A program made the translations under genes and the position numbers. Shown piece after piece: positions 1-64,000 of a DNA stretch of 64,000 nucleotides. The first letter of the stretch is position 1, and each line of letters begins with the position of its first letter. The notes under the pieces were generated by a model. The model was not told the DNA's origin. It worked only from the letters and a program-made list of their open reading frames with translations, and ran no database searches. Source of the stretch: Microcoleus vaginatus WJT46-NPBG5 (GTDB taxonomy: Bacteria > Cyanobacteriota > Cyanobacteriia > Cyanobacteriales > Oscillatoriaceae); assembly GCA_019359355.1 (NCBI GenBank), contig JAHHHM010000001.1:62001-126000 (forward strand), given 5' to 3'.

Positions 1-1
1 T

Positions 2-25
2 GCGCTAACGGTTAAAAGTTAGCGC
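2..25. repeat. Short inverted repeat upstream of the first NRPS gene
   Basis: GCGCTAAC (2-9) is followed after eight bases by its exact reverse complement GTTAGCGC (18-25). It could be the foot of a terminator for a gene left of the window or part of an operator. No T-run follows, and only 32 bases separate it from the first start codon, so its role is open. Confidence 0.4.
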
Positions 26-57
26 GCAGCCCACAGTAATTAATCAAAATTGAGCCA

Positions 58-3000
58 ATGACGTTACCTTTTGTTAACTCCTCCTCAGAAATCTCAAACC
101 CTTCAACGTGTTCAGAAGAAGTATTTGTTCTTCCTACTTCCTTTTCTCAACAAAGGCTGTGGTTTCTTGATCAATTTGAATCTGGCAATCCTTTCTACAA
201 CTTGCCAGCAGCCGTAGAATTGAAAGGGCTGGTTAATATCTCGGTTTTAGAAAAAAGTTTCCAAGAAATTGTGCGCCGGCATGAAGTCTTGCGAACCGGA
301 TTCGCCTTAGAAGATGGAGAGCCGGTTCAAGTTATTTATCCAAGTTTAGAATTTAAATTACAAATCTTAGATTTTACGCAAATAGAAAATCCTAAATCTC
401 AGCTTCAGACGGCAATTATTGAAGAGGCTCAAAAACCCTTCAATTTAGCGAAACCTCCTCTCCTACGAACCACCCTAATTAAGTTAGACGATCAAGAATT
501 TATTCTGCTGCTGAATATCCATCATATTGTTTCAGATGGTTGGTCATTAGGCGTGCTGGTAAAAGAATTAGCAGCCCTTTATGAAGCTTTTCTGTTAAGC
601 CAACTCTCCCCGCTTCCCGATCTTCCGATTCAATATGCCGACTTTGCGATTTGGCAGCAGGAAAACTTGCAAGGAGAAAAATTAGAAACTCAGTTAAATT
701 ACTGGAAGCAGCAGCTTAAAGATGCACCGCTCTTACTAGAGCTGCCGGCAGATAAACCGCGCCCAGCCGATCAGACATTTCGAGGTGCGAGACAATCATT
801 TGTCCTGTCAAAGGTTCTCAATGACAAGCTGAAAGAGTTAAGTAACCGCGAGAATGCCACCCTGTTTATGACGCTTCTCGCAGCCTTTAACGTGTTGCTC
901 CATCGTTACACAGAGCGCACAGATATTATCGTGGGTTCTCCCATTGCCAACCGCAACAAAGCTGAAATTGAAGGACTCATTGGTTTTTTTGTAAATACAT
1001 TAATTCTCCGCAGCCAACTGTCTGGAAACACCAGCTTTCGAGAATTATTAGCACAAGTTCGAGAAGTAACGCTCGGTGCTTACGCTCACCAAGATTTACC
1101 CTTTGAAAAGCTCGTTGAAGAACTGAAACCAGAAAGAAGCCTCAGTCATAACCCGCTGTTTCAAGTGATGTTTTTGCTGCAAAACGCACCCATGCCACCT
1201 TTGAAATTGCCGGGGTTAACTTTGAGCGTTTTAGAAATTGATAGCGGCACCTCTCAATTTGATTTAACCCTAGAAATGGCTGAAAAGCCGGATGGGCTTC
1301 ATGGCTGGTTTGAATATAATACAGATTTGTTTGAGAGCGGCACCATCAGCCGCATGATTGGACATTTTAAAACTTTATTAGAAGGAATTGTTAAACATCC
1401 AGAACAGAGAATTTCCGAATTGCCATTGCTCACAGAAGCAGAACAGCATCAACTGCTAGTAGAGTGGGTTAGCGAAAGCCAAGAAACTAGTAAATTAGAA
1501 CAAAACTTGTGCATACATCAACTATTTGAAGCACAAGTGGAACGCATACCCGATGCAATTGCTGCTGTTTTTGAAAACCAAAAGCTGACTTATCGAGAAC
1601 TGAATGAAAAAGCTAATTTTTTAGCAAATCACTTACAAACTTTAGGCGTGCAGCCCGAAGTTTTAGTAGGAATTTGTGTTGAACGTTCCCTAGAAATGCT
1701 TGTCGGAGTTCTCGGCATTCTGAAAGCCGGCGGCGCTTATGTTCCCCTTGATCCCACCTATCCATCGGAACGTCTCGCCTTCATGTTGCAAGATGCACAG
1801 GTGTCGGTGTTACTTACTCAGACAAGACTATTAGAAACTCTGCCTAAATACTCTGCTCAAATCGTCTGTTTAGATCAGTGGAATGATGGTGATATTCCAA
1901 GCCAAAATTCAATTCAAAGCAAGGCAACTAATTATTTCAAAAATCCCCAACTAACTCGGCCATGTTCTCCTTCAAACTTGGCTTATGTAATTTATACCTC
2001 TGGTTCCACCGGCACTCCCAAAGGGGTGATGATCTCCCACAGCAATTTGATCAATGCCTACACCGCTTGGAAGAATAGTTATTCGCTTGATTCGACAGCA
2101 ACTTGTCATTTACAAATGGCAAATTTCTCCTTCGATGTCTTTTCTGGGGATTTGATCCGAGCGCTCTGCTTTGGGGCAAAATTAGTTCTCTGTCCACGAG
2201 ATTTTCTTTTGGAACCCGAAAAGCTTTATCAGTTGATGCTTCAGGAGAAAGTTGATTGTGCTGATTTTGTACCGGCTGTGTTAAGAAGCCTCATTCAATA
2301 TTTAGACAAAACAAATCAGTCTCTCAAATTTATGCGGTTGCTAATTGCCGGCTCTGATAGCTGGTATGGTCAAGAATATCAGGAAGTTAAACGCTTTTGT
2401 GGGACAGAAACTCGCGTTATCAACGCCTATGGATTGACAGAAGCAACTATCGACAGCACTTACTTTGAAAGCGATGTAACTGAGCTGCAAAGTGAGGGTT
2501 TAATTCCAATAGGTCGTCCCTTCGCCGGCACCCAAACTTATATTTTAGATTTTCATCTTCAGCCAGTGCCGTTTGGCGTCTCCGGAGAGTTGTATATAGG
2601 AGGAAATAGTTTAGCTAGGGGGTATTTAAACCGGCCCGATCTGACGGCAGAAAAATTCATCCCCAACCCCTTCTTTAAGGATAGAAAGGGAGAATGCAAT
2701 CTGATAAGCAATTCAAATCGGCTGTACAAAACTGGCGATTTAGCACGATATTTACCTGATGGAACCATTGAGCTATTAGGGCGAATTGACTACCAAGAAA
2801 AAATTAGAGGTTTCCGGATAGAAGTCTCTGAAATTGAGGCAATCATTAATCAGCATCCAAATGTGCATCAAAGTGTTATTACTGCACGTAAAGATGTACC
2901 GGGAGAAAAACGTTTAGTTGCTTATCTCGTTCCTTCATCCTTAATTCCTGATCCCTCATTCCTCATCAAGGATCTACGCGAATTTATTAAGGAAAAGTTG

Positions 3001-4800
3001 CCGGATTATATGGTACCGGCAAGCTTTGTCATTTTAGAAGCGCTGCCTTTAACACCTAATGGAAAAGTAGATCGTAAAGCGTTGCCGGCACCCCATGCAA
3101 CTCGACTCGAATTTGAAGAAACTTTTACCGCACCCCGCACGCCGGTGGAGGAAACCTTAGCACAGATTTGGAGTCAAGTTATTGGTCTTAAAGAAGTTAG
3201 TGTTGATGACAATTTCTTTGAATTAGGGGGAGATTCTATCCTCAGCATTCAAGTGATTGCTAAAGCGCATCAAGCCGGACTAAAACTTAAACCTAAACAA
3301 CTCTTTCAATATCAAACAATTGCTCAACTAGCAGCCGTTGCCGGCACAACTACTGCGCTGGAATCTCAACAAGAACTAATCACAGGAACATTTCCCCTCA
3401 CACCTATCCAGCACTGGTTTTTTGAACAAAATTTATCCGATTCCCATCACTGGAACCAGGCAATTCTTCTTGAAACGCGACAATCGCTTAATTCAAAACG
3501 CGTGGAAGAAGTTGTGCGGCAATTGTTGAGGCATCATGATGCGTTGCGCCTGCGTTTTCTGCGCGAAGAAACCGGCTGGCAACAGGAAAATGCTGAACCT
3601 GATGAGGTTGTGCCATTTAGCGAAATAGATTTGTCGTCGGTGCCGGCACAGGAACAAGCGCCGGTGATGCGAAAAGCTGCGGATGATTTGCAAGCCAGTC
3701 TGAACTTGTTGCAAGGACAACTGATGCGGGTTGCCTTATTTAACTTTGGTAAACAAAAAGCGAGTTACTTGTTATTTGTGATTCATCACTTAGCCGTTGA
3801 TGGGGTATCTTGGCGGATTTTAATAGAAGATTTTCAGACAGCTTACGCACAACTCAGCCGAGAGGAAACGATTAAACTTCCCCCCAAAACCACCTCGTTT
3901 AAACAGTGGGCAGAACGCCTGAATTCGGACGCACAATCGGAAGAATTAAAACACGAGCTGAATGATTGGCTTTCACAGTCTTGGAAACAGGTTTCTCCCT
4001 TGCCGGTGGATCATGTCAATGGGACAAATACAGTTGCAACAGCCAACACGGTATCCGTGACATTAAGTGCCGAAGAAACCCGTTCTCTATTGCAAGAAGT
4101 GCCGGCAGCTTATCACACACAAATTAATGATGTGTTGCTGACAGCTTTGCTCCAAGCTTTTGAAGAATGGACTGAAAAACAAACATTACTTGTTGATTTG
4201 GAAGGTCATGGACGCGAAGATATTTTCGAGGATATAGATTTATCGCGCACAGTAGGCTGGTTTACCAGTTTATTTCCAGTGCTATTAAATTTAGAAGCCA
4301 CACATCCTGGGGAGGCTTTGAAGGCCGTTAAAGAGCAGTTGCGAGGCATTTCTAATCACGGCATTGGCTATGGCATATTGCGTTATTTGAATGGCGAAGT
4401 CGCTGAGCAATTGCATTCTCTACCTCAAGCTGAAGTGAGTTTTAACTATTTAGGTCAATTTGACCAAGCTCTGCCGGCATCTTCTTTATTTGCCCTTTCC
4501 TCAATGTCTCCAGGGATAACTTGTAGCCCACGAGGAAATCGGCCTTATCTACTAGAAATTAATGGCTTTGTTGTTGGTGAAAAGTTGCAAGTTGATTGGA
4601 CATACAGCCAAGAAGTTCATCAGCAAAGTACCATTGAGAATTTAGCGCAAGGGTTTATGGCAAAACTGCAAACGCTAATCGCTCATTGCCAATCACCCGA
4701 TGCCGGTGGCTACACCCCCTCTGACTTTGCAGAGTTTCAGTGGAGCCAGTGGAGTCAAGAAGATTTAGACAAAATTAATGCAGTTCTGGAAGAGGTGTGA
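58..4800 (+). CDS. Non-ribosomal peptide synthetase, one module C-A-PCP-E
   Basis: A 1580-residue cytosolic synthetase that activates one amino acid and epimerises it to the D form. Order seen: condensation domain (about 25-460, active motif HHIVSDGW near 156), adenylation domain (about 483-1020, YTSGSTGTPKG near 648, closing NGK), carrier protein (LGGDS near 1055-1060, Ser carries phosphopantetheine), epimerisation domain (about 1111-1560, HHLAVDGVSW near 1242, then NYLGQFD). Specificity residues read by eye are D-V-G-D(or F)-L-A-A-I-D-K. This resembles the ornithine code DVGEIGSIDK at six positions plus an acidic residue, so a basic residue is the best guess, weakly held. The N-terminal condensation domain implies an acyl or peptidyl donor, probably encoded left of the window. 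No strong ribosome binding site precedes the ATG. The stop is one base before the next gene's ATG. Confidence 0.95.
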   Translation: MTLPFVNSSSEISNPSTCSEEVFVLPTSFSQQRLWFLDQFESGNPFYNLPAAVELKGLVNISVLEKSFQEIVRRHEVLRTGFALEDGEPVQVIYPSLEFKLQILDFTQIENPKSQLQTAIIEEAQKPFNLAKPPLLRTTLIKLDDQEFILLLNIHHIVSDGWSLGVLVKELAALYEAFLLSQLSPLPDLPIQYADFAIWQQENLQGEKLETQLNYWKQQLKDAPLLLELPADKPRPADQTFRGARQSFVLSKVLNDKLKELSNRENATLFMTLLAAFNVLLHRYTERTDIIVGSPIANRNKAEIEGLIGFFVNTLILRSQLSGNTSFRELLAQVREVTLGAYAHQDLPFEKLVEELKPERSLSHNPLFQVMFLLQNAPMPPLKLPGLTLSVLEIDSGTSQFDLTLEMAEKPDGLHGWFEYNTDLFESGTISRMIGHFKTLLEGIVKHPEQRISELPLLTEAEQHQLLVEWVSESQETSKLEQNLCIHQLFEAQVERIPDAIAAVFENQKLTYRELNEKANFLANHLQTLGVQPEVLVGICVERSLEMLVGVLGILKAGGAYVPLDPTYPSERLAFMLQDAQVSVLLTQTRLLETLPKYSAQIVCLDQWNDGDIPSQNSIQSKATNYFKNPQLTRPCSPSNLAYVIYTSGSTGTPKGVMISHSNLINAYTAWKNSYSLDSTATCHLQMANFSFDVFSGDLIRALCFGAKLVLCPRDFLLEPEKLYQLMLQEKVDCADFVPAVLRSLIQYLDKTNQSLKFMRLLIAGSDSWYGQEYQEVKRFCGTETRVINAYGLTEATIDSTYFESDVTELQSEGLIPIGRPFAGTQTYILDFHLQPVPFGVSGELYIGGNSLARGYLNRPDLTAEKFIPNPFFKDRKGECNLISNSNRLYKTGDLARYLPDGTIELLGRIDYQEKIRGFRIEVSEIEAIINQHPNVHQSVITARKDVPGEKRLVAYLVPSSLIPDPSFLIKDLREFIKEKLPDYMVPASFVILEALPLTPNGKVDRKALPAPHATRLEFEETFTAPRTPVEETLAQIWSQVIGLKEVSVDDNFFELGGDSILSIQVIAKAHQAGLKLKPKQLFQYQTIAQLAAVAGTTTALESQQELITGTFPLTPIQHWFFEQNLSDSHHWNQAILLETRQSLNSKRVEEVVRQLLRHHDALRLRFLREETGWQQENAEPDEVVPFSEIDLSSVPAQEQAPVMRKAADDLQASLNLLQGQLMRVALFNFGKQKASYLLFVIHHLAVDGVSWRILIEDFQTAYAQLSREETIKLPPKTTSFKQWAERLNSDAQSEELKHELNDWLSQSWKQVSPLPVDHVNGTNTVATANTVSVTLSAEETRSLLQEVPAAYHTQINDVLLTALLQAFEEWTEKQTLLVDLEGHGREDIFEDIDLSRTVGWFTSLFPVLLNLEATHPGEALKAVKEQLRGISNHGIGYGILRYLNGEVAEQLHSLPQAEVSFNYLGQFDQALPASSLFALSSMSPGITCSPRGNRPYLLEINGFVVGEKLQVDWTYSQEVHQQSTIENLAQGFMAKLQTLIAHCQSPDAGGYTPSDFAEFQWSQWSQEDLDKINAVLEEV

Positions 4801-4801
4801 A

Positions 4802-7800
4802 ATGAGTAAAAGCAATATCGCAGAGTTTTATCCCCTCTCGCCCATTCAACAGGGCATCCTGTTTCACACGCTTTATCAACCAAAATCAAGTGTGTATTTT
4901 GGGCAGTTACTTTGCACTTTGCAGGGTGAAATTAATGTTGCAGCCTTTAAAGAAAGTTGGCAGCAGGTTATTAATCGGCACTCGATTTTACGCACTGCTT
5001 TTGTTTGGGAAGGGTTAAAAGAGCCAATCCAAGTTGTTCGCAAACAAGTCAATCTGCCTTGGGAACACTTGGATTGGAGAGCGCTATCTTCTATCGAACA
5101 GCAAGCGCACCTAGAAACATTTCTCAAAAAAGACCAAGAACGAAATTTTGAACTGACATCCGCGCCGCTAATTCGCATCACGCTGATTCAGTTAGAAGAA
5201 AATACTTATCAATTCATCTGGAGCCATCACCATTTAATATTAGATGGATGGTCGCTTCCCTTAATTCTCAAGGAAGTCTTTGCATTTTATGACGCCTTTT
5301 GCGAAGGCAAGGAACTAAACCTAGCGCGTCCTCGCCCTTATCGAGACTACATTGCCTGGTTACACCGGCAGGATTTGTCGGCTGCCGAATCTTTTTGGCG
5401 GGAGACGCTCAAAGGCTTTACCGCACCCACTCCGCTAGTGGTTGAGCAAAATTTAAGCTTATCCCAAACAGAAAAGGAGCAAGGTGAGCGTCAAATTTCG
5501 CTCTCTACAGCAACAACGGCTGCCCTTCAGTCTTTGGCGCGACAGCATCAACTAACATTAAATACCCTCGTTCAGGGCGCTTGGGCACTGCTTCTGTGCC
5601 GTTATAGTGGCGAAGACGATGTCGTTTTTGGAGCGACTGTTTCGGGGCGTCCTCCTGAATTAGTGGGCGTTGAATCAATGGTGGGGATGTTTATTAATAC
5701 CCTGCCGGTAAGGGTATCAGTGCCGGCAGAAGCGTCACTTTTATCATGGTTAAAGCAACTACAATTTCATCAGGTTGAGTTGCGCGAGTACGAATACAGC
5801 CCCCTAGTAGAAATTCAGCAGCGATGGAGTGAAATTCCCCACAACGTCCCGCTGTTTGAAAGCATTGTGGTTTTTGAAAATTATCCGGTTGATCCAGCTT
5901 TACGAGATCGTCAAAGTCATCTGGAAATTTGCGATGTCCGATCTCATGACAACACAAATTATCCGATTACCGTAATGGTGCTCGCCCAATCCGAGTTAAC
6001 CCTCAAAATTTTGTATAATCAGCGCCGCTTTGATGCTGATACGATCACGCGAATGCTCGGCCATTTGCAGACATTGCTAGAAGGAATTGTTGCCAATCCC
6101 AATCAACGTTTGAAGGATTTGCCCCTATTAACGCCGGCAGAACGGGAGCAACTGCTTCAATTAAATTACCTTGCAGATTTTTCTCAAAACATTTGCATAC
6201 ATCAGTTATTTGAAGAGCAAGTCGAAAAAACTCCGGATGCTGTTGCTGTTGTCTTTGAAAATCAAAAACTTACTTACCAACAACTTAATCAAAAAGCCAA
6301 TCAACTCGCCCATTATTTACAACACTTGGCTGTAACCCCTGAAATTTTAGTGGGAATTTATGTAGAACGCTCCTTAGAAACACTTATAGGAATCTTAGGC
6401 ATTCTTAAAGCCGGTGGCGCTTATGTGCCGCTCGATCCGGCTTATCCCAAAGAGCGCTTGGCCTTTATGCTAGAAGACGCTCGTGTGCCGGTCTTGCTCA
6501 CTCAGGCGCACCTAGTCGATTCTCTTCCCAAACACGAGTCACACGTCGTCTGCCTAGGTGCAGACTGGGAACGCATTGCTCAACAAAGCCAGGAAAACCT
6601 CTGCACAGTCGTGACACCCGACAACCTGGCTTATGTAATCTACACTTCGGGTTCCACCGGCACTCCCAAAGGAGTGGCTATGTGTCACCGTCCCTTAACG
6701 AATCTGCTGCATTGGCAATTAGAAAATTCAACCGTTGATCAGGGAGCAAAAACGCTGCAATTTGCTCCAATCAGCTTCGATGTTTCCTTTCAAGAAATGT
6801 TCTCTACTTGGTGTTCAGGTGGAACACTGGTCTTAATCTCAGAAGAAGTGCGACGAGATGCGGTGGCACTGTTGCAGTTTATTAGCGAACAAGCGATCAA
6901 CAGACTGTTTCTTCCCTTTGTTGCTTTACAACAGCTAGCTGAAGTTGCGGATACTCACGAAAACATTACAACAAGTCTGTGCGAAGTCATCACTGCCGGC
7001 GAACAGTTGCAGATAACCCCGCAAATCGCTAGTTGGTTTGCAAAGCTCAAAAATTGCACCCTACACAATCATTATGGGCCATCCGAAAGCCATGTCGTCA
7101 CCGCTTTCACCCTCACAGGTGCCCCCGAAAGTTGGCCGGCACTTCCTCCCATCGGTTGCCCCATCACTAACACGCGAATTTACCTGCTAGACGCCCAAAT
7201 GCAGCTGGTTGCCGCCGGCACCCCTGGAGAACTTTATATTGCCGGCATTGCCTTGGCGCGAGGATACGTCAATCGGCCTGATTTAACAGCTGAACGCTTT
7301 ATTCCAAATCCCCTTAATATTTACTCTTCAGATCGGCTTTACAAAACTGGCGACTTGGCGCGTTATTTACCCGATGGCAATATTGAGTATCTCGGACGCA
7401 TTGATAATCAAGTTAAAATTCGTGGCTATCGCATTGAATTAGGCGAGATTGAAGCAGCCCTGTGGCAACATCCAGCCGTGCGGGAAGCCACAGTTGTGGC
7501 GCGGGAAGATGTACCGGGAGATAAGCGATTAGTCGCCTATTTGGTGACTGATGAACAAATAAAAGCAAGTGAACTGCGAAGTTTCTTGAAAGAGAAACTG
7601 CCAGAGTATATGGTGCCGGCTGCTTTTGTGTTTCTCGAATCTCTTCCACTGACTTCTAATGGCAAAGTTGACCGCCGTGCTCTGCCAGCTCCTGATACTG
7701 CCAGACCGGAACTAGAGTCTACTTTCGTGGCACCTCGCACTTCTGAAGAAAAGTTATTAGCAGAAATTTGGGCGCAAGTTCTTGGACTGGAAGAAGTTGG

Positions 7801-10800
7801 AATTTTTGATAACTTTTTTGCTTTAGGTGGGGATTCTATTCGCAGTATCCAAGTGCAATCCTTAGCTCGAAAACAAGGATTGAGTATCTCCCTGCAAGAA
7901 TTATTTCAATATCAAACAATTGCTCAAATAATTGAGCAAATCAAAAAAGCAGAATCAGAGCCGGGGCAGCCTGAAGCCAGCCAGTATTTCAGTCTCATTA
8001 ATGATGACGATAAACAACGTTTACCAGAGGGAATAGAGGATGCTTACCCCCTGGCAATACTTCAAATGGGGATGATTTTCCACAGCGAGTACAGCCCAGA
8101 AAGCGCCACTTATCACGATATTTTTAGCTTTCACCTCAAAGCGCCACTGGATCTTCAAGCGTTGCCGGCAGCCATCCAATATTTAGCCAGCAGTCATGCA
8201 ATTTTGCGAACTTCCTTGCACCTTACCGGCTTCAGTATGCCGATGCAATTAGTTCATCAAAACGTTGAGGTTCCTTTGCTAGTGGAAGATTTGCGCCATC
8301 TTTCACCCGCAGAGCAAGAAACCGCTTTAAATACCTGGTTTGAACTCGAAAAAAATCGGCATTTTAATTGGAAACTTCCGCCTTTGCTGCGCTTCCAAAT
8401 TCATCGCCGCGCGGATGAGACCTTTCAGCTTACACTAACGTTTCACCACGCAATTCTTGATGGGTGGAGCGTGGCTTCCTTGCTGAATGAGCTATTTGGA
8501 AAGTATTTCTCGCTTTTACGCAAAAAAGCCGATGTGATCGCACCGCCTCCCAGCAGTACATTCCGTGATTTTGTTGCATTAGAACAAGCAGCCATTACTT
8601 CCCTAGAACAGCAACATTACTGGGCTGAAAAGTTAAACGACAGCAGCATGACTGTACTGCCTCGTTGGCCGGCTGTTCAACAAAAACAAAAAAATCAGCA
8701 AATTTGTGTGCAAGATGTAACTATCTCTCCAGAGATTTCTGAAGGATTAAAAAATCTCGCTAAGTCAGCCGACGTTCCCCTCAAAAGTGTTTTGCTAGCC
8801 GCACATTTGCGCGTCTTAAGTCTGCTCAGTGGACAGTCAGATATTATCACGGGATTGGTAACCAATGGACGTCCAGAGCAAACTGATGGAGAGCGAACTT
8901 TAGGGCTTTTTCTCAATACTTTGCCATTGCGTGTGCAACTATCGGGTGGTACTTGGATAGATTTGGTGCAGCAGGTTTTTGAAGCAGAGGGACAGTTATT
9001 ACCGTTTCGACGCTATCCTCTAGCAGAAATTCAGAAAAAGCAGGGGAATCAATCTTTGTTTGAAACGGTTTTTAACTATGTTAACTTCCACGTTTATCAA
9101 GGTTTGCAAGAACTAGAAGAAGTTCAAGTTTTAGGACAACGGTTCTTCTTAGAAACGAATTATCCCTTATTCGCTGATTTTAGCCTTGATCCGTTTTCTT
9201 CTGAAGTGAAACTAGCCCTTGAATATGATGCCATCGAGTTTAGCCCAGAGCAAATTCAAGCAATGGCCGGTTATTATGCTCGGACTTTGGCAACAATGGT
9301 GTGTGAACCTGGGGGACGGTATGAAAGGCATTCGCTGCTTTCTGAGCAAGAGCAAAATCAGCTACTTGTTGAGTGGAATCAAACTCAAATTAATCTCATT
9401 CAAGAACAATGCATTCATCAAGTATTTGAAGCTCAGGTGGAACGGACACCGGATGCAGTTGCAGTGGTGTTTAAAAATCAGCAACTGAGTTATAGCGATC
9501 TGAATAAAAAAGCGAATCAACTAGCGTATTACCTGGAAGGAATTGGTGTTAAGCCAGAGGTTTTAGTGGGAATTTGTCTCGAACGCTCCACTGAAATGCT
9601 GATTGGAATTCTAGGAGTTCTCAAAGCCGGTGGCACTTATGTGCCAATTGATCCAGCTTATCCAAGAGAGCGAATCGCTCTTATGTTAGAGGATGCACAG
9701 GTGCAGGTATTATTAACTCAAAAACGCCTTGAGAAAAGCCTGCCAGAACATCAAGCTAAAGTGGTATTTCTGGATCAATATGAATTTGATAATTTGAATA
9801 AAAATTTAATTGAAAACCCTAACATTCCTCGTTTAAATTTCTCCAATCTAGCCTATGTAATTTATACTTCAGGTTCTACAGGACGCCCTAAAGGAGTGCA
9901 GATCACACACATTTCTCTCATTAACTTCTTAACCTCAATGCAGAGCCGACTAGGAGTCACAGAGAAAGAAGTTTTTCTAGCAGAAACTTCTCTGTCATTT
10001 GATATTGCAGCATTAGAGCTTTTTCTGCCTCTGATTACAGGTGCTCGCATTGTTTTGGTTAGTCGTGAAGTCGCATCTAACGGCACAGAATTAATAAAAA
10101 TATTGAGCAATTCTGGCGCGACATTCATGCAAGCCACTCCAGCAACTTGGCAAATGCTTTTAGCAGCAGGATGGGAGAAAAGTCAGGACTTAAAAATTCT
10201 CTGCGGAGGTGAAGCTTTACCACGAAATCTCGCCAATCAGTTGTTAGAAAGAGGTGTAACCGTATGGAATCTTTATGGCCCTACTGAAACCACAATTTGG
10301 TCTACTATCTATCAAGTAGAGTGCAATGAGCAGCCAGTTCCCATCGGTCGTCCAATAGCTAACACCCAAATTTATATACTAGACTCTTCTCTGCAACCAG
10401 TGCCGATCGGTGTGGTTGGTGAACTTTGTATCGGCGGTGCCGGCTTATCGAGAGGGTATTTAAACCGGCCTGATTTAACGGCTGAGCGGTTTATCCCTAA
10501 TCCCTTCTTTAAAGCGAGGCAGGGAGAAGCGGAAATAGAAGAAGAATTTTATCTGACCCAAACTTCAGATAGGATCTACAAAACTGGCGATTTCGCCCGT
10601 TATCTTCCCACTGGGCAAATTGAATATTTAGGCAGAATTGATCATCAAGTAAAAATTCGGGGATTCCGCATTGAGTTAGAAGAAATTGCATCCGCCCTTA
10701 GTCAGCATCCAAATGTGCATCAAAGTGTCATTATTGCCCGTGAAGATGTACCGGGAGAAAAGCGTTTAGTTGCTTATATCGTTTCATCCCTCGTCCCTCC

Positions 10801-12685
10801 TCCCTCATCTCTCATCAAGGATCTGCGCGAATTTCTTAAGAACAAACTGCCTGAATATATGGTGCCGACTGCATTTGTGCTGCTGGAGGCACTGCCGCTA
10901 ACGCCTAACGGAAAAATTGACCGTCGTTCATTGCCGGCACCTCAGCTAACAGGAAGTGATTTAAAGGAGAGTTTTGCCGCACCACGAACTCCCATTGAAG
11001 AAGTTATCGCGCAAACTTATGCCCTTGTTCTTGGTGTAGAAAAAATCGGAACTTACGACAATTTTTTTGAATTAGGCGGACATTCATTATTAGCCACGCA
11101 GGTAGTTTCTCGACTGCGAGAAGCTTTTCAAATCGCAATTCCTTTATCGTGGCTATTTGAGTTGCCGGCTGTGGCAAGTTTAAGTGAGCGCATTGAGACA
11201 GCATTAAAGTCTGAGCAAAAACTTGCAACTCCCCCCCTTCATCCCGTACCGCGCAACGAAACATTACCGCTATCCTTTGCTCAACAGAGAATGTGGTTAT
11301 TACAACAGTTAGCACCCGATAGTTCTCTTTATAATTCTCCCGTTGCGGTACGATTGAAAGGGTTGCTAAATGTCGCAGCTTTCGAGGAAAGTTTCAATGA
11401 AATCATTCGGCGTCACGAAGCTTTAAGAACAAGCTTTGTAGAAATACAAGGTGAACTGGCTCAAATCATTCACAACAATGTAAATATAGCTTTGTCGGTG
11501 ATAGATTTAAGCGGTTTGCCGGCATCAAACCGCGATGCTGAAGTGCCCCGACTGGCTGTAGAAGATGCTGGAAAACCTTTTAATTTAACGCAATGTCCGT
11601 TGCTTCGAGTGACTTTATTGCGGTTGAATCCAGAAGAACACATTGCACTGCTGACGATGCACCACATCATCTCTGATGGGTGGTCAATGGGGGTATTTTT
11701 GAATGAATTAGCAGCGCTTTATGAAGCCTTTTGTGCTGGAAATCCTTCGCCGCTCCCTGAACTGCCGGTGCAGTATGCAGACTTTGCGATTTGGCAGCGT
11801 CAGTGGTTGCAAGGAGAGGTTTTGCAAAGTCAATTAAATTACTGGAAGCAGCAACTAAGCGGTCATTGTCCTCAGTTAAAATTCCCCAGTAATCGCTTGA
11901 AACCGGCTGCTTCAAGTAACCGGGGCGCAAAACAATCGTTTATTATTTCAAAGGATGTAAGCGAAGCAATTGCTCAATTAAGCCGGCAGGAAGGGGTCAC
12001 TCTATATATGACCTTGCTGGCAGCATTTCAGACGTTGCTCTATTGCTACACCGGCACTAAGGATATCCGGGTTGGTTCTCCCATTGCCAATCGTAATCAA
12101 GTTGAAACTGAGAAGTTAATTGGATTTTTTGCTAATACTTTAGTGTTGCGAAGTGACTTGTCTGGTAATCCAACTTTTCGAGAAATAATGGTACGATGCC
12201 GCACTATTACTTTAGGGGCTTACGCTCATCAAGATGTGCCCTTTGAGAAGCTAGTAGAAGAACTGCAACCTGAACGTAGTTTGAATCACAACCCCATGTA
12301 TCAAGCATGGTTCGTGTTGCAAAATGCTCCGATGCCTCCCTTAGAATTAACTGATTTAACCCTCAGCCTGTTTCAGTTAGAAACTGAAACGGCAAGACAT
12401 GATTTACTTCTTGACATCTGGGAAGGTTCTGAAGGTTTAAATGCTACCTTGGAGTACAAAATCGATTTGTTTGATCAAACGCTCATTAACGGATTAATTA
12501 GAGATTTTCAAGGAATTATCCATCAGGTTGTGAAACAGCCTAGCATCCGATTAAACGAACTGACAGAAATTATCGCTGAAGCCGGCAGACAACAACAGCT
12601 TATTGAAGAAAAAGAACTTCAAACTACAGGCCGGCAAAAATTAAAAATGATCAAGCGCAAAACGATTCAAGATTCTGAGAAGTGA
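4802..12685 (+). CDS. Non-ribosomal peptide synthetase, C-A(Pro)-PCP-C-A(Gly)-PCP-C
   Basis: A 2627-residue synthetase adding two residues. The ATG at 4802 follows GGAAGAGG and lies one base after the previous stop. A longer reading to 4778 would overlap that gene. Domains: C1 (HHHLILDGW near 140, of the type that follows an epimerase), A1 (463-990, SGSTG near 615), PCP1 (LGGDS near 1007), C2 (from about 1081, HHAILDGW near 1214), A2 (1535-2060, SGSTG near 1689), PCP2 (LGGHS near 2091), C3 (2155 to about 2590, HHIISDGW near 2286). A1 reads D-V-Q-F-I-A-H-V-V-K, close to the known proline code DVQLIAHVVK. A2 reads D-I-L-Q-L-G-L-I-W-K, which I recall as a cyanobacterial glycine code. The protein ends in a condensation domain with no A domain, so C3 must work with the carrier of the synthetase at 13740. 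PCP1 has a GGDS motif usually seen before epimerases, yet none follows. Confidence 0.95.
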   Translation: MSKSNIAEFYPLSPIQQGILFHTLYQPKSSVYFGQLLCTLQGEINVAAFKESWQQVINRHSILRTAFVWEGLKEPIQVVRKQVNLPWEHLDWRALSSIEQQAHLETFLKKDQERNFELTSAPLIRITLIQLEENTYQFIWSHHHLILDGWSLPLILKEVFAFYDAFCEGKELNLARPRPYRDYIAWLHRQDLSAAESFWRETLKGFTAPTPLVVEQNLSLSQTEKEQGERQISLSTATTAALQSLARQHQLTLNTLVQGAWALLLCRYSGEDDVVFGATVSGRPPELVGVESMVGMFINTLPVRVSVPAEASLLSWLKQLQFHQVELREYEYSPLVEIQQRWSEIPHNVPLFESIVVFENYPVDPALRDRQSHLEICDVRSHDNTNYPITVMVLAQSELTLKILYNQRRFDADTITRMLGHLQTLLEGIVANPNQRLKDLPLLTPAEREQLLQLNYLADFSQNICIHQLFEEQVEKTPDAVAVVFENQKLTYQQLNQKANQLAHYLQHLAVTPEILVGIYVERSLETLIGILGILKAGGAYVPLDPAYPKERLAFMLEDARVPVLLTQAHLVDSLPKHESHVVCLGADWERIAQQSQENLCTVVTPDNLAYVIYTSGSTGTPKGVAMCHRPLTNLLHWQLENSTVDQGAKTLQFAPISFDVSFQEMFSTWCSGGTLVLISEEVRRDAVALLQFISEQAINRLFLPFVALQQLAEVADTHENITTSLCEVITAGEQLQITPQIASWFAKLKNCTLHNHYGPSESHVVTAFTLTGAPESWPALPPIGCPITNTRIYLLDAQMQLVAAGTPGELYIAGIALARGYVNRPDLTAERFIPNPLNIYSSDRLYKTGDLARYLPDGNIEYLGRIDNQVKIRGYRIELGEIEAALWQHPAVREATVVAREDVPGDKRLVAYLVTDEQIKASELRSFLKEKLPEYMVPAAFVFLESLPLTSNGKVDRRALPAPDTARPELESTFVAPRTSEEKLLAEIWAQVLGLEEVGIFDNFFALGGDSIRSIQVQSLARKQGLSISLQELFQYQTIAQIIEQIKKAESEPGQPEASQYFSLINDDDKQRLPEGIEDAYPLAILQMGMIFHSEYSPESATYHDIFSFHLKAPLDLQALPAAIQYLASSHAILRTSLHLTGFSMPMQLVHQNVEVPLLVEDLRHLSPAEQETALNTWFELEKNRHFNWKLPPLLRFQIHRRADETFQLTLTFHHAILDGWSVASLLNELFGKYFSLLRKKADVIAPPPSSTFRDFVALEQAAITSLEQQHYWAEKLNDSSMTVLPRWPAVQQKQKNQQICVQDVTISPEISEGLKNLAKSADVPLKSVLLAAHLRVLSLLSGQSDIITGLVTNGRPEQTDGERTLGLFLNTLPLRVQLSGGTWIDLVQQVFEAEGQLLPFRRYPLAEIQKKQGNQSLFETVFNYVNFHVYQGLQELEEVQVLGQRFFLETNYPLFADFSLDPFSSEVKLALEYDAIEFSPEQIQAMAGYYARTLATMVCEPGGRYERHSLLSEQEQNQLLVEWNQTQINLIQEQCIHQVFEAQVERTPDAVAVVFKNQQLSYSDLNKKANQLAYYLEGIGVKPEVLVGICLERSTEMLIGILGVLKAGGTYVPIDPAYPRERIALMLEDAQVQVLLTQKRLEKSLPEHQAKVVFLDQYEFDNLNKNLIENPNIPRLNFSNLAYVIYTSGSTGRPKGVQITHISLINFLTSMQSRLGVTEKEVFLAETSLSFDIAALELFLPLITGARIVLVSREVASNGTELIKILSNSGATFMQATPATWQMLLAAGWEKSQDLKILCGGEALPRNLANQLLERGVTVWNLYGPTETTIWSTIYQVECNEQPVPIGRPIANTQIYILDSSLQPVPIGVVGELCIGGAGLSRGYLNRPDLTAERFIPNPFFKARQGEAEIEEEFYLTQTSDRIYKTGDFARYLPTGQIEYLGRIDHQVKIRGFRIELEEIASALSQHPNVHQSVIIAREDVPGEKRLVAYIVSSLVPPPSSLIKDLREFLKNKLPEYMVPTAFVLLEALPLTPNGKIDRRSLPAPQLTGSDLKESFAAPRTPIEEVIAQTYALVLGVEKIGTYDNFFELGGHSLLATQVVSRLREAFQIAIPLSWLFELPAVASLSERIETALKSEQKLATPPLHPVPRNETLPLSFAQQRMWLLQQLAPDSSLYNSPVAVRLKGLLNVAAFEESFNEIIRRHEALRTSFVEIQGELAQIIHNNVNIALSVIDLSGLPASNRDAEVPRLAVEDAGKPFNLTQCPLLRVTLLRLNPEEHIALLTMHHIISDGWSMGVFLNELAALYEAFCAGNPSPLPELPVQYADFAIWQRQWLQGEVLQSQLNYWKQQLSGHCPQLKFPSNRLKPAASSNRGAKQSFIISKDVSEAIAQLSRQEGVTLYMTLLAAFQTLLYCYTGTKDIRVGSPIANRNQVETEKLIGFFANTLVLRSDLSGNPTFREIMVRCRTITLGAYAHQDVPFEKLVEELQPERSLNHNPMYQAWFVLQNAPMPPLELTDLTLSLFQLETETARHDLLLDIWEGSEGLNATLEYKIDLFDQTLINGLIRDFQGIIHQVVKQPSIRLNELTEIIAEAGRQQQLIEEKELQTTGRQKLKMIKRKTIQDSEK

Positions 12686-12692
12686 GCTAAGT

Positions 12693-13718
12693 ATGGCACT
12701 TAAAAAGTTAGGAAATATCAGCCGCAAAACAGTCAGCCTGTACCCCGAAGAATTAATTAAAACCTCTTCTATACAGCCAGATAGCCTGCTTCCCTTAGTG
12801 ATGCAGCCGGCGGTTGATGAATTGAATTTAACAGCTTGGGCACAAAACAATCGGCAAGTTATTGAAACTCACTTGTCGAAGCATGGAGGAATTCTTTTTC
12901 GCGGATTCAAAGTAGATGATGTAACAGAATTTGAGCATTTTATTCAAGCAATTGCCGGAGAATTGCTAGAGTATTCTTTTCGCTCAACGCCCCGGAGTAA
13001 AGTGAATGGAAATATTTATACTTCCACAGAGTATCCAGCTACTCAATTTATTCCACTACATAATGAAATGGCCTATTCTCGCAATTGGCCGCTGAAAATT
13101 GCTTTTTTCTGCATTAAAAAAGCTGAAGAAGGGGGAGAAACTCCCATTGCAGATAGCCGCAAAGTATTTGAGCGAATTCAGCCAGAAATTCGTGAAAAGT
13201 TTATGCAAAAAAGAGTTATGTATGTGCGAAACTATGGAGGGGGGATAGATTTACCCTGGCAAAATGTTTTTAACACCCACAGCAAATCTGACGTAGAAAA
13301 TTATTGCGTTAAAGCTGAAATTGAGTTTGAATGGAAAGAAAATGATCGCTTAATAACCCGCCAGATTTGTCAGGCTGTAGCGAAGCATCCTAAGACAGAT
13401 GAAATGGTGTGGTTTAATCAAGCTCATTTATTCCACATTTCCAATTTAGAACCCACCGTCCGTCAAGCGCTTTTAGCGACTTTTAAAGCGGAAGATTTAC
13501 CCCGCAATGCCTATTACGGTGATGGTTCGACAATTGAAGATGATGTTTTAAAAGCCATTCGCCAAGTTTATCAGCAAGAAACAATCATCTTTCCTTGGCA
13601 AGAAGGGGATGTTTTGTTATTGGACAATATGTTAGCAACCCACGGAAGAACGCCATTTGCCGGTTCCCGAAAGGTTGTCGTCGGCATGGCTGAACCGTTT
13701 ACTTATCAAGATATTTAG
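12693..13718 (+). CDS. TauD/SyrP-like Fe(II)/2-oxoglutarate dioxygenase, probable aspartyl beta-hydroxylase
   Basis: A 341-residue stand-alone enzyme of the TauD/TfdA family, expected to hydroxylate the beta carbon of an amino acid held on a carrier protein. The iron-binding facial triad is visible as H123-N-E125 (in PLHNE) and distal H317 (in ATHGR), with R326 (in GSRK) placed to bind 2-oxoglutarate. The use of Glu instead of Asp in HxD/E is seen in the SyrP-type branch. It starts seven bases after the upstream synthetase stops and lies just before an aspartate module with an interface-type domain. By analogy with siderophore beta-hydroxylases, the substrate is probably aspartyl-S-PCP on the protein at 13740. 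It is clearly homologous to the C-terminal domain of the protein at 17030, down to its first 40 residues (RKTVSLYPEELI against PKTVSLPQGELI). The substrate is inferred; the fold and cofactor are well supported. Confidence 0.9.
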   Translation: MALKKLGNISRKTVSLYPEELIKTSSIQPDSLLPLVMQPAVDELNLTAWAQNNRQVIETHLSKHGGILFRGFKVDDVTEFEHFIQAIAGELLEYSFRSTPRSKVNGNIYTSTEYPATQFIPLHNEMAYSRNWPLKIAFFCIKKAEEGGETPIADSRKVFERIQPEIREKFMQKRVMYVRNYGGGIDLPWQNVFNTHSKSDVENYCVKAEIEFEWKENDRLITRQICQAVAKHPKTDEMVWFNQAHLFHISNLEPTVRQALLATFKAEDLPRNAYYGDGSTIEDDVLKAIRQVYQQETIIFPWQEGDVLLLDNMLATHGRTPFAGSRKVVVGMAEPFTYQDI

Positions 13719-13739
13719 GACATAGGAAAGGAAGTTAAT

Positions 13740-16700
13740 ATGCAAACGAAAAAAATTGAAGGATTTCGACTCTCTCCACAACAAAAACATTTATGGCGCT
13801 TACAAGAAGTTGAACAAGGATATCCCTATCGTGTTCAATGTAGGGTGACAATTGAAGGAAATTTAAATAAAGAGCATTTAACAATTGCCCTAGAGAACCT
13901 AGTCTGCCGGCATGAAATTCTTCGCACAACATTTCAATGCTTGCCGGGGATGACAATTCCGTTACAGGTGATTGCTGAGACTTGGGAAATTTCTATCGCT
14001 GAGCATGATCTAAGTGATTTGCATCCCCAAGAACAGACAATTCAATCAGAAATTTTATTTCAAACGATGAAACAGCAGCCTTTTGACTTTGAAAAAGGCT
14101 CAGCTTTGAATGTTTCCCTTGTCAGATTTTCCTCAGACAAGCATCAATTATTTCTGAGCTTACCTGCTATGAATGCAGATAGCAGCACACTAAAAAACTT
14201 AGTGCGTGAAATCAGTTGTTTATATTCAGCCGGCTTACAGGGAGAGCAAGCCGGTGATGAACCGATGCAATATGCTGATATTGCAGAATGGCAGAATGAA
14301 TTGCTTGAATCAGAAGAAACGCAGCTTGGCAAAGAATATTGGCAAAAGCTGAGCCTTGCTGATTCCTCAAAACTGAATCTTCCTTTTGAAAAAAAGGTTT
14401 CGGAAAACCAAGGGTTTCAGCCTCAAATTTTAAGTTTAATCATTAATCCAAACATAGCTACTAAGATAGAATTATTATCCCAAAAATATGAGACAGAAGC
14501 TTCCAAAATACTGCTGGCTTGTTGGCAAATTCTAATTGGGCGACTAACCAGAGAACCCAACATTATTGTCGGGTTTGCTTGTGATGGAAGAAAATATGAA
14601 GAGCTAGAACCAGCAATGGGTCTATTATGCCAATATTTGCCGCTTCAAAGTCATCTAGAATCACATTTAAAATTTAGCGAAATTGTAGAACAAGTTAAGC
14701 AATTCACTCATGACGTTCAGAACTGGCAAGAGTATTTTACATGGGAAACGCTTTTAGATTCAAATAAGAATAATCAGGGGTTTTCAGGATTGCCCTTTTC
14801 TTTTGAATTTATCGATATTTCAAATAAATATGAAAGTAAGGGCTTGACATTTTTAATCGATCAGCACTACGCCTGTACTGATCGCTTCAAAGTTAAACTT
14901 TCATGCGTCTATCAAGAGAATTCTCTTGTTACCCAATTTTATTCTGATTCGGAAGTCTTTTCATCTGAAGATATCGAACGTTTATCAAAATATTTTGAAA
15001 CACTGCTAAAAACTGTAGTAGATACCCCCGAAGCAGCAATCAGTCATTTAGAGGTATTAAGCGAGTCTGCCCGACATCAATTGCTCGTTGAATTCAACAA
15101 TACTAAAGCTGATTACCCAAAAAATAAGTGCATTCATCACTTCTTTGAAGAACAAGCTAAACGCACTCCTGACAATAGTGCCGTTGTTTTTGAAAAGCAA
15201 CAACTCACTTATGCTCAACTCAACAGACAGGCGAATCAATTAGCTAATTACATACAAACATTAGGTGTTGAGTCAGAGGTCATTGTAGGCATTTGCGTCG
15301 AACGTTCCATAGAAATGATAGTCGCAATGCTGGGCGTTCTCAAAGCCGGCGGTGCTTATCTACCCATTGAACCAACAATGCCGGCTGAACGCATCGCTTT
15401 GATGCTAGAAGATGCTCAAGTTTCAGTGCTGATAACTCAAGAAAAGCTTGTACAAACTCTGCCAAAACATAGCGCTCAAGCCGTCTGCATAGACACAATG
15501 AGTCAAGATGATCTGGCTAAAAATGCTACTTTAGTTCCCAAAGAAAAGCACAAGAATTCTTCTGATTTAGCTTATGTAATTTATACCTCTGGTTCCACCG
15601 GCACCCCCAAAGGCGTTGCGATTGAACATCGCCAACTCAGCAACTATTTACACAGTATCCTCGAAAGATTAAAATTACCTGCCGGTGCCAGTTTCGCCAC
15701 AGTTTCCACCTTCGCAGCCGACTTAGGTAACACAGCGATTTTTCCGGCATTGTGTACCGGCGGCTGCCTCCATATCATCTCTCAGGAACGCGCCACAGAT
15801 CCAGAAGCCTTAGCAGAATATTTTCGCCGGCACCCCATTGATTGTCTGAAAATCGTTCCCTCTCACCTCGCTGCCTTACTAACATCTTCTGACGCCGTCG
15901 CTATTTTGCCTCGTCAGCGCCTCATTTTAGGCGGTGAAACTGTTAGCTGGAACTTAATCGAGAAAGTGCATAAATACGCTTCAAATTGTCGTATTTTTAA
16001 TCACTATGGCCCAACAGAAGCCACAGTAGGCGTGTTGACTTATCGGGTCGATTTTGAGAAATTGCGGCATGATTCTGAAACAGTGCCACTCGGTCGTCCG
16101 ATTGCAAATACGCAAATTTATATCCTCGATTCCCACCAGCAGCCGGTGCCCCTTGGTGTAGCCGGTGAATTGTACATCGGGGGTGATAATTTAGCACGTG
16201 GCTATTTAAACCGCCCTGAACTAACGACAGAAAAATTTATTGCCAATCCTTTTAAGCCGCAATCAGATGCGCGTCTTTATAAAACCGGCGATTTAGCTCG
16301 TTATTTACCCGATGGAAATATTGAGTTTTTAGGACGCATTGACTCTCAAGTCAAAATTAGAGGATTTCGCATCGAACTTGGAGAAATTGAAGCAACTTTA
16401 AGACAGCATCCAGAGGTCGAACAAGCAGTGGTCATAGATTGGGAGGATGTAGCGGGTGATAAACGTCTCGTTGCTTACATTGTTCCCAAGGAAGAATTAA
16501 TTGCTTCAAAATCAAATCTAGAAAATTTAAACTTAAGTGAATTACGTACTTTTTTGCAAGAAAAGTTACCTGCATACATGGTGCCGGCAGCGTTTGTCAT
16601 TCTCAAAATCCTGCCTTTAACGGCTAACGGAAAAATAGATCGACAGAAATTATCGACAGCCGATAAAGCCTGTTTATTTTCGACAGAAACCTTTGTCGCG

Positions 16701-17033
16701 CCTCGGACTCCCATTGAAGAAAAGCTCGCAGATATTTGGGCTGAAGTTCTTCGTCTTGAAAAAATTAGTATTTACGATAATTTCTTTGAGCTGGGAGGGC
16801 ACTCGCTACTAGCGACTCAGGTGATTTCTCGACTGCGTCAAGCCTTCCAAATTGAGTTACCTTTAACTCATCTTTTTGAGTTTCCAACAGTTGCCGATTT
16901 AGCGGTAATTATTTCACAAAATTTAGAGCAACAATCAGAGGATGAAGTGTTTGCTCAAATGCTAGCAGAGCTAGAGCAACTATCAGAGGAAGAAGTCCAG
17001 GAATTTTTGGCTAAAGAAGGGGTGAACAAATGA
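13740..17033 (+). CDS. Non-ribosomal peptide synthetase, interface domain-A(Asp)-PCP
   Basis: A 1097-residue synthetase. Residues 1-440 form a condensation-like domain whose HHxxxDG site has become PAMNADS, so both histidines are gone and condensation is not expected. Such domains next to aspartate modules are known as interface domains that recruit a beta-hydroxylase. The A domain (462-990, YTSGSTGTPKG near 617) has AADLGNT at core A4. Taking D as position 235 gives D-L-T-K-I-G-H-V-G-K, almost the known aspartate code DLTKVGHIGK. The carrier protein has LGGHS with Ser near 1022, followed by an acidic helical tail. The missing bond-forming domain is supplied by the C-terminal condensation domain of the protein at 4802, and the hydroxylase by the gene at 12693. 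ATG with GGAAAGGAAG upstream. Its stop overlaps the next start (ATGA). The N-terminal half closely resembles that of the protein at 22787. Confidence 0.93.
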   Translation: MQTKKIEGFRLSPQQKHLWRLQEVEQGYPYRVQCRVTIEGNLNKEHLTIALENLVCRHEILRTTFQCLPGMTIPLQVIAETWEISIAEHDLSDLHPQEQTIQSEILFQTMKQQPFDFEKGSALNVSLVRFSSDKHQLFLSLPAMNADSSTLKNLVREISCLYSAGLQGEQAGDEPMQYADIAEWQNELLESEETQLGKEYWQKLSLADSSKLNLPFEKKVSENQGFQPQILSLIINPNIATKIELLSQKYETEASKILLACWQILIGRLTREPNIIVGFACDGRKYEELEPAMGLLCQYLPLQSHLESHLKFSEIVEQVKQFTHDVQNWQEYFTWETLLDSNKNNQGFSGLPFSFEFIDISNKYESKGLTFLIDQHYACTDRFKVKLSCVYQENSLVTQFYSDSEVFSSEDIERLSKYFETLLKTVVDTPEAAISHLEVLSESARHQLLVEFNNTKADYPKNKCIHHFFEEQAKRTPDNSAVVFEKQQLTYAQLNRQANQLANYIQTLGVESEVIVGICVERSIEMIVAMLGVLKAGGAYLPIEPTMPAERIALMLEDAQVSVLITQEKLVQTLPKHSAQAVCIDTMSQDDLAKNATLVPKEKHKNSSDLAYVIYTSGSTGTPKGVAIEHRQLSNYLHSILERLKLPAGASFATVSTFAADLGNTAIFPALCTGGCLHIISQERATDPEALAEYFRRHPIDCLKIVPSHLAALLTSSDAVAILPRQRLILGGETVSWNLIEKVHKYASNCRIFNHYGPTEATVGVLTYRVDFEKLRHDSETVPLGRPIANTQIYILDSHQQPVPLGVAGELYIGGDNLARGYLNRPELTTEKFIANPFKPQSDARLYKTGDLARYLPDGNIEFLGRIDSQVKIRGFRIELGEIEATLRQHPEVEQAVVIDWEDVAGDKRLVAYIVPKEELIASKSNLENLNLSELRTFLQEKLPAYMVPAAFVILKILPLTANGKIDRQKLSTADKACLFSTETFVAPRTPIEEKLADIWAEVLRLEKISIYDNFFELGGHSLLATQVISRLRQAFQIELPLTHLFEFPTVADLAVIISQNLEQQSEDEVFAQMLAELEQLSEEEVQEFLAKEGVNK

Positions 17034-20000
17034 GCGATATTCTCGAACGCATGGCAGAACTTTCTCCGGAAAAACGTGAACTACTGTTGCGCCGGCTCAA
17101 CCAGAAAAAAGAAAGCGTTTCGCCAACAGTAATCAAACCCCAAGCTCGAAATACTAACGTTTTTCCCCTCTCATTTTCTCAGCAGCGGTTGTGGTTCCTT
17201 GATCAATTAGATCCAGGTAACCCGACTTATAACATCCCTGCCGCGATACGTCTCACGGGAAAGCTGAATGTGGCTGCTTTAGAGCAAAGTTTTAACGAAG
17301 TTATCAAGCGCCACGAAGTTTTGCGTATAACTTTTGCAACCGTAGATGAGCAACCCGTTCAAATCATTCATCCACCCGGTGATTTTAAATTGCCGGTTTT
17401 AGATTTAACAACCTTTCAAAATCAAGATTCCAAAATCCAAAGCTTCATAATCGAAGAAGCGAAGCGACCATTTGACCTGACAAAAGATTCATTACTGCGA
17501 GTTAATCTGCTGCATTTAAACGAGTCAGAATATGTAGCAGTTCTAACAATGCACCACATCATCACTGATGGTTGGTCAATGGGAATCTTCATTGAAGAAA
17601 TTGCAACACTTTATCAAGCTTTTTCTAGCGGCAAATTTTCCCCGCTTCCTGAACTGCCTATCCAGTATCCAGATTTTGCAACTTGGCAACGAGAATGGCT
17701 ACAGGGAGAAGTCTTAGAAAAGCAAATGGCTTATTGGAGAAGGCAGCTAGGCGGCACTCTTCCTGTATTAGATTTGCCGGCAGATAGAACCCGATTGGCA
17801 GTACAAACCTTCCAAGGCGCACAAGAAAGTTTTGTTGTTTCTAAAAAGCTGACTGAGGCGATTGCTGAATTAAGCCGGCGTGAAGGAACAACCCTATTTA
17901 TGACCTTGCTGGCAGCCTTTAAAACATTACTTTACCGCTACACCGGCCAAACAGATATCTTAATTGGTTCTCCCATTGCTAACCGCAATCGCGCTGAAAT
18001 TGAAAAATTAATAGGCTTTTTTGTTAATACTTTAGTGTTGCGAACCGGCTTAACCGGCAATCCAACTTTTCGAGAGTTGCTGAGTCGAGTTCGAGAAGTC
18101 GCATTAGGTGCTTACGCTCATCAAGACGTGCCATTTGAAAAACTGGTAGAGGAATTGCAGCCGGCACGCAACATGAGCCATACACCCCTATTTCAGGTGA
18201 TGTTTGTTCTTCAAAATGCTCCCATTTCCTCCCTAGAATTGGCAGGATTAACCTTACATCCTTTGGAGGTCAAAACCACGACCGCAAAGTTTGATTTAAC
18301 CCTGTCAATGCTTAACACAGACCAGGGATTGCAGGGGGTATTTGAATATAATACAGATTTGTTTGATGCTACAACAATTAAACGGATTATTGGGCATTTC
18401 CAAACTTTATTAGAAGGAGTTGTTGCCAATCCAGAACAGTGCCTCTCGGAATTGCCCCTCTTAACACAGTCTGAGCGACAGCAACTTCAGTCGTGGAATG
18501 AGAATGAGGCAGATTACCCCAACGAAACTTGCATTCACCATTTATTTGAAAACCAGGTGCAGCAAACGCCCGATGCTGTAGCGCTTGTGTTTGAAGGAAA
18601 GCAGCTCACCTATCAAGAACTGAATGCTAAAGCAAATCAGCTGGCTCACTACTTGCGCTCGCTCGGTGTGGGGGCAGAGGTACTGGTTGGCATCTGTGTA
18701 GAACGCTCTTTAGAAATGGTTATCGGGCTGCTGGGCATCCTCAAAGCCGGTGGGGCTTACGTCCCACTCGATCCGGCCTATCCTTCTGAGCGCTTGGCTT
18801 TCATGCTAGAAGACTCTGGCGTGTCGGTGTTGCTCACCCAGTCTCATCTTGTCCAGTCGTTGCCAAAACATCAAGCCGATGTTGTATGCCTGGATACAGG
18901 CTGGGAAGTTCTGGCTCAAGGTTGCCAGGAAAACCCGGTTAGTGGCGTAACAGCTGAGAACTTGGCTTATGTAATCTATACCTCCGGATCTACGGGCAAA
19001 CCTAAAGGTGTTCTGTTGGAACACCGGGGGCTTTGTAACCTCGCTACAGCCCAGCAGAAGCTCTTCGATGTGCGCTCAGACAGTCGCGTTCTTCAGTTCG
19101 CCTCCTTCAGCTTCGATGCCTCAGTCTCAGAAATTTTCATGACCTTATTAGCCGGCGCGACGCTAGTATTGGGAACGCGGGATTCCCTGCTACCTGGGCC
19201 GGCTTTAATTGAGTTATGCAAAAATCAGGCGATTACAACGGTTACCCTACCGCCGTCAGTGCTAGCGGTTTTGCCGGTTGAGGAGTTTGCCACGCTACAG
19301 ACAATTATTGTTGCAGGGGAAGCCTCTTCTGCTGACCTCGCTGCACGTTGGATACCAGGCCGGCAATTTTTCAACGCTTACGGGCCAACGGAAACAACGG
19401 TTTGCGCCACCGTCGCTGAATGTTTTGACAGCGAGAAAAAGCCGCCCATCGGTCGCCCGATTGCTAACACGCAGGTGTACTTGCTAGATGCCCAAATGCA
19501 GCCGATTCCCATCGGTGTTCCGGGTGAATTACACATTGGGGGTGCCGGTTTGTCGCGAGGATACCTCAACCGACCCGAATTAACGGCTGAGAAATTTATT
19601 GCTAATCCATTTAGCCAAGATTCAAATAGCCGATTGTATAAAACCGGCGACTTAGCCCGTTATTTACCTGATGGCACCATAGAATATCTCGGACGAATTG
19701 ACAATCAAGTAAAAATTCGGGGTTTCCGCATTGAATTAGGAGAAATAGAAGCAGATCTCAGCCAGCATCCAGATGTGGAAGAGGCGGTTGTGATTGCCAG
19801 AGAAGATGAACCGGGTGAGCAGCGATTGGTGGCTTATTTGGTAGGGAATGAAGCCTTAAAAGCGAGTGAGCTGCGAAGTGTTTTGAAAGAGAAATTGCCA
19901 GAGTATATGGTGCCGGCTGCTTTTGTGTTCCTTCCCTCTATTCCCTTGACTTCTAATGGTAAGGTTGATCGCCGTGCCTTGCCGGTTCCTGATTCTTCTA

Positions 20001-22687
20001 GACGTGAATTGACAAGCACTTTTATCAGTCCCCGGAACCCGATTGAAGAGGTTATCTCCGGCATTTGGGCTGAAGTTCTTCATGTTGACAGAGTTGGCAT
20101 CCATGATAACTTTTTCGAGCTGGGCGGACATTCATTATTAGCCACTCAGGTTATTTCTCGCCTGCGCGAAGCTTTGCAGATTGAGCTTCCTTTACGCTAT
20201 CTATTTGAATCACCAACGGTGGCTGGTTTGAGTGAGCGGATTAACGCAGGAAATCTTAGCGAAACAGGTATTCAAGCACCGCCTTTACTGCCGATTTCAC
20301 GCACTAAAGAAGTACCCCTTTCTTTTGCCCAACAGCGGCTTTGGTTCCTCGATCAATTAGATCCGGGGACTCCTGCCTATAATATTTCTGCGGCGGTACA
20401 TCTCAAAGGTGAACTCAATGTGCCGGCGCTGGAAAAAAGTTTTCATGAAATTATCAATCGTCACGAAGTTCTGCGGACGAGTTTTGCGACAGCAAATGGC
20501 CAACCCGTTCAAATCATTCATCCAAATTTTGATTTTACGTTGTCGATTTTGGATTTAACAGAACGTCAGAATTCAACCTCAAAACTGCAAAACTTTATCC
20601 TTGAAGAAGCGCAACAACCTTTCGATTTGACACGCTTACCTTTGCTGCGAGTTAAGTTGCTAAAATTAGAGACAAAAGAGTGGGTTGTCGTGCTGACAAT
20701 GCACCACATCGTTTCTGATGGTTGGTCGATGGGAGTGTTCGTTCAGGAATTGGCGACACTTTACAAAGTATTTTGTGCCGGCAACCCTTCCCCCGTGCCG
20801 GTGTTACCTATCCAATATGCCGACTATGCCTTGTGGCAACGCCAGTGGCTGCAAGGGGACGTTTTAGAAGCCAAACTGAGCTACTGGAAGCAGCAATTGG
20901 GAACTAGCTTGCCTGTGTTGAAATTCCCCACAGTGCAAACGCAAACTGAGGTTTCTACCTTTCGCGGTGCTAGCTACTCTTTCCAGTTATCTGCAAATTT
21001 ATCTAAAGAAATTCATCAAGTAAGCCGGCTAGAAAATGTTACACTTTTTATGACATTGCTAGCTGCTTTTCAAACATTTTTATATCGCTACACTAATCAG
21101 GATGATCTGGTTGTTGGCACTGATCTGGCGAATCGAACCCAAGTAGAAACAGAGTCTCTAATTGGGTTCTTTGTGAATCTCCTTGTATTACGCACCGATC
21201 TCAGCGGCAACCCAACTTTTCGGGAGTTGTTGAAGCGAGTTCGAGAGATAACCTTAAAAGCTTACGCTCATCAAGATTTGCCTTTCGAGAAACTGGTGGA
21301 AGCATTGCGTCCTGAACGCAGTTCTAGCCACACGCCGCTCTTTCAAGTGTTATTTGTTCTCCAAAATACGCCGGTGCCGGCTCTAGAGCTTCCGGATTTG
21401 ACCTTAACACCTCTTGAGATTGATAGCGGCACAGCAAAGTTCGATCTGGCTTTATTTATGGCGGAAACAAAGTCAGGAATTGTTGGAACGTTTAAGTATA
21501 ATGCTGCTCTTTTTGATGAGGCAACGATTGCTAAAATTTCTGAGCGATTTGTCACCCTACTTAACAGCATCGTTGCGCAAACTGATGCTCGGTTAAATAG
21601 CTTAGAAATTCTCCCAGAAGCTGAAAAACAGAAACAAGCCATGCAAGAAGTAAAACGGGAAAAAGGAAATTTTAGCAAATTTAAAACTGTTAAACCCAAA
21701 ACAGTAAGTTTGCCTCAAGGAGAATTAATTCAAACCGAGTCTTTACAGCTTGGAGAAACTTTTCCTTTGGTCATCAAGCCGGCTGTTGCGGAGGTTGATA
21801 TCATTGACTGGGCAAAGAATAACCGAGAATTCATCGAAACCAAATTGCTACAGCATGGCGCAATTTTATTCAGAGGATTTAACGAACCTATCGTGTCTGT
21901 ATTTGAGCAATTTGCCCTTTCTCTTTGCCCCCAATTATTTGGCGAATATGGAGATTTACCCCGCGAAGGAGTTAGCGAAAAAGTTTATGGTTCAACGCCT
22001 TATCCAGCAGATAAAGCCATTTTATTTCATAACGAAAGTTCGCACTTGCATCGCTGGCCGTTAAAAATATGGTTTTTCTGTGTGCAGCCGGCACAACAAG
22101 GTGGCGAAACTCCAATCGTTGACTGTCGCAAAGTTTATCAACTTCTTGACCCCAAACTCATTGAAATATTCACGCAAAAGCAGCTTGTATATGTCCGCAA
22201 CTACACCGATGGACTTGATGTGAGTTGGCAAGAGTTTTTCAGAACGACCGATAAAGCCGTAGTAGAAGATTATTGCCGGCAGGCTGCCATAGAGTTTGAG
22301 TGGAAAGAAAATAATGGGTTAAGAACTAAAAAAATGAGGCCGGCAGTAACGAAACATCCAAAAACTGGAGAAATGGTCTTTTTCAATCAACTGCCGTTAC
22401 ATCATGTTTCTTGCCTAGATCCAGACGTCCGCGCCTCCTTATTATCGGTATTTGGAGAAGAAAATTTACCCCGCAATGTCTACTACGGTGATGGAACGCC
22501 TATAAAAGATTCTGTCATTGAAGAAATTCAAGCTGTGTATCAAGAAGCAGCCGTTACATTTCCTTGGCAGGCTGGAGACATATTAATGTTAGATAATATG
22601 TTGGCCGCCCACAGCCGGAATCCTTTTACAGGTTCTCGGAAGATTGTCGTGGCAATGGGAGAAATGTTCACGGAAGACTCTCATTAA
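17030..22687 (+). CDS. Non-ribosomal peptide synthetase C-A(aromatic)-PCP-C fused to a TauD/SyrP-like dioxygenase
   Basis: An 1885-residue fusion. A short helical N-terminus (1-40) that may dock to the previous protein is followed by C1 (about 48-470, HHIITDGW near 174), A (497-1000, SGSTG near 652), PCP (LGGHS near 1030), C2 (1093-1530, HHIVSDGW near 1224) and a dioxygenase (1553-1885). The A domain reads D-A-S-T-I-A-A-V-C-K, related to the phenylalanine code DAWTIAAICK and to tyrosine codes of the DASTVAAVCK type. An aromatic residue, probably Tyr or Phe, is expected. The dioxygenase has H1667-N-E1669, distal H1861 and R1870, an intact iron and 2-oxoglutarate site. C2 has no A domain behind it and should serve the aspartate carrier on the protein at 22787, which the fused enzyme would hydroxylate. 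The same C-then-hydroxylase order is split between two genes at the 12685/12693 boundary. Confidence 0.95.
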   Translation: MSDILERMAELSPEKRELLLRRLNQKKESVSPTVIKPQARNTNVFPLSFSQQRLWFLDQLDPGNPTYNIPAAIRLTGKLNVAALEQSFNEVIKRHEVLRITFATVDEQPVQIIHPPGDFKLPVLDLTTFQNQDSKIQSFIIEEAKRPFDLTKDSLLRVNLLHLNESEYVAVLTMHHIITDGWSMGIFIEEIATLYQAFSSGKFSPLPELPIQYPDFATWQREWLQGEVLEKQMAYWRRQLGGTLPVLDLPADRTRLAVQTFQGAQESFVVSKKLTEAIAELSRREGTTLFMTLLAAFKTLLYRYTGQTDILIGSPIANRNRAEIEKLIGFFVNTLVLRTGLTGNPTFRELLSRVREVALGAYAHQDVPFEKLVEELQPARNMSHTPLFQVMFVLQNAPISSLELAGLTLHPLEVKTTTAKFDLTLSMLNTDQGLQGVFEYNTDLFDATTIKRIIGHFQTLLEGVVANPEQCLSELPLLTQSERQQLQSWNENEADYPNETCIHHLFENQVQQTPDAVALVFEGKQLTYQELNAKANQLAHYLRSLGVGAEVLVGICVERSLEMVIGLLGILKAGGAYVPLDPAYPSERLAFMLEDSGVSVLLTQSHLVQSLPKHQADVVCLDTGWEVLAQGCQENPVSGVTAENLAYVIYTSGSTGKPKGVLLEHRGLCNLATAQQKLFDVRSDSRVLQFASFSFDASVSEIFMTLLAGATLVLGTRDSLLPGPALIELCKNQAITTVTLPPSVLAVLPVEEFATLQTIIVAGEASSADLAARWIPGRQFFNAYGPTETTVCATVAECFDSEKKPPIGRPIANTQVYLLDAQMQPIPIGVPGELHIGGAGLSRGYLNRPELTAEKFIANPFSQDSNSRLYKTGDLARYLPDGTIEYLGRIDNQVKIRGFRIELGEIEADLSQHPDVEEAVVIAREDEPGEQRLVAYLVGNEALKASELRSVLKEKLPEYMVPAAFVFLPSIPLTSNGKVDRRALPVPDSSRRELTSTFISPRNPIEEVISGIWAEVLHVDRVGIHDNFFELGGHSLLATQVISRLREALQIELPLRYLFESPTVAGLSERINAGNLSETGIQAPPLLPISRTKEVPLSFAQQRLWFLDQLDPGTPAYNISAAVHLKGELNVPALEKSFHEIINRHEVLRTSFATANGQPVQIIHPNFDFTLSILDLTERQNSTSKLQNFILEEAQQPFDLTRLPLLRVKLLKLETKEWVVVLTMHHIVSDGWSMGVFVQELATLYKVFCAGNPSPVPVLPIQYADYALWQRQWLQGDVLEAKLSYWKQQLGTSLPVLKFPTVQTQTEVSTFRGASYSFQLSANLSKEIHQVSRLENVTLFMTLLAAFQTFLYRYTNQDDLVVGTDLANRTQVETESLIGFFVNLLVLRTDLSGNPTFRELLKRVREITLKAYAHQDLPFEKLVEALRPERSSSHTPLFQVLFVLQNTPVPALELPDLTLTPLEIDSGTAKFDLALFMAETKSGIVGTFKYNAALFDEATIAKISERFVTLLNSIVAQTDARLNSLEILPEAEKQKQAMQEVKREKGNFSKFKTVKPKTVSLPQGELIQTESLQLGETFPLVIKPAVAEVDIIDWAKNNREFIETKLLQHGAILFRGFNEPIVSVFEQFALSLCPQLFGEYGDLPREGVSEKVYGSTPYPADKAILFHNESSHLHRWPLKIWFFCVQPAQQGGETPIVDCRKVYQLLDPKLIEIFTQKQLVYVRNYTDGLDVSWQEFFRTTDKAVVEDYCRQAAIEFEWKENNGLRTKKMRPAVTKHPKTGEMVFFNQLPLHHVSCLDPDVRASLLSVFGEENLPRNVYYGDGTPIKDSVIEEIQAVYQEAAVTFPWQAGDILMLDNMLAAHSRNPFTGSRKIVVAMGEMFTEDSH

Positions 22688-22786
22688 ATTTATGTTTTTT
22701 TAACACAAGTTTGGGAGGAAATCGGCAAAAGTTTTCTTCCCTTTATTAATCACATCAATTTCAAGCAGTTTACCCGTCAAGAAAAA

Positions 22787-25700
22787 ATGCAAACAATTAC
22801 AGGATTTCGGCTTTCTCCTCAACAAAAATATTTATGGCCGTTGCTTCAAGAAAGCCCTGCTTATCGTGCCCAATGTTCTATTTTGATAGAAGGTAATCTT
22901 CATCAAGAAACATTAAAAGCAGCTTTACAAGCAGTAATCAATCGGCATGAAATCCTACGGACAACCTTTCATCGCCGGCCAGGAGTAAAAGTTCCGATTC
23001 AAGTGATAGAAAGTTCCACTGTCCCTTCCTGGGAAGTTATCGATTTTACTCAAATCGATTCTGATGATAAACGAACAAAACTTCAAAGCATCTTTGAAGA
23101 AGAAATTCGCTCTAACTTTAAAGTTGATAAACAACCTCTTTTGCGTTTATCTTTAATTCATCTATCTTCAAATAGATATATTCTTCTTGTTAGCTTGCCT
23201 TCCCTTTGTGCTGATAATCGCACACTCAACAACTTGGTTCAAGAAATTAGCCAAAGTTATCAAGCCTGTCTTCAAGGTGAGGAACTGTCTGACGAAGAAA
23301 ATGTGCAATATATTCAATTTTCGGAATGGCAGAATGAATTACTTGAGGATGAAGATGCAGCAGCCAGCAAAGAATTTTGGAATCAGCAAAATTTTTCGAC
23401 TTTAGCTAATTTAAAGTTGCCTTTTGAAAATAAAAGAGTTGAGGTGCCGACTCGCTTTGAACCCAGCTTGATCGAAGATAAAATAGAGCCTTCTCTCGTG
23501 GCTAAAATAGAACAAGCTACAAGAAAGTATAATATTTCAACTTCTCTATTTTTACTCGCTTGCTGGAAAATCTTGCTTTGGCGATTAACTGGGCGAGAAA
23601 ATATCATTGTTAACTGCGCCTTTGATGGCAGAAAATATGAAGAATTAGAACCGGCACTTGGATTATTTGCCAAATTCTTACCCCTTCAGACTCATCTGCA
23701 AGATAACTTCCACTTCAATGAAATTTTGCAGCAAGTCCAACAGTCCGAACAAGCTGCTTATAAGTGGCAGGAATATTTCTCAGCAGAAGCCATTGGCAAT
23801 GCTATTTTATCTTTTAGTTTCGAGTTTGAGGAACAGCCGACAACTTATTCTGCTGCTGATGTATCCTTTTCAATTTCTCAGAAGTACGTCTGCTTTGATC
23901 GCTTCAAAGTAAAACTTTCTGGCCAGCGTCAGGAGAGTTTTCTGTTAATAGAGTTTCACTACGAGCCGACTTTTATTGACGAAAAAGCGATTCGATGCTT
24001 AGCTGAACAATTTCATACTTTGCTAGAAAGTGCCGTAAATAGCCCAGAAAGTATGATCGGACAGTTAGAAATCTTGAGCGAACGCGCCCGGAAACAACTG
24101 TTAGTAGAATTTAACAATACCCAAGTAAATTATTCACAAGAGCAATGCATCCATCAAATCTTTGAGGAACAAGTCAAACGCACACCCGATAACATTGCGC
24201 TTGTATTTGAAAATCAGCAACTAACTTATCGAGAACTAAATGAGCGCTCTAACAAACTTGCCAATTACCTACAGAAATTAGGCGTAGAATCCGAAGCAGT
24301 GGTAGCAATTTGCTTGGAACGTTCCCTGGAAATGGTGATAGCAATGTTGGGCATTCTTAAAGCCGGCAGCGCTTATTTACCACTCGATTCAGCCATGCCG
24401 GCAGATCGCCTAGCCTTGATGTTGCAAGATGCCAAGGTGCCAATTTTGTTAACGCAGCAGCATCTAGTGGATAACTTAGGCGAACACGCAGCGCAGGTTC
24501 TTTGCCTAGATACAGAATGGAAAGTTATAGAAAAGCAAGCTGAAAATTCAATTAAACCCCTCAAATCAACTACCCCAAATCCATCAAACCTTGCCTATGT
24601 AATTTACACCTCTGGTTCCATCGGCATCCCCAAAGGTGTTGCCATTGAACATCGGCAACTCTCTAATTACTTGCACGGAATTACCGAGAAATTAGACTTA
24701 GCTGCCGGTGCAAATTTTGCCCTCATTTCCACCTTCGCTGCCGACTTAGGGCACACCGTTGTTTTCCCCTCCCTCTGCGGTGGTGGCTGTCTCCATATCA
24801 TCTCCCAAGAACGCGCAACAGATCCCGAAGCACTTGCAGATTATTGCCGGCAATATCCCATTGATTGCCTCAAAATAGTTCCCTCTCATTTACAAGCATT
24901 ACTAACAGCTTCTTCTCCAGCAGACATCCTACCTCGTCAGCGATTAATTCTAGGCGGTGAAGCGTTAAGTTGGCGCTTAGTTGAAATGATCCAAAAATAC
25001 GCCCCAAACTGTTCGATTTTAAACCATTATGGGCCAACTGAAGCAACAGTAGGCGTGTTGACTTATCAGGTAGATTCAGGAAAATGCGCTCACATTTCGG
25101 AAACAGTTCCTCTAGGTTGTCCCCTGCCAAATACACAGATTTATTTACTAGATTCACACTTACAGCCGGTGCCGGTTGGGGTGCCAGGTGAAATTTATAT
25201 CGGGGGTGCGGGGTTAGCAAGAGGCTATTTAAACCAACCAAAACTTACGGAAGAAAAATTTATTGTCAACCCATTTAACCGAGAAACTCGGCTTTACAAA
25301 ACTGGCGATCTAGCTCGTTATTTACCGAATGGAAATCTTGAGTTTTTAGGACGAATTGATCATCAGGTAAAGATTCGTGGTTTCCGCATTGAATTAGGCG
25401 AAATTGAAACAGTGCTGTCTCAACACCCGGCAGTGCGAGAAACAGTTGTTCTCGTGCGAGAAGATAACCCAGGCGAAAAAAGTCTTGTTGCCTATATCAG
25501 TCTCAACCCTAAAATTCAAAATCCCAAATCTAGCGAATGGCGTGCTTTTTTGAAAGAAAAGCTGCCGGATTACATGATGCCATCAGCATTTGTTGTACTC
25601 AAGGCGTTGCCACTGACACCAAATGGGAAAATAGATCGTCAAGCGCTGCCGGCACCTGAAACCTCTAATACCGATGTAGCAAATACATTTGTTGCACCTC

Positions 25701-27172
25701 GCACCCCCGTTGAGGAAGTATTAACCGGCATTTGGGCAAAATTGCTTAATCTTGAAAAAGTGGGGATTCATGATAATTTCTTTGACTTGGGTGGACACTC
25801 CTTACTTATCACTCAATTGTTAGCAAAGGTACGAGAAGGTTTCGATGTGAATCTGCCTTTACGCAATTTGTTTGACTCTCCGACAATTGCCGGTTTAGCA
25901 AATATCATTGAAAAGAAAACTTCAGCAAATTCTTTGAGTGTTCCTTCTGCCAACTTTGATATCAATGCTGAAACTGTCTTAGATTCTACAATTCGTCCTG
26001 CAACTCAACTTGTTGATTTTGTCAAACCCAATGCAATTTTCTTAACAGGCGCAACCGGCTTCCTTGGCGCTTTCTTACTGGATGAACTGCTGCAAAAAAC
26101 AGAAGCAGATGTTTATTGTCTAGTCCGTTCCTCTAATACTGAATCAGGTAAGCAACGGTTAAAAAATAGCCTGGAATGTTACTCACTTTGGGATGAACGC
26201 CTCAATCATCGAATTATCCCAGTTATCGGCAATTTGTCTGAACCACTTTTAGGTCTTTCAGAGCAGCAATTCCGAGGACTTGCAAATCAACTCGATGTCA
26301 TTTATCATAATGGCGCATTTGTTAACTTCACTTATCCCTATTCAGCACTCAAAAACGCGAATGTTTTAGGAACTCAGGAAATCCTGCGTTTGACGAGTGA
26401 AGTTAAACTCAAACCTGTTCATTTTATTTCGACTACCTCTGTTTTTTCTCCCGTAATTGAGTCAGGCATTCAAATGGTGCGAGAACAGGACAATTTGACT
26501 CCGGGAGAAGCCCTTACAGGTGGCTATGCTCAGAGTAAATGGGTGGCTGAAAAGTTAGTAGAAATTGCTCGTGAGCGAGGAGTTCCTGTTTCTATATACC
26601 GCCCTGGACGTATTTCGGGACACAGTCAAACTGGTGTATGTAATCCAAGTGATTTTCTCTACAGAGCGATTACCGGCTGCATTCAACTCGGATGTGCGCC
26701 GATTTACGACCGAAGGATGAATATAGCCCCAATTGACTATGTAAGCCGAGCAATTGTTCATCTATCTCAGCAAAAAGAATTGCTGGGAAATACGTTCCAT
26801 TTAGCTAACCCTCAGCCATTTCTCCTCAATGATTTAGTGGATTGGATTGGCTCGCTGGGTTATCCACTTGAGCGGGTTTCTTATGATCATTGGCGTGCAG
26901 AAATACGCAATCGAGCTGCAGAGTCTCAGGAAAATGCTTTATATCCCCTTGTCGGTCTTTTTTCTGAAGGAGATGCTGAAACGCCAAAATCTAAATCAAG
27001 AGCGCTACAGTTCGATTGCCAAAATACCTTAAATGGTCTTGCCGGCACAGACATCATTTGCCCATCAGTGGATCTAAACTTGTTCCGCACCTACTTCTCA
27101 TATCTCATCACTCGTGGCATTGTAAATGCGCCTAAGCAAAATGATGAAATTACTAACCATAAATTCGCTTAA
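22787..27172 (+). CDS. Terminal non-ribosomal peptide synthetase, interface domain-A(Asp)-PCP-reductase
   Basis: A 1461-residue last module. Residues 1-440 are a condensation-like domain with PSLCADN in place of HHxxxDG, so it is probably a hydroxylase-recruiting interface domain like the one at 13740. The A domain (452-980) reads D-L-T-K-I-G-H-V-G-K, aspartate, from AADLGHT at A4. Its A3 loop is SGSIGIPKG where SGSTGTPKG is normal, so two threonines are replaced. The carrier protein has LGGHS near 1000. From about 1081 comes a thioester-reductase domain with the NAD(P)-binding TGATGFLG and the short-chain-dehydrogenase pair in GYAQSKW (near 1246). It would release the peptide as an aldehyde, or as an alcohol after a second reduction. 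There is no thioesterase domain. A gap of 99 bases separates it from the previous gene. The downstream aminotransferase suggests that the aldehyde is aminated. Confidence 0.94.
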   Translation: MQTITGFRLSPQQKYLWPLLQESPAYRAQCSILIEGNLHQETLKAALQAVINRHEILRTTFHRRPGVKVPIQVIESSTVPSWEVIDFTQIDSDDKRTKLQSIFEEEIRSNFKVDKQPLLRLSLIHLSSNRYILLVSLPSLCADNRTLNNLVQEISQSYQACLQGEELSDEENVQYIQFSEWQNELLEDEDAAASKEFWNQQNFSTLANLKLPFENKRVEVPTRFEPSLIEDKIEPSLVAKIEQATRKYNISTSLFLLACWKILLWRLTGRENIIVNCAFDGRKYEELEPALGLFAKFLPLQTHLQDNFHFNEILQQVQQSEQAAYKWQEYFSAEAIGNAILSFSFEFEEQPTTYSAADVSFSISQKYVCFDRFKVKLSGQRQESFLLIEFHYEPTFIDEKAIRCLAEQFHTLLESAVNSPESMIGQLEILSERARKQLLVEFNNTQVNYSQEQCIHQIFEEQVKRTPDNIALVFENQQLTYRELNERSNKLANYLQKLGVESEAVVAICLERSLEMVIAMLGILKAGSAYLPLDSAMPADRLALMLQDAKVPILLTQQHLVDNLGEHAAQVLCLDTEWKVIEKQAENSIKPLKSTTPNPSNLAYVIYTSGSIGIPKGVAIEHRQLSNYLHGITEKLDLAAGANFALISTFAADLGHTVVFPSLCGGGCLHIISQERATDPEALADYCRQYPIDCLKIVPSHLQALLTASSPADILPRQRLILGGEALSWRLVEMIQKYAPNCSILNHYGPTEATVGVLTYQVDSGKCAHISETVPLGCPLPNTQIYLLDSHLQPVPVGVPGEIYIGGAGLARGYLNQPKLTEEKFIVNPFNRETRLYKTGDLARYLPNGNLEFLGRIDHQVKIRGFRIELGEIETVLSQHPAVRETVVLVREDNPGEKSLVAYISLNPKIQNPKSSEWRAFLKEKLPDYMMPSAFVVLKALPLTPNGKIDRQALPAPETSNTDVANTFVAPRTPVEEVLTGIWAKLLNLEKVGIHDNFFDLGGHSLLITQLLAKVREGFDVNLPLRNLFDSPTIAGLANIIEKKTSANSLSVPSANFDINAETVLDSTIRPATQLVDFVKPNAIFLTGATGFLGAFLLDELLQKTEADVYCLVRSSNTESGKQRLKNSLECYSLWDERLNHRIIPVIGNLSEPLLGLSEQQFRGLANQLDVIYHNGAFVNFTYPYSALKNANVLGTQEILRLTSEVKLKPVHFISTTSVFSPVIESGIQMVREQDNLTPGEALTGGYAQSKWVAEKLVEIARERGVPVSIYRPGRISGHSQTGVCNPSDFLYRAITGCIQLGCAPIYDRRMNIAPIDYVSRAIVHLSQQKELLGNTFHLANPQPFLLNDLVDWIGSLGYPLERVSYDHWRAEIRNRAAESQENALYPLVGLFSEGDAETPKSKSRALQFDCQNTLNGLAGTDIICPSVDLNLFRTYFSYLITRGIVNAPKQNDEITNHKFA

Positions 27173-27210
27173 CTGTCAAGAATTTTAAGCCAAAATTAGG
27201 AGAATTAAAA

Positions 27211-28599
27211 ATGACTGAGCAATTACGAGAAAAACATCTAGAAGCACTGATTGAGCGTTACACAAAACGCACCAAGAAATCGAAGCAAATGATGGAAAAC
27301 TCTCGCCCGATTATGGCAGATAATCGAGCTTCCGATGGGTTTCGATTTTCCGTCAAAGAAATGTTTTATCCGATTGTAGCAAAGCGATCTCTCGGTTCCA
27401 AAATTTGGGATGTGGACGGGAACGAATACATTGATTTGACAATGGGATTGGGGGTTAACCTTTTCGGACACAACCCATCTTTTATTAAAGAAGCGCTGAT
27501 GGAGCAACTGGATAAAGGCATCCAAATTGGCCCTCAAGCAGAACTTGCCGGCGAAGTTGCTGAGTTAATTTGTGAAATAACCGGCATGGAGCGCGTCACC
27601 TTTTCTAACACCGGCACCGAAGCCGTCATGGCAGCGATCCGAGTCGCTCGTGCCGCTACAGGACGCAATAAAATTGTTGTCTTCTCAAATTCTTATCACG
27701 GTCATTTTGATGGAGTTCTGGCTAAGGCAAAAAAAGGAGATGAGCCTTTAAGTTCAGTACCACAAGCGCCTGGAATTCCGCTAAGCATGGTTGAAGATGT
27801 TTTAGTTTTAAATTACGGACATCCTCAATCACTCGAAATTATCAAAGCGCATTCCCATGAATTAGCCGCTGTTTTAGTTGAAGCTGTACAGACGCGTCGG
27901 CTCGACTTTCAACCGAAAGAATTTCTCCAAGAACTTAGAAAATTAACTCAAGAAACAGATATTGTATTAATTTTTGATGAAATGGTTTCGGGTTTCCGAA
28001 TTCATTTAGGGGGAGCGCAAGCTTGGTTTGGTATAGAAGCGGATATTGCCACCTATGGAAAAATTGTTGGGGGTGGGATGCCGATTGGTATCATTGCCGG
28101 CAAAGCGGCTTACATGGATAGAATTGACGGCGGGATGTGGAACTATGGAGATAGCTCATATCCTCAAGTCGAAATGACACTTTTTGCCGGCACCTTTTGT
28201 AAACACCCCCTGGCGATGGCAGCCGCACGAGCTGTATTGCAACATCTTAAAACTCAAGGAGCCGGTCTTCAAGAAACTCTAAATCAGCGCACATCTGAGT
28301 TAGTGCAAACGCTGAATACTTACTTAGCAGAAAATGAAGCCCCAATTTGGTTAGTCAATTGTGGCTCAGTTTTCCGAGCTGCCGCCTCCTCAGTTCATCA
28401 TATCGATCCTTTCCTCTTTCATTTAATCGAAAAAGGAATATTCATTTCTGAAGGTCGAAGCTGCTTTCTCTCCACTGCTCATACAGATGGAGATATTGAA
28501 TATATTATTCAAGCTGTGAAAGAAAGCGTTAAGGAAATGCAAAAAGGAAGATTCTGGCCCACTCCATCTAAAACCTTGCAGGAACTAAAAGCCGGTTAA
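27211..28599 (+). CDS. Class III PLP aminotransferase, glutamate-1-semialdehyde aminomutase type
   Basis: A 462-residue PLP enzyme. SNTGTEAV is the cofactor phosphate-binding region, [10 protein letters not shown] holds the Asp that pairs with the pyridine nitrogen, and K284 in TYGKIVGGG is the Schiff-base lysine. Enzymes of this branch occur as domains of hybrid synthetases and as stand-alone tailoring enzymes. In myxochelin biosynthesis a stand-alone member aminates the aldehyde released by a synthetase reductase domain. Here it follows directly after the reductase-ending synthetase with a good site (TTAGGAGAATT) before ATG, so amination of the peptide aldehyde is the likely role. The alternative, that it is the housekeeping HemL of tetrapyrrole synthesis, is unlikely given its position and the extra N-terminal 40 residues rich in Lys and Arg. 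The role is inferred; the family is well supported. Confidence 0.88.
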
Positions 28600-28727
28600 A
28601 CTGCTTAAAAATAGCTCAAGAAATTTTACTAAAAAGGTGCTTGAGTGAATTTTCCGCGGGAACCTTTGCTAAACTAAAACTGGCAAATTACATTCTTCCA
28701 ATACAGTCCAAGAATGAGGAAATAAAA

Positions 28728-28946
28728 ATGAATCAGGACAACACAGAAGATACCACAATTTATAAAGTTGTTGTGAATGGTGAAGGCCAATACTCAATAT
28801 GGCCGGCAGAACGAGAAAACGCCTTGGGCTGGAAAGATGCTGGAAAAAGTGGCTCTAAGCCCGAATGTTTAGCCTACATCAAAGAAGTGTGGACTGATAT
28901 GAGACCCCTCAGTCTGCAAAAGCAAATGGCAGACTCAGCCGATTAA
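28728..28946 (+). CDS. MbtH-like NRPS accessory protein
   Basis: A 72-residue protein with the full family signature: [20 protein letters not shown], then [17 protein letters not shown]. MbtH-like proteins bind the N-terminal part of adenylation domains and are needed for folding or activity of many of them. The ATG at 28728 is preceded by GAGGA eight bases upstream and matches the family length. A longer open frame from 28641 has no support. It lies in the same direction as the synthetases, about 130 bases after the aminotransferase, and probably serves one or more A domains of this cluster. Confidence 0.96.
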
Positions 28947-29053
28947 ACACACTCAATCCCCCTAAAATCCTCTAATCTCAGCTAAAAACCGCTCATATTT
29001 AGAAACCAAAAGTTGGAGCCGGCATTCCCGCCTGCCCCAAACAAAATATTCAA

Positions 29054-29833
29054 ATGTTAAAAACAACCCAATCAGCTTTTAACGCTTGGGTGATGTGCCC
29101 TAAACCCAATCCCCAAGCCAGATTGCGCCTCTTTTGCTTCCCCTATGCCGGCGCGGGATCTCAAATTTTTCGCACATGGGCGCAGAGTCTGCCGGCAAGT
29201 TTGGAAGTTTGTCCCATAGAACTGCCAGGGCGGGGAACTCGAATCATGGAAGCTCCCTACAGTCAACTAGATCCACTGGTTGAAACCCTCGCATCCGTTC
29301 TTTTGCCCCACCTAGACAAGCCCTTTGCCTTTTTTGGGCACAGTATGGGGGCACTGTTGAGCTTTGAACTTGTTCGCCGGCTTCGCAAAAAATCCAGTTT
29401 GCTGCCCCTTCACCTCTTCGTATCAGGCCGGCAAGCCCCTCAAATACCAGATTCTAATCCCCCCATCCACGCACTACCTGAACCGGCATTCCTAGAGGAG
29501 CTGCGGCGCTATAACGGCACACCTCAAGCCGTGCTGGAAAATGCAGAACTGATGCATCTGCTTCTCCCGATCCTGCGGGCAGACTTTGCGGCTATTGAAA
29601 CCTATGTTTACGCAAGCGAACCTCCCCTTGAGTGTCCAATCACGGCTTTTGGCGGTTTCCAAGATCCGGAAGCCAGTTGCGATGAGCTAGCAGCTTGGTG
29701 CGAACAGACGAGCGCTGCGTTTTCCCTACAGATGTTTCCGGGGGATCACTTCTTTTTACACTCAGCCCAGTCCCAGCTGCTTCAGTTTCTTTCTCAAGAG
29801 CTGCATAAGCTGGCAGACTTAGGGTGCTGTTAA
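29054..29833 (+). CDS. Type II thioesterase (external, alpha/beta hydrolase)
   Basis: A 259-residue cytosolic hydrolase of the kind that clears wrongly loaded carrier proteins in NRPS and PKS systems. The catalytic triad is visible: S97 in GHSMG, D204 in GGFQDPE and H232 in GDHFFLH. FCFPYAGAGSQIF near the N-terminus and ELPGRGTR are typical of the family. It is the last gene of the cluster, 107 bases after the MbtH-like gene. The final synthetase ends in a reductase, so this enzyme is for proofreading rather than product release. The GC content and TGCCGGCA density match its surroundings. Confidence 0.94.
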   Translation: MLKTTQSAFNAWVMCPKPNPQARLRLFCFPYAGAGSQIFRTWAQSLPASLEVCPIELPGRGTRIMEAPYSQLDPLVETLASVLLPHLDKPFAFFGHSMGALLSFELVRRLRKKSSLLPLHLFVSGRQAPQIPDSNPPIHALPEPAFLEELRRYNGTPQAVLENAELMHLLLPILRADFAAIETYVYASEPPLECPITAFGGFQDPEASCDELAAWCEQTSAAFSLQMFPGDHFFLHSAQSQLLQFLSQELHKLADLGCC

Positions 29834-29867
29834 AGCGCCTTAAACTTCTATTCCCCAGCTATGGTTG

Positions 29868-29899
29868 CCGACTTCTCTTCAAAGAACTCAAGAAGTCGG
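29868..29899 (+). terminator. Hairpin after the thioesterase gene, possible cluster terminator
   Basis: CCGACTTCT (29868-29876) pairs exactly with AGAAGTCGG (29891-29899), and the transcript continues into TCTATTT. A nine-pair stem with a weak U-rich tail 35 bases after the stop could end transcription of the NRPS operon. The tail is short, so this is only moderately supported. Confidence 0.4.
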
Positions 29900-29952
29900 T
29901 CTATTTAGTGGGGTAAAGTGAAAGAGATGAGAGTCTCAGTGTTTCTGTGGTT

Positions 29953-30483
29953 ATGGATAGCAATCTTCCCATTGTTTACGTGTCCCTGTTGCTAGTTTTG
30001 CTCTCTGCTGCCGGTTGGTTCGTTTTTCGCCAGATCCTTAGAACTCGCAAAGTAGAAAGTAACCTGGCACGGTTGCAAAACAAGCTAAGCAAAGACAAGG
30101 GCACTGCCCAAGAACATTACGAACTTGGCAGTATTTATTTGGATAAGAAACTGTTCGCCCAGGCAGCGGTGCAGTTCCAAAAAGCCTTAAGAGCTAAAGA
30201 TTTGGAGGGAGAGGAAAATCAGGCTCTTGTCTACAATGCTTATGGCTATGCCTGCGCTGCCCAAGAGCAGTATGACTTAGCCATTCGTCAATACAAGGAG
30301 GCTTTGAAGTTGAACCCCGCTTATGTAACAGCGATTAACAATCTGGGGTTTACTTATGAACGCAAGAAGTTAACGGCTCAGGCGTTGGAAACTTACGAGG
30401 AAGCGCTGAAGTATGAGCCGGATAATCCAACGGCTAAAAAACGTGCTGAATCGTTACGGAAACAAGTGGTTCCTGCGACTTGA
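29953..30483 (+). CDS. ycf37: TPR protein, Ycf37-like (photosystem I assembly)
   Basis: A 176-residue protein with one N-terminal membrane helix (about 5-25, YVSLLLVLLSAAGWFVF) followed by a basic stretch and about three tetratricopeptide repeats (HYELGSIYLDKKLFAQA, AYGYACAAQEQYDLA, NLGFTYERKKLTAQA). Size, helix and the LQNKLSKDKGTAQEHYELGS region fit cyanobacterial and plastid Ycf37, which helps assemble or stabilise photosystem I at the thylakoid. The ATG at 29953 is preferred; a GTG six bases upstream is also open. A generic TPR protein is the alternative. It is unlikely to be part of the peptide cluster. Confidence 0.75.
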   Translation: MDSNLPIVYVSLLLVLLSAAGWFVFRQILRTRKVESNLARLQNKLSKDKGTAQEHYELGSIYLDKKLFAQAAVQFQKALRAKDLEGEENQALVYNAYGYACAAQEQYDLAIRQYKEALKLNPAYVTAINNLGFTYERKKLTAQALETYEEALKYEPDNPTAKKRAESLRKQVVPAT

Positions 30484-30513
30484 AATGAGGCCGGCAATTT
30501 GAATTAACCGCTC

Positions 30514-30556
30514 AGAAATGCAGGAGTTTTGGCAATGCGACAGTTCCTGCATTTCT
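30514..30556. repeat. Perfect 12-bp inverted repeat between the ycf37-like and DUF3493 genes
   Basis: AGAAATGCAGGA (30514-30525) and its exact reverse complement TCCTGCATTTCT (30545-30556) flank a 19-base loop. It lies 31 bases after the ycf37-like stop and could end that transcript, but no T-run follows. The spacer to the next gene also contains TGTTTATCTGTG, a short motif seen again near 61321. Confidence 0.5.
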
Positions 30557-30671
30557 AGTCTGTGTTTATCTGTGGATAACTGCCGGCACGCGGAGCTTTC
30601 ATCGGTGATTAAAAAACATCCCATCCCTGGCCTAAAATGAAAGGGCCATCCCCATTGCCAAATTTCAACCT

Positions 30672-30968
30672 ATGGCCGATCCTCGTTCAAAAAAGCCTGC
30701 CGGCACTCATAAAGCCTCCCAGAAGCTTAGCCCTGAAACCTATGCTCGGCTAAAAGGGGAAGCAGCCGCCCCTTACCGGGGACTGCGGAAGTTTGTTTAT
30801 CTCGTCTGCGGGGCCTCTGGTTTCTTGGGTGCCTTTGTATTCTTAGCTCAGCTTGTTGCCGGCAGAGAAGTTGGCTCAGCGCTGCCTAACTTTGCTCTAC
30901 AAGTTGGGGTCATTGCTCTCATGATTTGGCTATTTCGTCTGGATAAGGCATCAGGTAAAGAGCGCTAA
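30672..30968 (+). CDS. DUF3493 family small membrane protein
   Basis: A 98-residue protein with a basic N-terminus, then LSPETYARLKGEAAAPYRGL, typical of the DUF3493 family of cyanobacteria and plastids. Two membrane helices follow (about 43-63 and 76-92) with a short polar C-terminus. Members are small thylakoid or inner-membrane proteins of uncertain role; some relatives are linked to photosystem assembly. The ATG at 30672 has no obvious ribosome binding site, as is common in cyanobacteria. Confidence 0.8.
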   Translation: MADPRSKKPAGTHKASQKLSPETYARLKGEAAAPYRGLRKFVYLVCGASGFLGAFVFLAQLVAGREVGSALPNFALQVGVIALMIWLFRLDKASGKER

Positions 30969-31308
30969 GGCTGTCGGTGTCGCGCTACAAAACTTTATAA
31001 TTCCTGACAGTCAAACACAAAAATAAAGAAAATATAAGGAAAGTCAGGGTATTTTGATAAAAGTGCCACAATAAAGACATGAAAGATTAATTGGGGTCAG
31101 CCGATATAAAGACCCTAAGCTTCAATACAAAGAATACTCGCAACGCGTCAGGCTCTGCTTTATAGGGGTTCTGGCGCGTTGTACTTTTAAGGTTTAAAAT
31201 TTTTCCAGCATAAAACACCCCTTCATTGTCGGCAGATGTTTTCTGCAACATTTAAGAGACATTGGGGGACTTCCGCTGCCGGGGAATTTGCCGGCAGCGA
31301 GAAAGATT
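30969..31308. other. Gene-free stretch with two adjacent hairpins, possible structured RNA
   Basis: No convincing gene is seen. Two potential stems lie close together: GGGTC/GACCC (31094-31098 with 31111-31115) and CAACGCGTCAG/CTGGCGCGTTG (31141-31151 with 31171-31181, eleven pairs including one G-U). The sequence before them (30990-31080) is AT-rich, unlike the surroundings. A small non-coding RNA or a long terminator for the DUF3493 gene are both possible. I do not recognise a known RNA family. Confidence 0.35.
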
Positions 31309-31530
31309 TTAGTAAGCTAAAGTTTCTAGGGTTTCGCGCAGATAGCAACGGACTTGGTGATCCAATCCTGGATCTCGGTATTGTTTGTCGAGAAGAAGCT
31401 CTGTTTGCCAGCGTTTAAATCCAGAGCTGGCCGCAATTGCTTGTTTGAGGCTATTCCAGATTTTTGCATCGGCCTCATGGCCCGATGATGTAGCTTTAGC
31501 TTTCCGTAGGTTAAAAGGAGATTGAGCCAT
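31309..31530 (-). CDS. Small conserved-looking hypothetical protein, 73 aa
   Basis: A 73-residue soluble protein beginning MAQSPFNLRKAKA and ending YLRETLETLAY. The composition looks like a real protein: an amphipathic central helix (IWNSLKQAIAASSGFKRW) and a conserved-looking tail. I believe small proteins of this pattern occur in many cyanobacteria but have no assigned function. It starts with ATG preceded by GAGA. An overlapping + strand frame (31236-31418) and a longer - strand frame in another phase have poor composition and are rejected. Convergent with the DUF3493 gene. Confidence 0.6.
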   Translation of the reverse strand: MAQSPFNLRKAKATSSGHEADAKIWNSLKQAIAASSGFKRWQTELLLDKQYRDPGLDHQVRCYLRETLETLAY

Positions 31531-31741
31531 AAATATCTCACTGATTGACGAGGAATCGCAGACTGAAGGATAACCAATGGCACCCTTGACATGACCACCG
31601 GCACCTTCAGAGTGCAGATGGAGCCTCTACTGTCAATTTGATATTTTTATCCCAGTTTGTCAAGTTTTTCCGGCTTTAAGAACGGAAAAAGTCAAGAAAT
31701 GCCGGTAAATATATAATTTCCCTTACCGATGTGCCTGTAGC

Positions 31742-32434
31742 TTAGGCGGATTCGGTTGGTTTAGAAGTGGAAGCCGGCTCACCGGCTGCTGGCGGAGAGA
31801 TTGGCTGTGGGGTTGCGGCGGCAGAGGCTGCGGTTATCGTTCCCGGTTCAGCTTCGAGCGCCGGCAAAATTTGATTCACCTGCAAACCCAACGATGTAAA
31901 ATCCTGGCGAATCTTTTCTAGGGGATAGGGTGAGGTGCCGGCAAATTTTGCATCACCGGCTAGCATGACCCGTGCGACGCTCACTGGCACTTGCAAGAAT
32001 AAATTACAGCCCAAAAAGGCCAGTGCTGCTAAAACCAATCCTGCCGGTCGCCAATCTGAAGGAGCCACCGACGCCGCAATGGGTGACCACCAGTAGATCG
32101 GCCACAAAGCCACTGCGAGGAAAACGGCCACCAAAATCGATAGCATTTGATGGGCCGGTGATTTAAACAGGCTAAGAATACGCTGCCGTTCTGGGGTCAA
32201 GCGTTCCGGCTTCATGGCCACGACCAACGTGCTAAAGATGTAGAAGGGACGAAACAGTTGCATCCCCAATATCGGCACAATGCCGGCAGCGCCAACTAAA
32301 AATAATTCTAACCAGATCGGCAATAGCGGAGCGCCCATTGCCAATCCCACCAGGCACAGGCCCAATAAAATTGGAAAAGCGGCCAAGCCGGCCAGATGAA
32401 TCCACAGAAAAGGATCTGATCTAAAGGATCGCAT
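31742..32434 (-). CDS. Cyanobacterial membrane protein with a low-complexity tail
   Basis: A 230-residue protein starting MRSFRSDPFLWIHLAGLA. Four hydrophobic segments are visible (about 12-35, 38-60, 95-115 and 128-150), then a cytoplasmic region with LEKIRQDFTSLGLQVNQILPALE, and a C-terminal tail of Ala, Pro, Ser and Thr. This matches the family that databases call low-complexity tail membrane protein; its function is unknown. It lies downstream of infB on the same strand, 133 bases away. Confidence 0.72.
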   Translation of the reverse strand: MRSFRSDPFLWIHLAGLAAFPILLGLCLVGLAMGAPLLPIWLELFLVGAAGIVPILGMQLFRPFYIFSTLVVAMKPERLTPERQRILSLFKSPAHQMLSILVAVFLAVALWPIYWWSPIAASVAPSDWRPAGLVLAALAFLGCNLFLQVPVSVARVMLAGDAKFAGTSPYPLEKIRQDFTSLGLQVNQILPALEAEPGTITAASAAATPQPISPPAAGEPASTSKPTESA

Positions 32435-32439
32435 TTGTC

Positions 32440-32566
32440 AATCGTCAGTTTTCAGTTTTCAGTTGTCAAGGCTTAGCTGTTAGGGCCGGTGGTCAGATGT
32501 CGGTTATTAATCGCACTTCGACCCAGACAGGGACACGCTCCCTGACTCCTAACAGCTAAGCACCGA
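32440..32566. repeat. Inverted repeat with short tandem repeats between infB and the next gene
   Basis: GCTTAGCTGTTAGG (32471-32484) and its exact complement (32548-32561) enclose about 63 bases that contain a smaller stem, AGGGA/TCCCT. Next to it the - strand reads AACTGAA AACTGAA AACTGAC, a heptamer repeat of the kind scattered in cyanobacterial genomes. It sits directly after the infB stop and could act as a transcript end or be a small repeat element. Confidence 0.5.
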
Positions 32567-32567
32567 C

Positions 32568-35500
32568 CTAAGTAGCTGATAAAGTCCGCCGCTTGCTAAC
32601 CATCCGGAAGGCTTCGATGATGTCACCTTCAGCCCAGGCATGGAAATTATCGAGTCCAATACCGCATTCAAAGCCGGCGTTGACTTCCTTGACATCCTCT
32701 CTCATCCGTCGGAGCGAGTCGAGGGTTCCCTCGTGGATCACATTATTGCCCCGACGCACGCGCACCTTACAGTTGCGGATCAACTTGCCAGACTGAACCA
32801 TGCAGCCGGCGACAGTGCCCTTGCTCGCTGGGAAGACAGCACGGACTTCCACTTGACCCAAAGATTCTTCAACCATTTCGGGATCGAGCAGACCTTCCAT
32901 TGCCCCTTGGATATCATCGAGCAGTTTGTAGATGATGTTGTATTCGCGCACATCCACACCGGCTGCATCTGCTGCTTGTCGCGCACCGCTTGCCAGGGTC
33001 GTGTTAAATCCAACAATCACCGCATCAGAAGCGGCGGCGAGATCGACATCTGTTTCCGTGACTTCGCCGGGGGCTGAGAACAGCACTCGGACTTGCACTT
33101 CATTTTGAGGAAGCTGTTTAAGCGATCCCAAAATAGCTTCCACAGAGCCTTGAACATCGGCTTTGAGGATGAGGTTGAGTTCCTTGAGCTGGCCTTCTTG
33201 AGCGCGGGCTGAGAGGCTGCTGAGGGTAACGCGGCGAGAAGCCATCGCTTGCTGTAGACGAGATTGGCGGTTCTCTTCGGATCGCAGGTCTACCACGGCG
33301 CGAGCTTCGCGTTCGTTGGTGTAAACCTCAAACTCGTCACCGGCTGCTGGGACATCTCCCAGACCCAACACTTCAACTGCAAAAGACGGAGTTGCCGCAT
33401 CCACGCGTGCGCCTCGGTCATCAATCATCGCCCGCACCTTGCCCATTGCCGAGCCGGCCACGAGGATATCACCCACTCGCAAGGTGCCATTTTGCAACAG
33501 CAAGGTCGCAACCGGCCCTCTTGCCTTATCAAGGTGAGCTTCAATGACCGTACCTTTAGCGGAGCGGTCAGGATTGGCTTGCAGCTCTTGGATTTCTGCA
33601 ACTAACAGGATCATCTCTAACAGGGTATCGAGGTTTTCCCCTTTAATGGCGCTCACCGCCACCATAATGGTGTCGCCGCCCCATTCTTCTGCTACCAGAC
33701 CGTATTCAGTCAGTTCCTGCTTCACGCGCTCCGGCTGAGCGCCTTCTTTGTCTATTTTGTTAATGGCCACGATAATCGGCACTTCAGCGGCTTTCGCGTG
33801 GCTGATGGCTTCAATCGTCTGAGGCCGTACGCCGTCATCTGCTGCCACCACCAAAATTGCGATGTCAGTGACCCGTGCGCCCCGTGCCCGCATTGCGGTG
33901 AAGGCTTCGTGACCCGGTGTGTCTAGGAAGACGACTTGCTGCATCTCGCCCTGATGTTCCACATCCACATGGTAAGCACCGATGTGCTGGGTAATCCCAC
34001 CAGCTTCGCCGGATGCCACTTTGGTTTTGCGGATCGTGTCGAGCAACGTCGTTTTGCCGTGGTCTACGTGGCCCATAATGGTGACCACCGGCGGACGCGG
34101 AACCAGGTATTCCATATCTTCCGCATCGAGCATTTCGGTACTCTTGCGAGCTTCCGATTCTTCCTCAGCAGTTTCTACCTCAACGCCTAGCTCTTGGGCG
34201 ACCAACGTGGCCGTTTCCAGATCCAAGGTTTGCGTGATGTTGACCGCCATTCCTTTAAAGAACAAGGCCCTCACGATGTCGGTTTCTGCTGCACCTAGAA
34301 TGTTTGCCAGATCCCGAACCGTCATGCTGCCGGTCAGTGTCACTTGCTCTGGCCGTTTTTTCGTCTGCTGTTCGCGGCTGTTGCGACGGCTAGACTTACT
34401 GCCACTGCCTTGCTCACCACCACGACTGGCAGCAGATTTCTTGGCTTTATTTGCCGCCAGTGCCGGCGCTGCTGCCGGTTTGGCTTGGGCGGGACGCGCT
34501 TTTTGCTTGGCTGGTCGGGCGATGGAGAGACTGACCTGAACGGTTTCGGGCAGTTCATCCAATTCTTCCAAATCCTCATCTTCATCTTCGATGGGTTTGG
34601 TACGCCGTTTCGCCTTGACGCCGGCTTTGCCAGCTTTCTCGGGAAACTCTTGGATCTCCTCTTCCTCGTCCTGGCGGTTTTTGGGGCGTTTTGGAGGCCG
34701 GGGCGGGGTCGGGCGCAGCAATTGGATAGCGTCCGTATCATCTTCTGATGACTCAGCCGCGACTTCACGTTCTCCTGGAGCCGTTGGGGCTGCCGGATCT
34801 GCCGGACGTACCCGCTGGGGTCGCTGTAGTTCTGGAATCCGCTTCGCTGTTTTTGGCTTAAGCTCAATTCCTGCCGATTCTCCAACCGCTGCAATGCGCG
34901 GCGCTGATGGCGCTTGCGGAGCCTCAGGTTTCGCTTGAGGAGCCTGAGAAGGTGCTGCTGGCTCCTCACCCTTGACTCGTTTGATCACAGGTCGAGTTTC
35001 TCTTCCCCCTGGAGAACCGGGGGCTTGAGGGGCTGCCGGTCTCACTGGCGGAGATGACAACCTGGGTGATGGCACAGATGGGCTGGCTGGTGTCGGGTTG
35101 GCCGGCGGTTGGGGTTTATTAATCGGTTGAGAGTTTTCTTCAGCCACAGGCGGCGGCAATTGTGTCGCTGCCTTATCTGTATCTGCCTCTATATCTATAG
35201 GCTCCGTAACCAGATCTGCAACAGAGTCGGCTGCTGTTACAAATTCTTCTTCACTCTGATTGTTGGCTCGAACTGGCCGATTCAGCATCTTCGGCTTTCC
35301 TGGTTGCTGTGCCCGATACGACGGGGCTGGCGATTGAGGGGGAACTAAAACCTGCTGTTGCGGAGTTGCGCTGCCGCCTACCTGTTGTTTGGGGGTAGCG
35401 CGGGGAGTATGGGTGCGAACCTCCAAAATTTGCTGTTTTTTCCGATCGTTATTGAGGCGATCGCCTGCTTCTGTAGGTGGCGTCGCAGGTTTTTGTCTAG

Positions 35501-35702
35501 CTGGTGCTGACTTAAGTTGAGAAGATTGGGTGGCTGTATGTTTATCAGCTTGAGCACGAATGCGCTCCGCTTCCGCTTCTGTAATCGTGCTGCTGTGGCT
35601 TTTTACTGCTATATTTAGCTGTTCGCACACTGCCAAGATGTCTTTGTTATCCAAATTCAATTCCCGTGATAGCTCGTAAATTCTGACTCTGCCGTTGTTC
35701 AT
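32568..35702 (-). CDS. infB: Translation initiation factor IF-2
   Basis: A 1044-residue GTPase that places initiator tRNA on the 30S subunit and promotes joining of the 50S. The N-terminus is an IF2_N domain ([20 protein letters not shown]). A long Pro/Ala/Lys-rich linker (about 60-450), typical of cyanobacteria, leads to a second IF2_N region (about 455-500). The G domain begins near residue 540 with [11 protein letters not shown], then [12 protein letters not shown] and NKIDK, followed by domains II to IV ending at GDIIEAF. The ATG at 35702 has GGGAGAAG upstream. It is the last gene of the rimP-nusA-ylxR-infB order found across bacteria. Confidence 0.98.
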
Positions 35703-35945
35703 CCACTTCTCCCTCTAGAATCCAACCTATTGTCACAGGGTGACCCACTGTTTTTAAAAGGACTACATTGATTTGTCATCTGTGACGACGCTTAACCTTT
35801 CTCGCACACAACGCGAATTGCGCTGGTTGACAAGGGATAAGAAGCGCCCTGTAGCCTGCCCGGGCTAGCCTTCTCAGCTTGGTAGACCATGTTGGCCTCC
35901 CTGCTGCGAACAAACTTCCTTTCTAATCTAATCTTGCACAAATCT

Positions 35946-36293
35946 TTAAAGAACTGTGGGCGGTCTTGTTTGGGGTTTGGGTTCTGAGGCTATTTGATTC
36001 TGGTTAGGGAGCTTTGCAGTCAGTTGCTTTGAAGCATCCGCCTGCATCGCGGATAAACGTTGCCACAAGATTTGGTAAATTTCGATCGGGACGGATGCTT
36101 TGAGGGCACGTCCCAGTCGATTTTTCTTTTGAGCTGCACTTAAGCAGCTCTCGTTAGAGCAAAGGTAGGCCGAACGCCCCATGCCTTGGTCTAATTGTAA
36201 CTGATGGGACGGAAAGACTCTGACAATCCGCCACAAATCATTTTTGTGAGCCACTCGGCGGCAACTGATACAACGACGGTAGTTCGTTTCCAT
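35946..36293 (-). CDS. ylxR: YlxR/RnpM family RNA-binding protein (DUF448)
   Basis: A 115-residue basic protein with the family signature RRCISCRRVAHKNDLWRIVR and GRSAYLCSNESC, plus KKNRLGRALK. YlxR proteins bind RNA; in firmicutes the homologue modulates RNase P. This one carries about 30 extra residues at the C-terminus, rich in Pro and Gln. It lies between nusA and infB, its usual place, with about 210-240 bases on each side, longer spacing than in many bacteria. Confidence 0.92.
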   Translation of the reverse strand: METNYRRCISCRRVAHKNDLWRIVRVFPSHQLQLDQGMGRSAYLCSNESCLSAAQKKNRLGRALKASVPIEIYQILWQRLSAMQADASKQLTAKLPNQNQIASEPKPQTRPPTVL

Positions 36294-36501
36294 TTACACC
36301 CTAAGGCATAAGGGTGAAAAAAAAATCATCCCTGTCAAAGAATTCTACCTGTAAAGTTTCCATTCTTAGGTTCTAGACAAAAACAATTTAAAAACGTCTC
36401 AACCCTCCAGGTAAAATTTTTACTCAGAAAAAATTGCCTTGTGCCGGCTCCCTCCCCAGACAGCGCTCTCCAAAAACGCCGCCCCTTATGAGATTGAAGC
36501 C

Positions 36502-37794
36502 TTAGGTCGAAGCGCCGGTTGTTTCCTCCGCAAAGCTTGGTGAGGGTTCGGTGCTGGCAGATTCATCTTCGTACTCATCTTCATATTCGTCTTCATATTC
36601 ATCTTCCAACGCTTCCTCCTCGGCTTCGGCTGCCTGGGCAAACTTGCGATTTTCCGCTTCGTAGTCATACTTAGCGGTATCTTTGATATCAATTTTCCAG
36701 CCGGTTAGGCGGGCTGCTAGGCGGACATTCTGCCCTTCTTTGCCGATGGCTAAACTGAGTTGATCCTCGGCAACAAGGACGTGGGACTGCCGGCCTTCGG
36801 TGGCCACCAGACGCACTTCATCCACTCGCGCTGGACTGAGGGCGTTGGCGATATAGGTTGCTGGATCTGGGGACCAGCGAATCACATCTATTTTTTCACC
36901 TCTTAATTCATTCACCACGACCTGAATGCGTGATCCCCGCGCTCCAATACAAGCGCCGACGGGATCAACGTCTCGTTCTAGGGTATCAACCGCTATTTTG
37001 GTTCGAGGGCCAACATGACGTGAGGGTGGGTTGGCTTCTCTAGCCACTGCGACAATTCGGACGACTTCATCCTCAATTTCGGGGACTTCGTTGGCAAACA
37101 GATAAACTACTAAGCCGGCATCTGCTCTAGAAACAATGAGTTGGGGTCCGCGCTGAGGGGCGTCGGTTACTTTCTTTAAGAAAACCTTAAATGTTGCGTT
37201 GGCGCGATAGTTGTCATTGGGCAACTGTTCCCGTTTGGGAAGTTCGGCCTCAACTTCTGGTTGGCCAAATCCACTGCTGACGGCCATAATTACAGATTGC
37301 CGCTCAAACCGCAGCACTCTGGCTTGCAAGACGGTTCCTTCTAAATCCTGGAATTCTTCTTGAACGAGCTTGCGCTGCTGATCCCGCAGCTTTTGTGCCA
37401 GCACTTGTTTGGTTTGAATGGCTGCCATCCGACCAAAATCATTTTGCTCTGGGGTGACATCCAGAACGACGGTGTCGCCGAGTTGTGCCTCTGCCGCAAC
37501 GGCTTGGACTTCTTCTAAGGAAATTTCATGATCCAAATTGCCGACTTCCTCGACAATCGTCTTGGTGGAAAGCACGCGAAAGCCTTCTTCTTCCACGTCT
37601 AGGTCTACTTCAAAGTTGTCGAAGTAGTTTTCATCAAAGTTGGGTTGATCGAAGCGCTGGGTACGCCGGAAGCGCTCGTAGCCTTTGAGCAGCGCTTCTC
37701 TGAGGGCTGCTTGAACGGCGTGCTTGGGTAAATTACGCTCTAGACTGATGCCGTCGATCATGTCTTTGAGGCCGGGGAGTTTGACGATTGACAT
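36502..37794 (-). CDS. nusA: Transcription termination/antitermination factor NusA
   Basis: A 430-residue RNA polymerase-binding factor. The N-terminal domain (1-130) begins MSIVKLPGLKDMIDGISLER, followed by an S1 domain (about 135-205) and two KH domains, with GACIGARGSRIQVV and SLAIGKEGQNVRLAARL visible. The C-terminal acidic repeats of some proteobacterial NusA are absent. Instead there is a short tail of repeated Glu-Asp-Glu-Tyr units, whose DNA is a near-perfect 15-base tandem repeat (about 36573-36610). The ATG at 37794 is chosen over a TTG two codons upstream because family members start MS(I/M)V. Confidence 0.97.
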   Translation of the reverse strand: MSIVKLPGLKDMIDGISLERNLPKHAVQAALREALLKGYERFRRTQRFDQPNFDENYFDNFEVDLDVEEEGFRVLSTKTIVEEVGNLDHEISLEEVQAVAAEAQLGDTVVLDVTPEQNDFGRMAAIQTKQVLAQKLRDQQRKLVQEEFQDLEGTVLQARVLRFERQSVIMAVSSGFGQPEVEAELPKREQLPNDNYRANATFKVFLKKVTDAPQRGPQLIVSRADAGLVVYLFANEVPEIEDEVVRIVAVAREANPPSRHVGPRTKIAVDTLERDVDPVGACIGARGSRIQVVVNELRGEKIDVIRWSPDPATYIANALSPARVDEVRLVATEGRQSHVLVAEDQLSLAIGKEGQNVRLAARLTGWKIDIKDTAKYDYEAENRKFAQAAEAEEEALEDEYEDEYEDEYEDESASTEPSPSFAEETTGAST

Positions 37795-37890
37795 AAACAA
37801 AAAAACCTCGCTGGTGAATGGATAAGGTGAGTTGGCTAATTAAAGTAACGAATTACTGATGGGACAAAACAGATGAGTATTGGCTCGACC

Positions 37891-38352
37891 TCACTGCCCT
37901 TCGTCCAGCTCGACTTTGGCGACCAACTGCCGGGGGATGGAAATGATACGACCTTTTTGATTGAGGTAAACCGCTGTCTCATCCCGGCGAATCAATTGGC
38001 CTGCCCACTCTAGATGACCGTGGTAGGGTTCAGAAGCGCTGACCGTGACTGGAAAGCCTTTAAAAGAGATAAACTCTCTGTCTGTTGCCAGTTGCCGCGA
38101 TATACCGGGACTAGAAATTTCCAGCACATAAGCTTCGGGAATGATCTCTGTGGCATCTAAGGCGGCTTCCAGCGCCCGACTCATGCGTTCGCAGTCATCT
38201 AAGCCGGTATCTTCGTGCCGGTTGCGGATATCGACTCTCAACACCGGCGGACTTTGGTTGGTGTGAAAAACCGCACTGACAACTTCTAATTCGAGCGCTT
38301 CTGCAACAGGTGTAGCCAATTCGATGATTTGTGGGATCAGGGGATGAGTCAT
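37891..38352 (-). CDS. rimP: Ribosome maturation factor RimP
   Basis: A 153-residue protein needed for 30S subunit assembly. Motifs include LELVVSA-like [34 protein letters not shown] and [14 protein letters not shown], the family hallmark. The ATG at 38352 gives [20 protein letters not shown], the normal N-terminus. A longer frame to 38406 would run through a terminator-like hairpin and is rejected. First gene of the rimP-nusA-ylxR-infB operon, and preceded by a structured leader. Confidence 0.96.
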
Positions 38353-38361
38353 TGTTCGTTT

Positions 38362-38490
38362 CAATAAAAAAAGTGGGTACTCCCCCACTTCCCGTGTACA
38401 TGACACTCTTCTGTCACTCTTGCCAAAACAGAAGTCTTAATGTTTGCCCGCAAGGGGTTTAGTTCCCCTGTTTCTTCTGTGAAATCGGGC
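38362..38490 (-). promoter_or_regulatory. Candidate attenuator leader of the rimP-nusA operon
   Basis: Read on the - strand, the leader has GCCCG pairing with CGGGC around an inner AGGGG/CCCCT hairpin (about 38446-38490). Then come three mutually complementary heptamers: ACAGAAG (38474-38480), CTTCTGT (38428-38434) and ACAGAAG (38408-38414). The middle one can pair with either flank. A terminator-like hairpin follows, AAGTGGG/CCCACTT (38371-38390), with a run of seven T, ten bases before the rimP ATG. Alternative pairing plus an intrinsic terminator before a NusA operon suggests autogenous attenuation. This is inference from base pairing only. Confidence 0.5.
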
Positions 38491-38611
38491 TAGGACAAAG
38501 GCGTTTAAATGTCAATCCCTGAGCGGGATTTTAGCAAGCACTTTACTCTACCCTCCACCCATTCTACAACAAAAATCTCGCTGTGCGGGTAGGTCTGATG
38601 ACCCATTGCTC

Positions 38612-40090
38612 CTAGCGTCCAGCCAATCGGCGCAGTTGTTGAGTTTGCTGCAAGATGTGCTGGGGATCGGTTTCGGGTGTTCGTTTGACGTAGTTGATCT
38701 TGATTTCCTCTAGCAGATCGGAAACGAGGGTTTGTAGTTCTTCGAGGGTTTGTTGTTGCTGTAATTCTGTGCGTAGGGCGTCGCTAAAATGCTCTACAAG
38801 CCGGTCAGATAGTTTGGCGGCTATGGGATCAGGGGGAGCGTTGGCAATGGCCGTGTAGGCGCTCTGAGGCATCTCTGTTAGCAGTTTAGAAACTTGTGCA
38901 ACTAACTGCTCGGTTAGCTGGCTGGGGAGATGTCCTACTCCCGGAAAGCGTTGAAGTTGCTGGTAAACCGGCAGTTGGTTGAGGGTGTGTTCCAGGTTAT
39001 GGCGCAATAAGGCTTCTACGTCGGTTTGAACTTCGGGTAAGGCTTTGCAGAGGGTGACTTGCAGCAACCGTTTGGCAATGACTTCGATCTCGTTGGTGTT
39101 ATTGATGTCGATGTAGCGTTTTTGGCTTGAATGCAACAGCGATCTGGCGATCTCGCCTCGTTCTACGGCACCCTGAAGTTGGTCGATTGCCTGGATCACG
39201 ACGACTTCAGTGAGTTCTTCGGCAAAACTGGCGACAAAAACCCGGCTGAGTTGGGTTCGTAAAGGTTCGAGATCAGGAAATTTGGCATTGTTGAGGCGAA
39301 TAACGACGGGGATCACGCGTAGCCACCGCCAGAAGGGTAGCAATAGAAAAATGTCATACCAACGCAATAGCATGGCGTCGGGTATCCAGCGCAACCCTGT
39401 GTGCCGGCGCGAAAGCCACCAGGTACGAGCGATAAATTCGATTAAAAACAGCCCGATAAACCATCGGTCGATTTTCCAGAATCGGTCAATAAATTTGCCA
39501 TTTTCTCCGAGGCTGCGATAATAATTGGTTGCGATTAATGGCTCGATTTGGCGGTCGAAAAAGGCAATTTGCGAGTTCCAGCCTTGTTGAGTTAAATACT
39601 GCTGGCTCCAAAAGGTTCGGAAGGAGTCTTTAGAAGAAGCATCTCTGTTGCCAAAAACCTGCCGGCGCATTCGGTTTTTAATGGTTTCTAATGTGCCTGT
39701 TTTGTCGGCAATTTGAAAGTGATTTTGATCAATCATTTCTCCGCTCAGTTCGCGGAGTCGCTGGAGTACAGTTTCGGCTTGGGGGGAATCTAATCCATTG
39801 CTGGCGACTTGTTCTTTCAGTTGATCGACAGTTTCTAAATACTGTTGGGTGTCTCTATGGGGTTCAATGCCTTTATAGGGGTCATAGAGTTTGTAGAAGT
39901 TAATATCTTTCAGCGGTTCGTAGACTCGGCCCAACGTCCAAAATCCCCGCAGATATAAATCGCGTGCAGGTACATAGCTCAAGTCAAACAGCACCAGCCC
40001 TAAGTTAGCTAAGGCTAGGAAAGCCATTAGCCGATCAAACCAAAGGCTCCGGGGAGAAACTTTGCGGGTGGTGATGTGTCTGGATTGCAT
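38612..40090 (-). CDS. Cyanobacterial membrane protein of unknown function, 492 aa
   Basis: A 492-residue protein I cannot name. It has one membrane helix near the N-terminus (about 20-40, RLMAFLALANLGLVLF) and a soluble loop (45-200) with DPYKGIEPHRDTQQYLETV. A second hydrophobic block follows (205-270) with Trp/Arg-rich segments (FIARTWWLSRRHTG, LLLPFWRWLRVIPV) reminiscent of a voltage-sensor or ion-channel fragment. The 220-residue C-terminal part is helical and predicted soluble. The start MQSRHITTRK is an ATG at 40090. It is divergent from the small gene at 40144 and has no obvious operon partner. A role in ion transport is only a guess from the Arg-spaced hydrophobic segment. Confidence 0.7.
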   Translation of the reverse strand: MQSRHITTRKVSPRSLWFDRLMAFLALANLGLVLFDLSYVPARDLYLRGFWTLGRVYEPLKDINFYKLYDPYKGIEPHRDTQQYLETVDQLKEQVASNGLDSPQAETVLQRLRELSGEMIDQNHFQIADKTGTLETIKNRMRRQVFGNRDASSKDSFRTFWSQQYLTQQGWNSQIAFFDRQIEPLIATNYYRSLGENGKFIDRFWKIDRWFIGLFLIEFIARTWWLSRRHTGLRWIPDAMLLRWYDIFLLLPFWRWLRVIPVVIRLNNAKFPDLEPLRTQLSRVFVASFAEELTEVVVIQAIDQLQGAVERGEIARSLLHSSQKRYIDINNTNEIEVIAKRLLQVTLCKALPEVQTDVEALLRHNLEHTLNQLPVYQQLQRFPGVGHLPSQLTEQLVAQVSKLLTEMPQSAYTAIANAPPDPIAAKLSDRLVEHFSDALRTELQQQQTLEELQTLVSDLLEEIKINYVKRTPETDPQHILQQTQQLRRLAGR

Positions 40091-40143
40091 GGCTAAATTT
40101 TTAGAACGTTGGAACCGGCAGGACTGAAATTTGCGGACGATAG

Positions 40144-40359
40144 ATGCAAGAAATTACTCAATTTCCGACAAACGTTTACTTCTTGGAGAGCCTGATTGAA
40201 CGCTGGAAAGTGTGGGGATCACTGAGCGAGTCCACCCTGAAGATGCCGGAAGAAATTAATCTGAGTTTAGCGTCAGCACTGCCGAAACTTCCGAAAGATA
40301 ACAGTGGGTTCCTGAATGGCTCAATTGAAACCGTAAAAGCCGGAATATTTAACCATTAA
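40144..40359 (+). CDS. Small hypothetical protein, 71 aa
   Basis: A 71-residue frame starting MQEITQFPTNVYFLESLIERW with no recognised domain and no membrane segment. It fills the gap between two - strand genes and ends just inside the left arm of a strong inverted repeat that could terminate it. This is the main reason to take it seriously. No clear ribosome binding site precedes the ATG. It may be a small regulatory or orphan gene, or chance. Confidence 0.4.
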   Translation: MQEITQFPTNVYFLESLIERWKVWGSLSESTLKMPEEINLSLASALPKLPKDNSGFLNGSIETVKAGIFNH

Positions 40360-40398
40360 AAATCAAAAAATATCTTTTTGACACTTGATTTTTAACGG
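40353..40398. terminator. Convergent bidirectional terminator-like hairpin
   Basis: CCATTAAAAATCAA (40353-40366) faces TTGATTTTTAACGG (40385-40398), complementary except for one position, around an AT-rich loop. It overlaps the stop of the small + strand gene (40359) and the stop of the - strand DUF948-like gene (40392). A- and T-runs on both arms would give U-rich ends in either direction. Confidence 0.6.
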
Positions 40399-40994
40399 TC
40401 AGGTGGGGGAATGTCTGAAGGAGGAGGCGGGGCAATTTCCCAATCGGGTTGACCGGCATCTTCAAGGCGGGGGGGCAACCGGGAAGCACTGGGGTTTTGC
40501 GCGGTTGGAACGTCATCACCGTTACGTCCAGATTCCTCTGGGGAATTCAAGCGATCTCGAACCTCGAAGGGGGGTCTTTGAGACGCGGGAAGACGCCCTA
40601 CAGGCCGGCGAGTGGCCTCTGAACCGGCAGAGGGACGGGTAAAGGTTTTCCAAGCAGTTTGGATGCCGGTAAAAACGCTGCGAGTGGTGACTTGCGCTTT
40701 TTTGGCCTGCTGCTTCGCACTGCCGAGGGTTTGATCGACTTGTTTGACAACATCGGTGGCGCTGTTGACTCCTTCGCTAACATCATCGGTTAGATCGCTG
40801 ATTTCCATGCCGGTGAGGCGGATAGCTTCCAGGGTGGGGGGCAACTCACGCGATAATGTCTCAGCTAATTTTTCCACACTCCGCGCAGCCCGCGCTAACT
40901 CCTGTAAGGCCGGCAAGGCTGCCACCAAAACAGCAGTTAAACTGACTGCAACCAGCAAAATTGACAGTCCTAGCCAAAAAATGGGGTCGATCAC
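40392..40994 (-). CDS. DUF948-like single-pass membrane protein
   Basis: A 200-residue protein with one N-terminal membrane helix (IFWLGLSILLVAVSLTAVL), then a helical segment (ALQELARAARSVEKLAETLS, GMEISDLTDDVSEGV) of the DUF948 type, and a Pro/Arg-rich disordered tail. The GTG at 40994 (MIDPIFWLG) is preferred to an upstream ATG at 41027, because the family starts close to the helix. DUF948 proteins are often found beside YtxH proteins, as here, and are loosely linked to envelope or general stress functions. Role not known. Confidence 0.72.
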   Translation of the reverse strand: MIDPIFWLGLSILLVAVSLTAVLVAALPALQELARAARSVEKLAETLSRELPPTLEAIRLTGMEISDLTDDVSEGVNSATDVVKQVDQTLGSAKQQAKKAQVTTRSVFTGIQTAWKTFTRPSAGSEATRRPVGRLPASQRPPFEVRDRLNSPEESGRNGDDVPTAQNPSASRLPPRLEDAGQPDWEIAPPPPSDIPPPDR

Positions 40995-41058
40995 AGAATT
41001 GTGTTGAAAGTAGCAGGGGGTGGGCAATCAGTCTGTAAGGGTCTGTCTAGACTCAACT

Positions 41059-41469
41059 TTAGCGTTCCTGAGGCATTTCCGTTGGGATTACCTCTCCCGT
41101 CGAGCTAGCCACTACATCACCGTAGGCATCACGCATCGGAGCCCGGGATGCTGGGGAATCTGCGGCTTCTGTTTGGCTAAGGATTTGACGCTCTCTTCCA
41201 GAAGCTTCTATGCCGGCGGCAATCGCTTCGCGCAATCTAGTTAGGGTGCCATCCCAATTTCGCAGCGCTGTTTCTGAGAGGCGATCCGCTTGCATCTGTA
41301 CGCTGGTTGACAAATCTTCGGCTAATTCCGGGAGGGCGTCTGCAGATTTTTTCAGCAGCTTGCGTGTGTCCCGACCTGTACGAGGGGCCAGCAGCAGGCC
41401 AGTTACTGTGCCAATGGCGGCTCCTAACAGCACACCCCCAATAAAGAATCCTGAGCGGTTATTTGACAT
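41059..41469 (-). CDS. YtxH domain protein
   Basis: A 136-residue protein beginning MSNNRSGFFIGGVLLGAA with the Gly-rich helix and LLAPRTGRDTRKLLKKSADALPEL that define YtxH proteins, then a helical region and a polar tail. YtxH proteins are small membrane-attached proteins, stress-induced in some bacteria, with no firm biochemical function. The ATG at 41469 is chosen over an upstream start because it begins at the normal family N-terminus. Same strand as the DUF948-like gene, 64 bases before it. Confidence 0.85.
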   Translation of the reverse strand: MSNNRSGFFIGGVLLGAAIGTVTGLLLAPRTGRDTRKLLKKSADALPELAEDLSTSVQMQADRLSETALRNWDGTLTRLREAIAAGIEASGRERQILSQTEAADSPASRAPMRDAYGDVVASSTGEVIPTEMPQER

Positions 41470-41708
41470 CGTTCGGTTTGTATTCTTACACCAATTGTAG
41501 GAGTCTTGATGGGCGATTCTAGCTTCTAAGGGTTGAGTCCGGCTGATAACAGCGTTCTGCACTCGTTCCTCAATACTTTAAAGCGCCTTAAACTCGCCTG
41601 TAGGTTAGCACAGGTCTGAAGCGCTTGATCCGCGCATCGGCTTTCTCTAAGCGAATGATGTGTGAAACAACTGGGCTGTTCCTTTTACGCTGGGGAAACC
41701 GCTGTTTT

Positions 41709-42026
41709 TTAGGGTTTGAACCGGCGCACCACTGTTGAGCGACGCCGCCATGCCGTTTGGCCTAAACTCAAGAGGCCCAACACTTGCTCAGCCCGCTGAA
41801 GTTGTGTTTGCAGTTGCCGGTATTGTTTTCGCAGCTGGCGAGTACCCCGTTGTCCTGTGGTAATGGCCTTGGGTGCGCCATGTAGTACGGCATAAGTGTT
41901 GCGCTCAACTGAGATCAGTGTATCTGCGACATTGGCCAGCACCCGCCGCAAGTTCCACACTTGCCACGCCACATAAAGGCACAAGAGTGCGATGAGCGCA
42001 TTGACGATTAAAACGACTGTCAGCAT
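41709..42026 (-). CDS. Small membrane protein of unknown function, 105 aa
   Basis: A 105-residue protein: one N-terminal membrane helix (LTVVLIVNALIALLCLYVAWQVW), then a helical, basic segment (RKQYRQLQTQLQRAEQVLGLL) and an Arg-rich end (RRRSTVVRRFKP). I do not recognise a named family, but its form (one anchor plus a cytoplasmic coil) matches its two downstream neighbours, and all three are on the same strand in sequence. It could be part of the same small membrane-protein set. Confidence 0.65.
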   Translation of the reverse strand: MLTVVLIVNALIALLCLYVAWQVWNLRRVLANVADTLISVERNTYAVLHGAPKAITTGQRGTRQLRKQYRQLQTQLQRAEQVLGLLSLGQTAWRRRSTVVRRFKP

Positions 42027-42338
42027 TTCCCCCCTCTCGCGATTGACTTCTCTAGCTAAAGTTGCGGGTTATCCCTACATCGGCTTTGGCTCGATCATAC
42101 CTGTATAACCTAGGCGATGAGTATCTACGAGAAGGTGGATCTCCAAGCTGCGATTTGAATCAATTTAACGATTGCCAGTGCAGTTGCCGGTTTCAACCCA
42201 ACATCCAGAACAAACAAAGGTCGGCTTTCCACCCAACGTCTATGGCAAACTAACTTAAAGACACTGGAAAAATCTTAGTGGTGAACTCAGTCATAAAGCG
42301 TCCGAGCTTGAAAGGTGATACCTAGCTGACGCTATATT
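42027..42338. other. Gene-free stretch, nothing recognised
   Basis: This 312-base spacer separates divergent genes and should hold promoters for both. I see no strong consensus promoter, repeat or RNA. An open frame at 42062-42253 on the + strand has poor composition and no start signal. Confidence 0.4.
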
Positions 42339-43316
42339 GTGGATAAGTATTCCGCTAACGCTGAAGTTTTAAAGATCGCGATGAAAACGCTTATAACACT
42401 TTTTGACAAAGAACGCAGTGAACTCCAGAGAGATATAGATAAGGCAAGCAGCCTTGACCAAGTCGTAAAACTGGTTCAAAACCGGCTTGATAATCTAGAA
42501 AGAAGTTACATGGGTGATCTTAATGTCGCTCAGGTACGTCTGGCTTCCTTTTTTCTAGAAACCCTACGCCAGTCTGTTGCTGCTTTGAGTGCGGCTAATG
42601 AGGTTAAATTTTCTGTTCCACCAACTCAATCACTTTCTAACCAAGCTGCAAAGTTAGCTCCGAATAAATTAATTTTAAAAGTGCTACAGGCGCTTGCCGG
42701 CGCAGGAACTTTAACTTCCTTAATTTCCTTAATGCCGAATGATCCGCAAGTGTGGATGCCCACCTTATTGGTGTCGGTTGTCATTGGCTTAGAAGTTGCC
42801 CTTAAACTTGACAAAAAAACCAGCGTAAATAATTCAACGGTTCCTTTGCTTCCAGAAACGACGCTGCCGGTTGTTCGCGTTGATAGTCAAATTTTGTTAG
42901 GCAACCTTGCGGATGCTTTAAATACAATAGACCAAGCAGTCGCACGGACAACAGATGTTCAAAAAAACCCTGAATCTAATGGTTTAGAAGAACTGCCAGA
43001 ATTGTTAACGCTGATTCAAAGACTTTGGGGCGCGTCAGTCTTGAATAAACCCCAGATGGCAATTGAACTAACAAAAATGTTGCCCCAAGTTTTGATGGAA
43101 GAGGGAATCCGCGCTCAAATTTATCAGCCCCATGAGGCAAAAAATTCTCGTGAGTATTTTGATTTTGAGCCAAGCATTGATCCCGCAACTAAAGACTGCG
43201 TGACAATCACGCCGGCCTTATTTAAAGGTGACAGCTTGCTGCGGCGCGGTCGAGTGATTGAGCCGGCTAATCTCATTCCCCCACAAAGTGATCGTTATAA
43301 TGAAACTGTGCGGTGA
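42339..43316 (+). CDS. Membrane protein with a GrpE-like C-terminal tail, partner of the adjacent Hsp70-like ATPase
   Basis: A 325-residue protein with a GTG start. Residues 1-100 are helical (FDKERSELQRDIDKASSLDQVV). Two membrane helices form a hairpin at about 110-158 (LAGAGTLTSLISL, TLLVSVVIGLEVAL). Residues 185-275 are helical and soluble. The end (ITPALFKGDSLLRRGRVIEP) resembles the last strand of GrpE nucleotide-exchange factors, where a VLRPARV-type motif occurs. It is followed after 95 bases by an Hsp70-like gene in the same direction, which also carries a membrane hairpin. A membrane-bound exchange factor for that ATPase is a reasonable guess. The GrpE resemblance is short and unproven. 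Confidence 0.6.
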   Translation: MDKYSANAEVLKIAMKTLITLFDKERSELQRDIDKASSLDQVVKLVQNRLDNLERSYMGDLNVAQVRLASFFLETLRQSVAALSAANEVKFSVPPTQSLSNQAAKLAPNKLILKVLQALAGAGTLTSLISLMPNDPQVWMPTLLVSVVIGLEVALKLDKKTSVNNSTVPLLPETTLPVVRVDSQILLGNLADALNTIDQAVARTTDVQKNPESNGLEELPELLTLIQRLWGASVLNKPQMAIELTKMLPQVLMEEGIRAQIYQPHEAKNSREYFDFEPSIDPATKDCVTITPALFKGDSLLRRGRVIEPANLIPPQSDRYNETVR

Positions 43317-43411
43317 GCCGGCAGTCGCTTTAAGTCGGGAAATTAAAAAACAACATTAACACCCAGTCAGCCGAACCCGTTGAATTCAGGACTAAAATCT
43401 TTAGTAAAGTT

Positions 43412-45334
43412 ATGGAAATTTTAGAAACAATCGGTTTCGATCTGGGACATGGAGAAACAGCCGTTGCCAAAGCTGTAATCGAGAGCATTGAGCCTCCAGA
43501 AATGCTGGAAGTTAACAATAAAAAAAATCAAATTACTGCACTAGGTTGGCATCCTGAACTCGGCTATCTTGTGGGAGAGCAAGCCTTAATTCAAGTTGGG
43601 GTGACTCAACTTCAAATTGCTTTTAAGCAAAAACCTAATCAAAATGCAAATTATCGGGAAACCCTCAAAAGTTTCTTAAAAACTTATTACTCGCTTTTGA
43701 AAGAAAGCCGGCAAATTCAAGGCGAGAAAAACAGCTATTTTTATGTAGGTTGCCCTTCAGGTTGGTCACTAGAAGATCGTGAAGAGTATCAAAAGCTGCT
43801 TCAGGAAGCTGGAATTCCCCTCCTGAATGTGATCCCAGAATCACGAGCGGCTTTTATGCAAGCCAAGGAAGCCGGTAAACTTGAGTACAACAAGCTAACC
43901 TCATCGGTACTCATTGTTGATATTGGCTCTTCAACAACTGATTTTACCCTAGTGAAAAGCTTATCCGAAATCCCCATCGATTTTGGCAGTAATGAGCTGG
44001 GGGCTTCTCTGATTGACAAAGCAATTTTTGAACGCACGCTTGCCAATCACGAGCAAAAAGAATTACTTGAGAGAGTATTCGCTCAATATTCACATCACAA
44101 AGCTCGGTGTGAACTTGCCTGCCGCAAAGCGAAGGAAGATTATTTTTCTAACGAACAGCTTTACAGTTCCCCCCAATCTTTTGCACGCGGGTTTGAGTCG
44201 ATTAACGAACAAATTTATTTTATCCCCCAAGTCAATCAATCAATTATGGAGGAAATTTTAAACCACCCCTTAGTTGAATTAGGGAAAAAGAGTTGGATTC
44301 AATCATTTCGTGAAGCAGTCTCGGTGGCGAAAGAAAAGCTTGATAAACAAGGCATTACCCCGAAAGTCGTGCTAATGACAGGTGGGGCATCTCGCATGAA
44401 GTTTACCCGTCTTATTTGTGAAAAAACATTTCCCGAACCCGACACACAAGTTCGCCCTGATCCAGAACCTGAACGGTGCATTGCACTGGGTTTAGCGCGA
44501 GTGGGAAGATGGGATTTGCGAGCGGCTGCTTTCAAACAAGAAGTCAATGAATTGTTTGATTCAAATTTTTTCAAACATCTTATTGAAAAAAATCTGCCAA
44601 ATTTAATAGAATTATTGACCCATTCACTTTCAGATGAATTAATTAAATCCATCGTTAAAACTGGCTTAAAAGATTGGCAAAACAACAAAGTTCGGACTTT
44701 ATCTGATCTTGAAGGCTCTATGAAACAGCGAGCGGAGCAGTGGGTTAAAAGTAATGAAACGCAGGCTCTCATCAATAGCCAATGTCTCGCTTGGTTTAAT
44801 AGCAAAGTTCAGCCTGAGTTAGCCAATAAAACCGATCCGATTTGTCGAAAATTTCAGATTCCCAGAAGTAGTTTAAGGTTTGAAGAAGGGATCGCGCCGG
44901 CTGCGGTTAATCCGGAACTTCAGATCGGAGATGCAATTTTAGCTGAGATTGTGTCATTTATCATTAATGTGGTAATTGGCGGCGGCACGCTTGCTAGCCT
45001 CCTGACTTTAATTTTAACCGGACATTTAGCTTGGCCAATCGCCCTAGTTTATGGAGCTTCAGCTTTAGCCGCCGGCATGGAACTAAATCGTAAGGGTGTT
45101 AAAGATGTGATTAAAACAAATTTAGATGTTCCTGGGTGGATGCGTTCAAATTTGTTAAGTGACAGTAAAATTGACAGTATCTGCAAGGAAATCAATCCGG
45201 AGCTGGAGAAGGTTCTTAAAGAACAATTAGCGGCGAATCAGGAAACTTTTGATCAGTTAATGGAAAAAGTTGAACGAGGGCTAAAAGACGCTCTGAATGC
45301 AAAGATTCAAGAAGCGATAATTTTAATTCAATAA
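43412..45334 (+). CDS. Hsp70/actin-fold ATPase with C-terminal membrane hairpin
   Basis: A 640-residue protein. The nucleotide site of the Hsp70/actin superfamily is visible: phosphate loop 1 GFDLGHGETA (near 8-17), connect-1-like PESRAAFM, phosphate loop 2 VDIGSSTTDF (near 168-177) and adenosine loop MTGGASRM (near 322). There is no Hsp70 substrate-binding beta domain. Instead a helical region (370-500) leads to two membrane segments (about 515-560, VIGGGTLASLLTLIL and PIALVYGASALAAGMEL) and an amphipathic C-terminal helix (590-640). It probably works at the membrane as a chaperone-like or filament-forming ATPase. It follows the GrpE-tailed membrane protein and likely shares its transcript. 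Function unknown. Confidence 0.8.
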   Translation: MEILETIGFDLGHGETAVAKAVIESIEPPEMLEVNNKKNQITALGWHPELGYLVGEQALIQVGVTQLQIAFKQKPNQNANYRETLKSFLKTYYSLLKESRQIQGEKNSYFYVGCPSGWSLEDREEYQKLLQEAGIPLLNVIPESRAAFMQAKEAGKLEYNKLTSSVLIVDIGSSTTDFTLVKSLSEIPIDFGSNELGASLIDKAIFERTLANHEQKELLERVFAQYSHHKARCELACRKAKEDYFSNEQLYSSPQSFARGFESINEQIYFIPQVNQSIMEEILNHPLVELGKKSWIQSFREAVSVAKEKLDKQGITPKVVLMTGGASRMKFTRLICEKTFPEPDTQVRPDPEPERCIALGLARVGRWDLRAAAFKQEVNELFDSNFFKHLIEKNLPNLIELLTHSLSDELIKSIVKTGLKDWQNNKVRTLSDLEGSMKQRAEQWVKSNETQALINSQCLAWFNSKVQPELANKTDPICRKFQIPRSSLRFEEGIAPAAVNPELQIGDAILAEIVSFIINVVIGGGTLASLLTLILTGHLAWPIALVYGASALAAGMELNRKGVKDVIKTNLDVPGWMRSNLLSDSKIDSICKEINPELEKVLKEQLAANQETFDQLMEKVERGLKDALNAKIQEAIILIQ

Positions 45335-45541
45335 AAATAGTAATCTGTTAAATCAACGCCGGCACTTAGTTGAAGTGAAACGCCCGTCAAAGTGCTGGAG
45401 TTGAGATTTGACCCAAGCGTTGGATTGTTGAAAGAACCTTTGCTTGGTGGAATTATTATCGACGTTTAAGTAAGGACTATTAAGTGTTACCACAAATGAG
45501 TCAAGCCATGATTCATCTGATGTTACGTCGGTTAGGAAATA

Positions 45542-48500
45542 TCACTGAGCCTCACTAATTACTGAAGCTCCCCTGCCGTTCTCAGAAACTGGCTTAGCTT
45601 GCTTAGGAATCAAAACTTTCCCAAACTTGGCATATAACGCGGGTAACACTAGCAACGTTAATGCAGTAGAAGTAAACAATCCACCCAGCACTACTACTGA
45701 CAGTGGTTGCAGAATTTCCTTCCCTGGTCCACCCTCCACTACTAGAGGTGCCAAACCCAAAGCAGAAGTAAAAGCTGTCATCAGGATGGCATTGAGTCGT
45801 TCCATCGACCCTTCAATCAGGACTTCTTTAAAGGGCATCCCTTCAGCAAACTTAGTGTTGTAGTTATCCACTAAGAGCAGTCCATTGCGGGTAGCAACCC
45901 CAAACAAGGTAATAAAGCCAACTAGGGAGGCAATGGAAATAATGCCCCCAGTTAACGCGACAGCAATCACTCCCCCTACTAAAGCTAAAGGCAAATTAAT
46001 CATAATCGCGGCAGTAGAGGGGATGGATTTAACAGAAAGGTACATAATTATTGTAATGACTACAAAAGCAATTGCACTGGAGATTAAAATATTCTGAGTC
46101 GCTCGTTCTTCCGCCTCAAATTGACCCGCATACTGGATATAGTAACCAGACGGGAGCTGCACTTGTTGTCTAACTTTTTCTCTAATTTCATTCACTACAG
46201 AACGCAAATCTCTTCCCTTGGCATTGGCAGCCACAACAATCAGGCGGGAAACATTCTCGCGGTTGATGGTATTGGGACCAGTGCCGTTGTCAATCGTGGC
46301 AACTTGGGCTAAAGGAATCTTTTGACCGTTGGGAGTATCAACTAGCAAGTTCCGAATAGTGTCCAAGCTTTGACGGGCATCTGGTTTTAACCACACAACT
46401 AAATCAAAGGTTTGTTGCTTCTCCAAGACTTGAGATACCACCCGCCCATTAAGCGCAGTTTCAATAATTTCGGAAAGTTCTCCTACTGTCAAACCATACC
46501 TTGCTGCTGCGAAACGGTCAAAATTAATTTGTATTTGTTCAATTGGAACTTGGGGTTCGAGTTGCAGATCAACGATGCCTTCAATGGTTTTCATCACATC
46601 ATTAACTTGCTGCCCAATGGTGCGGAGTTGTTCTAAATCAGGACCAAAGATTTTGACGGCGATCGCACTCCTGACCCCAGACAGCACCTCATCCATTCGG
46701 TGAGAGATAAAACCACCGATATTAGGTGCTACCCCTGGTAATTTAGCAAACTCCTCTCGTAGGTGCTCAAGAGCCTTTTCCCTATCTTTCATTCCCTTTT
46801 CGCTCAACTCTATATCCAAATGTCCCAAGTTAACACCTGCGGCATCAGCATCCCCAGGCGCGCGTCCTGAGCGCAACTGCACATAGGGAAATCTGGCGTC
46901 ATCTTTGAGCGCGGCTTGAATAGCTTCCCCAGCGCTATTGGTAGCTTCCAGAGATACACCTGGATATAGCAGTAAGGTGTTCACTAAAGTTTGCTCCTGA
47001 AACTCAGGTAAAAACACCCGTCCTAATGAGGGAACAATGACAGTTGTCGCCACCAAACTAGCACCGGCTAAGCTCAAAACAATTCCAGAATAGCGCATTG
47101 AAAATGCTAAGAGAGGATAATAAATTCGCTTAAAAAATCTCGCCACCCACGGTTCTGTTTCGGGCAAGCGACCGTAAGGCAGTAAGATTGCACACAAAGC
47201 CGGCGTTATTGTCAGTGCAGTTACACTAGAAGCCAGAACTGCCACTATATAACCAATGCCCATCGGGATAAAGAGGCTACCTTCTACCCCAGCCAAGGCG
47301 AAAATTGGAGAGAACACAACTAGGGTAATGATGGTGGCTCCAAATACCGAGTCGCGCACTTCCTGACAGCCTTCAAAGACAACCTCCAGCACTGGCCGGG
47401 GGTTGGGAGAATATTTATTTTCCCGTAGGCAACGATAAACATTTTCAGCATCTACAATTGCGTCATCAACGGCTGAACCGATGGCGACGGCCAATCCTCC
47501 CAAAGTCATCGTATTTAAACCTTGTCCTAGCCAATTTAACGCCAGCACACCTAATAACAAAGACAACGGAAGGGCGGTTAGGCAAACAGCGAGGTTGCGC
47601 CAATTCATCAAGAAAGGGATCAGGATAATAGCAACGATAATACTGCCTTCAACTAAAGCCTCTCTAACATTCTCAATCGAAGAATCAATATAGTTTTCTT
47701 GCCGAAATGTAGCGATGACATTAATATCTTTAGGTAAGCCTAATTTGACCTCTGACATTGCTGCTTCAATTGCCCGGGTGACAGTAGGAGTATCGGCAAG
47801 AGGCTGTTTATTAATCATGACAATAATTGCCTTTTGACCGTTAAAGCTGCCATCGCCCCGTTTCAATTCTGCGCCGATTTGCACGTCAGCGACATCCGCT
47901 ATCTTGACAGGCGTGCCGGTGCGGGCTGTAATTACCGATTGTTGTAAGTCTTCGATGGATTCAATCCGCCCAATACCTCGGATTAACTTTTCTCGGTCAG
48001 AAGTGATTAAATAGCCACCCGGAGCATTGACATTTGCAGCAGACGCTGCCTCCACAACGTCTTTTAGGGAAACATTAAATGCTTTCAGCTTTTCTGGGTC
48101 AACTAATACTTGATACTGACGAACATCGCCGCCATACGCTACCACCTGACTAACGCCAGGAACAGCCAAGATGCGATTTGTCACTTGCCAATCAACAATA
48201 CGCCGCACTTCCATTAAGGGAGTTGTTTGGGAGGTGAAGGCATATTGAAGCACAGTGCCAATAGGAGAACTAATGGGAGAAATTTGCGGCGTTTCCACTC
48301 CGTCAGGCAGCTTACTTTGCGCTTGTTGCAATCGCTCCGTTACTAGCTGTCGAGCTTGATAAATATCAGTTCCCCAGTTAAAAATAACTTTAACAACGGA
48401 AATACCGGCTGCACTCGAAGACCGTACCGCTTGTACACCAGGAGTCCCGTTAATTGCACTCTCAATTGGTAAAGTTACCAGCGATTCCAATTCTTCGGGC

Positions 48501-48670
48501 GCAAGTCCAGGAGCTTCTGTTTGAATTTCGACTTGGGGCGGTGCGAAGTTGGGGAAGACATCCAGTGGCATCTGGATGATCGTGCGAAATATCCAGAAGG
48601 TGACGATAATCGCACCGAGAATGACTAGCCAGCGGCGGGAGATCGCCCACTTGATAATGGCACTAAGCAT
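45542..48670 (-). CDS. RND heavy-metal efflux transporter, CusA/CzcA/CopA type
   Basis: A 1042-residue inner-membrane proton-driven pump with twelve membrane segments in two halves. N-terminus MLSAIIKWAISRRWLVILG; the porter region contains DVFPNFAPPQVEIQTEAPGL. Membrane segment 4 has GSAVDDAIVDAENV, the acidic relay region of the heavy-metal (HME) branch. The second half ends with TLFGVATRNGLLLVDNY and LLVLPALYAKFG. The adaptor gene lies 79 bases upstream on the same strand and a DUF305 protein before that. The same trio (CopB, CopA and CopM-like) handles copper in Synechocystis, so copper or silver export is the best guess. I see only one GCCGGC in over 3 kb here, far fewer than in neighbouring genes, which could mean transfer from another lineage. 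Confidence 0.93.
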   Translation of the reverse strand: MLSAIIKWAISRRWLVILGAIIVTFWIFRTIIQMPLDVFPNFAPPQVEIQTEAPGLAPEELESLVTLPIESAINGTPGVQAVRSSSAAGISVVKVIFNWGTDIYQARQLVTERLQQAQSKLPDGVETPQISPISSPIGTVLQYAFTSQTTPLMEVRRIVDWQVTNRILAVPGVSQVVAYGGDVRQYQVLVDPEKLKAFNVSLKDVVEAASAANVNAPGGYLITSDREKLIRGIGRIESIEDLQQSVITARTGTPVKIADVADVQIGAELKRGDGSFNGQKAIIVMINKQPLADTPTVTRAIEAAMSEVKLGLPKDINVIATFRQENYIDSSIENVREALVEGSIIVAIILIPFLMNWRNLAVCLTALPLSLLLGVLALNWLGQGLNTMTLGGLAVAIGSAVDDAIVDAENVYRCLRENKYSPNPRPVLEVVFEGCQEVRDSVFGATIITLVVFSPIFALAGVEGSLFIPMGIGYIVAVLASSVTALTITPALCAILLPYGRLPETEPWVARFFKRIYYPLLAFSMRYSGIVLSLAGASLVATTVIVPSLGRVFLPEFQEQTLVNTLLLYPGVSLEATNSAGEAIQAALKDDARFPYVQLRSGRAPGDADAAGVNLGHLDIELSEKGMKDREKALEHLREEFAKLPGVAPNIGGFISHRMDEVLSGVRSAIAVKIFGPDLEQLRTIGQQVNDVMKTIEGIVDLQLEPQVPIEQIQINFDRFAAARYGLTVGELSEIIETALNGRVVSQVLEKQQTFDLVVWLKPDARQSLDTIRNLLVDTPNGQKIPLAQVATIDNGTGPNTINRENVSRLIVVAANAKGRDLRSVVNEIREKVRQQVQLPSGYYIQYAGQFEAEERATQNILISSAIAFVVITIIMYLSVKSIPSTAAIMINLPLALVGGVIAVALTGGIISIASLVGFITLFGVATRNGLLLVDNYNTKFAEGMPFKEVLIEGSMERLNAILMTAFTSALGLAPLVVEGGPGKEILQPLSVVVLGGLFTSTALTLLVLPALYAKFGKVLIPKQAKPVSENGRGASVISEAQ

Positions 48671-48749
48671 TTTAGTATTAGTAAAAAAATAGTTTTGTGT
48701 TTTGAGTTAAAGCGTCTTCTTAATTCAAAACTTATAATTCATAACTTTT

Positions 48750-50696
48750 TTAAGAGTGTGGTTGATGAGGATCTTTATGCTCCTCACTGTGCCTGCTTGA
48801 AGTAAACAAGGTCGGCTGCTTGGAGTTGTTGAGATAAATCTCCGGTTCATAGATAGAAACTTCGGAATCTGAATGACCCACCGGCAACATTCTTGGCTGC
48901 CGGCGACGACCCGCCCAAATACCCGCAAAGAATGTGCCGGCAGCGATTGCTCCCCCGACCGGAAATACTAACCACCCAGGCAACGCGAAACTGTTAGTTT
49001 CTTTATCTGTTGCCGGCACTGAAGGCTCTTGATGTTCGCTGTCCTTGACGTTACTATTACCACCCCGCAACGATTGTGCGTAAAGTTGAGGCGCACGTTG
49101 AGTAACCACAAAATCTCCCTCAAATAGACCACTCTTGACCTCAACTAAATCCCCGGACGTTTGACCTAACGTGACTTCAACCGCTTGATACGCATTACCG
49201 TTTTGGACGTAGACGGTTTTCTTACCATTAGCCTCTACGACAGCTGAGTTGGGAATAGCCAAAACAGTATTAAGCATCCCGTTTGTTAAGACTTCTAGTT
49301 CAGCAAACATCCCTGGCTTCAGCACTCCGCCAGCGTTGTCTAATTCAGCTTTCACCGGCACCACCCGCGTTTCCCTTTCTACCACCGACCCAATCACGGC
49401 TATCCGTCCAGTGAAGGTTTGCTTGGGCAAGCTAGCGACCTTTACGCTTACTTCTTGACCATTCTTCACTTTGTCTAAATCTTTTTCATAAATATTCGCG
49501 GTTGCAAACACCCGACTGTCATTCACAATAGTCATGAGCTTGCCACCGGCATCCTCGAACGATTGACCGAGGCTGACTTCGAGATCGGCAACCCTGCCAG
49601 AAATGGGTGCACTCACTGTCACCAACCCTTTATCATTGGCTTTTGTATTCAGTTGTTGCAGCCGAGTTTGATAGGTGGCGCTACTCAGCTGGATACGGGA
49701 CTGAGCGACTTCAACAGCTGACTGAGCGCGTTGAAGTTGAGCTTCAGCTTCAATAACGTCCCGGCGTTGGTTTGCTATAGTCAATTGCGCTTTAGCTTCT
49801 GCTAGTTTGCCTTCCGATTCCCGCAACTCTCGGAGTGGCAGGTCTACCTCGGCGCGTTTAACTTCGGTCTCTGCTTGGAGAACATTCTGGCGGCTATTAG
49901 CCCTAGCGACTTGGCTGCGTGCTTCTGCAAGGTGTGCTTGCGACTCTAGCATCTGCCGGCGTGGGATCGCTCCAGCCGCCTCCAAATCTTTATCTCGGTC
50001 ATACTGTTCCTGAGCGACTGCCAGTTCCGTCTCGGCTTGTGCTATTTCAGCGTCTGCTATTTGAACCTGACGTTGATAGTTTTCTTGGGCTACTTTAAAA
50101 ACTGCTTTCTGCTCTACCAAAGCTTTATCTCGGTCATACTGCGCCTGAGCAGCTTCCAGCTGAGTTTCAGCTTGTGCTATTTCAGCGACGGCTATCTGCG
50201 AGTACCGCTCATTGTTTTGTTGGGCTAACTTTAAATCTGCTTGTGATTTCTGCAACTCCGCGTCCGCTTCTGCTCGTTTTTCCTGAGAACCAACCCGCAG
50301 TTCCACCAACTCTGGTGCAGATACGATAGCGACGGGTTGTCCCGCTTCCACTGTGGCACCGGGTTCGACTAAAAGCTCAACGACTGTTCCTGAAATTGGC
50401 GCAGTCACTTCAACTTTTTTGTTGGGTAGGGTTTCAATTTGCCCGGTAGTTTTAATACTAATAGGCAGTCGCTGACTTTTAACCGGCTCAACTTTAATTC
50501 CCAGTCGTTTTGCAGTTTCTGTATCAACCTCAATAGAATTGGTAGACTTACTGGCTTCGCTCCCTCCTTGAAATTCATTTCCATGTCCGGCGTGGGCGAA
50601 GACGGCTGTGGAAGCAGTAAGCAGAACTAAGCTTAAAATGGTTCCAGAGACGCAACAGAGCGCTGGTGGAAGTTGGGAACGATAAGAGTCAGGCAT
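48750..50696 (-). CDS. RND efflux periplasmic adaptor, CusB/CopB type
   Basis: A 648-residue membrane-fusion protein linking the RND pump to an outer-membrane channel. It has an N-terminal signal region (LSLVLLTASTAVFAHAGHG), then a lipoyl half (VEVTAPISGTVVELLVEPGATV), a very long coiled hairpin (about 155-370), the second lipoyl half (VTVSAPISGRVADLEVSLGQ), beta-barrel and membrane-proximal domains. The hairpin contains a 45-residue tandem duplication (AEIAQAETQLEAAQAQYDRD and AEIAQAETELAVAQEQYDRD), visible in the DNA as copies 135 bases apart. Unusually there is a C-terminal membrane helix (WLVFPVGGAIAAGTFFAGIW) with a basic, polar tail containing several His. The ATG at 50696 is preferred to an upstream start at 50771. 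Confidence 0.9.
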   Translation of the reverse strand: MPDSYRSQLPPALCCVSGTILSLVLLTASTAVFAHAGHGNEFQGGSEASKSTNSIEVDTETAKRLGIKVEPVKSQRLPISIKTTGQIETLPNKKVEVTAPISGTVVELLVEPGATVEAGQPVAIVSAPELVELRVGSQEKRAEADAELQKSQADLKLAQQNNERYSQIAVAEIAQAETQLEAAQAQYDRDKALVEQKAVFKVAQENYQRQVQIADAEIAQAETELAVAQEQYDRDKDLEAAGAIPRRQMLESQAHLAEARSQVARANSRQNVLQAETEVKRAEVDLPLRELRESEGKLAEAKAQLTIANQRRDVIEAEAQLQRAQSAVEVAQSRIQLSSATYQTRLQQLNTKANDKGLVTVSAPISGRVADLEVSLGQSFEDAGGKLMTIVNDSRVFATANIYEKDLDKVKNGQEVSVKVASLPKQTFTGRIAVIGSVVERETRVVPVKAELDNAGGVLKPGMFAELEVLTNGMLNTVLAIPNSAVVEANGKKTVYVQNGNAYQAVEVTLGQTSGDLVEVKSGLFEGDFVVTQRAPQLYAQSLRGGNSNVKDSEHQEPSVPATDKETNSFALPGWLVFPVGGAIAAGTFFAGIWAGRRRQPRMLPVGHSDSEVSIYEPEIYLNNSKQPTLFTSSRHSEEHKDPHQPHS

Positions 50697-50866
50697 TATA
50701 ACGTCCTTGAGTACCCACGAACTGAAGTAAGAATTGGTGGGAGCCGGTTTTTTACAGAATCTAATTAGCACTTATTCCCCAGTTTCTCAGGGGAAAATGA
50801 AATTAGAATGAAATCAGGGAAGTGTAAGCGCAGCCTTGTTTAGCTCCTATATGCCAAGGTGATAAC

Positions 50867-51595
50867 TTACTGTTTGTACCAGGCTTGCCGCCACTGTTGC
50901 ATTTGCCCAACTTCTGCCTTTTGTGACAAGATAATATCTTGAGCCAGTTTCTTAATTTCAGGGCGATTAGACTTGCTTAGTGCGTCTTCAGCCATTATTA
51001 ATGCCCCTTCATGGTGAGTAATCATTGCATTGATAAAGCGCAGGTCAAATTGAGTATCAGCAGCTCCCAAGTTCATGTCCATCATCATTTGTTTCTGCAT
51101 CTGTGCCGGCATTGGCATCATGTGACCGGCTTCAGCGTGATAGACCATTGGATTACTGCTTACCTGCGGATACCAGGCTTTGCGCCATTGCTTTAACTGC
51201 TCAATTTCTTTGTTTTGAGCTTTAATAATACCGTCGGCTAGCTTTTTAATTTCAGGGCGTTGAGACTTCTGTTGGGCATCTTTTGCCATTGACACTGCCC
51301 CCTGATGGTGTAAAGTCATGGCATCGATAAATCGCAGGTCGTAGTTGGCATCCGCTGGACCTAAATCCATCGTCATGTTAGGGTTCATGCCATTACCACT
51401 CTTCATGCCGCTGCCATGATTCATGTCCTTCATGCCACCCATATCAGTTGGGTTAGCTGGAGCCTGACTTTGGTTCTGGGAGACAGTAGAACCGTTCTCT
51501 TGAGCATTAGAACAGGCTGTAAGAACCCCGCTAAGTGAGGCGAACGCTACAAGGGTAAACGCCAAAAAGCCTGTTTTCAAAGATATAGATTCCAT
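50867..51595 (-). CDS. DUF305 lipoprotein with two repeats, CopM-like copper-binding protein
   Basis: A 242-residue exported protein. The signal peptide ends in a lipobox (VLTAC, Cys near 28), so it should be a lipoprotein. A Met/His/Gly-rich linker (DMGGMKDMNHGSGMKSGNGM) suggests Cu(I) or Ag(I) binding. Two DUF305 units follow, DLRFIDAMTLHHQGAVSMA and DLRFINAMITHHEGALIMA, each with HH and ending QWRxAWY, the result of an internal duplication. In Synechocystis a DUF305 protein (CopM) binds copper in the periplasm next to a CopBAC pump. Position and composition support the same role here. A MerR-type promoter dyad lies 50-80 bases upstream. Confidence 0.88.
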   Translation of the reverse strand: MESISLKTGFLAFTLVAFASLSGVLTACSNAQENGSTVSQNQSQAPANPTDMGGMKDMNHGSGMKSGNGMNPNMTMDLGPADANYDLRFIDAMTLHHQGAVSMAKDAQQKSQRPEIKKLADGIIKAQNKEIEQLKQWRKAWYPQVSSNPMVYHAEAGHMMPMPAQMQKQMMMDMNLGAADTQFDLRFINAMITHHEGALIMAEDALSKSNRPEIKKLAQDIILSQKAEVGQMQQWRQAWYKQ

Positions 51596-51641
51596 AAACT
51601 TGAAATTTGTTTAACAACTACCTGAAATCTTCGTTACATTT

Positions 51642-51673
51642 AGCTTAAACTCTCCAGTCAACTGGAGAGTCAA
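51642..51673 (-). promoter_or_regulatory. MerR-type metal-responsive promoter and operator dyad
   Basis: A perfect dyad, ACTCTCCAGT (51649-51658), two bases, then ACTGGAGAGT (51661-51670), fills the spacer of a promoter on the - strand: -35 TTGACT (51668-51673) and a -10-like TTAAGC/TAAGCT (51642-51648) with a 19-20 base spacer. An over-long spacer filled by a dyad is the hallmark of MerR-family metal regulators (CueR, ZntR, CadR). It points at the DUF305 gene. No MerR gene lies within the window. Confidence 0.75.
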
Positions 51674-51737
51674 GCCCGATGTATCCGACTTTCCGTACTC
51701 ACCTAATACTCAGCTTGGCGGGAAAAAATGAAATAAG

Positions 51738-52402
51738 GATGAAAATCCAATACGACCCAAAATTTGCTGGTATTTGGAACTTTGGCGCTTGTCGTTATCG
51801 CTGTTTTAATGTGCTTTGCCGGCAAGTCTATACCGGCAATACTGATGATTATGCTCACTCTGCCCTTAGCGATCATTGGCGGCATTGTTTCTATGGCTTT
51901 CGGTGGCGGCATCCTCTCTGTGGCGTCAATGGTGGGATTCATACCAAATCCGGTTATGACAGACACCCTACAGATAGACCAAATCCTCTTGGAGCAAAGG
52001 TTTTGGCTTAGGTGAAAGGAGTTATACCAAAAAGGATTTGGTATCATTACTTTGTTCGGGGTAGCCACGCGCAATGGACTGCTGCTGGTGGAAAACTATC
52101 ACAGCAAGTTTGCGATGGGTATGCCCTTAAAACAGGTGCTATTTGAGGGATCGATAGAGCGACTTGCAGCGATTTTGATGACTGCGCTCACTTCAGCATT
52201 GGGACAGGTGCCTCTCGTGATTGGGAATGGTGGCGGCAAGGAAATTTTGCAACCGTTTGCGGTGGTTGTGCTGAGCGGGTTATTTACGTCTACGGCATTA
52301 ATTTTGCTGGTGCTGCCGGCACTTTATGCCCAGTTTTGGAAATTTTTAGTGCCGAAGCAAACACCGGCATCTCTTGATGAGGAGAGTTGGAGGTGTCAAT
52401 GA
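51738..52402 (+). pseudogene. Decayed 3' end of a second RND efflux transporter gene
   Basis: Only the last 200 or so codons of an HME-type RND pump remain. The frame enters at TTQNLLVFGTLALVVIAVL, continues through KSIPAILMIMLTLPLAIIGG to MVGFI, is broken by an inserted element with a stop, and resumes as TLFGVATRNGLLLVENYHSKF up to KQTPASLDE. The intact pump at 45542 has the same residues joined (GFITLFGVATRNGLLLV), so the break is an insertion rather than a frameshift. Protein similarity to the intact neighbour is clear but not near-identical, so this is an older paralogue, not a fresh copy. No start or N-terminal 80 percent is present. Confidence 0.85.
51939..52047. mobile_element. MITE-like insertion of about 101 bp inside the RND remnant
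   Basis: The insert begins ACCAAATCC (51943) and ends GGATTTGGTA (52043); its ends are inverted repeats. TCAT occurs directly on both sides (51939-51942 and 52044-52047). Removing the insert and one TCAT restores GFITLFG exactly in frame, which supports a 4-bp target duplication. There is no coding capacity, so it would depend on a transposase elsewhere. Its right end also forms a hairpin with ATACCAAA (52025-52032). Confidence 0.75.
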
Positions 52403-52416
52403 TTTGCAAGTTCTAT

Positions 52417-55400
52417 CTACAAAGTATTATCTTCCCGTGGCCTGCTCAGACGCGCCACCACCTGAATCAACTCATCTGCATCCACCGGCTTAGCCAAATG
52501 TTTCTGAAAACCGGCCTCAAGCACGCGCCGGCGATCCTCATCCATCGCGTAGGCGGTTAGCGCCACAGCAGGGATGCTTCCCCCCTGATCCACAACTAAC
52601 GCTCTCACCTTGCGGATCAAGGAGTAGCCATCTTCTCCAGGCATTCCAATATCACTGACTAAAACATCCGGTTGAAATCGCTGAAAAACGCTCAATGCCG
52701 CACTCACGGATGCCGCATCTGTTACCTCAGCGCCACTTTGCTTTAGTGCCGTAACAATATAGTCTCGCGTGTCAGCTTCATCATCAACCACAAGTACCCG
52801 AAGGTTGGAGAGAAGGAGCGGGGGAGAGGAGGAGAGCGAGAGTTCGGGAGAATTTTCTGCTGCCGGCTGCCTTCTGCCTTCTACCGGCTGCCTTTTCAAA
52901 AGTGGCAGCAACAGGGTGAAGGTTGCCCCTTGTCCCTCACCTGGACTTTCAGCCTGGATCGTGCCGCCGTGCAGTTCTACTAAATGGCGCACAATTGCCA
53001 AGCCCAAACCCAATCCGCCATGCGCCCGTGTCGTTGAGCCATCTGCCTGACGGAAATACTCAAAAACATGGGGAAGAAAATCATCTGGGATGCCCATGCC
53101 GGTGTCGCTGACTTGAATTTGAGCCATAGAACCGGCAGCCTCCAAGCGGATCGTGACACACCCTCCCGATGGGGTAAACTTAATCGCATTTGAAAGCAAA
53201 TTCCAGACAATCTGCTGTAACCGGCCTGGATCGGCTGAAATCAACCCCACCGTCGGATCAAGCAATCGCTCAATTTTAATCGCCTTCGCTTCAGCAGCCG
53301 GTCGCATCGTATCGAGCGCCCCCTCAATGGTGGAGACTACATTCACCGGCATTACATTTAGCCTGGTTTTGCCCCGCAGGATACGCGAAACATCCAGCAA
53401 ATCTTCTACCAGTTGGGTTTGCAGGCGGGCGTTGCGCTCAATTGTTTCTAGGGCGCGAGAAATCGTTGCTTCACTAAAGTGACGAGTCCGCAGCATCTGC
53501 GCCCAGCCCAAAATTGCATTCAGCGGCGAACGCAACTCATGAGACAGTACCGCCAGAAACTCATCCTTGATCCGGTTTGCCGCTTCCGCTTCAGCGCGTG
53601 CTCCCCGTTCGCGGGCCAAAAGTTGCTCGCGTTCGGCCTCCAGCTGCTTACGTTCGCTAATATCGGCAACAATTGATAGACAGCTCTTTTGGCCTTTCGC
53701 ATCCCGCAGTGCAGTCGCCCAAACAGCGATATCAATGGGTGAACCGTCTTTTTTGAGCCGGCGCAACTCTACCCCAATTAATTCTTTTCCTTGGCTAATG
53801 GTGACGAGGTTTGCCAGAAATTCTTCTCGTTTGTCTTTTGGAACTGAAGGCACAAAACCGCCCAGTGCTTCTTGTTCACTCCAGCCAAAAATCCGCTCAG
53901 CGGCTGGGTTCCATAAAGTTACAACTCCATCATTGAGATTAAACACCCTAATCGCCAAGGGGCAAGCTTGAATCAGGCTGTTAAGGGTTTGATTGGTTTC
54001 CCACAGCTTTTCAGAAGCTTGTTTGCGATCCGTAATATCGGTAATCATGGCGATCTCGCCGATGAATTCTCCTCGCTCATTAATAATGGCGTTGGTAGAA
54101 TTCAGTGTCCACAGTTCAGAACCATCTTTGCGACGCCACCGGCATTCACTCAGTGCTCTAGTTCCTTGGGTTTGCCCCTCAAGAGTTCCCTCGGATGCGA
54201 TGCGGGCCGGCTCGTCCGTGAAATCAGAAATCGGAAGCCCCATCATCTCTTCCACGGTATAGCCCAGCATCTGAGCCATTCGGGAATTGACAAAATCTGT
54301 GCGTCCTTGGGCGTCAATTGTCCAAATCCCTTCATAAGACGTTTCAACGATGCGACGGTAGCGTTCCTCACTTTGCCGACGATCAGACTCGGCTTGTTTG
54401 AGTTGGGTTAAATTGACAACAAAGCTGACCCCGCGATCCTGAGATCCCTCAAACATGACACCGCCGAGTACCACGGGAATGCGGCTGCCGTCTTTGCAAA
54501 TGTATTCTTTTTCAAGGGGACTGGCTGCCCCAGACTGCTTCATTTCAGCAATCGCCCCCTCACTCAAATGCAGCTGTTCAGGGGGGGTCATGTCTTTCCA
54601 ATTCACGTTACCGGCTCGCAAATCTTCCTGGGTATAGCCCACCATCTGCAAAAAGGCATCGTTGGCATCGCTAATGTTGCCGGTGGTGTCCCAAAAGATC
54701 GCGCCGATCACGTTGGACTCTACTAAGCGTCTAAACCGGGATTCACTCTCGCGCAGCGCTTCTTCTGCCTGCTTGCGTTCACTGATATCAATGCCAGAGC
54801 CAATGTAGCCGACAAAACTGCCATCGGGAGAGTAAAGCGGCACGCCGGTATCAAAAATCCAGCGGTATTCGCCATCGGCTCGTTTGTGCCGGTATTCCAT
54901 TTGGAAGCCTTCCAGTCGGTTTAATGCCACCCTAAACGCATCCACACAAGGCTGTACATCATCAGGATGTCGCCCTTCATACCAACCAAGGGAGAGTGCT
55001 TCTTCCAGGGTGTGGCCGGTAAAGTCCAGCCAAGGTTGGTTGAAATAGGTGCATTCCCCGTCTATGCCGGCAATCCAGATAAATGCCGGTGAATTATCTG
55101 CCATTGTGCGGAAGCGAGCTTCGCTTTGCTTGAGCGCATCTAGTGCTGTTTCGGCGGAAGCGCGGGCTAACCGTTCAGCCTCAAACAAACGCGCTCGTTC
55201 CAGTGCCTGGGCGCACTGCTGTGCCAAGGCCAGCATAAAAGCACGGTCATCTTGATTAAATTTTCGCTCCTCTGGAAAGCCCAAACCGAGTCCGCCGATC
55301 ACGCGCTCGTTTACGATCATAGGGATGGCAACTAAAGCACCATCAATGCTAGAAGATTCTAGATGGACAGATACCAGATGAGGGTAGAAGGCGTTACGCT

Positions 55401-58400
55401 CTGCCTGTGTTTCCAGCACAATGGCCTGTCTGCGCCGCACTGCATCTGCGATGGGTAAGGGCGCATCCGCTGAAAAACAAGTCCATGCGTCCACAACCTC
55501 TTGTGGGTAGCCCACGATCCGGATATTCTCAAATTCCGTGCCTGCTTCATTGAGCAAAGAGACGAGTCCGACATTTGCATCGAGTACGGCTAATCCTGAA
55601 GTGAGGATCGCATCTGCAACTTCTGAGGCTGTCAGTGCTTCTGAAAGGGTGGCACTCACGTATTGCAAACCGGCGATCCGTTCAGCGGTGCGCTCAGCCA
55701 GATGCCGGGTTTGCTGTTCTTTAACCAAAAGTTGAGCACGTTCAGACTCGATTTGCTTAGCGACAGAAATATCACTAATAAAGGCAGTGCTTGCCGGCCC
55801 ATCTGGTAACTCAAACCGGGCAACATGAACCTGAAAAGGAAACACTGAGCCGTCCCTTCTTTGACCAAGGGTTTCATAACTGTTAGGAACGCTTTCCCCT
55901 CGCTCTCGTTGTTTAACCTTTTCAGTTATTTCCTCGCGGCACTGGGGCGCAATATCATTGAGCAGAGGTGTGCCTTGCATTTCAGAGACAGTGCTGTAGC
56001 CAAACATCTTGAGGTAGGCAGGGTTGGCGTACAAACTGACTCCGTTACGCGCGATGGAGATGCCCATTGGTGCGTTTTCAAACAACAACCGGAAGCGCTC
56101 TTCACTCTGCCGCAGAGCTTCCTCAACCCGCTTGAGTTCAGTAATGTCCCCCACTGCGACACCCGTGCCTAAGATTTCCCCACTCCCGGAACGGATGGGG
56201 TAGTAGCTGGCCAACCAGTGCCGGTGCTGATTGGGGGCGGAAAGTGTCTCGCCACTGACTTCTAAATTTAAAACCGGCTCCCCAGTCTGGAGGACTTGCC
56301 GGTGAAGTGCAGTTGCGATGGATGCTGTTTTTGCCGGCAGTATTTCCTCAAGGGTGCGATTAAGATGTTCGGATATGGAGATTCCGTTCATCTGTGCAAG
56401 GCAGTTATTAACGCGCACAAAACGCAGATCGCGATCCAGAAAAGCAAACCCAATGGGCGCACTTTCCAGTAAGGCGTTGAGCAGTGCTAAAGACTCATCT
56501 TTGCGACGTTCGGCCTCCTGAACCTCGCGGTAGAGCAGTGCGTTGTCAATGGCGACCGCAGCGCGGCGGGCTAAATCTTCAGCCAAGGCAAGATCGGCAG
56601 CACTGTAGTGGCGATCTGATTCGGCTGTGGCAAAGGAAATGGCACCGAGTACCCGTCCACGGGCAATCAGTGGCACGCTCATGTAAGACTTTATCGCCAA
56701 CGAGCGTAGCATCTCTAGGTGTTCTGCATCTAGGGCAGTGGCAACTAATACTTCATCGGGCATCTGTGGATACAGTTGTGATTCCCCTGTACGCAGTACC
56801 CTAGCGATTGGGTTCTCCCCATTCGGGCCGGTTGGGTAGCGCTGTTCAATGTCACGCACTAGCTGCTCTTTGATTGGGTTGGGATGAACGACAGCCACCC
56901 GGCGAAATACCTCGTTGGTTTCGGCAATATCGACGACGCAATAATCTGCCAGAGTCGGAACCGCTAAACGCGCCACCCTGGAGAGAGTCGTTTCGTAGTC
57001 CAGGGAAGAAGCTAGCAGGGTACTCGCTTCAGAGAGAAACTGCGCCGCTTGTTCTGCTTGCTTTTGATCCTCAATATCTGTACAAGTGCCAAACCACTTG
57101 ATAATCTGGCCTTCTGCATCGTGCATAGGTAAGGCTCGTACCAAGTGCCAGCGATATTGCCCATCAAACGAGTGCCGCAACCGAAATTCAACTTCGTACT
57201 TCGTGCCGGTGGTTAAGGAGTGCTGCCAGCGCTCAAGACTGTGGGGAAGATCGTCTGAATGCACGATCTGTTGCCATCCCCACCCCAGAATTTGCTCAAC
57301 GCTGAATCCGCTGTAGTGTGCAACGCGCTGGTTGATGTAATCTAGCCGGCCATCGGGTTGTGCTGTCCAAATCAACTGGGGAATCGAGTCGGCGAGGAAG
57401 CGAAAACTTTCTTCGCTTTGGATCAGCGCTTGCTCTAGCTGTTTGCGCTCTGTGATATTTTCAAAGGCTAATCCCACACAACGCTCAGGCAGGGGGAATG
57501 CTTTGAGTGAGTAAACTCCTTCAGCAATTTTTTCATCGCCGTAATGTATTTCTCCAAAGTCTTTGGCTGTGCCGGTGCGAATCACTTCTGCATAGTCTTT
57601 AGGCATTTGTGTCTCCAGCAGTGCCGGGAAGCTTTCAGCTATCGACGTTCCGATGAACGCTTCCATCGAAACCCCGTTTGCTTTGCCGGCAGCAGGATTG
57701 GTTGTAATCAGCCGAAATGAACCGAGATCGTTGCTATCTTCCAGCTGCCAAACGCTCAAGCCCACCGGCACATTTTTTACAATGTCTGCATAAAGTTGGA
57801 TGCGCTTTGAAGCGGCTTTTTGCTCGCTGATATCCTCGATCATCCCCAATCCGTAAAGCGGCTCAGCGTTATCGTCCCGAACCAGCGTCACGGTTAAATT
57901 CACCCACAAACTTTCTCGATTTTTTTTGAGATATCGTTTTTCTAACTGATAACTAGAAATTTTTCGCTCAAAGAGCTGCTTGACCAGTCGCATATCTGAA
58001 TCAATGTCTTCGGGATGAGTAATATCAATAAATGTCAGAGCGGTTAATTCTTCTGCGGTGTATCCCAACATTTTGCAGAAAATTGGATTGACATTAACAA
58101 TTTTATAATCCAAATTAGCGACAACAATTCCAATGGGTGAAGCTTCAAAAAAGGCGCGAAATCGTTCTTCACTAGCTTGCAACTTCTCCTCAGCTAATTT
58201 TCGTTCAGTAATATCATAAGAAGTTACAACACCGGCTACAATCCGCCCAGAAGCGTCGCGAATCGGCGCGGAATTGGCAATCATTGTGCCACGGCTGCCA
58301 TCTCCCCGCACGATTTCCACCTCTTCGTCTATAACTACTTCTCCTGTTTTGATAGACCTTGCCAAGGGGATTTCTTCGGCAGTGTAAGGCCGGCCATCTG

Positions 58401-60135
58401 GATGAAAGATTTCGTACTGCAAATAGTCTTCGACTCGCTCAAGTATTTGGTAATTACCGGGCACAATTTGCTTCAGTTGCTCATTCATCAGCACAAGACG
58501 CCCTGAAGGTGCTTCGGCGACGACGACGCTGGCCGGCATTTGCTGCAATACGGCTTCTAAGAGTCTCTGCTTGGACTCTAACTGCTCGAAGAGGCGATCA
58601 CGTTCGGCTTCGGCTCGCTTGCGGTCGCTCAGATCCAGGATAAAGCCCACGCCAATTTTGTCTGGGCCTCCTAGATAAGCAGTTCCCACCAAAACAGGGA
58701 CACGGGTGCCGTCTTTGCGGATGTATTCTTTTTCAAAAGGAGTGTGGGTTCCGATTCTTTTCAGTTCCTCGACCGCTTGCACATCAAGTTGCCGGTATTC
58801 TGGGGGGGTTAGTTCTACCCAATTTAGGTTTCCAGAGAGCGCTTCTTCTGCTGTATATCCCAGAATTTCACACAAAGCGTTATTGACTTCAATGATCCTG
58901 CCGTTGAGTTCTGCGAACATAATCCCGATCAAGTTTGACGCTATCATGCGTCTGGCGCGGGATTCGCTATCGCGTAGCGCAGCTTCAGTTCGTTTCTCAG
59001 TGGTGATGTCATAGGCAATACCCAGGACGTATTCGACTGAGCCATCTAAGGCAAATTCTGGCACCATGCGCGAGCAATAGTAGTGTGTTCCATCGCTGGG
59101 GGTGGGCAACTCAAATTCCACGCTCATCTGTTGAGCTGTGGTAAATATTTGTTGAAAACAGGCTTCCCACATGGCGCAATCTGCCTCTGAGTTGCCTAAC
59201 TCTCGGTGAGTTTTACCGACAAATTCTTGCTGGGGAATGCCGCTTACTTGTTGGATGGCGGGGTTAACGTAAACATGACGAAATTCTCTGTCTATACGGG
59301 CGATGAGCAAGGGCGCATTTTCCACAATTGTTCTAATTTCTCGTTCGCGCCGATGTAATTCTTCTTCGATTTGCTTGGTATGTGTGATGTTGCGCCAACT
59401 TACAACAAAACCATCCTCTAGTTTGCTAGCGCGGATGTCATAAGCTTTGACGAGGCGTTGCTGGTTAAATACATCTTCGTAGATCAGGGATTCTTTGCTG
59501 AGGGGAATGCCGGTTTCTACGACTTGGCAGTATTCCTGAAATAAGCCGGTTTCTTGATATGCCGGCAGCAAATCACCCAATCGCTTGCCAATTTGTTCTT
59601 CTTTGCTAAATAAGTGATCTGCACAAGCGCCGGCGTTGATATATTCGACTTGAAAATCTGTGATGCGACCTAATTTATCTCGAATGCTTTTATATATACC
59701 AAAACAGTCGAGCATATTTTCGACTGAGATGTTAAAACGCTGTTCGCTTTTTTGTAATGTTATTTCTACTGACTGGCGATCTGGGATATCGACGAGAAAA
59801 CCGCTGAGGCGTTCTAGGTTGCCTTGAGTATCTTTGACAGTGCTGAGTCTGTCTCGCAGCCACACCACACCCCCGTCGGCTGTCACAGCACGAAACTCAA
59901 TTTCTTGTGGCTTTCCGTCAGAGATGGCTTGATGATACAAAGCTAGAGTGCGATCTCGCTCCTCTGGATGAATCAGGTTTGCCCAGAAATTCGGGTTTGA
60001 GAGCCACTCCTGGACAGGATAGCCCAAAAGCTGCTCGGCTTGCCGGCTCACAAAGGTAAACTGCAAAGTGGTTGTCTGTCTTTCCCAGGCGATAACACCG
60101 AGCGTTTGCGCGATATCGTGGCATTGTTGTTCCAT
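52417..60135 (-). CDS. Giant soluble hybrid histidine kinase with about 14 PAS and 2 GAF domains
   Basis: A 2572-residue cytosolic sensor with no membrane segment. I count eight PAS units (about 1-1020), a GAF domain (about 1025-1190), two PAS (1195-1455), a second GAF (1470-1630) and four PAS (1640-2145). The kinase core follows: HisKA with H2199 in LSHELRSPLN, HATPase with NLLSNAIKF and DTGMGIPDD, then a receiver domain with D2495 in VSDIGMP and the conserved KP near the end. Many PAS units share starts such as QSEERFR, so the array grew by duplication. It would sense several internal cues and pass phosphate from His to its own receiver and on to an unlinked partner. The ATG at 60135 follows AGGATAAAGGA; a GTG at 60159 is also open. 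No effector domain or output regulator is adjacent. Confidence 0.93.
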   Translation of the reverse strand: MEQQCHDIAQTLGVIAWERQTTTLQFTFVSRQAEQLLGYPVQEWLSNPNFWANLIHPEERDRTLALYHQAISDGKPQEIEFRAVTADGGVVWLRDRLSTVKDTQGNLERLSGFLVDIPDRQSVEITLQKSEQRFNISVENMLDCFGIYKSIRDKLGRITDFQVEYINAGACADHLFSKEEQIGKRLGDLLPAYQETGLFQEYCQVVETGIPLSKESLIYEDVFNQQRLVKAYDIRASKLEDGFVVSWRNITHTKQIEEELHRREREIRTIVENAPLLIARIDREFRHVYVNPAIQQVSGIPQQEFVGKTHRELGNSEADCAMWEACFQQIFTTAQQMSVEFELPTPSDGTHYYCSRMVPEFALDGSVEYVLGIAYDITTEKRTEAALRDSESRARRMIASNLIGIMFAELNGRIIEVNNALCEILGYTAEEALSGNLNWVELTPPEYRQLDVQAVEELKRIGTHTPFEKEYIRKDGTRVPVLVGTAYLGGPDKIGVGFILDLSDRKRAEAERDRLFEQLESKQRLLEAVLQQMPASVVVAEAPSGRLVLMNEQLKQIVPGNYQILERVEDYLQYEIFHPDGRPYTAEEIPLARSIKTGEVVIDEEVEIVRGDGSRGTMIANSAPIRDASGRIVAGVVTSYDITERKLAEEKLQASEERFRAFFEASPIGIVVANLDYKIVNVNPIFCKMLGYTAEELTALTFIDITHPEDIDSDMRLVKQLFERKISSYQLEKRYLKKNRESLWVNLTVTLVRDDNAEPLYGLGMIEDISEQKAASKRIQLYADIVKNVPVGLSVWQLEDSNDLGSFRLITTNPAAGKANGVSMEAFIGTSIAESFPALLETQMPKDYAEVIRTGTAKDFGEIHYGDEKIAEGVYSLKAFPLPERCVGLAFENITERKQLEQALIQSEESFRFLADSIPQLIWTAQPDGRLDYINQRVAHYSGFSVEQILGWGWQQIVHSDDLPHSLERWQHSLTTGTKYEVEFRLRHSFDGQYRWHLVRALPMHDAEGQIIKWFGTCTDIEDQKQAEQAAQFLSEASTLLASSLDYETTLSRVARLAVPTLADYCVVDIAETNEVFRRVAVVHPNPIKEQLVRDIEQRYPTGPNGENPIARVLRTGESQLYPQMPDEVLVATALDAEHLEMLRSLAIKSYMSVPLIARGRVLGAISFATAESDRHYSAADLALAEDLARRAAVAIDNALLYREVQEAERRKDESLALLNALLESAPIGFAFLDRDLRFVRVNNCLAQMNGISISEHLNRTLEEILPAKTASIATALHRQVLQTGEPVLNLEVSGETLSAPNQHRHWLASYYPIRSGSGEILGTGVAVGDITELKRVEEALRQSEERFRLLFENAPMGISIARNGVSLYANPAYLKMFGYSTVSEMQGTPLLNDIAPQCREEITEKVKQRERGESVPNSYETLGQRRDGSVFPFQVHVARFELPDGPASTAFISDISVAKQIESERAQLLVKEQQTRHLAERTAERIAGLQYVSATLSEALTASEVADAILTSGLAVLDANVGLVSLLNEAGTEFENIRIVGYPQEVVDAWTCFSADAPLPIADAVRRRQAIVLETQAERNAFYPHLVSVHLESSSIDGALVAIPMIVNERVIGGLGLGFPEERKFNQDDRAFMLALAQQCAQALERARLFEAERLARASAETALDALKQSEARFRTMADNSPAFIWIAGIDGECTYFNQPWLDFTGHTLEEALSLGWYEGRHPDDVQPCVDAFRVALNRLEGFQMEYRHKRADGEYRWIFDTGVPLYSPDGSFVGYIGSGIDISERKQAEEALRESESRFRRLVESNVIGAIFWDTTGNISDANDAFLQMVGYTQEDLRAGNVNWKDMTPPEQLHLSEGAIAEMKQSGAASPLEKEYICKDGSRIPVVLGGVMFEGSQDRGVSFVVNLTQLKQAESDRRQSEERYRRIVETSYEGIWTIDAQGRTDFVNSRMAQMLGYTVEEMMGLPISDFTDEPARIASEGTLEGQTQGTRALSECRWRRKDGSELWTLNSTNAIINERGEFIGEIAMITDITDRKQASEKLWETNQTLNSLIQACPLAIRVFNLNDGVVTLWNPAAERIFGWSEQEALGGFVPSVPKDKREEFLANLVTISQGKELIGVELRRLKKDGSPIDIAVWATALRDAKGQKSCLSIVADISERKQLEAEREQLLARERGARAEAEAANRIKDEFLAVLSHELRSPLNAILGWAQMLRTRHFSEATISRALETIERNARLQTQLVEDLLDVSRILRGKTRLNVMPVNVVSTIEGALDTMRPAAEAKAIKIERLLDPTVGLISADPGRLQQIVWNLLSNAIKFTPSGGCVTIRLEAAGSMAQIQVSDTGMGIPDDFLPHVFEYFRQADGSTTRAHGGLGLGLAIVRHLVELHGGTIQAESPGEGQGATFTLLLPLLKRQPVEGRRQPAAENSPELSLSSSPPLLLSNLRVLVVDDEADTRDYIVTALKQSGAEVTDAASVSAALSVFQRFQPDVLVSDIGMPGEDGYSLIRKVRALVVDQGGSIPAVALTAYAMDEDRRRVLEAGFQKHLAKPVDADELIQVVARLSRPREDNTL

Positions 60136-60563
60136 TCCTTTATCCTCGGTGTGTGCCACCTATTCACGAGCCTAGCACTGAGTCGCTACTGCAAAATAGG
60201 ACTGTCTTGGCAAAAGTGCGATCTCGCACTAAAACTATTATGTGCTCAAGATTTTTGCCGGTCTAGCCAGCGTGCCGATCTGTGTATTTTTCCAGAGGAG
60301 TGCCGGCTTTTTTACCTTAAAACTGCTCGGCAGAAGCCGGTTTGAGACACACACCCTGCCGGCACGTCTGTAACGTCGGTGCCCTCTGGAAACAGAAAGT
60401 GATGACTCATTCAACTCAAACTCCGTTGCAGAGGCGGTGTCGCTGCCGGCAGGCGCTTGATGCCGGTGTGGGTTGTGAGGGTGCGCTGAGGAACACCAGG
60501 ATTATTTAAACGACAACATAATATATCAGCTGGCAACTTGGGAGAAGTTGGTGTCCTCTATTG
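60136..60563. other. Gene-free stretch between divergent genes
   Basis: No gene or RNA is recognised. It contains several GCCGGC palindromes and a weak stem, CCGGCTT/AAGCCGG (about 60303-60341). Promoters for both the kinase and the COP23-type gene should lie here, but none has a clear consensus. Confidence 0.4.
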
Positions 60564-61211
60564 ATGTGCTTTAAGTTTACTGCTAAGTTTCTAATCGCTT
60601 CTCTGACTTTTGCAGTCTTGAGAGTAAATTCAGCTGTAGCTCAACCAGTTGTCTCGCCTCCAAGCCTTACAAAAAATTTACCTGAAGCAACTATTTTTAA
60701 ATGTATTCCTTACAGTAATGAATTTTTTATTACTGTTGCGCGTAACGGAGAAAGAGAAGCCGCTTTATTTATCTGGAGCAGCCATAATTTTAGTTCTGAC
60801 ATCCCTCCTCAAGAAGCTTGTAACAGTTTTTCACAACGCTTGAGTGAGCAAGTGACTCAGAACAAAGGCACTTTGAAAAATTTGCTGTTTACAATGGGGC
60901 GGGTGAGTGATCGAACCGTGCTTTGTTTGGTACACAATTATCAAGAAGGCTGTAACACACGTAACACTCTGTTCACATTGAACCCTGAAGATGCTAAGCA
61001 ATATAATGGACAACCCTATAAATTTGTAGAATATTTAACAAACTTTCGGCCTCCGGCTTGCGACTCTCAAATTTTACAATTTGTTGGAAATCCGATTATC
61101 GATATTGAGCGGCAATTTTATTTTAGTTTAGAAATTTGGCAAAATAAATTTTTACTAAATGAAACAGCGATCCCCGCACCTCCACCCGAATGTGTAAAGC
61201 AGAAACCATAA
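60564..61211 (+). CDS. Secreted COP23-domain protein
   Basis: A 215-residue exported protein. The signal peptide ends near SAVAQPVV. The mature part has the pattern of the COP23 family (circadian oscillating polypeptide): FIWSSHNFSSDIPPQEACNSFSQRL, then TVLCLVHNYQEGCNTRNTLFTL, with paired cysteines. COP23 proteins are membrane-associated cyanobacterial proteins; the founding member oscillates with the circadian clock. Exact function is not known. An ATG at 60564 is preferred to the TTG just before it. Confidence 0.72.
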   Translation: MCFKFTAKFLIASLTFAVLRVNSAVAQPVVSPPSLTKNLPEATIFKCIPYSNEFFITVARNGEREAALFIWSSHNFSSDIPPQEACNSFSQRLSEQVTQNKGTLKNLLFTMGRVSDRTVLCLVHNYQEGCNTRNTLFTLNPEDAKQYNGQPYKFVEYLTNFRPPACDSQILQFVGNPIIDIERQFYFSLEIWQNKFLLNETAIPAPPPECVKQKP

Positions 61212-61406
61212 TAAACTCAACTCAAGTAATCATAAACAAAATAAAAAATAATCCTTAGATAGTCAAAAAAATATTATCTTAAAAACTTTCACCCCCAGGC
61301 AAGCAAACCTCAACTATATCTGTGTTTATCTGTGTCCATTTGTGATTAAAAACTTAATCTTGATGATGATCAAGAAATACAAAAACTTTTTTTCCATGAC
61401 AAAAAC

Positions 61407-62963
61407 CTAAACTTCTCGAATCACACCGCCTCTTCGTTGATCTCCCGCCCCTGAAATATCTCCTTCCGAAGTTTCTAAGACTGTATGAACTCCCCCAAAA
61501 AACATATTCTTTTTCTCCCACTCAACTAACTGAATATTGGGAGTAAAGCCTAAATTCTTAATTTCTTCGCTTTCAAATCCTGGTTCCAAATTAAAAACAT
61601 TATTTTCCCAGTGAACTCTAGGACTATCCACTGCCCTATCAACCGGCATCTTAAAATCAATAATATTGGATATCACTTGTAGAATTGCAGTTCTGATCCG
61701 ATTTGATCCTCCTGAACCCAAGACAATTTCTGGTTGATTATTTTTTAACACAATGGTGGGAGCCATCATCGAAGAAATTCGCATATTTTCTGGCCACTTA
61801 TGGAATCCCTGCGGATTTAAATCTTCTTCACCCAGCATATTATTAACCATAATGCCGGTGCCAGGAATAACATAACCCGATCCTTCCCCATTGGAAGTGG
61901 TAACACTAGCAGCATTTCCTTCACTATCAACTACGCTGATATGGGTGGTGCTTCCCCATTTACTAGAAATTTCTGTTAATTGATTGATCGAGTTTGATAA
62001 ATGAGAGGAATTTAAAAAATCATCTGCAACATCTTGTTGATAAAGATTTCCATCGAAACCATCTTTTCTGGCATAATTTGTTAAGCGCATTACCTCTGCT
62101 AATATTTGCAAATGACGATTGCTGCCAAATTCAAGAACGTCTAAATTAACATTTGATAGCAGTTTTAAGGCAAAGGCAATCAGTGTGCCTCCAGAACTCG
62201 GCGGAGGATTTGTTAGTAAAGTATTGCCTCGATAATTTATAATCAGCGGGGATCTTTCGATAACGCGATAATTTTTTAAGTCTTCTAAGGTTAAATGCCC
62301 TCCTTGATCTTGGCAATCTTTAACAAGCTGATGAGCGATTTCGCCTTCGTAAAATTCTCTGGCTCCTTTTTCTGATAAGTAAGTTAATGTATTGGCAAAG
62401 TGTTGGAATGATAAGAGTTCGCCGGCTTGAATAAGCGTGCCGGTGGGGGCATATATTTGGCGGCTTTCTTCATAAGCCAGCAGAATAGGGCTGAGGAGTG
62501 TTAAGCAGTAAGCTTGAAAATCGTTGAGTTCTATGCCTTTTTGTGCGTAATGAATTGCCGGCTCTGCAACGGCTTTCAAAGGTAATCTGCCTAACTTTTT
62601 TTGAACGTAAAACACCCCAGCAAGATTGGCCGGCACTGCCATAGAACCAAGCCCAATATGAAATTCTTGCACGGCTCCGCCAAAATTCACTTCAATCGGA
62701 GCAAAACTTAATTCTGACTCAGGTTTTTTTCGACGTGGGGTTTGGGTGAAAAAATCAAACAAAATATTTTGATTATCTTGCGTGTGTGCTAAAAGAAATC
62801 CTCCACCGGCAGCCGAGGTCAAGGCAGATTCAGTAACAAAAGATGCTAGGATTGCAGCGGCTGCGGCATCAAAAGCATTGCCGCCTTGGCGCAACATTTC
62901 AACACCGGCTTCTGCTGTTTTTGGGTGGCCGGCTGCAATAACGCCACGAGTTTTTTTATGCAT
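61407..62963 (-). CDS. ggt: Gamma-glutamyltransferase
   Basis: A 518-residue member of the N-terminal nucleophile hydrolases, which cleave the gamma-glutamyl bond of glutathione and conjugates after cutting themselves into two subunits. The self-processing and catalytic threonine is T339 in STTHISVVDSEGN. The start of the large subunit, AAGHPKTAEAGVEMLRQGGNAFDAA, and the oxyanion loop PGTGIMVNNMLGEEDL are clear, as is VLGSGGSNRI. No signal peptide is seen, so it may be cytosolic, unlike the periplasmic enzyme of E. coli. The ATG at 62963 follows AGGAAAAA and begins MHKKTRGVIAAGHP; a TTG at 63005 lacks a good site. Confidence 0.92.
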   Translation of the reverse strand: MHKKTRGVIAAGHPKTAEAGVEMLRQGGNAFDAAAAAILASFVTESALTSAAGGGFLLAHTQDNQNILFDFFTQTPRRKKPESELSFAPIEVNFGGAVQEFHIGLGSMAVPANLAGVFYVQKKLGRLPLKAVAEPAIHYAQKGIELNDFQAYCLTLLSPILLAYEESRQIYAPTGTLIQAGELLSFQHFANTLTYLSEKGAREFYEGEIAHQLVKDCQDQGGHLTLEDLKNYRVIERSPLIINYRGNTLLTNPPPSSGGTLIAFALKLLSNVNLDVLEFGSNRHLQILAEVMRLTNYARKDGFDGNLYQQDVADDFLNSSHLSNSINQLTEISSKWGSTTHISVVDSEGNAASVTTSNGEGSGYVIPGTGIMVNNMLGEEDLNPQGFHKWPENMRISSMMAPTIVLKNNQPEIVLGSGGSNRIRTAILQVISNIIDFKMPVDRAVDSPRVHWENNVFNLEPGFESEEIKNLGFTPNIQLVEWEKKNMFFGGVHTVLETSEGDISGAGDQRRGGVIREV

Positions 62964-63075
62964 AGATAGTAATTTTTCCTTTTTCTGCTTGTCTGGGTTC
63001 TGCAATCTCTAAATATTGGTATAAGCCAGCCATATCCGCTCTTACTGGAAACTCTTGAGATGACAAGGCGTACTT

Positions 63076-64000
63076 TTAATCCCGCTCAATTCTATCGTGT
63101 TCTGCCTTCTTTCTCACATCAGATGTTCCGTTTTGCTGATTTCCTAAGCGTTCTAACAAACGTGATAAAATCCGCTCCAATTCAGGCGACAAACTTAAAG
63201 GAAAATCTTCAGAATGCAAATGTAAGTCTCGCTGTGGGAAGGGAATTTGGATATCTCGCTGCCGGAAAATTTCTTCAATGCGAAAATAAATATCGCTTTT
63301 GAGAATATATTGCTTACTCGGTTCTTTCGTCCACACAAGCAATTCAAAATTTAAATAACTCTCCCCAAAGTCTTTAAATAAAATTTGGGGGGCGGGAAAT
63401 GGCAAAACACCTTCATGATCTCTAGTCGCATCCAACAGCGCTAGTTTAACACGATCAATATCTGAACCGTAGGCCACACCAACCGGCAACTTCAACCGTG
63501 AAACTGGATTGTGATGACTCCAGTTAATCACTTCGGTTTCTAAAAAGCGAGAATTTGGCACAATAATAGAAACATTATTGAGCGTTCGGATCAGGGTGCT
63601 GCGTGCCCCTATTCGTTCGACTGTGCCCATGTAGGTTCCAACCTCAATAAAATCTCCGACCTGAATTGGACGCTCAAAAATTAAGACTAAACCACTACCA
63701 AAGTTTTTAGCAATATCCTGAAAACCAAAACCAATCCCAACGCCTAGCGCGCTGGCAAGAATGGTTAAGGAACTAATATCTAACCCCCAAATTTGCAGCA
63801 CAACAAGGGTGCCTAAAATAATTAAGCTATATTTAATAATGACGGCAACGGCTTCTTGTGCGCCCCGATTAAAGCCGGTGAGTCCCAAAATCCGAGATCG
63901 TACCAGATTGGTGGCGATTCCAGAAATAAAAACGACTCCAAAAAGTAGAGCCATTAAAATGAGGAGATCCGTCACCGTGTAATCGTTTTGACTAAGGGTG
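63076..64000 (-). CDS. MscS-family mechanosensitive channel, cut by the window edge
   Basis: The visible C-terminal 308 residues belong to the MscS family of tension-gated channels. Two membrane segments are seen (LLILMALLFGVVFISGIA and IIKYSLIILGTLVVLQIWG), then the pore helix ILASALGVGIGFGFQDIAKNF with the Gly/Ala pattern of MscS, and the beta domain GLVLIFERPIQVGDFIEVG and STLIRTLNNVSIIVPNSRF. The cytoplasmic domain ends with a charged tail. The frame stays open to position 64000 (TLSQNDYTVTDLL), so the N-terminus lies outside. The GTG at 63975 is unlikely to be the true start. Confidence 0.92.
   Translation of the reverse strand, partial: TLSQNDYTVTDLLILMALLFGVVFISGIATNLVRSRILGLTGFNRGAQEAVAVIIKYSLIILGTLVVLQIWGLDISSLTILASALGVGIGFGFQDIAKNFGSGLVLIFERPIQVGDFIEVGTYMGTVERIGARSTLIRTLNNVSIIVPNSRFLETEVINWSHHNPVSRLKLPVGVAYGSDIDRVKLALLDATRDHEGVLPFPAPQILFKDFGESYLNFELLVWTKEPSKQYILKSDIYFRIEEIFRQRDIQIPFPQRDLHLHSEDFPLSLSPELERILSRLLERLGNQQNGTSDVRKKAEHDRIERD

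Follow-up and report, generated by a model that had tools for sequence, protein, structure and literature searches.

The locus and its conservation as a pair

The window (the whole stretch of 64,000 nucleotides that was analysed) carries two co-directional open reading frames on the + strand, at 42339-43316 (gene 1) and 43412-45334 (gene 2). Hydropathy analysis revealed hydrophobic hairpins in both products, and the two-gene membrane unit proposed in the preliminary description is supported. Gene 2 starts with ATG and encodes 640 amino acids. For gene 1, the GTG at 42339 probably lies 42 bases ahead of the true start, because the majority of relatives begin at the codon matching the ATG at 42381; these relatives support a gene of about 42381-43316 that encodes 311 amino acids, and its residues are numbered here from that ATG. 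The likely flanking genes, at 41709-42026 and 45542-48670, are both on the opposite strand, and the pair therefore stands alone. Compared with two copies from the same genus, dN/dS was 0.12-0.13 for gene 1 and about 0.07 for gene 2, and these low values indicate that both genes are real and constrained by purifying selection. An Rfam scan of 41500-46000 returned zero matches, and the scan for promoters and terminators gave counts near the chance expectation. In the one annotated record examined, both genes were named "hypothetical protein".

A survey of genome context for conserved pairing had been suggested, and our results bore the pairing out. Among 291 sampled genomes of the window's order, gene 2 or a relative was present in 50 and gene 1 in 50 (including genome G025, where gene 1 was found solely by the family profile); either gene was present in 51 genomes, and 49 of these held both. 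The co-occurrence has a hypergeometric p of ~2e-53 in a calculation that ignores the relatedness of the genomes. Gene 1 was located directly upstream of gene 2 on the same strand in 47 of the 49, the exceptions being G044, with the reversed order, and G224, with the two genes at the ends of different contigs. A long gene 2 relative without the hairpin occurs in G184, where no partner was found. In G267, a broken copy of gene 1 (L177, 424-1280, contig C336) was observed alone, with no gene 2. The second collection contained 80 loci, overlapping in species with the first sample, and the window was added to give 81. Both genes were found as called open reading frames in 79 of the 81 loci, and in each of these they share one direction and gene 1 comes first; the contig stops at that point in the remaining two; the commonest gap between the genes was 17 bases. 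No third gene was constant beside the pair in the loci of close relatives. The two genes are conserved as a unit.

In the phylum-wide sample of 386 genomes, matches were confined to the window's order, a result that holds at the level of this sample, and other phyla were covered solely by the close-relative pattern scan behind the second collection. In Calothrix brevissima, one copy of the pair lies on a conjugative plasmid with integrase genes nearby, and a Nostoc laboratory strain that is amenable to genetics also has the pair. A search of viral contigs did not find it. In a record labelled Candidatus Gracilibacteria (L135), gene 1 lies upstream of a gene 2 copy that shows 73% identity; this is probably a cyanobacterial contig placed in the wrong bin.

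The ATPase encoded by gene 2

The product of gene 2 had been described as an Hsp70-like ATPase, and structural comparison agreed with this view. Residues 1-365 (43412-44506, +) were delimited as an Hsp70-type nucleotide-binding domain in a model with a mean pLDDT of 69, in which residues 1-72 have low pLDDT. Residues 10-364 of the model aligned with Sse1 over 285 residues with a VIA-align Z of 17.7 and an rmsd of 3.7 Å, and with DnaK at a Z of about 17; Hsp70-type nucleotide-binding domains scored Z 15.5-17.7 among the best 50 matches listed, and Foldseek matched the model to an Hsp70-type domain at E 4e-9. Three motifs are located on the + strand of this region: the phosphate-1 motif GFDLGHGET (residues 8-16, 43433-43459), which is invariant in family alignment A2, and, from the family alignment, the phosphate-2 motif VLIVDIGSSTTDFTLV (residues 166-181, 43907-43954) and the adenosine motif KVVLMTGGASRM (residues 318-329, 44363-44398). 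D10, K72, E143, D170, D177, G324 and G325 were invariant across the 21 aligned members, and we take them to be the counterparts of the Hsp70 catalytic residues. As modelled, the fold of residues 10-364 is that of an Hsp70 nucleotide-binding domain.

Matches of the window protein to single sequence families were weak. Pfam HSP70 was not reported for it, but was matched by 5 of 21 close relatives (best E 3.8e-6), and two distant members passed the family cut-off of 20.6 bits with 29.4 and 23.4 bits. The window protein stayed under the cut-offs of the actin-like models as well, with 20 against 27.4 bits for ParM, 14.4 against 27.8 for an MreB-like model and 12.5 against 400 for MamK, while MreB_Mbl was matched by 14 of the 21 close relatives (best E 2e-7). 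Such matches are what a membrane-anchored actin-like filament ATPase of the MreB, ParM or MamK kind, with gene 1 encoding its adaptor, might produce. However, the best-ranked solved structures were Hsp70-type domains throughout, with Sse1 at the top, and we consider an actin-like filament very improbable.

Behind the ATPase domain, a helical segment (residues 366-503, 44507-44920, +) was modelled entirely as helix with pLDDT mostly of 73-89, followed by the membrane hairpin defined by hydropathy (residues 504-558, 44921-45085, +), where pLDDT is low, and by a second modelled helical segment (residues 559-640, 45086-45331, +). Over residues 366-640 as a whole the model is helix only and, the hairpin apart, most of it has pLDDT above 70; the hydrophobic block at about residues 505-555 was found in all 21 aligned members. 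We sought a beta-sandwich substrate-binding domain with a helical lid after residue 365 of the model and did not find one; since the model is purely helical from residue 366, the protein shows no sign of such a domain, as the preliminary description had also claimed. The model thus supports a helical hairpin module that replaces the substrate-binding domain. Because that domain was looked for and not found, we keep gene 2 apart from the canonical Hsp70 chaperones and regard it as a new form built on a known motor. It shares the fold of the nucleotide-binding domain with Hsp110/Sse1, which gave the best structural matches. In Hsp110, unlike in gene 2, a beta substrate-binding domain is present; Hsp110 is also a soluble protein and acts as an exchange factor in its own right.

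The partner encoded by gene 1 and its C-terminal tail

Gene 1 encodes an N-terminal helical part (residues 1-75, 42381-42605, +; AF2 pLDDT 78-89 for residues 1-70), a membrane hairpin (residues 97-141, 42669-42803, +) with hydrophobic stretches at residues 97-115 and 123-141 by hydropathy, middle helices (residues 165-243, 42873-43109, +) placed at 169-192, 206-220 and 224-240 in a low-confidence model, and a tail with a GrpE-like motif (residues 244-297, 43110-43271, +), which is the best-conserved part across distant members. At least two hydrophobic stretches were predicted by hydropathy in 27 of 29 members of the family. The general plan given earlier for both proteins, with a membrane hairpin set between a soluble N-terminal part and a C-terminal tail, was borne out; the accompanying term "Gly/Ala-rich" suits protein 2 and, for protein 1, its distant relatives, but the window's own protein 1 only loosely. 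Searches of the gene 1 product against Pfam, NCBIfam, PADLOC and PDB sequences matched no family. GrpE proteins have a long paired helix, a helical bundle and a beta domain at the C terminus; the AF2 model of the gene 1 product places helices before short strands, but has a mean pLDDT of 57 and about 35 in the tail. The model is too poor for interpretation, and the 18 matches of a fold search with it were all non-significant.

The partner had been said to end in a GrpE-like motif. By eye this stood, as FDFEPSIDP...PALFKGDSLLRRGRVIEP in the tail looks like FDPNLHE...RGYILGERVLRHAMVKV at the end of the genome's own GrpE; with curated profiles it did not, as the tail fails a standard profile search. 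Pfam GrpE (PF01025) was not among the families reported for the window protein, and a PDB sequence search with gene 1 returned no GrpE structure. PF01025 was also absent from the 25 most frequent of the 38 families matched by the 29 gene 1 members; therefore at most one of the 29 could match it, at E >0.1. We further compared profiles with profiles, using GrpE proteins from related genomes in 64 comparisons that included unrelated families and shuffled columns. Against the gene 1 profile, the combined GrpE set ranked first of 64 (P 0.012) and the canonical set second (P 0.032), both values uncorrected and with several variants tried, and the alignment put the C-terminal ends of gene 1 and GrpE in register. 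Four GrpE sets were compared in all, and the two smaller, GrpE-like ones did not stand out from the nulls, whereas other GrpE-like families matched canonical GrpE with 70-95% probability in the same kind of comparison. A GrpE domain in the tail is thus suggested by sequence comparison, not shown, and gene 1 is not assigned to the GrpE family.

The pattern of conservation gave a second line of evidence. When six distant relatives were compared with the window, the ATPase domain of gene 2 was 31-46% identical and the helical stalk parts 16-29%; for gene 1, the tail was 37-48% identical to five of the six and 17% to the sixth, against 20-32% for the other two soluble parts. The gene 1 tail and the gene 2 ATPase domain are the slowest-evolving parts, which is consistent with mutual contact, and we infer from the sequences that these two parts may touch. 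That gene 1 may serve as a dedicated exchange factor is a reasonable working hypothesis, founded on this conservation pattern and not on demonstrated homology.

The architecture of the two proteins also invites comparison with dynamins. The order of gene 2 (head, helical segment, membrane hairpin, helical segment) is that of a dynamin with a paddle, and the partner likewise has helices flanking its hairpin. The pair could then be a remodelling machine that works like the paired dynamins of bacteria, in which an Hsp70-type head takes the place of the GTPase, the hairpins act as paddles, and a hetero-oligomer bends, tethers or stabilises the membrane on ATP turnover, with the tail as an assembly element and not an exchange factor. 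The partner protein of one distant locus (L193) matched the PADLOC model LeoB at E 1.1e-5 across its hairpin region, and linkage to Hsp70 genes is described for some dynamins of cyanobacteria (PMC5827413). However, the LeoB match may reflect composition, and no dynamin or GTPase family of Pfam or NCBIfam was matched by either window protein. This arrangement is, in our judgement, unlikely. Taken by itself, the LeoB match was rejected as probably due to Gly-zipper composition, the same Gly-rich hairpin also matching unrelated Gly-zipper proteins.

Distant versions, known systems and the likely role of the pair

Six distant loci carry both genes (L172, L174, L192, L193, L194 and L195). In four of the six, a HerA/CedD-like ATPase gene directly follows gene 2 (L172, 2008-4734; L193, 6332-9055; L194, 4749-7460; L195, 6561-9266); its product has 902-909 residues and its own hydrophobic stretch in mid-protein, and is similar to CedD and HerA models. 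It resembles the HerA/CedD-like pump ATPases; however, close relatives do not consistently have it next to the pair, and a HerA protein sought in the window genome and two same-genus relatives gave no match. Gene 2 itself varies among these loci: in L172 (4774-8007) it encodes two tandem copies of the ATPase domain in 1078 amino acids, and in L174 (4441-7809) an HscA/DnaK-like domain (E 5e-41) is fused in front to give 1123 amino acids. The contig of L192 ends just past gene 2. The layout is not universal, because the L194 ATPase has no hairpin and its partner tail has diverged to 17% identity. A 185-amino-acid protein with several hydrophobic stretches is encoded between gene 1 and gene 2 in L193 (3623-4177). 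Elsewhere, a gene run at L207 (3-10144) contains a different HerA-like protein (1054 amino acids), a DnaK-like protein (493 amino acids, truncated where the stretch stops) and a protein starting like a J domain.

A further reading is that the pair is an ATP-driven membrane machine of a new class, that an Hsp70 motor without a clamp drives the hairpin stalk, that the partner is a highly diverged GrpE, and that in some lineages a HerA-type pump is coupled, so that the machine could open or reshape the membrane for transport; we judge this combination quite improbable. The HerA linkage also bears on a possible conflict module for phage defence or self-sensing, in which ATPase and partner would restrain an effector that damages membranes or pumps DNA and would let it go when infection occurs. 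Consistent with such a role are the patchy spread (both genes in 49 of the 291 genomes of the order), the plasmid copy near integrase genes, the pump ATPase of the distant versions, and the description, in GTPase-centred predicted conflict systems of multicellular bacteria, of Hsp70 and GrpE together with a further Hsp70 domain that has no peptide-binding domain (PMC7159879). Against it, the PADLOC models matched neither window protein, no gene for an effector or toxin is consistently found next to the pair, a HerA protein is unmatched in the window genome, and the viral contigs did not yield the pair. A conflict function is therefore, to our mind, rather doubtful.

The pair can be compared with several known systems. 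It is like Hsp70/DnaK with GrpE in the fold of the ATPase domain, in the catalytic residues and in being a two-protein set of ATPase and partner, and the gene 1 tail is similar to the GrpE terminus, both by eye and in the register of the alignment. GrpE binds DnaK at lobe IIB of the ATPase domain. It is different in having no beta-type substrate-binding domain, in carrying hairpins in both proteins, and in a partner that GrpE profiles do not recognise. The predicted conflict systems likewise encode a clamp-less Hsp70 domain with a GrpE gene; however, they are GTPase-cored and found mainly in actinobacteria and firmicutes, while the pair has no constant third gene (PMC7159879). In the "chaperone group" of cyanobacterial dynamin-like proteins, a gene with a DnaK domain lies downstream, so that here too a cyanobacterial Hsp70-type gene is linked to a membrane-acting protein (PMC5827413). 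Three further loci (L200, L201 and L202) encode an Hsp70 of 732-745 amino acids, a protein of 799-923 amino acids and a small GrpE, with a J-domain-like protein in two of them; they are probably the published chaperone group, with the protein of 799-923 amino acids as the putative dynamin. In loci resembling this group, unlike the pair, the Hsp70 has no hydrophobic hairpin and is followed by a true small GrpE, and the family profiles of the pair gave no match there. The predicted conflict systems and the chaperone group are the closest precedents, and neither has the layout of the pair. A literature search, with most subscription journals outside it, found no description of the pair, in accordance with the earlier remark that its author knew no named system of this layout.

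The explanation that we favour, tentatively and at a little below an even chance, is that the pair is a membrane-anchored Hsp70-type ATPase with a partner in the same membrane that controls its nucleotide exchange or active state in a GrpE-like way. On the motifs and the model, gene 2 would be a membrane-anchored, probably active ATPase in which a helical stalk bearing a membrane hairpin has apparently taken the place of the peptide-binding domain; binding and hydrolysing ATP would then move a membrane-seated helical module and not a peptide clamp. Gene 1 would be its dedicated partner: its C-terminal tail may dock on the ATPase domain and govern, much as GrpE does, nucleotide exchange or the active state. 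The machine would most likely use ATP to gate the way in which a complex or patch of the membrane is assembled, remodelled or quality-controlled.

Hsp70 motors are known for peptide handling. A conserved lineage whose clamp has given way to a membrane module, and which has a membrane partner dedicated to it, would demonstrate re-use of the Hsp70 ATP cycle for membrane-bound machinery, and the pair offers a compact two-gene system for testing Hsp70-driven machinery of this kind.
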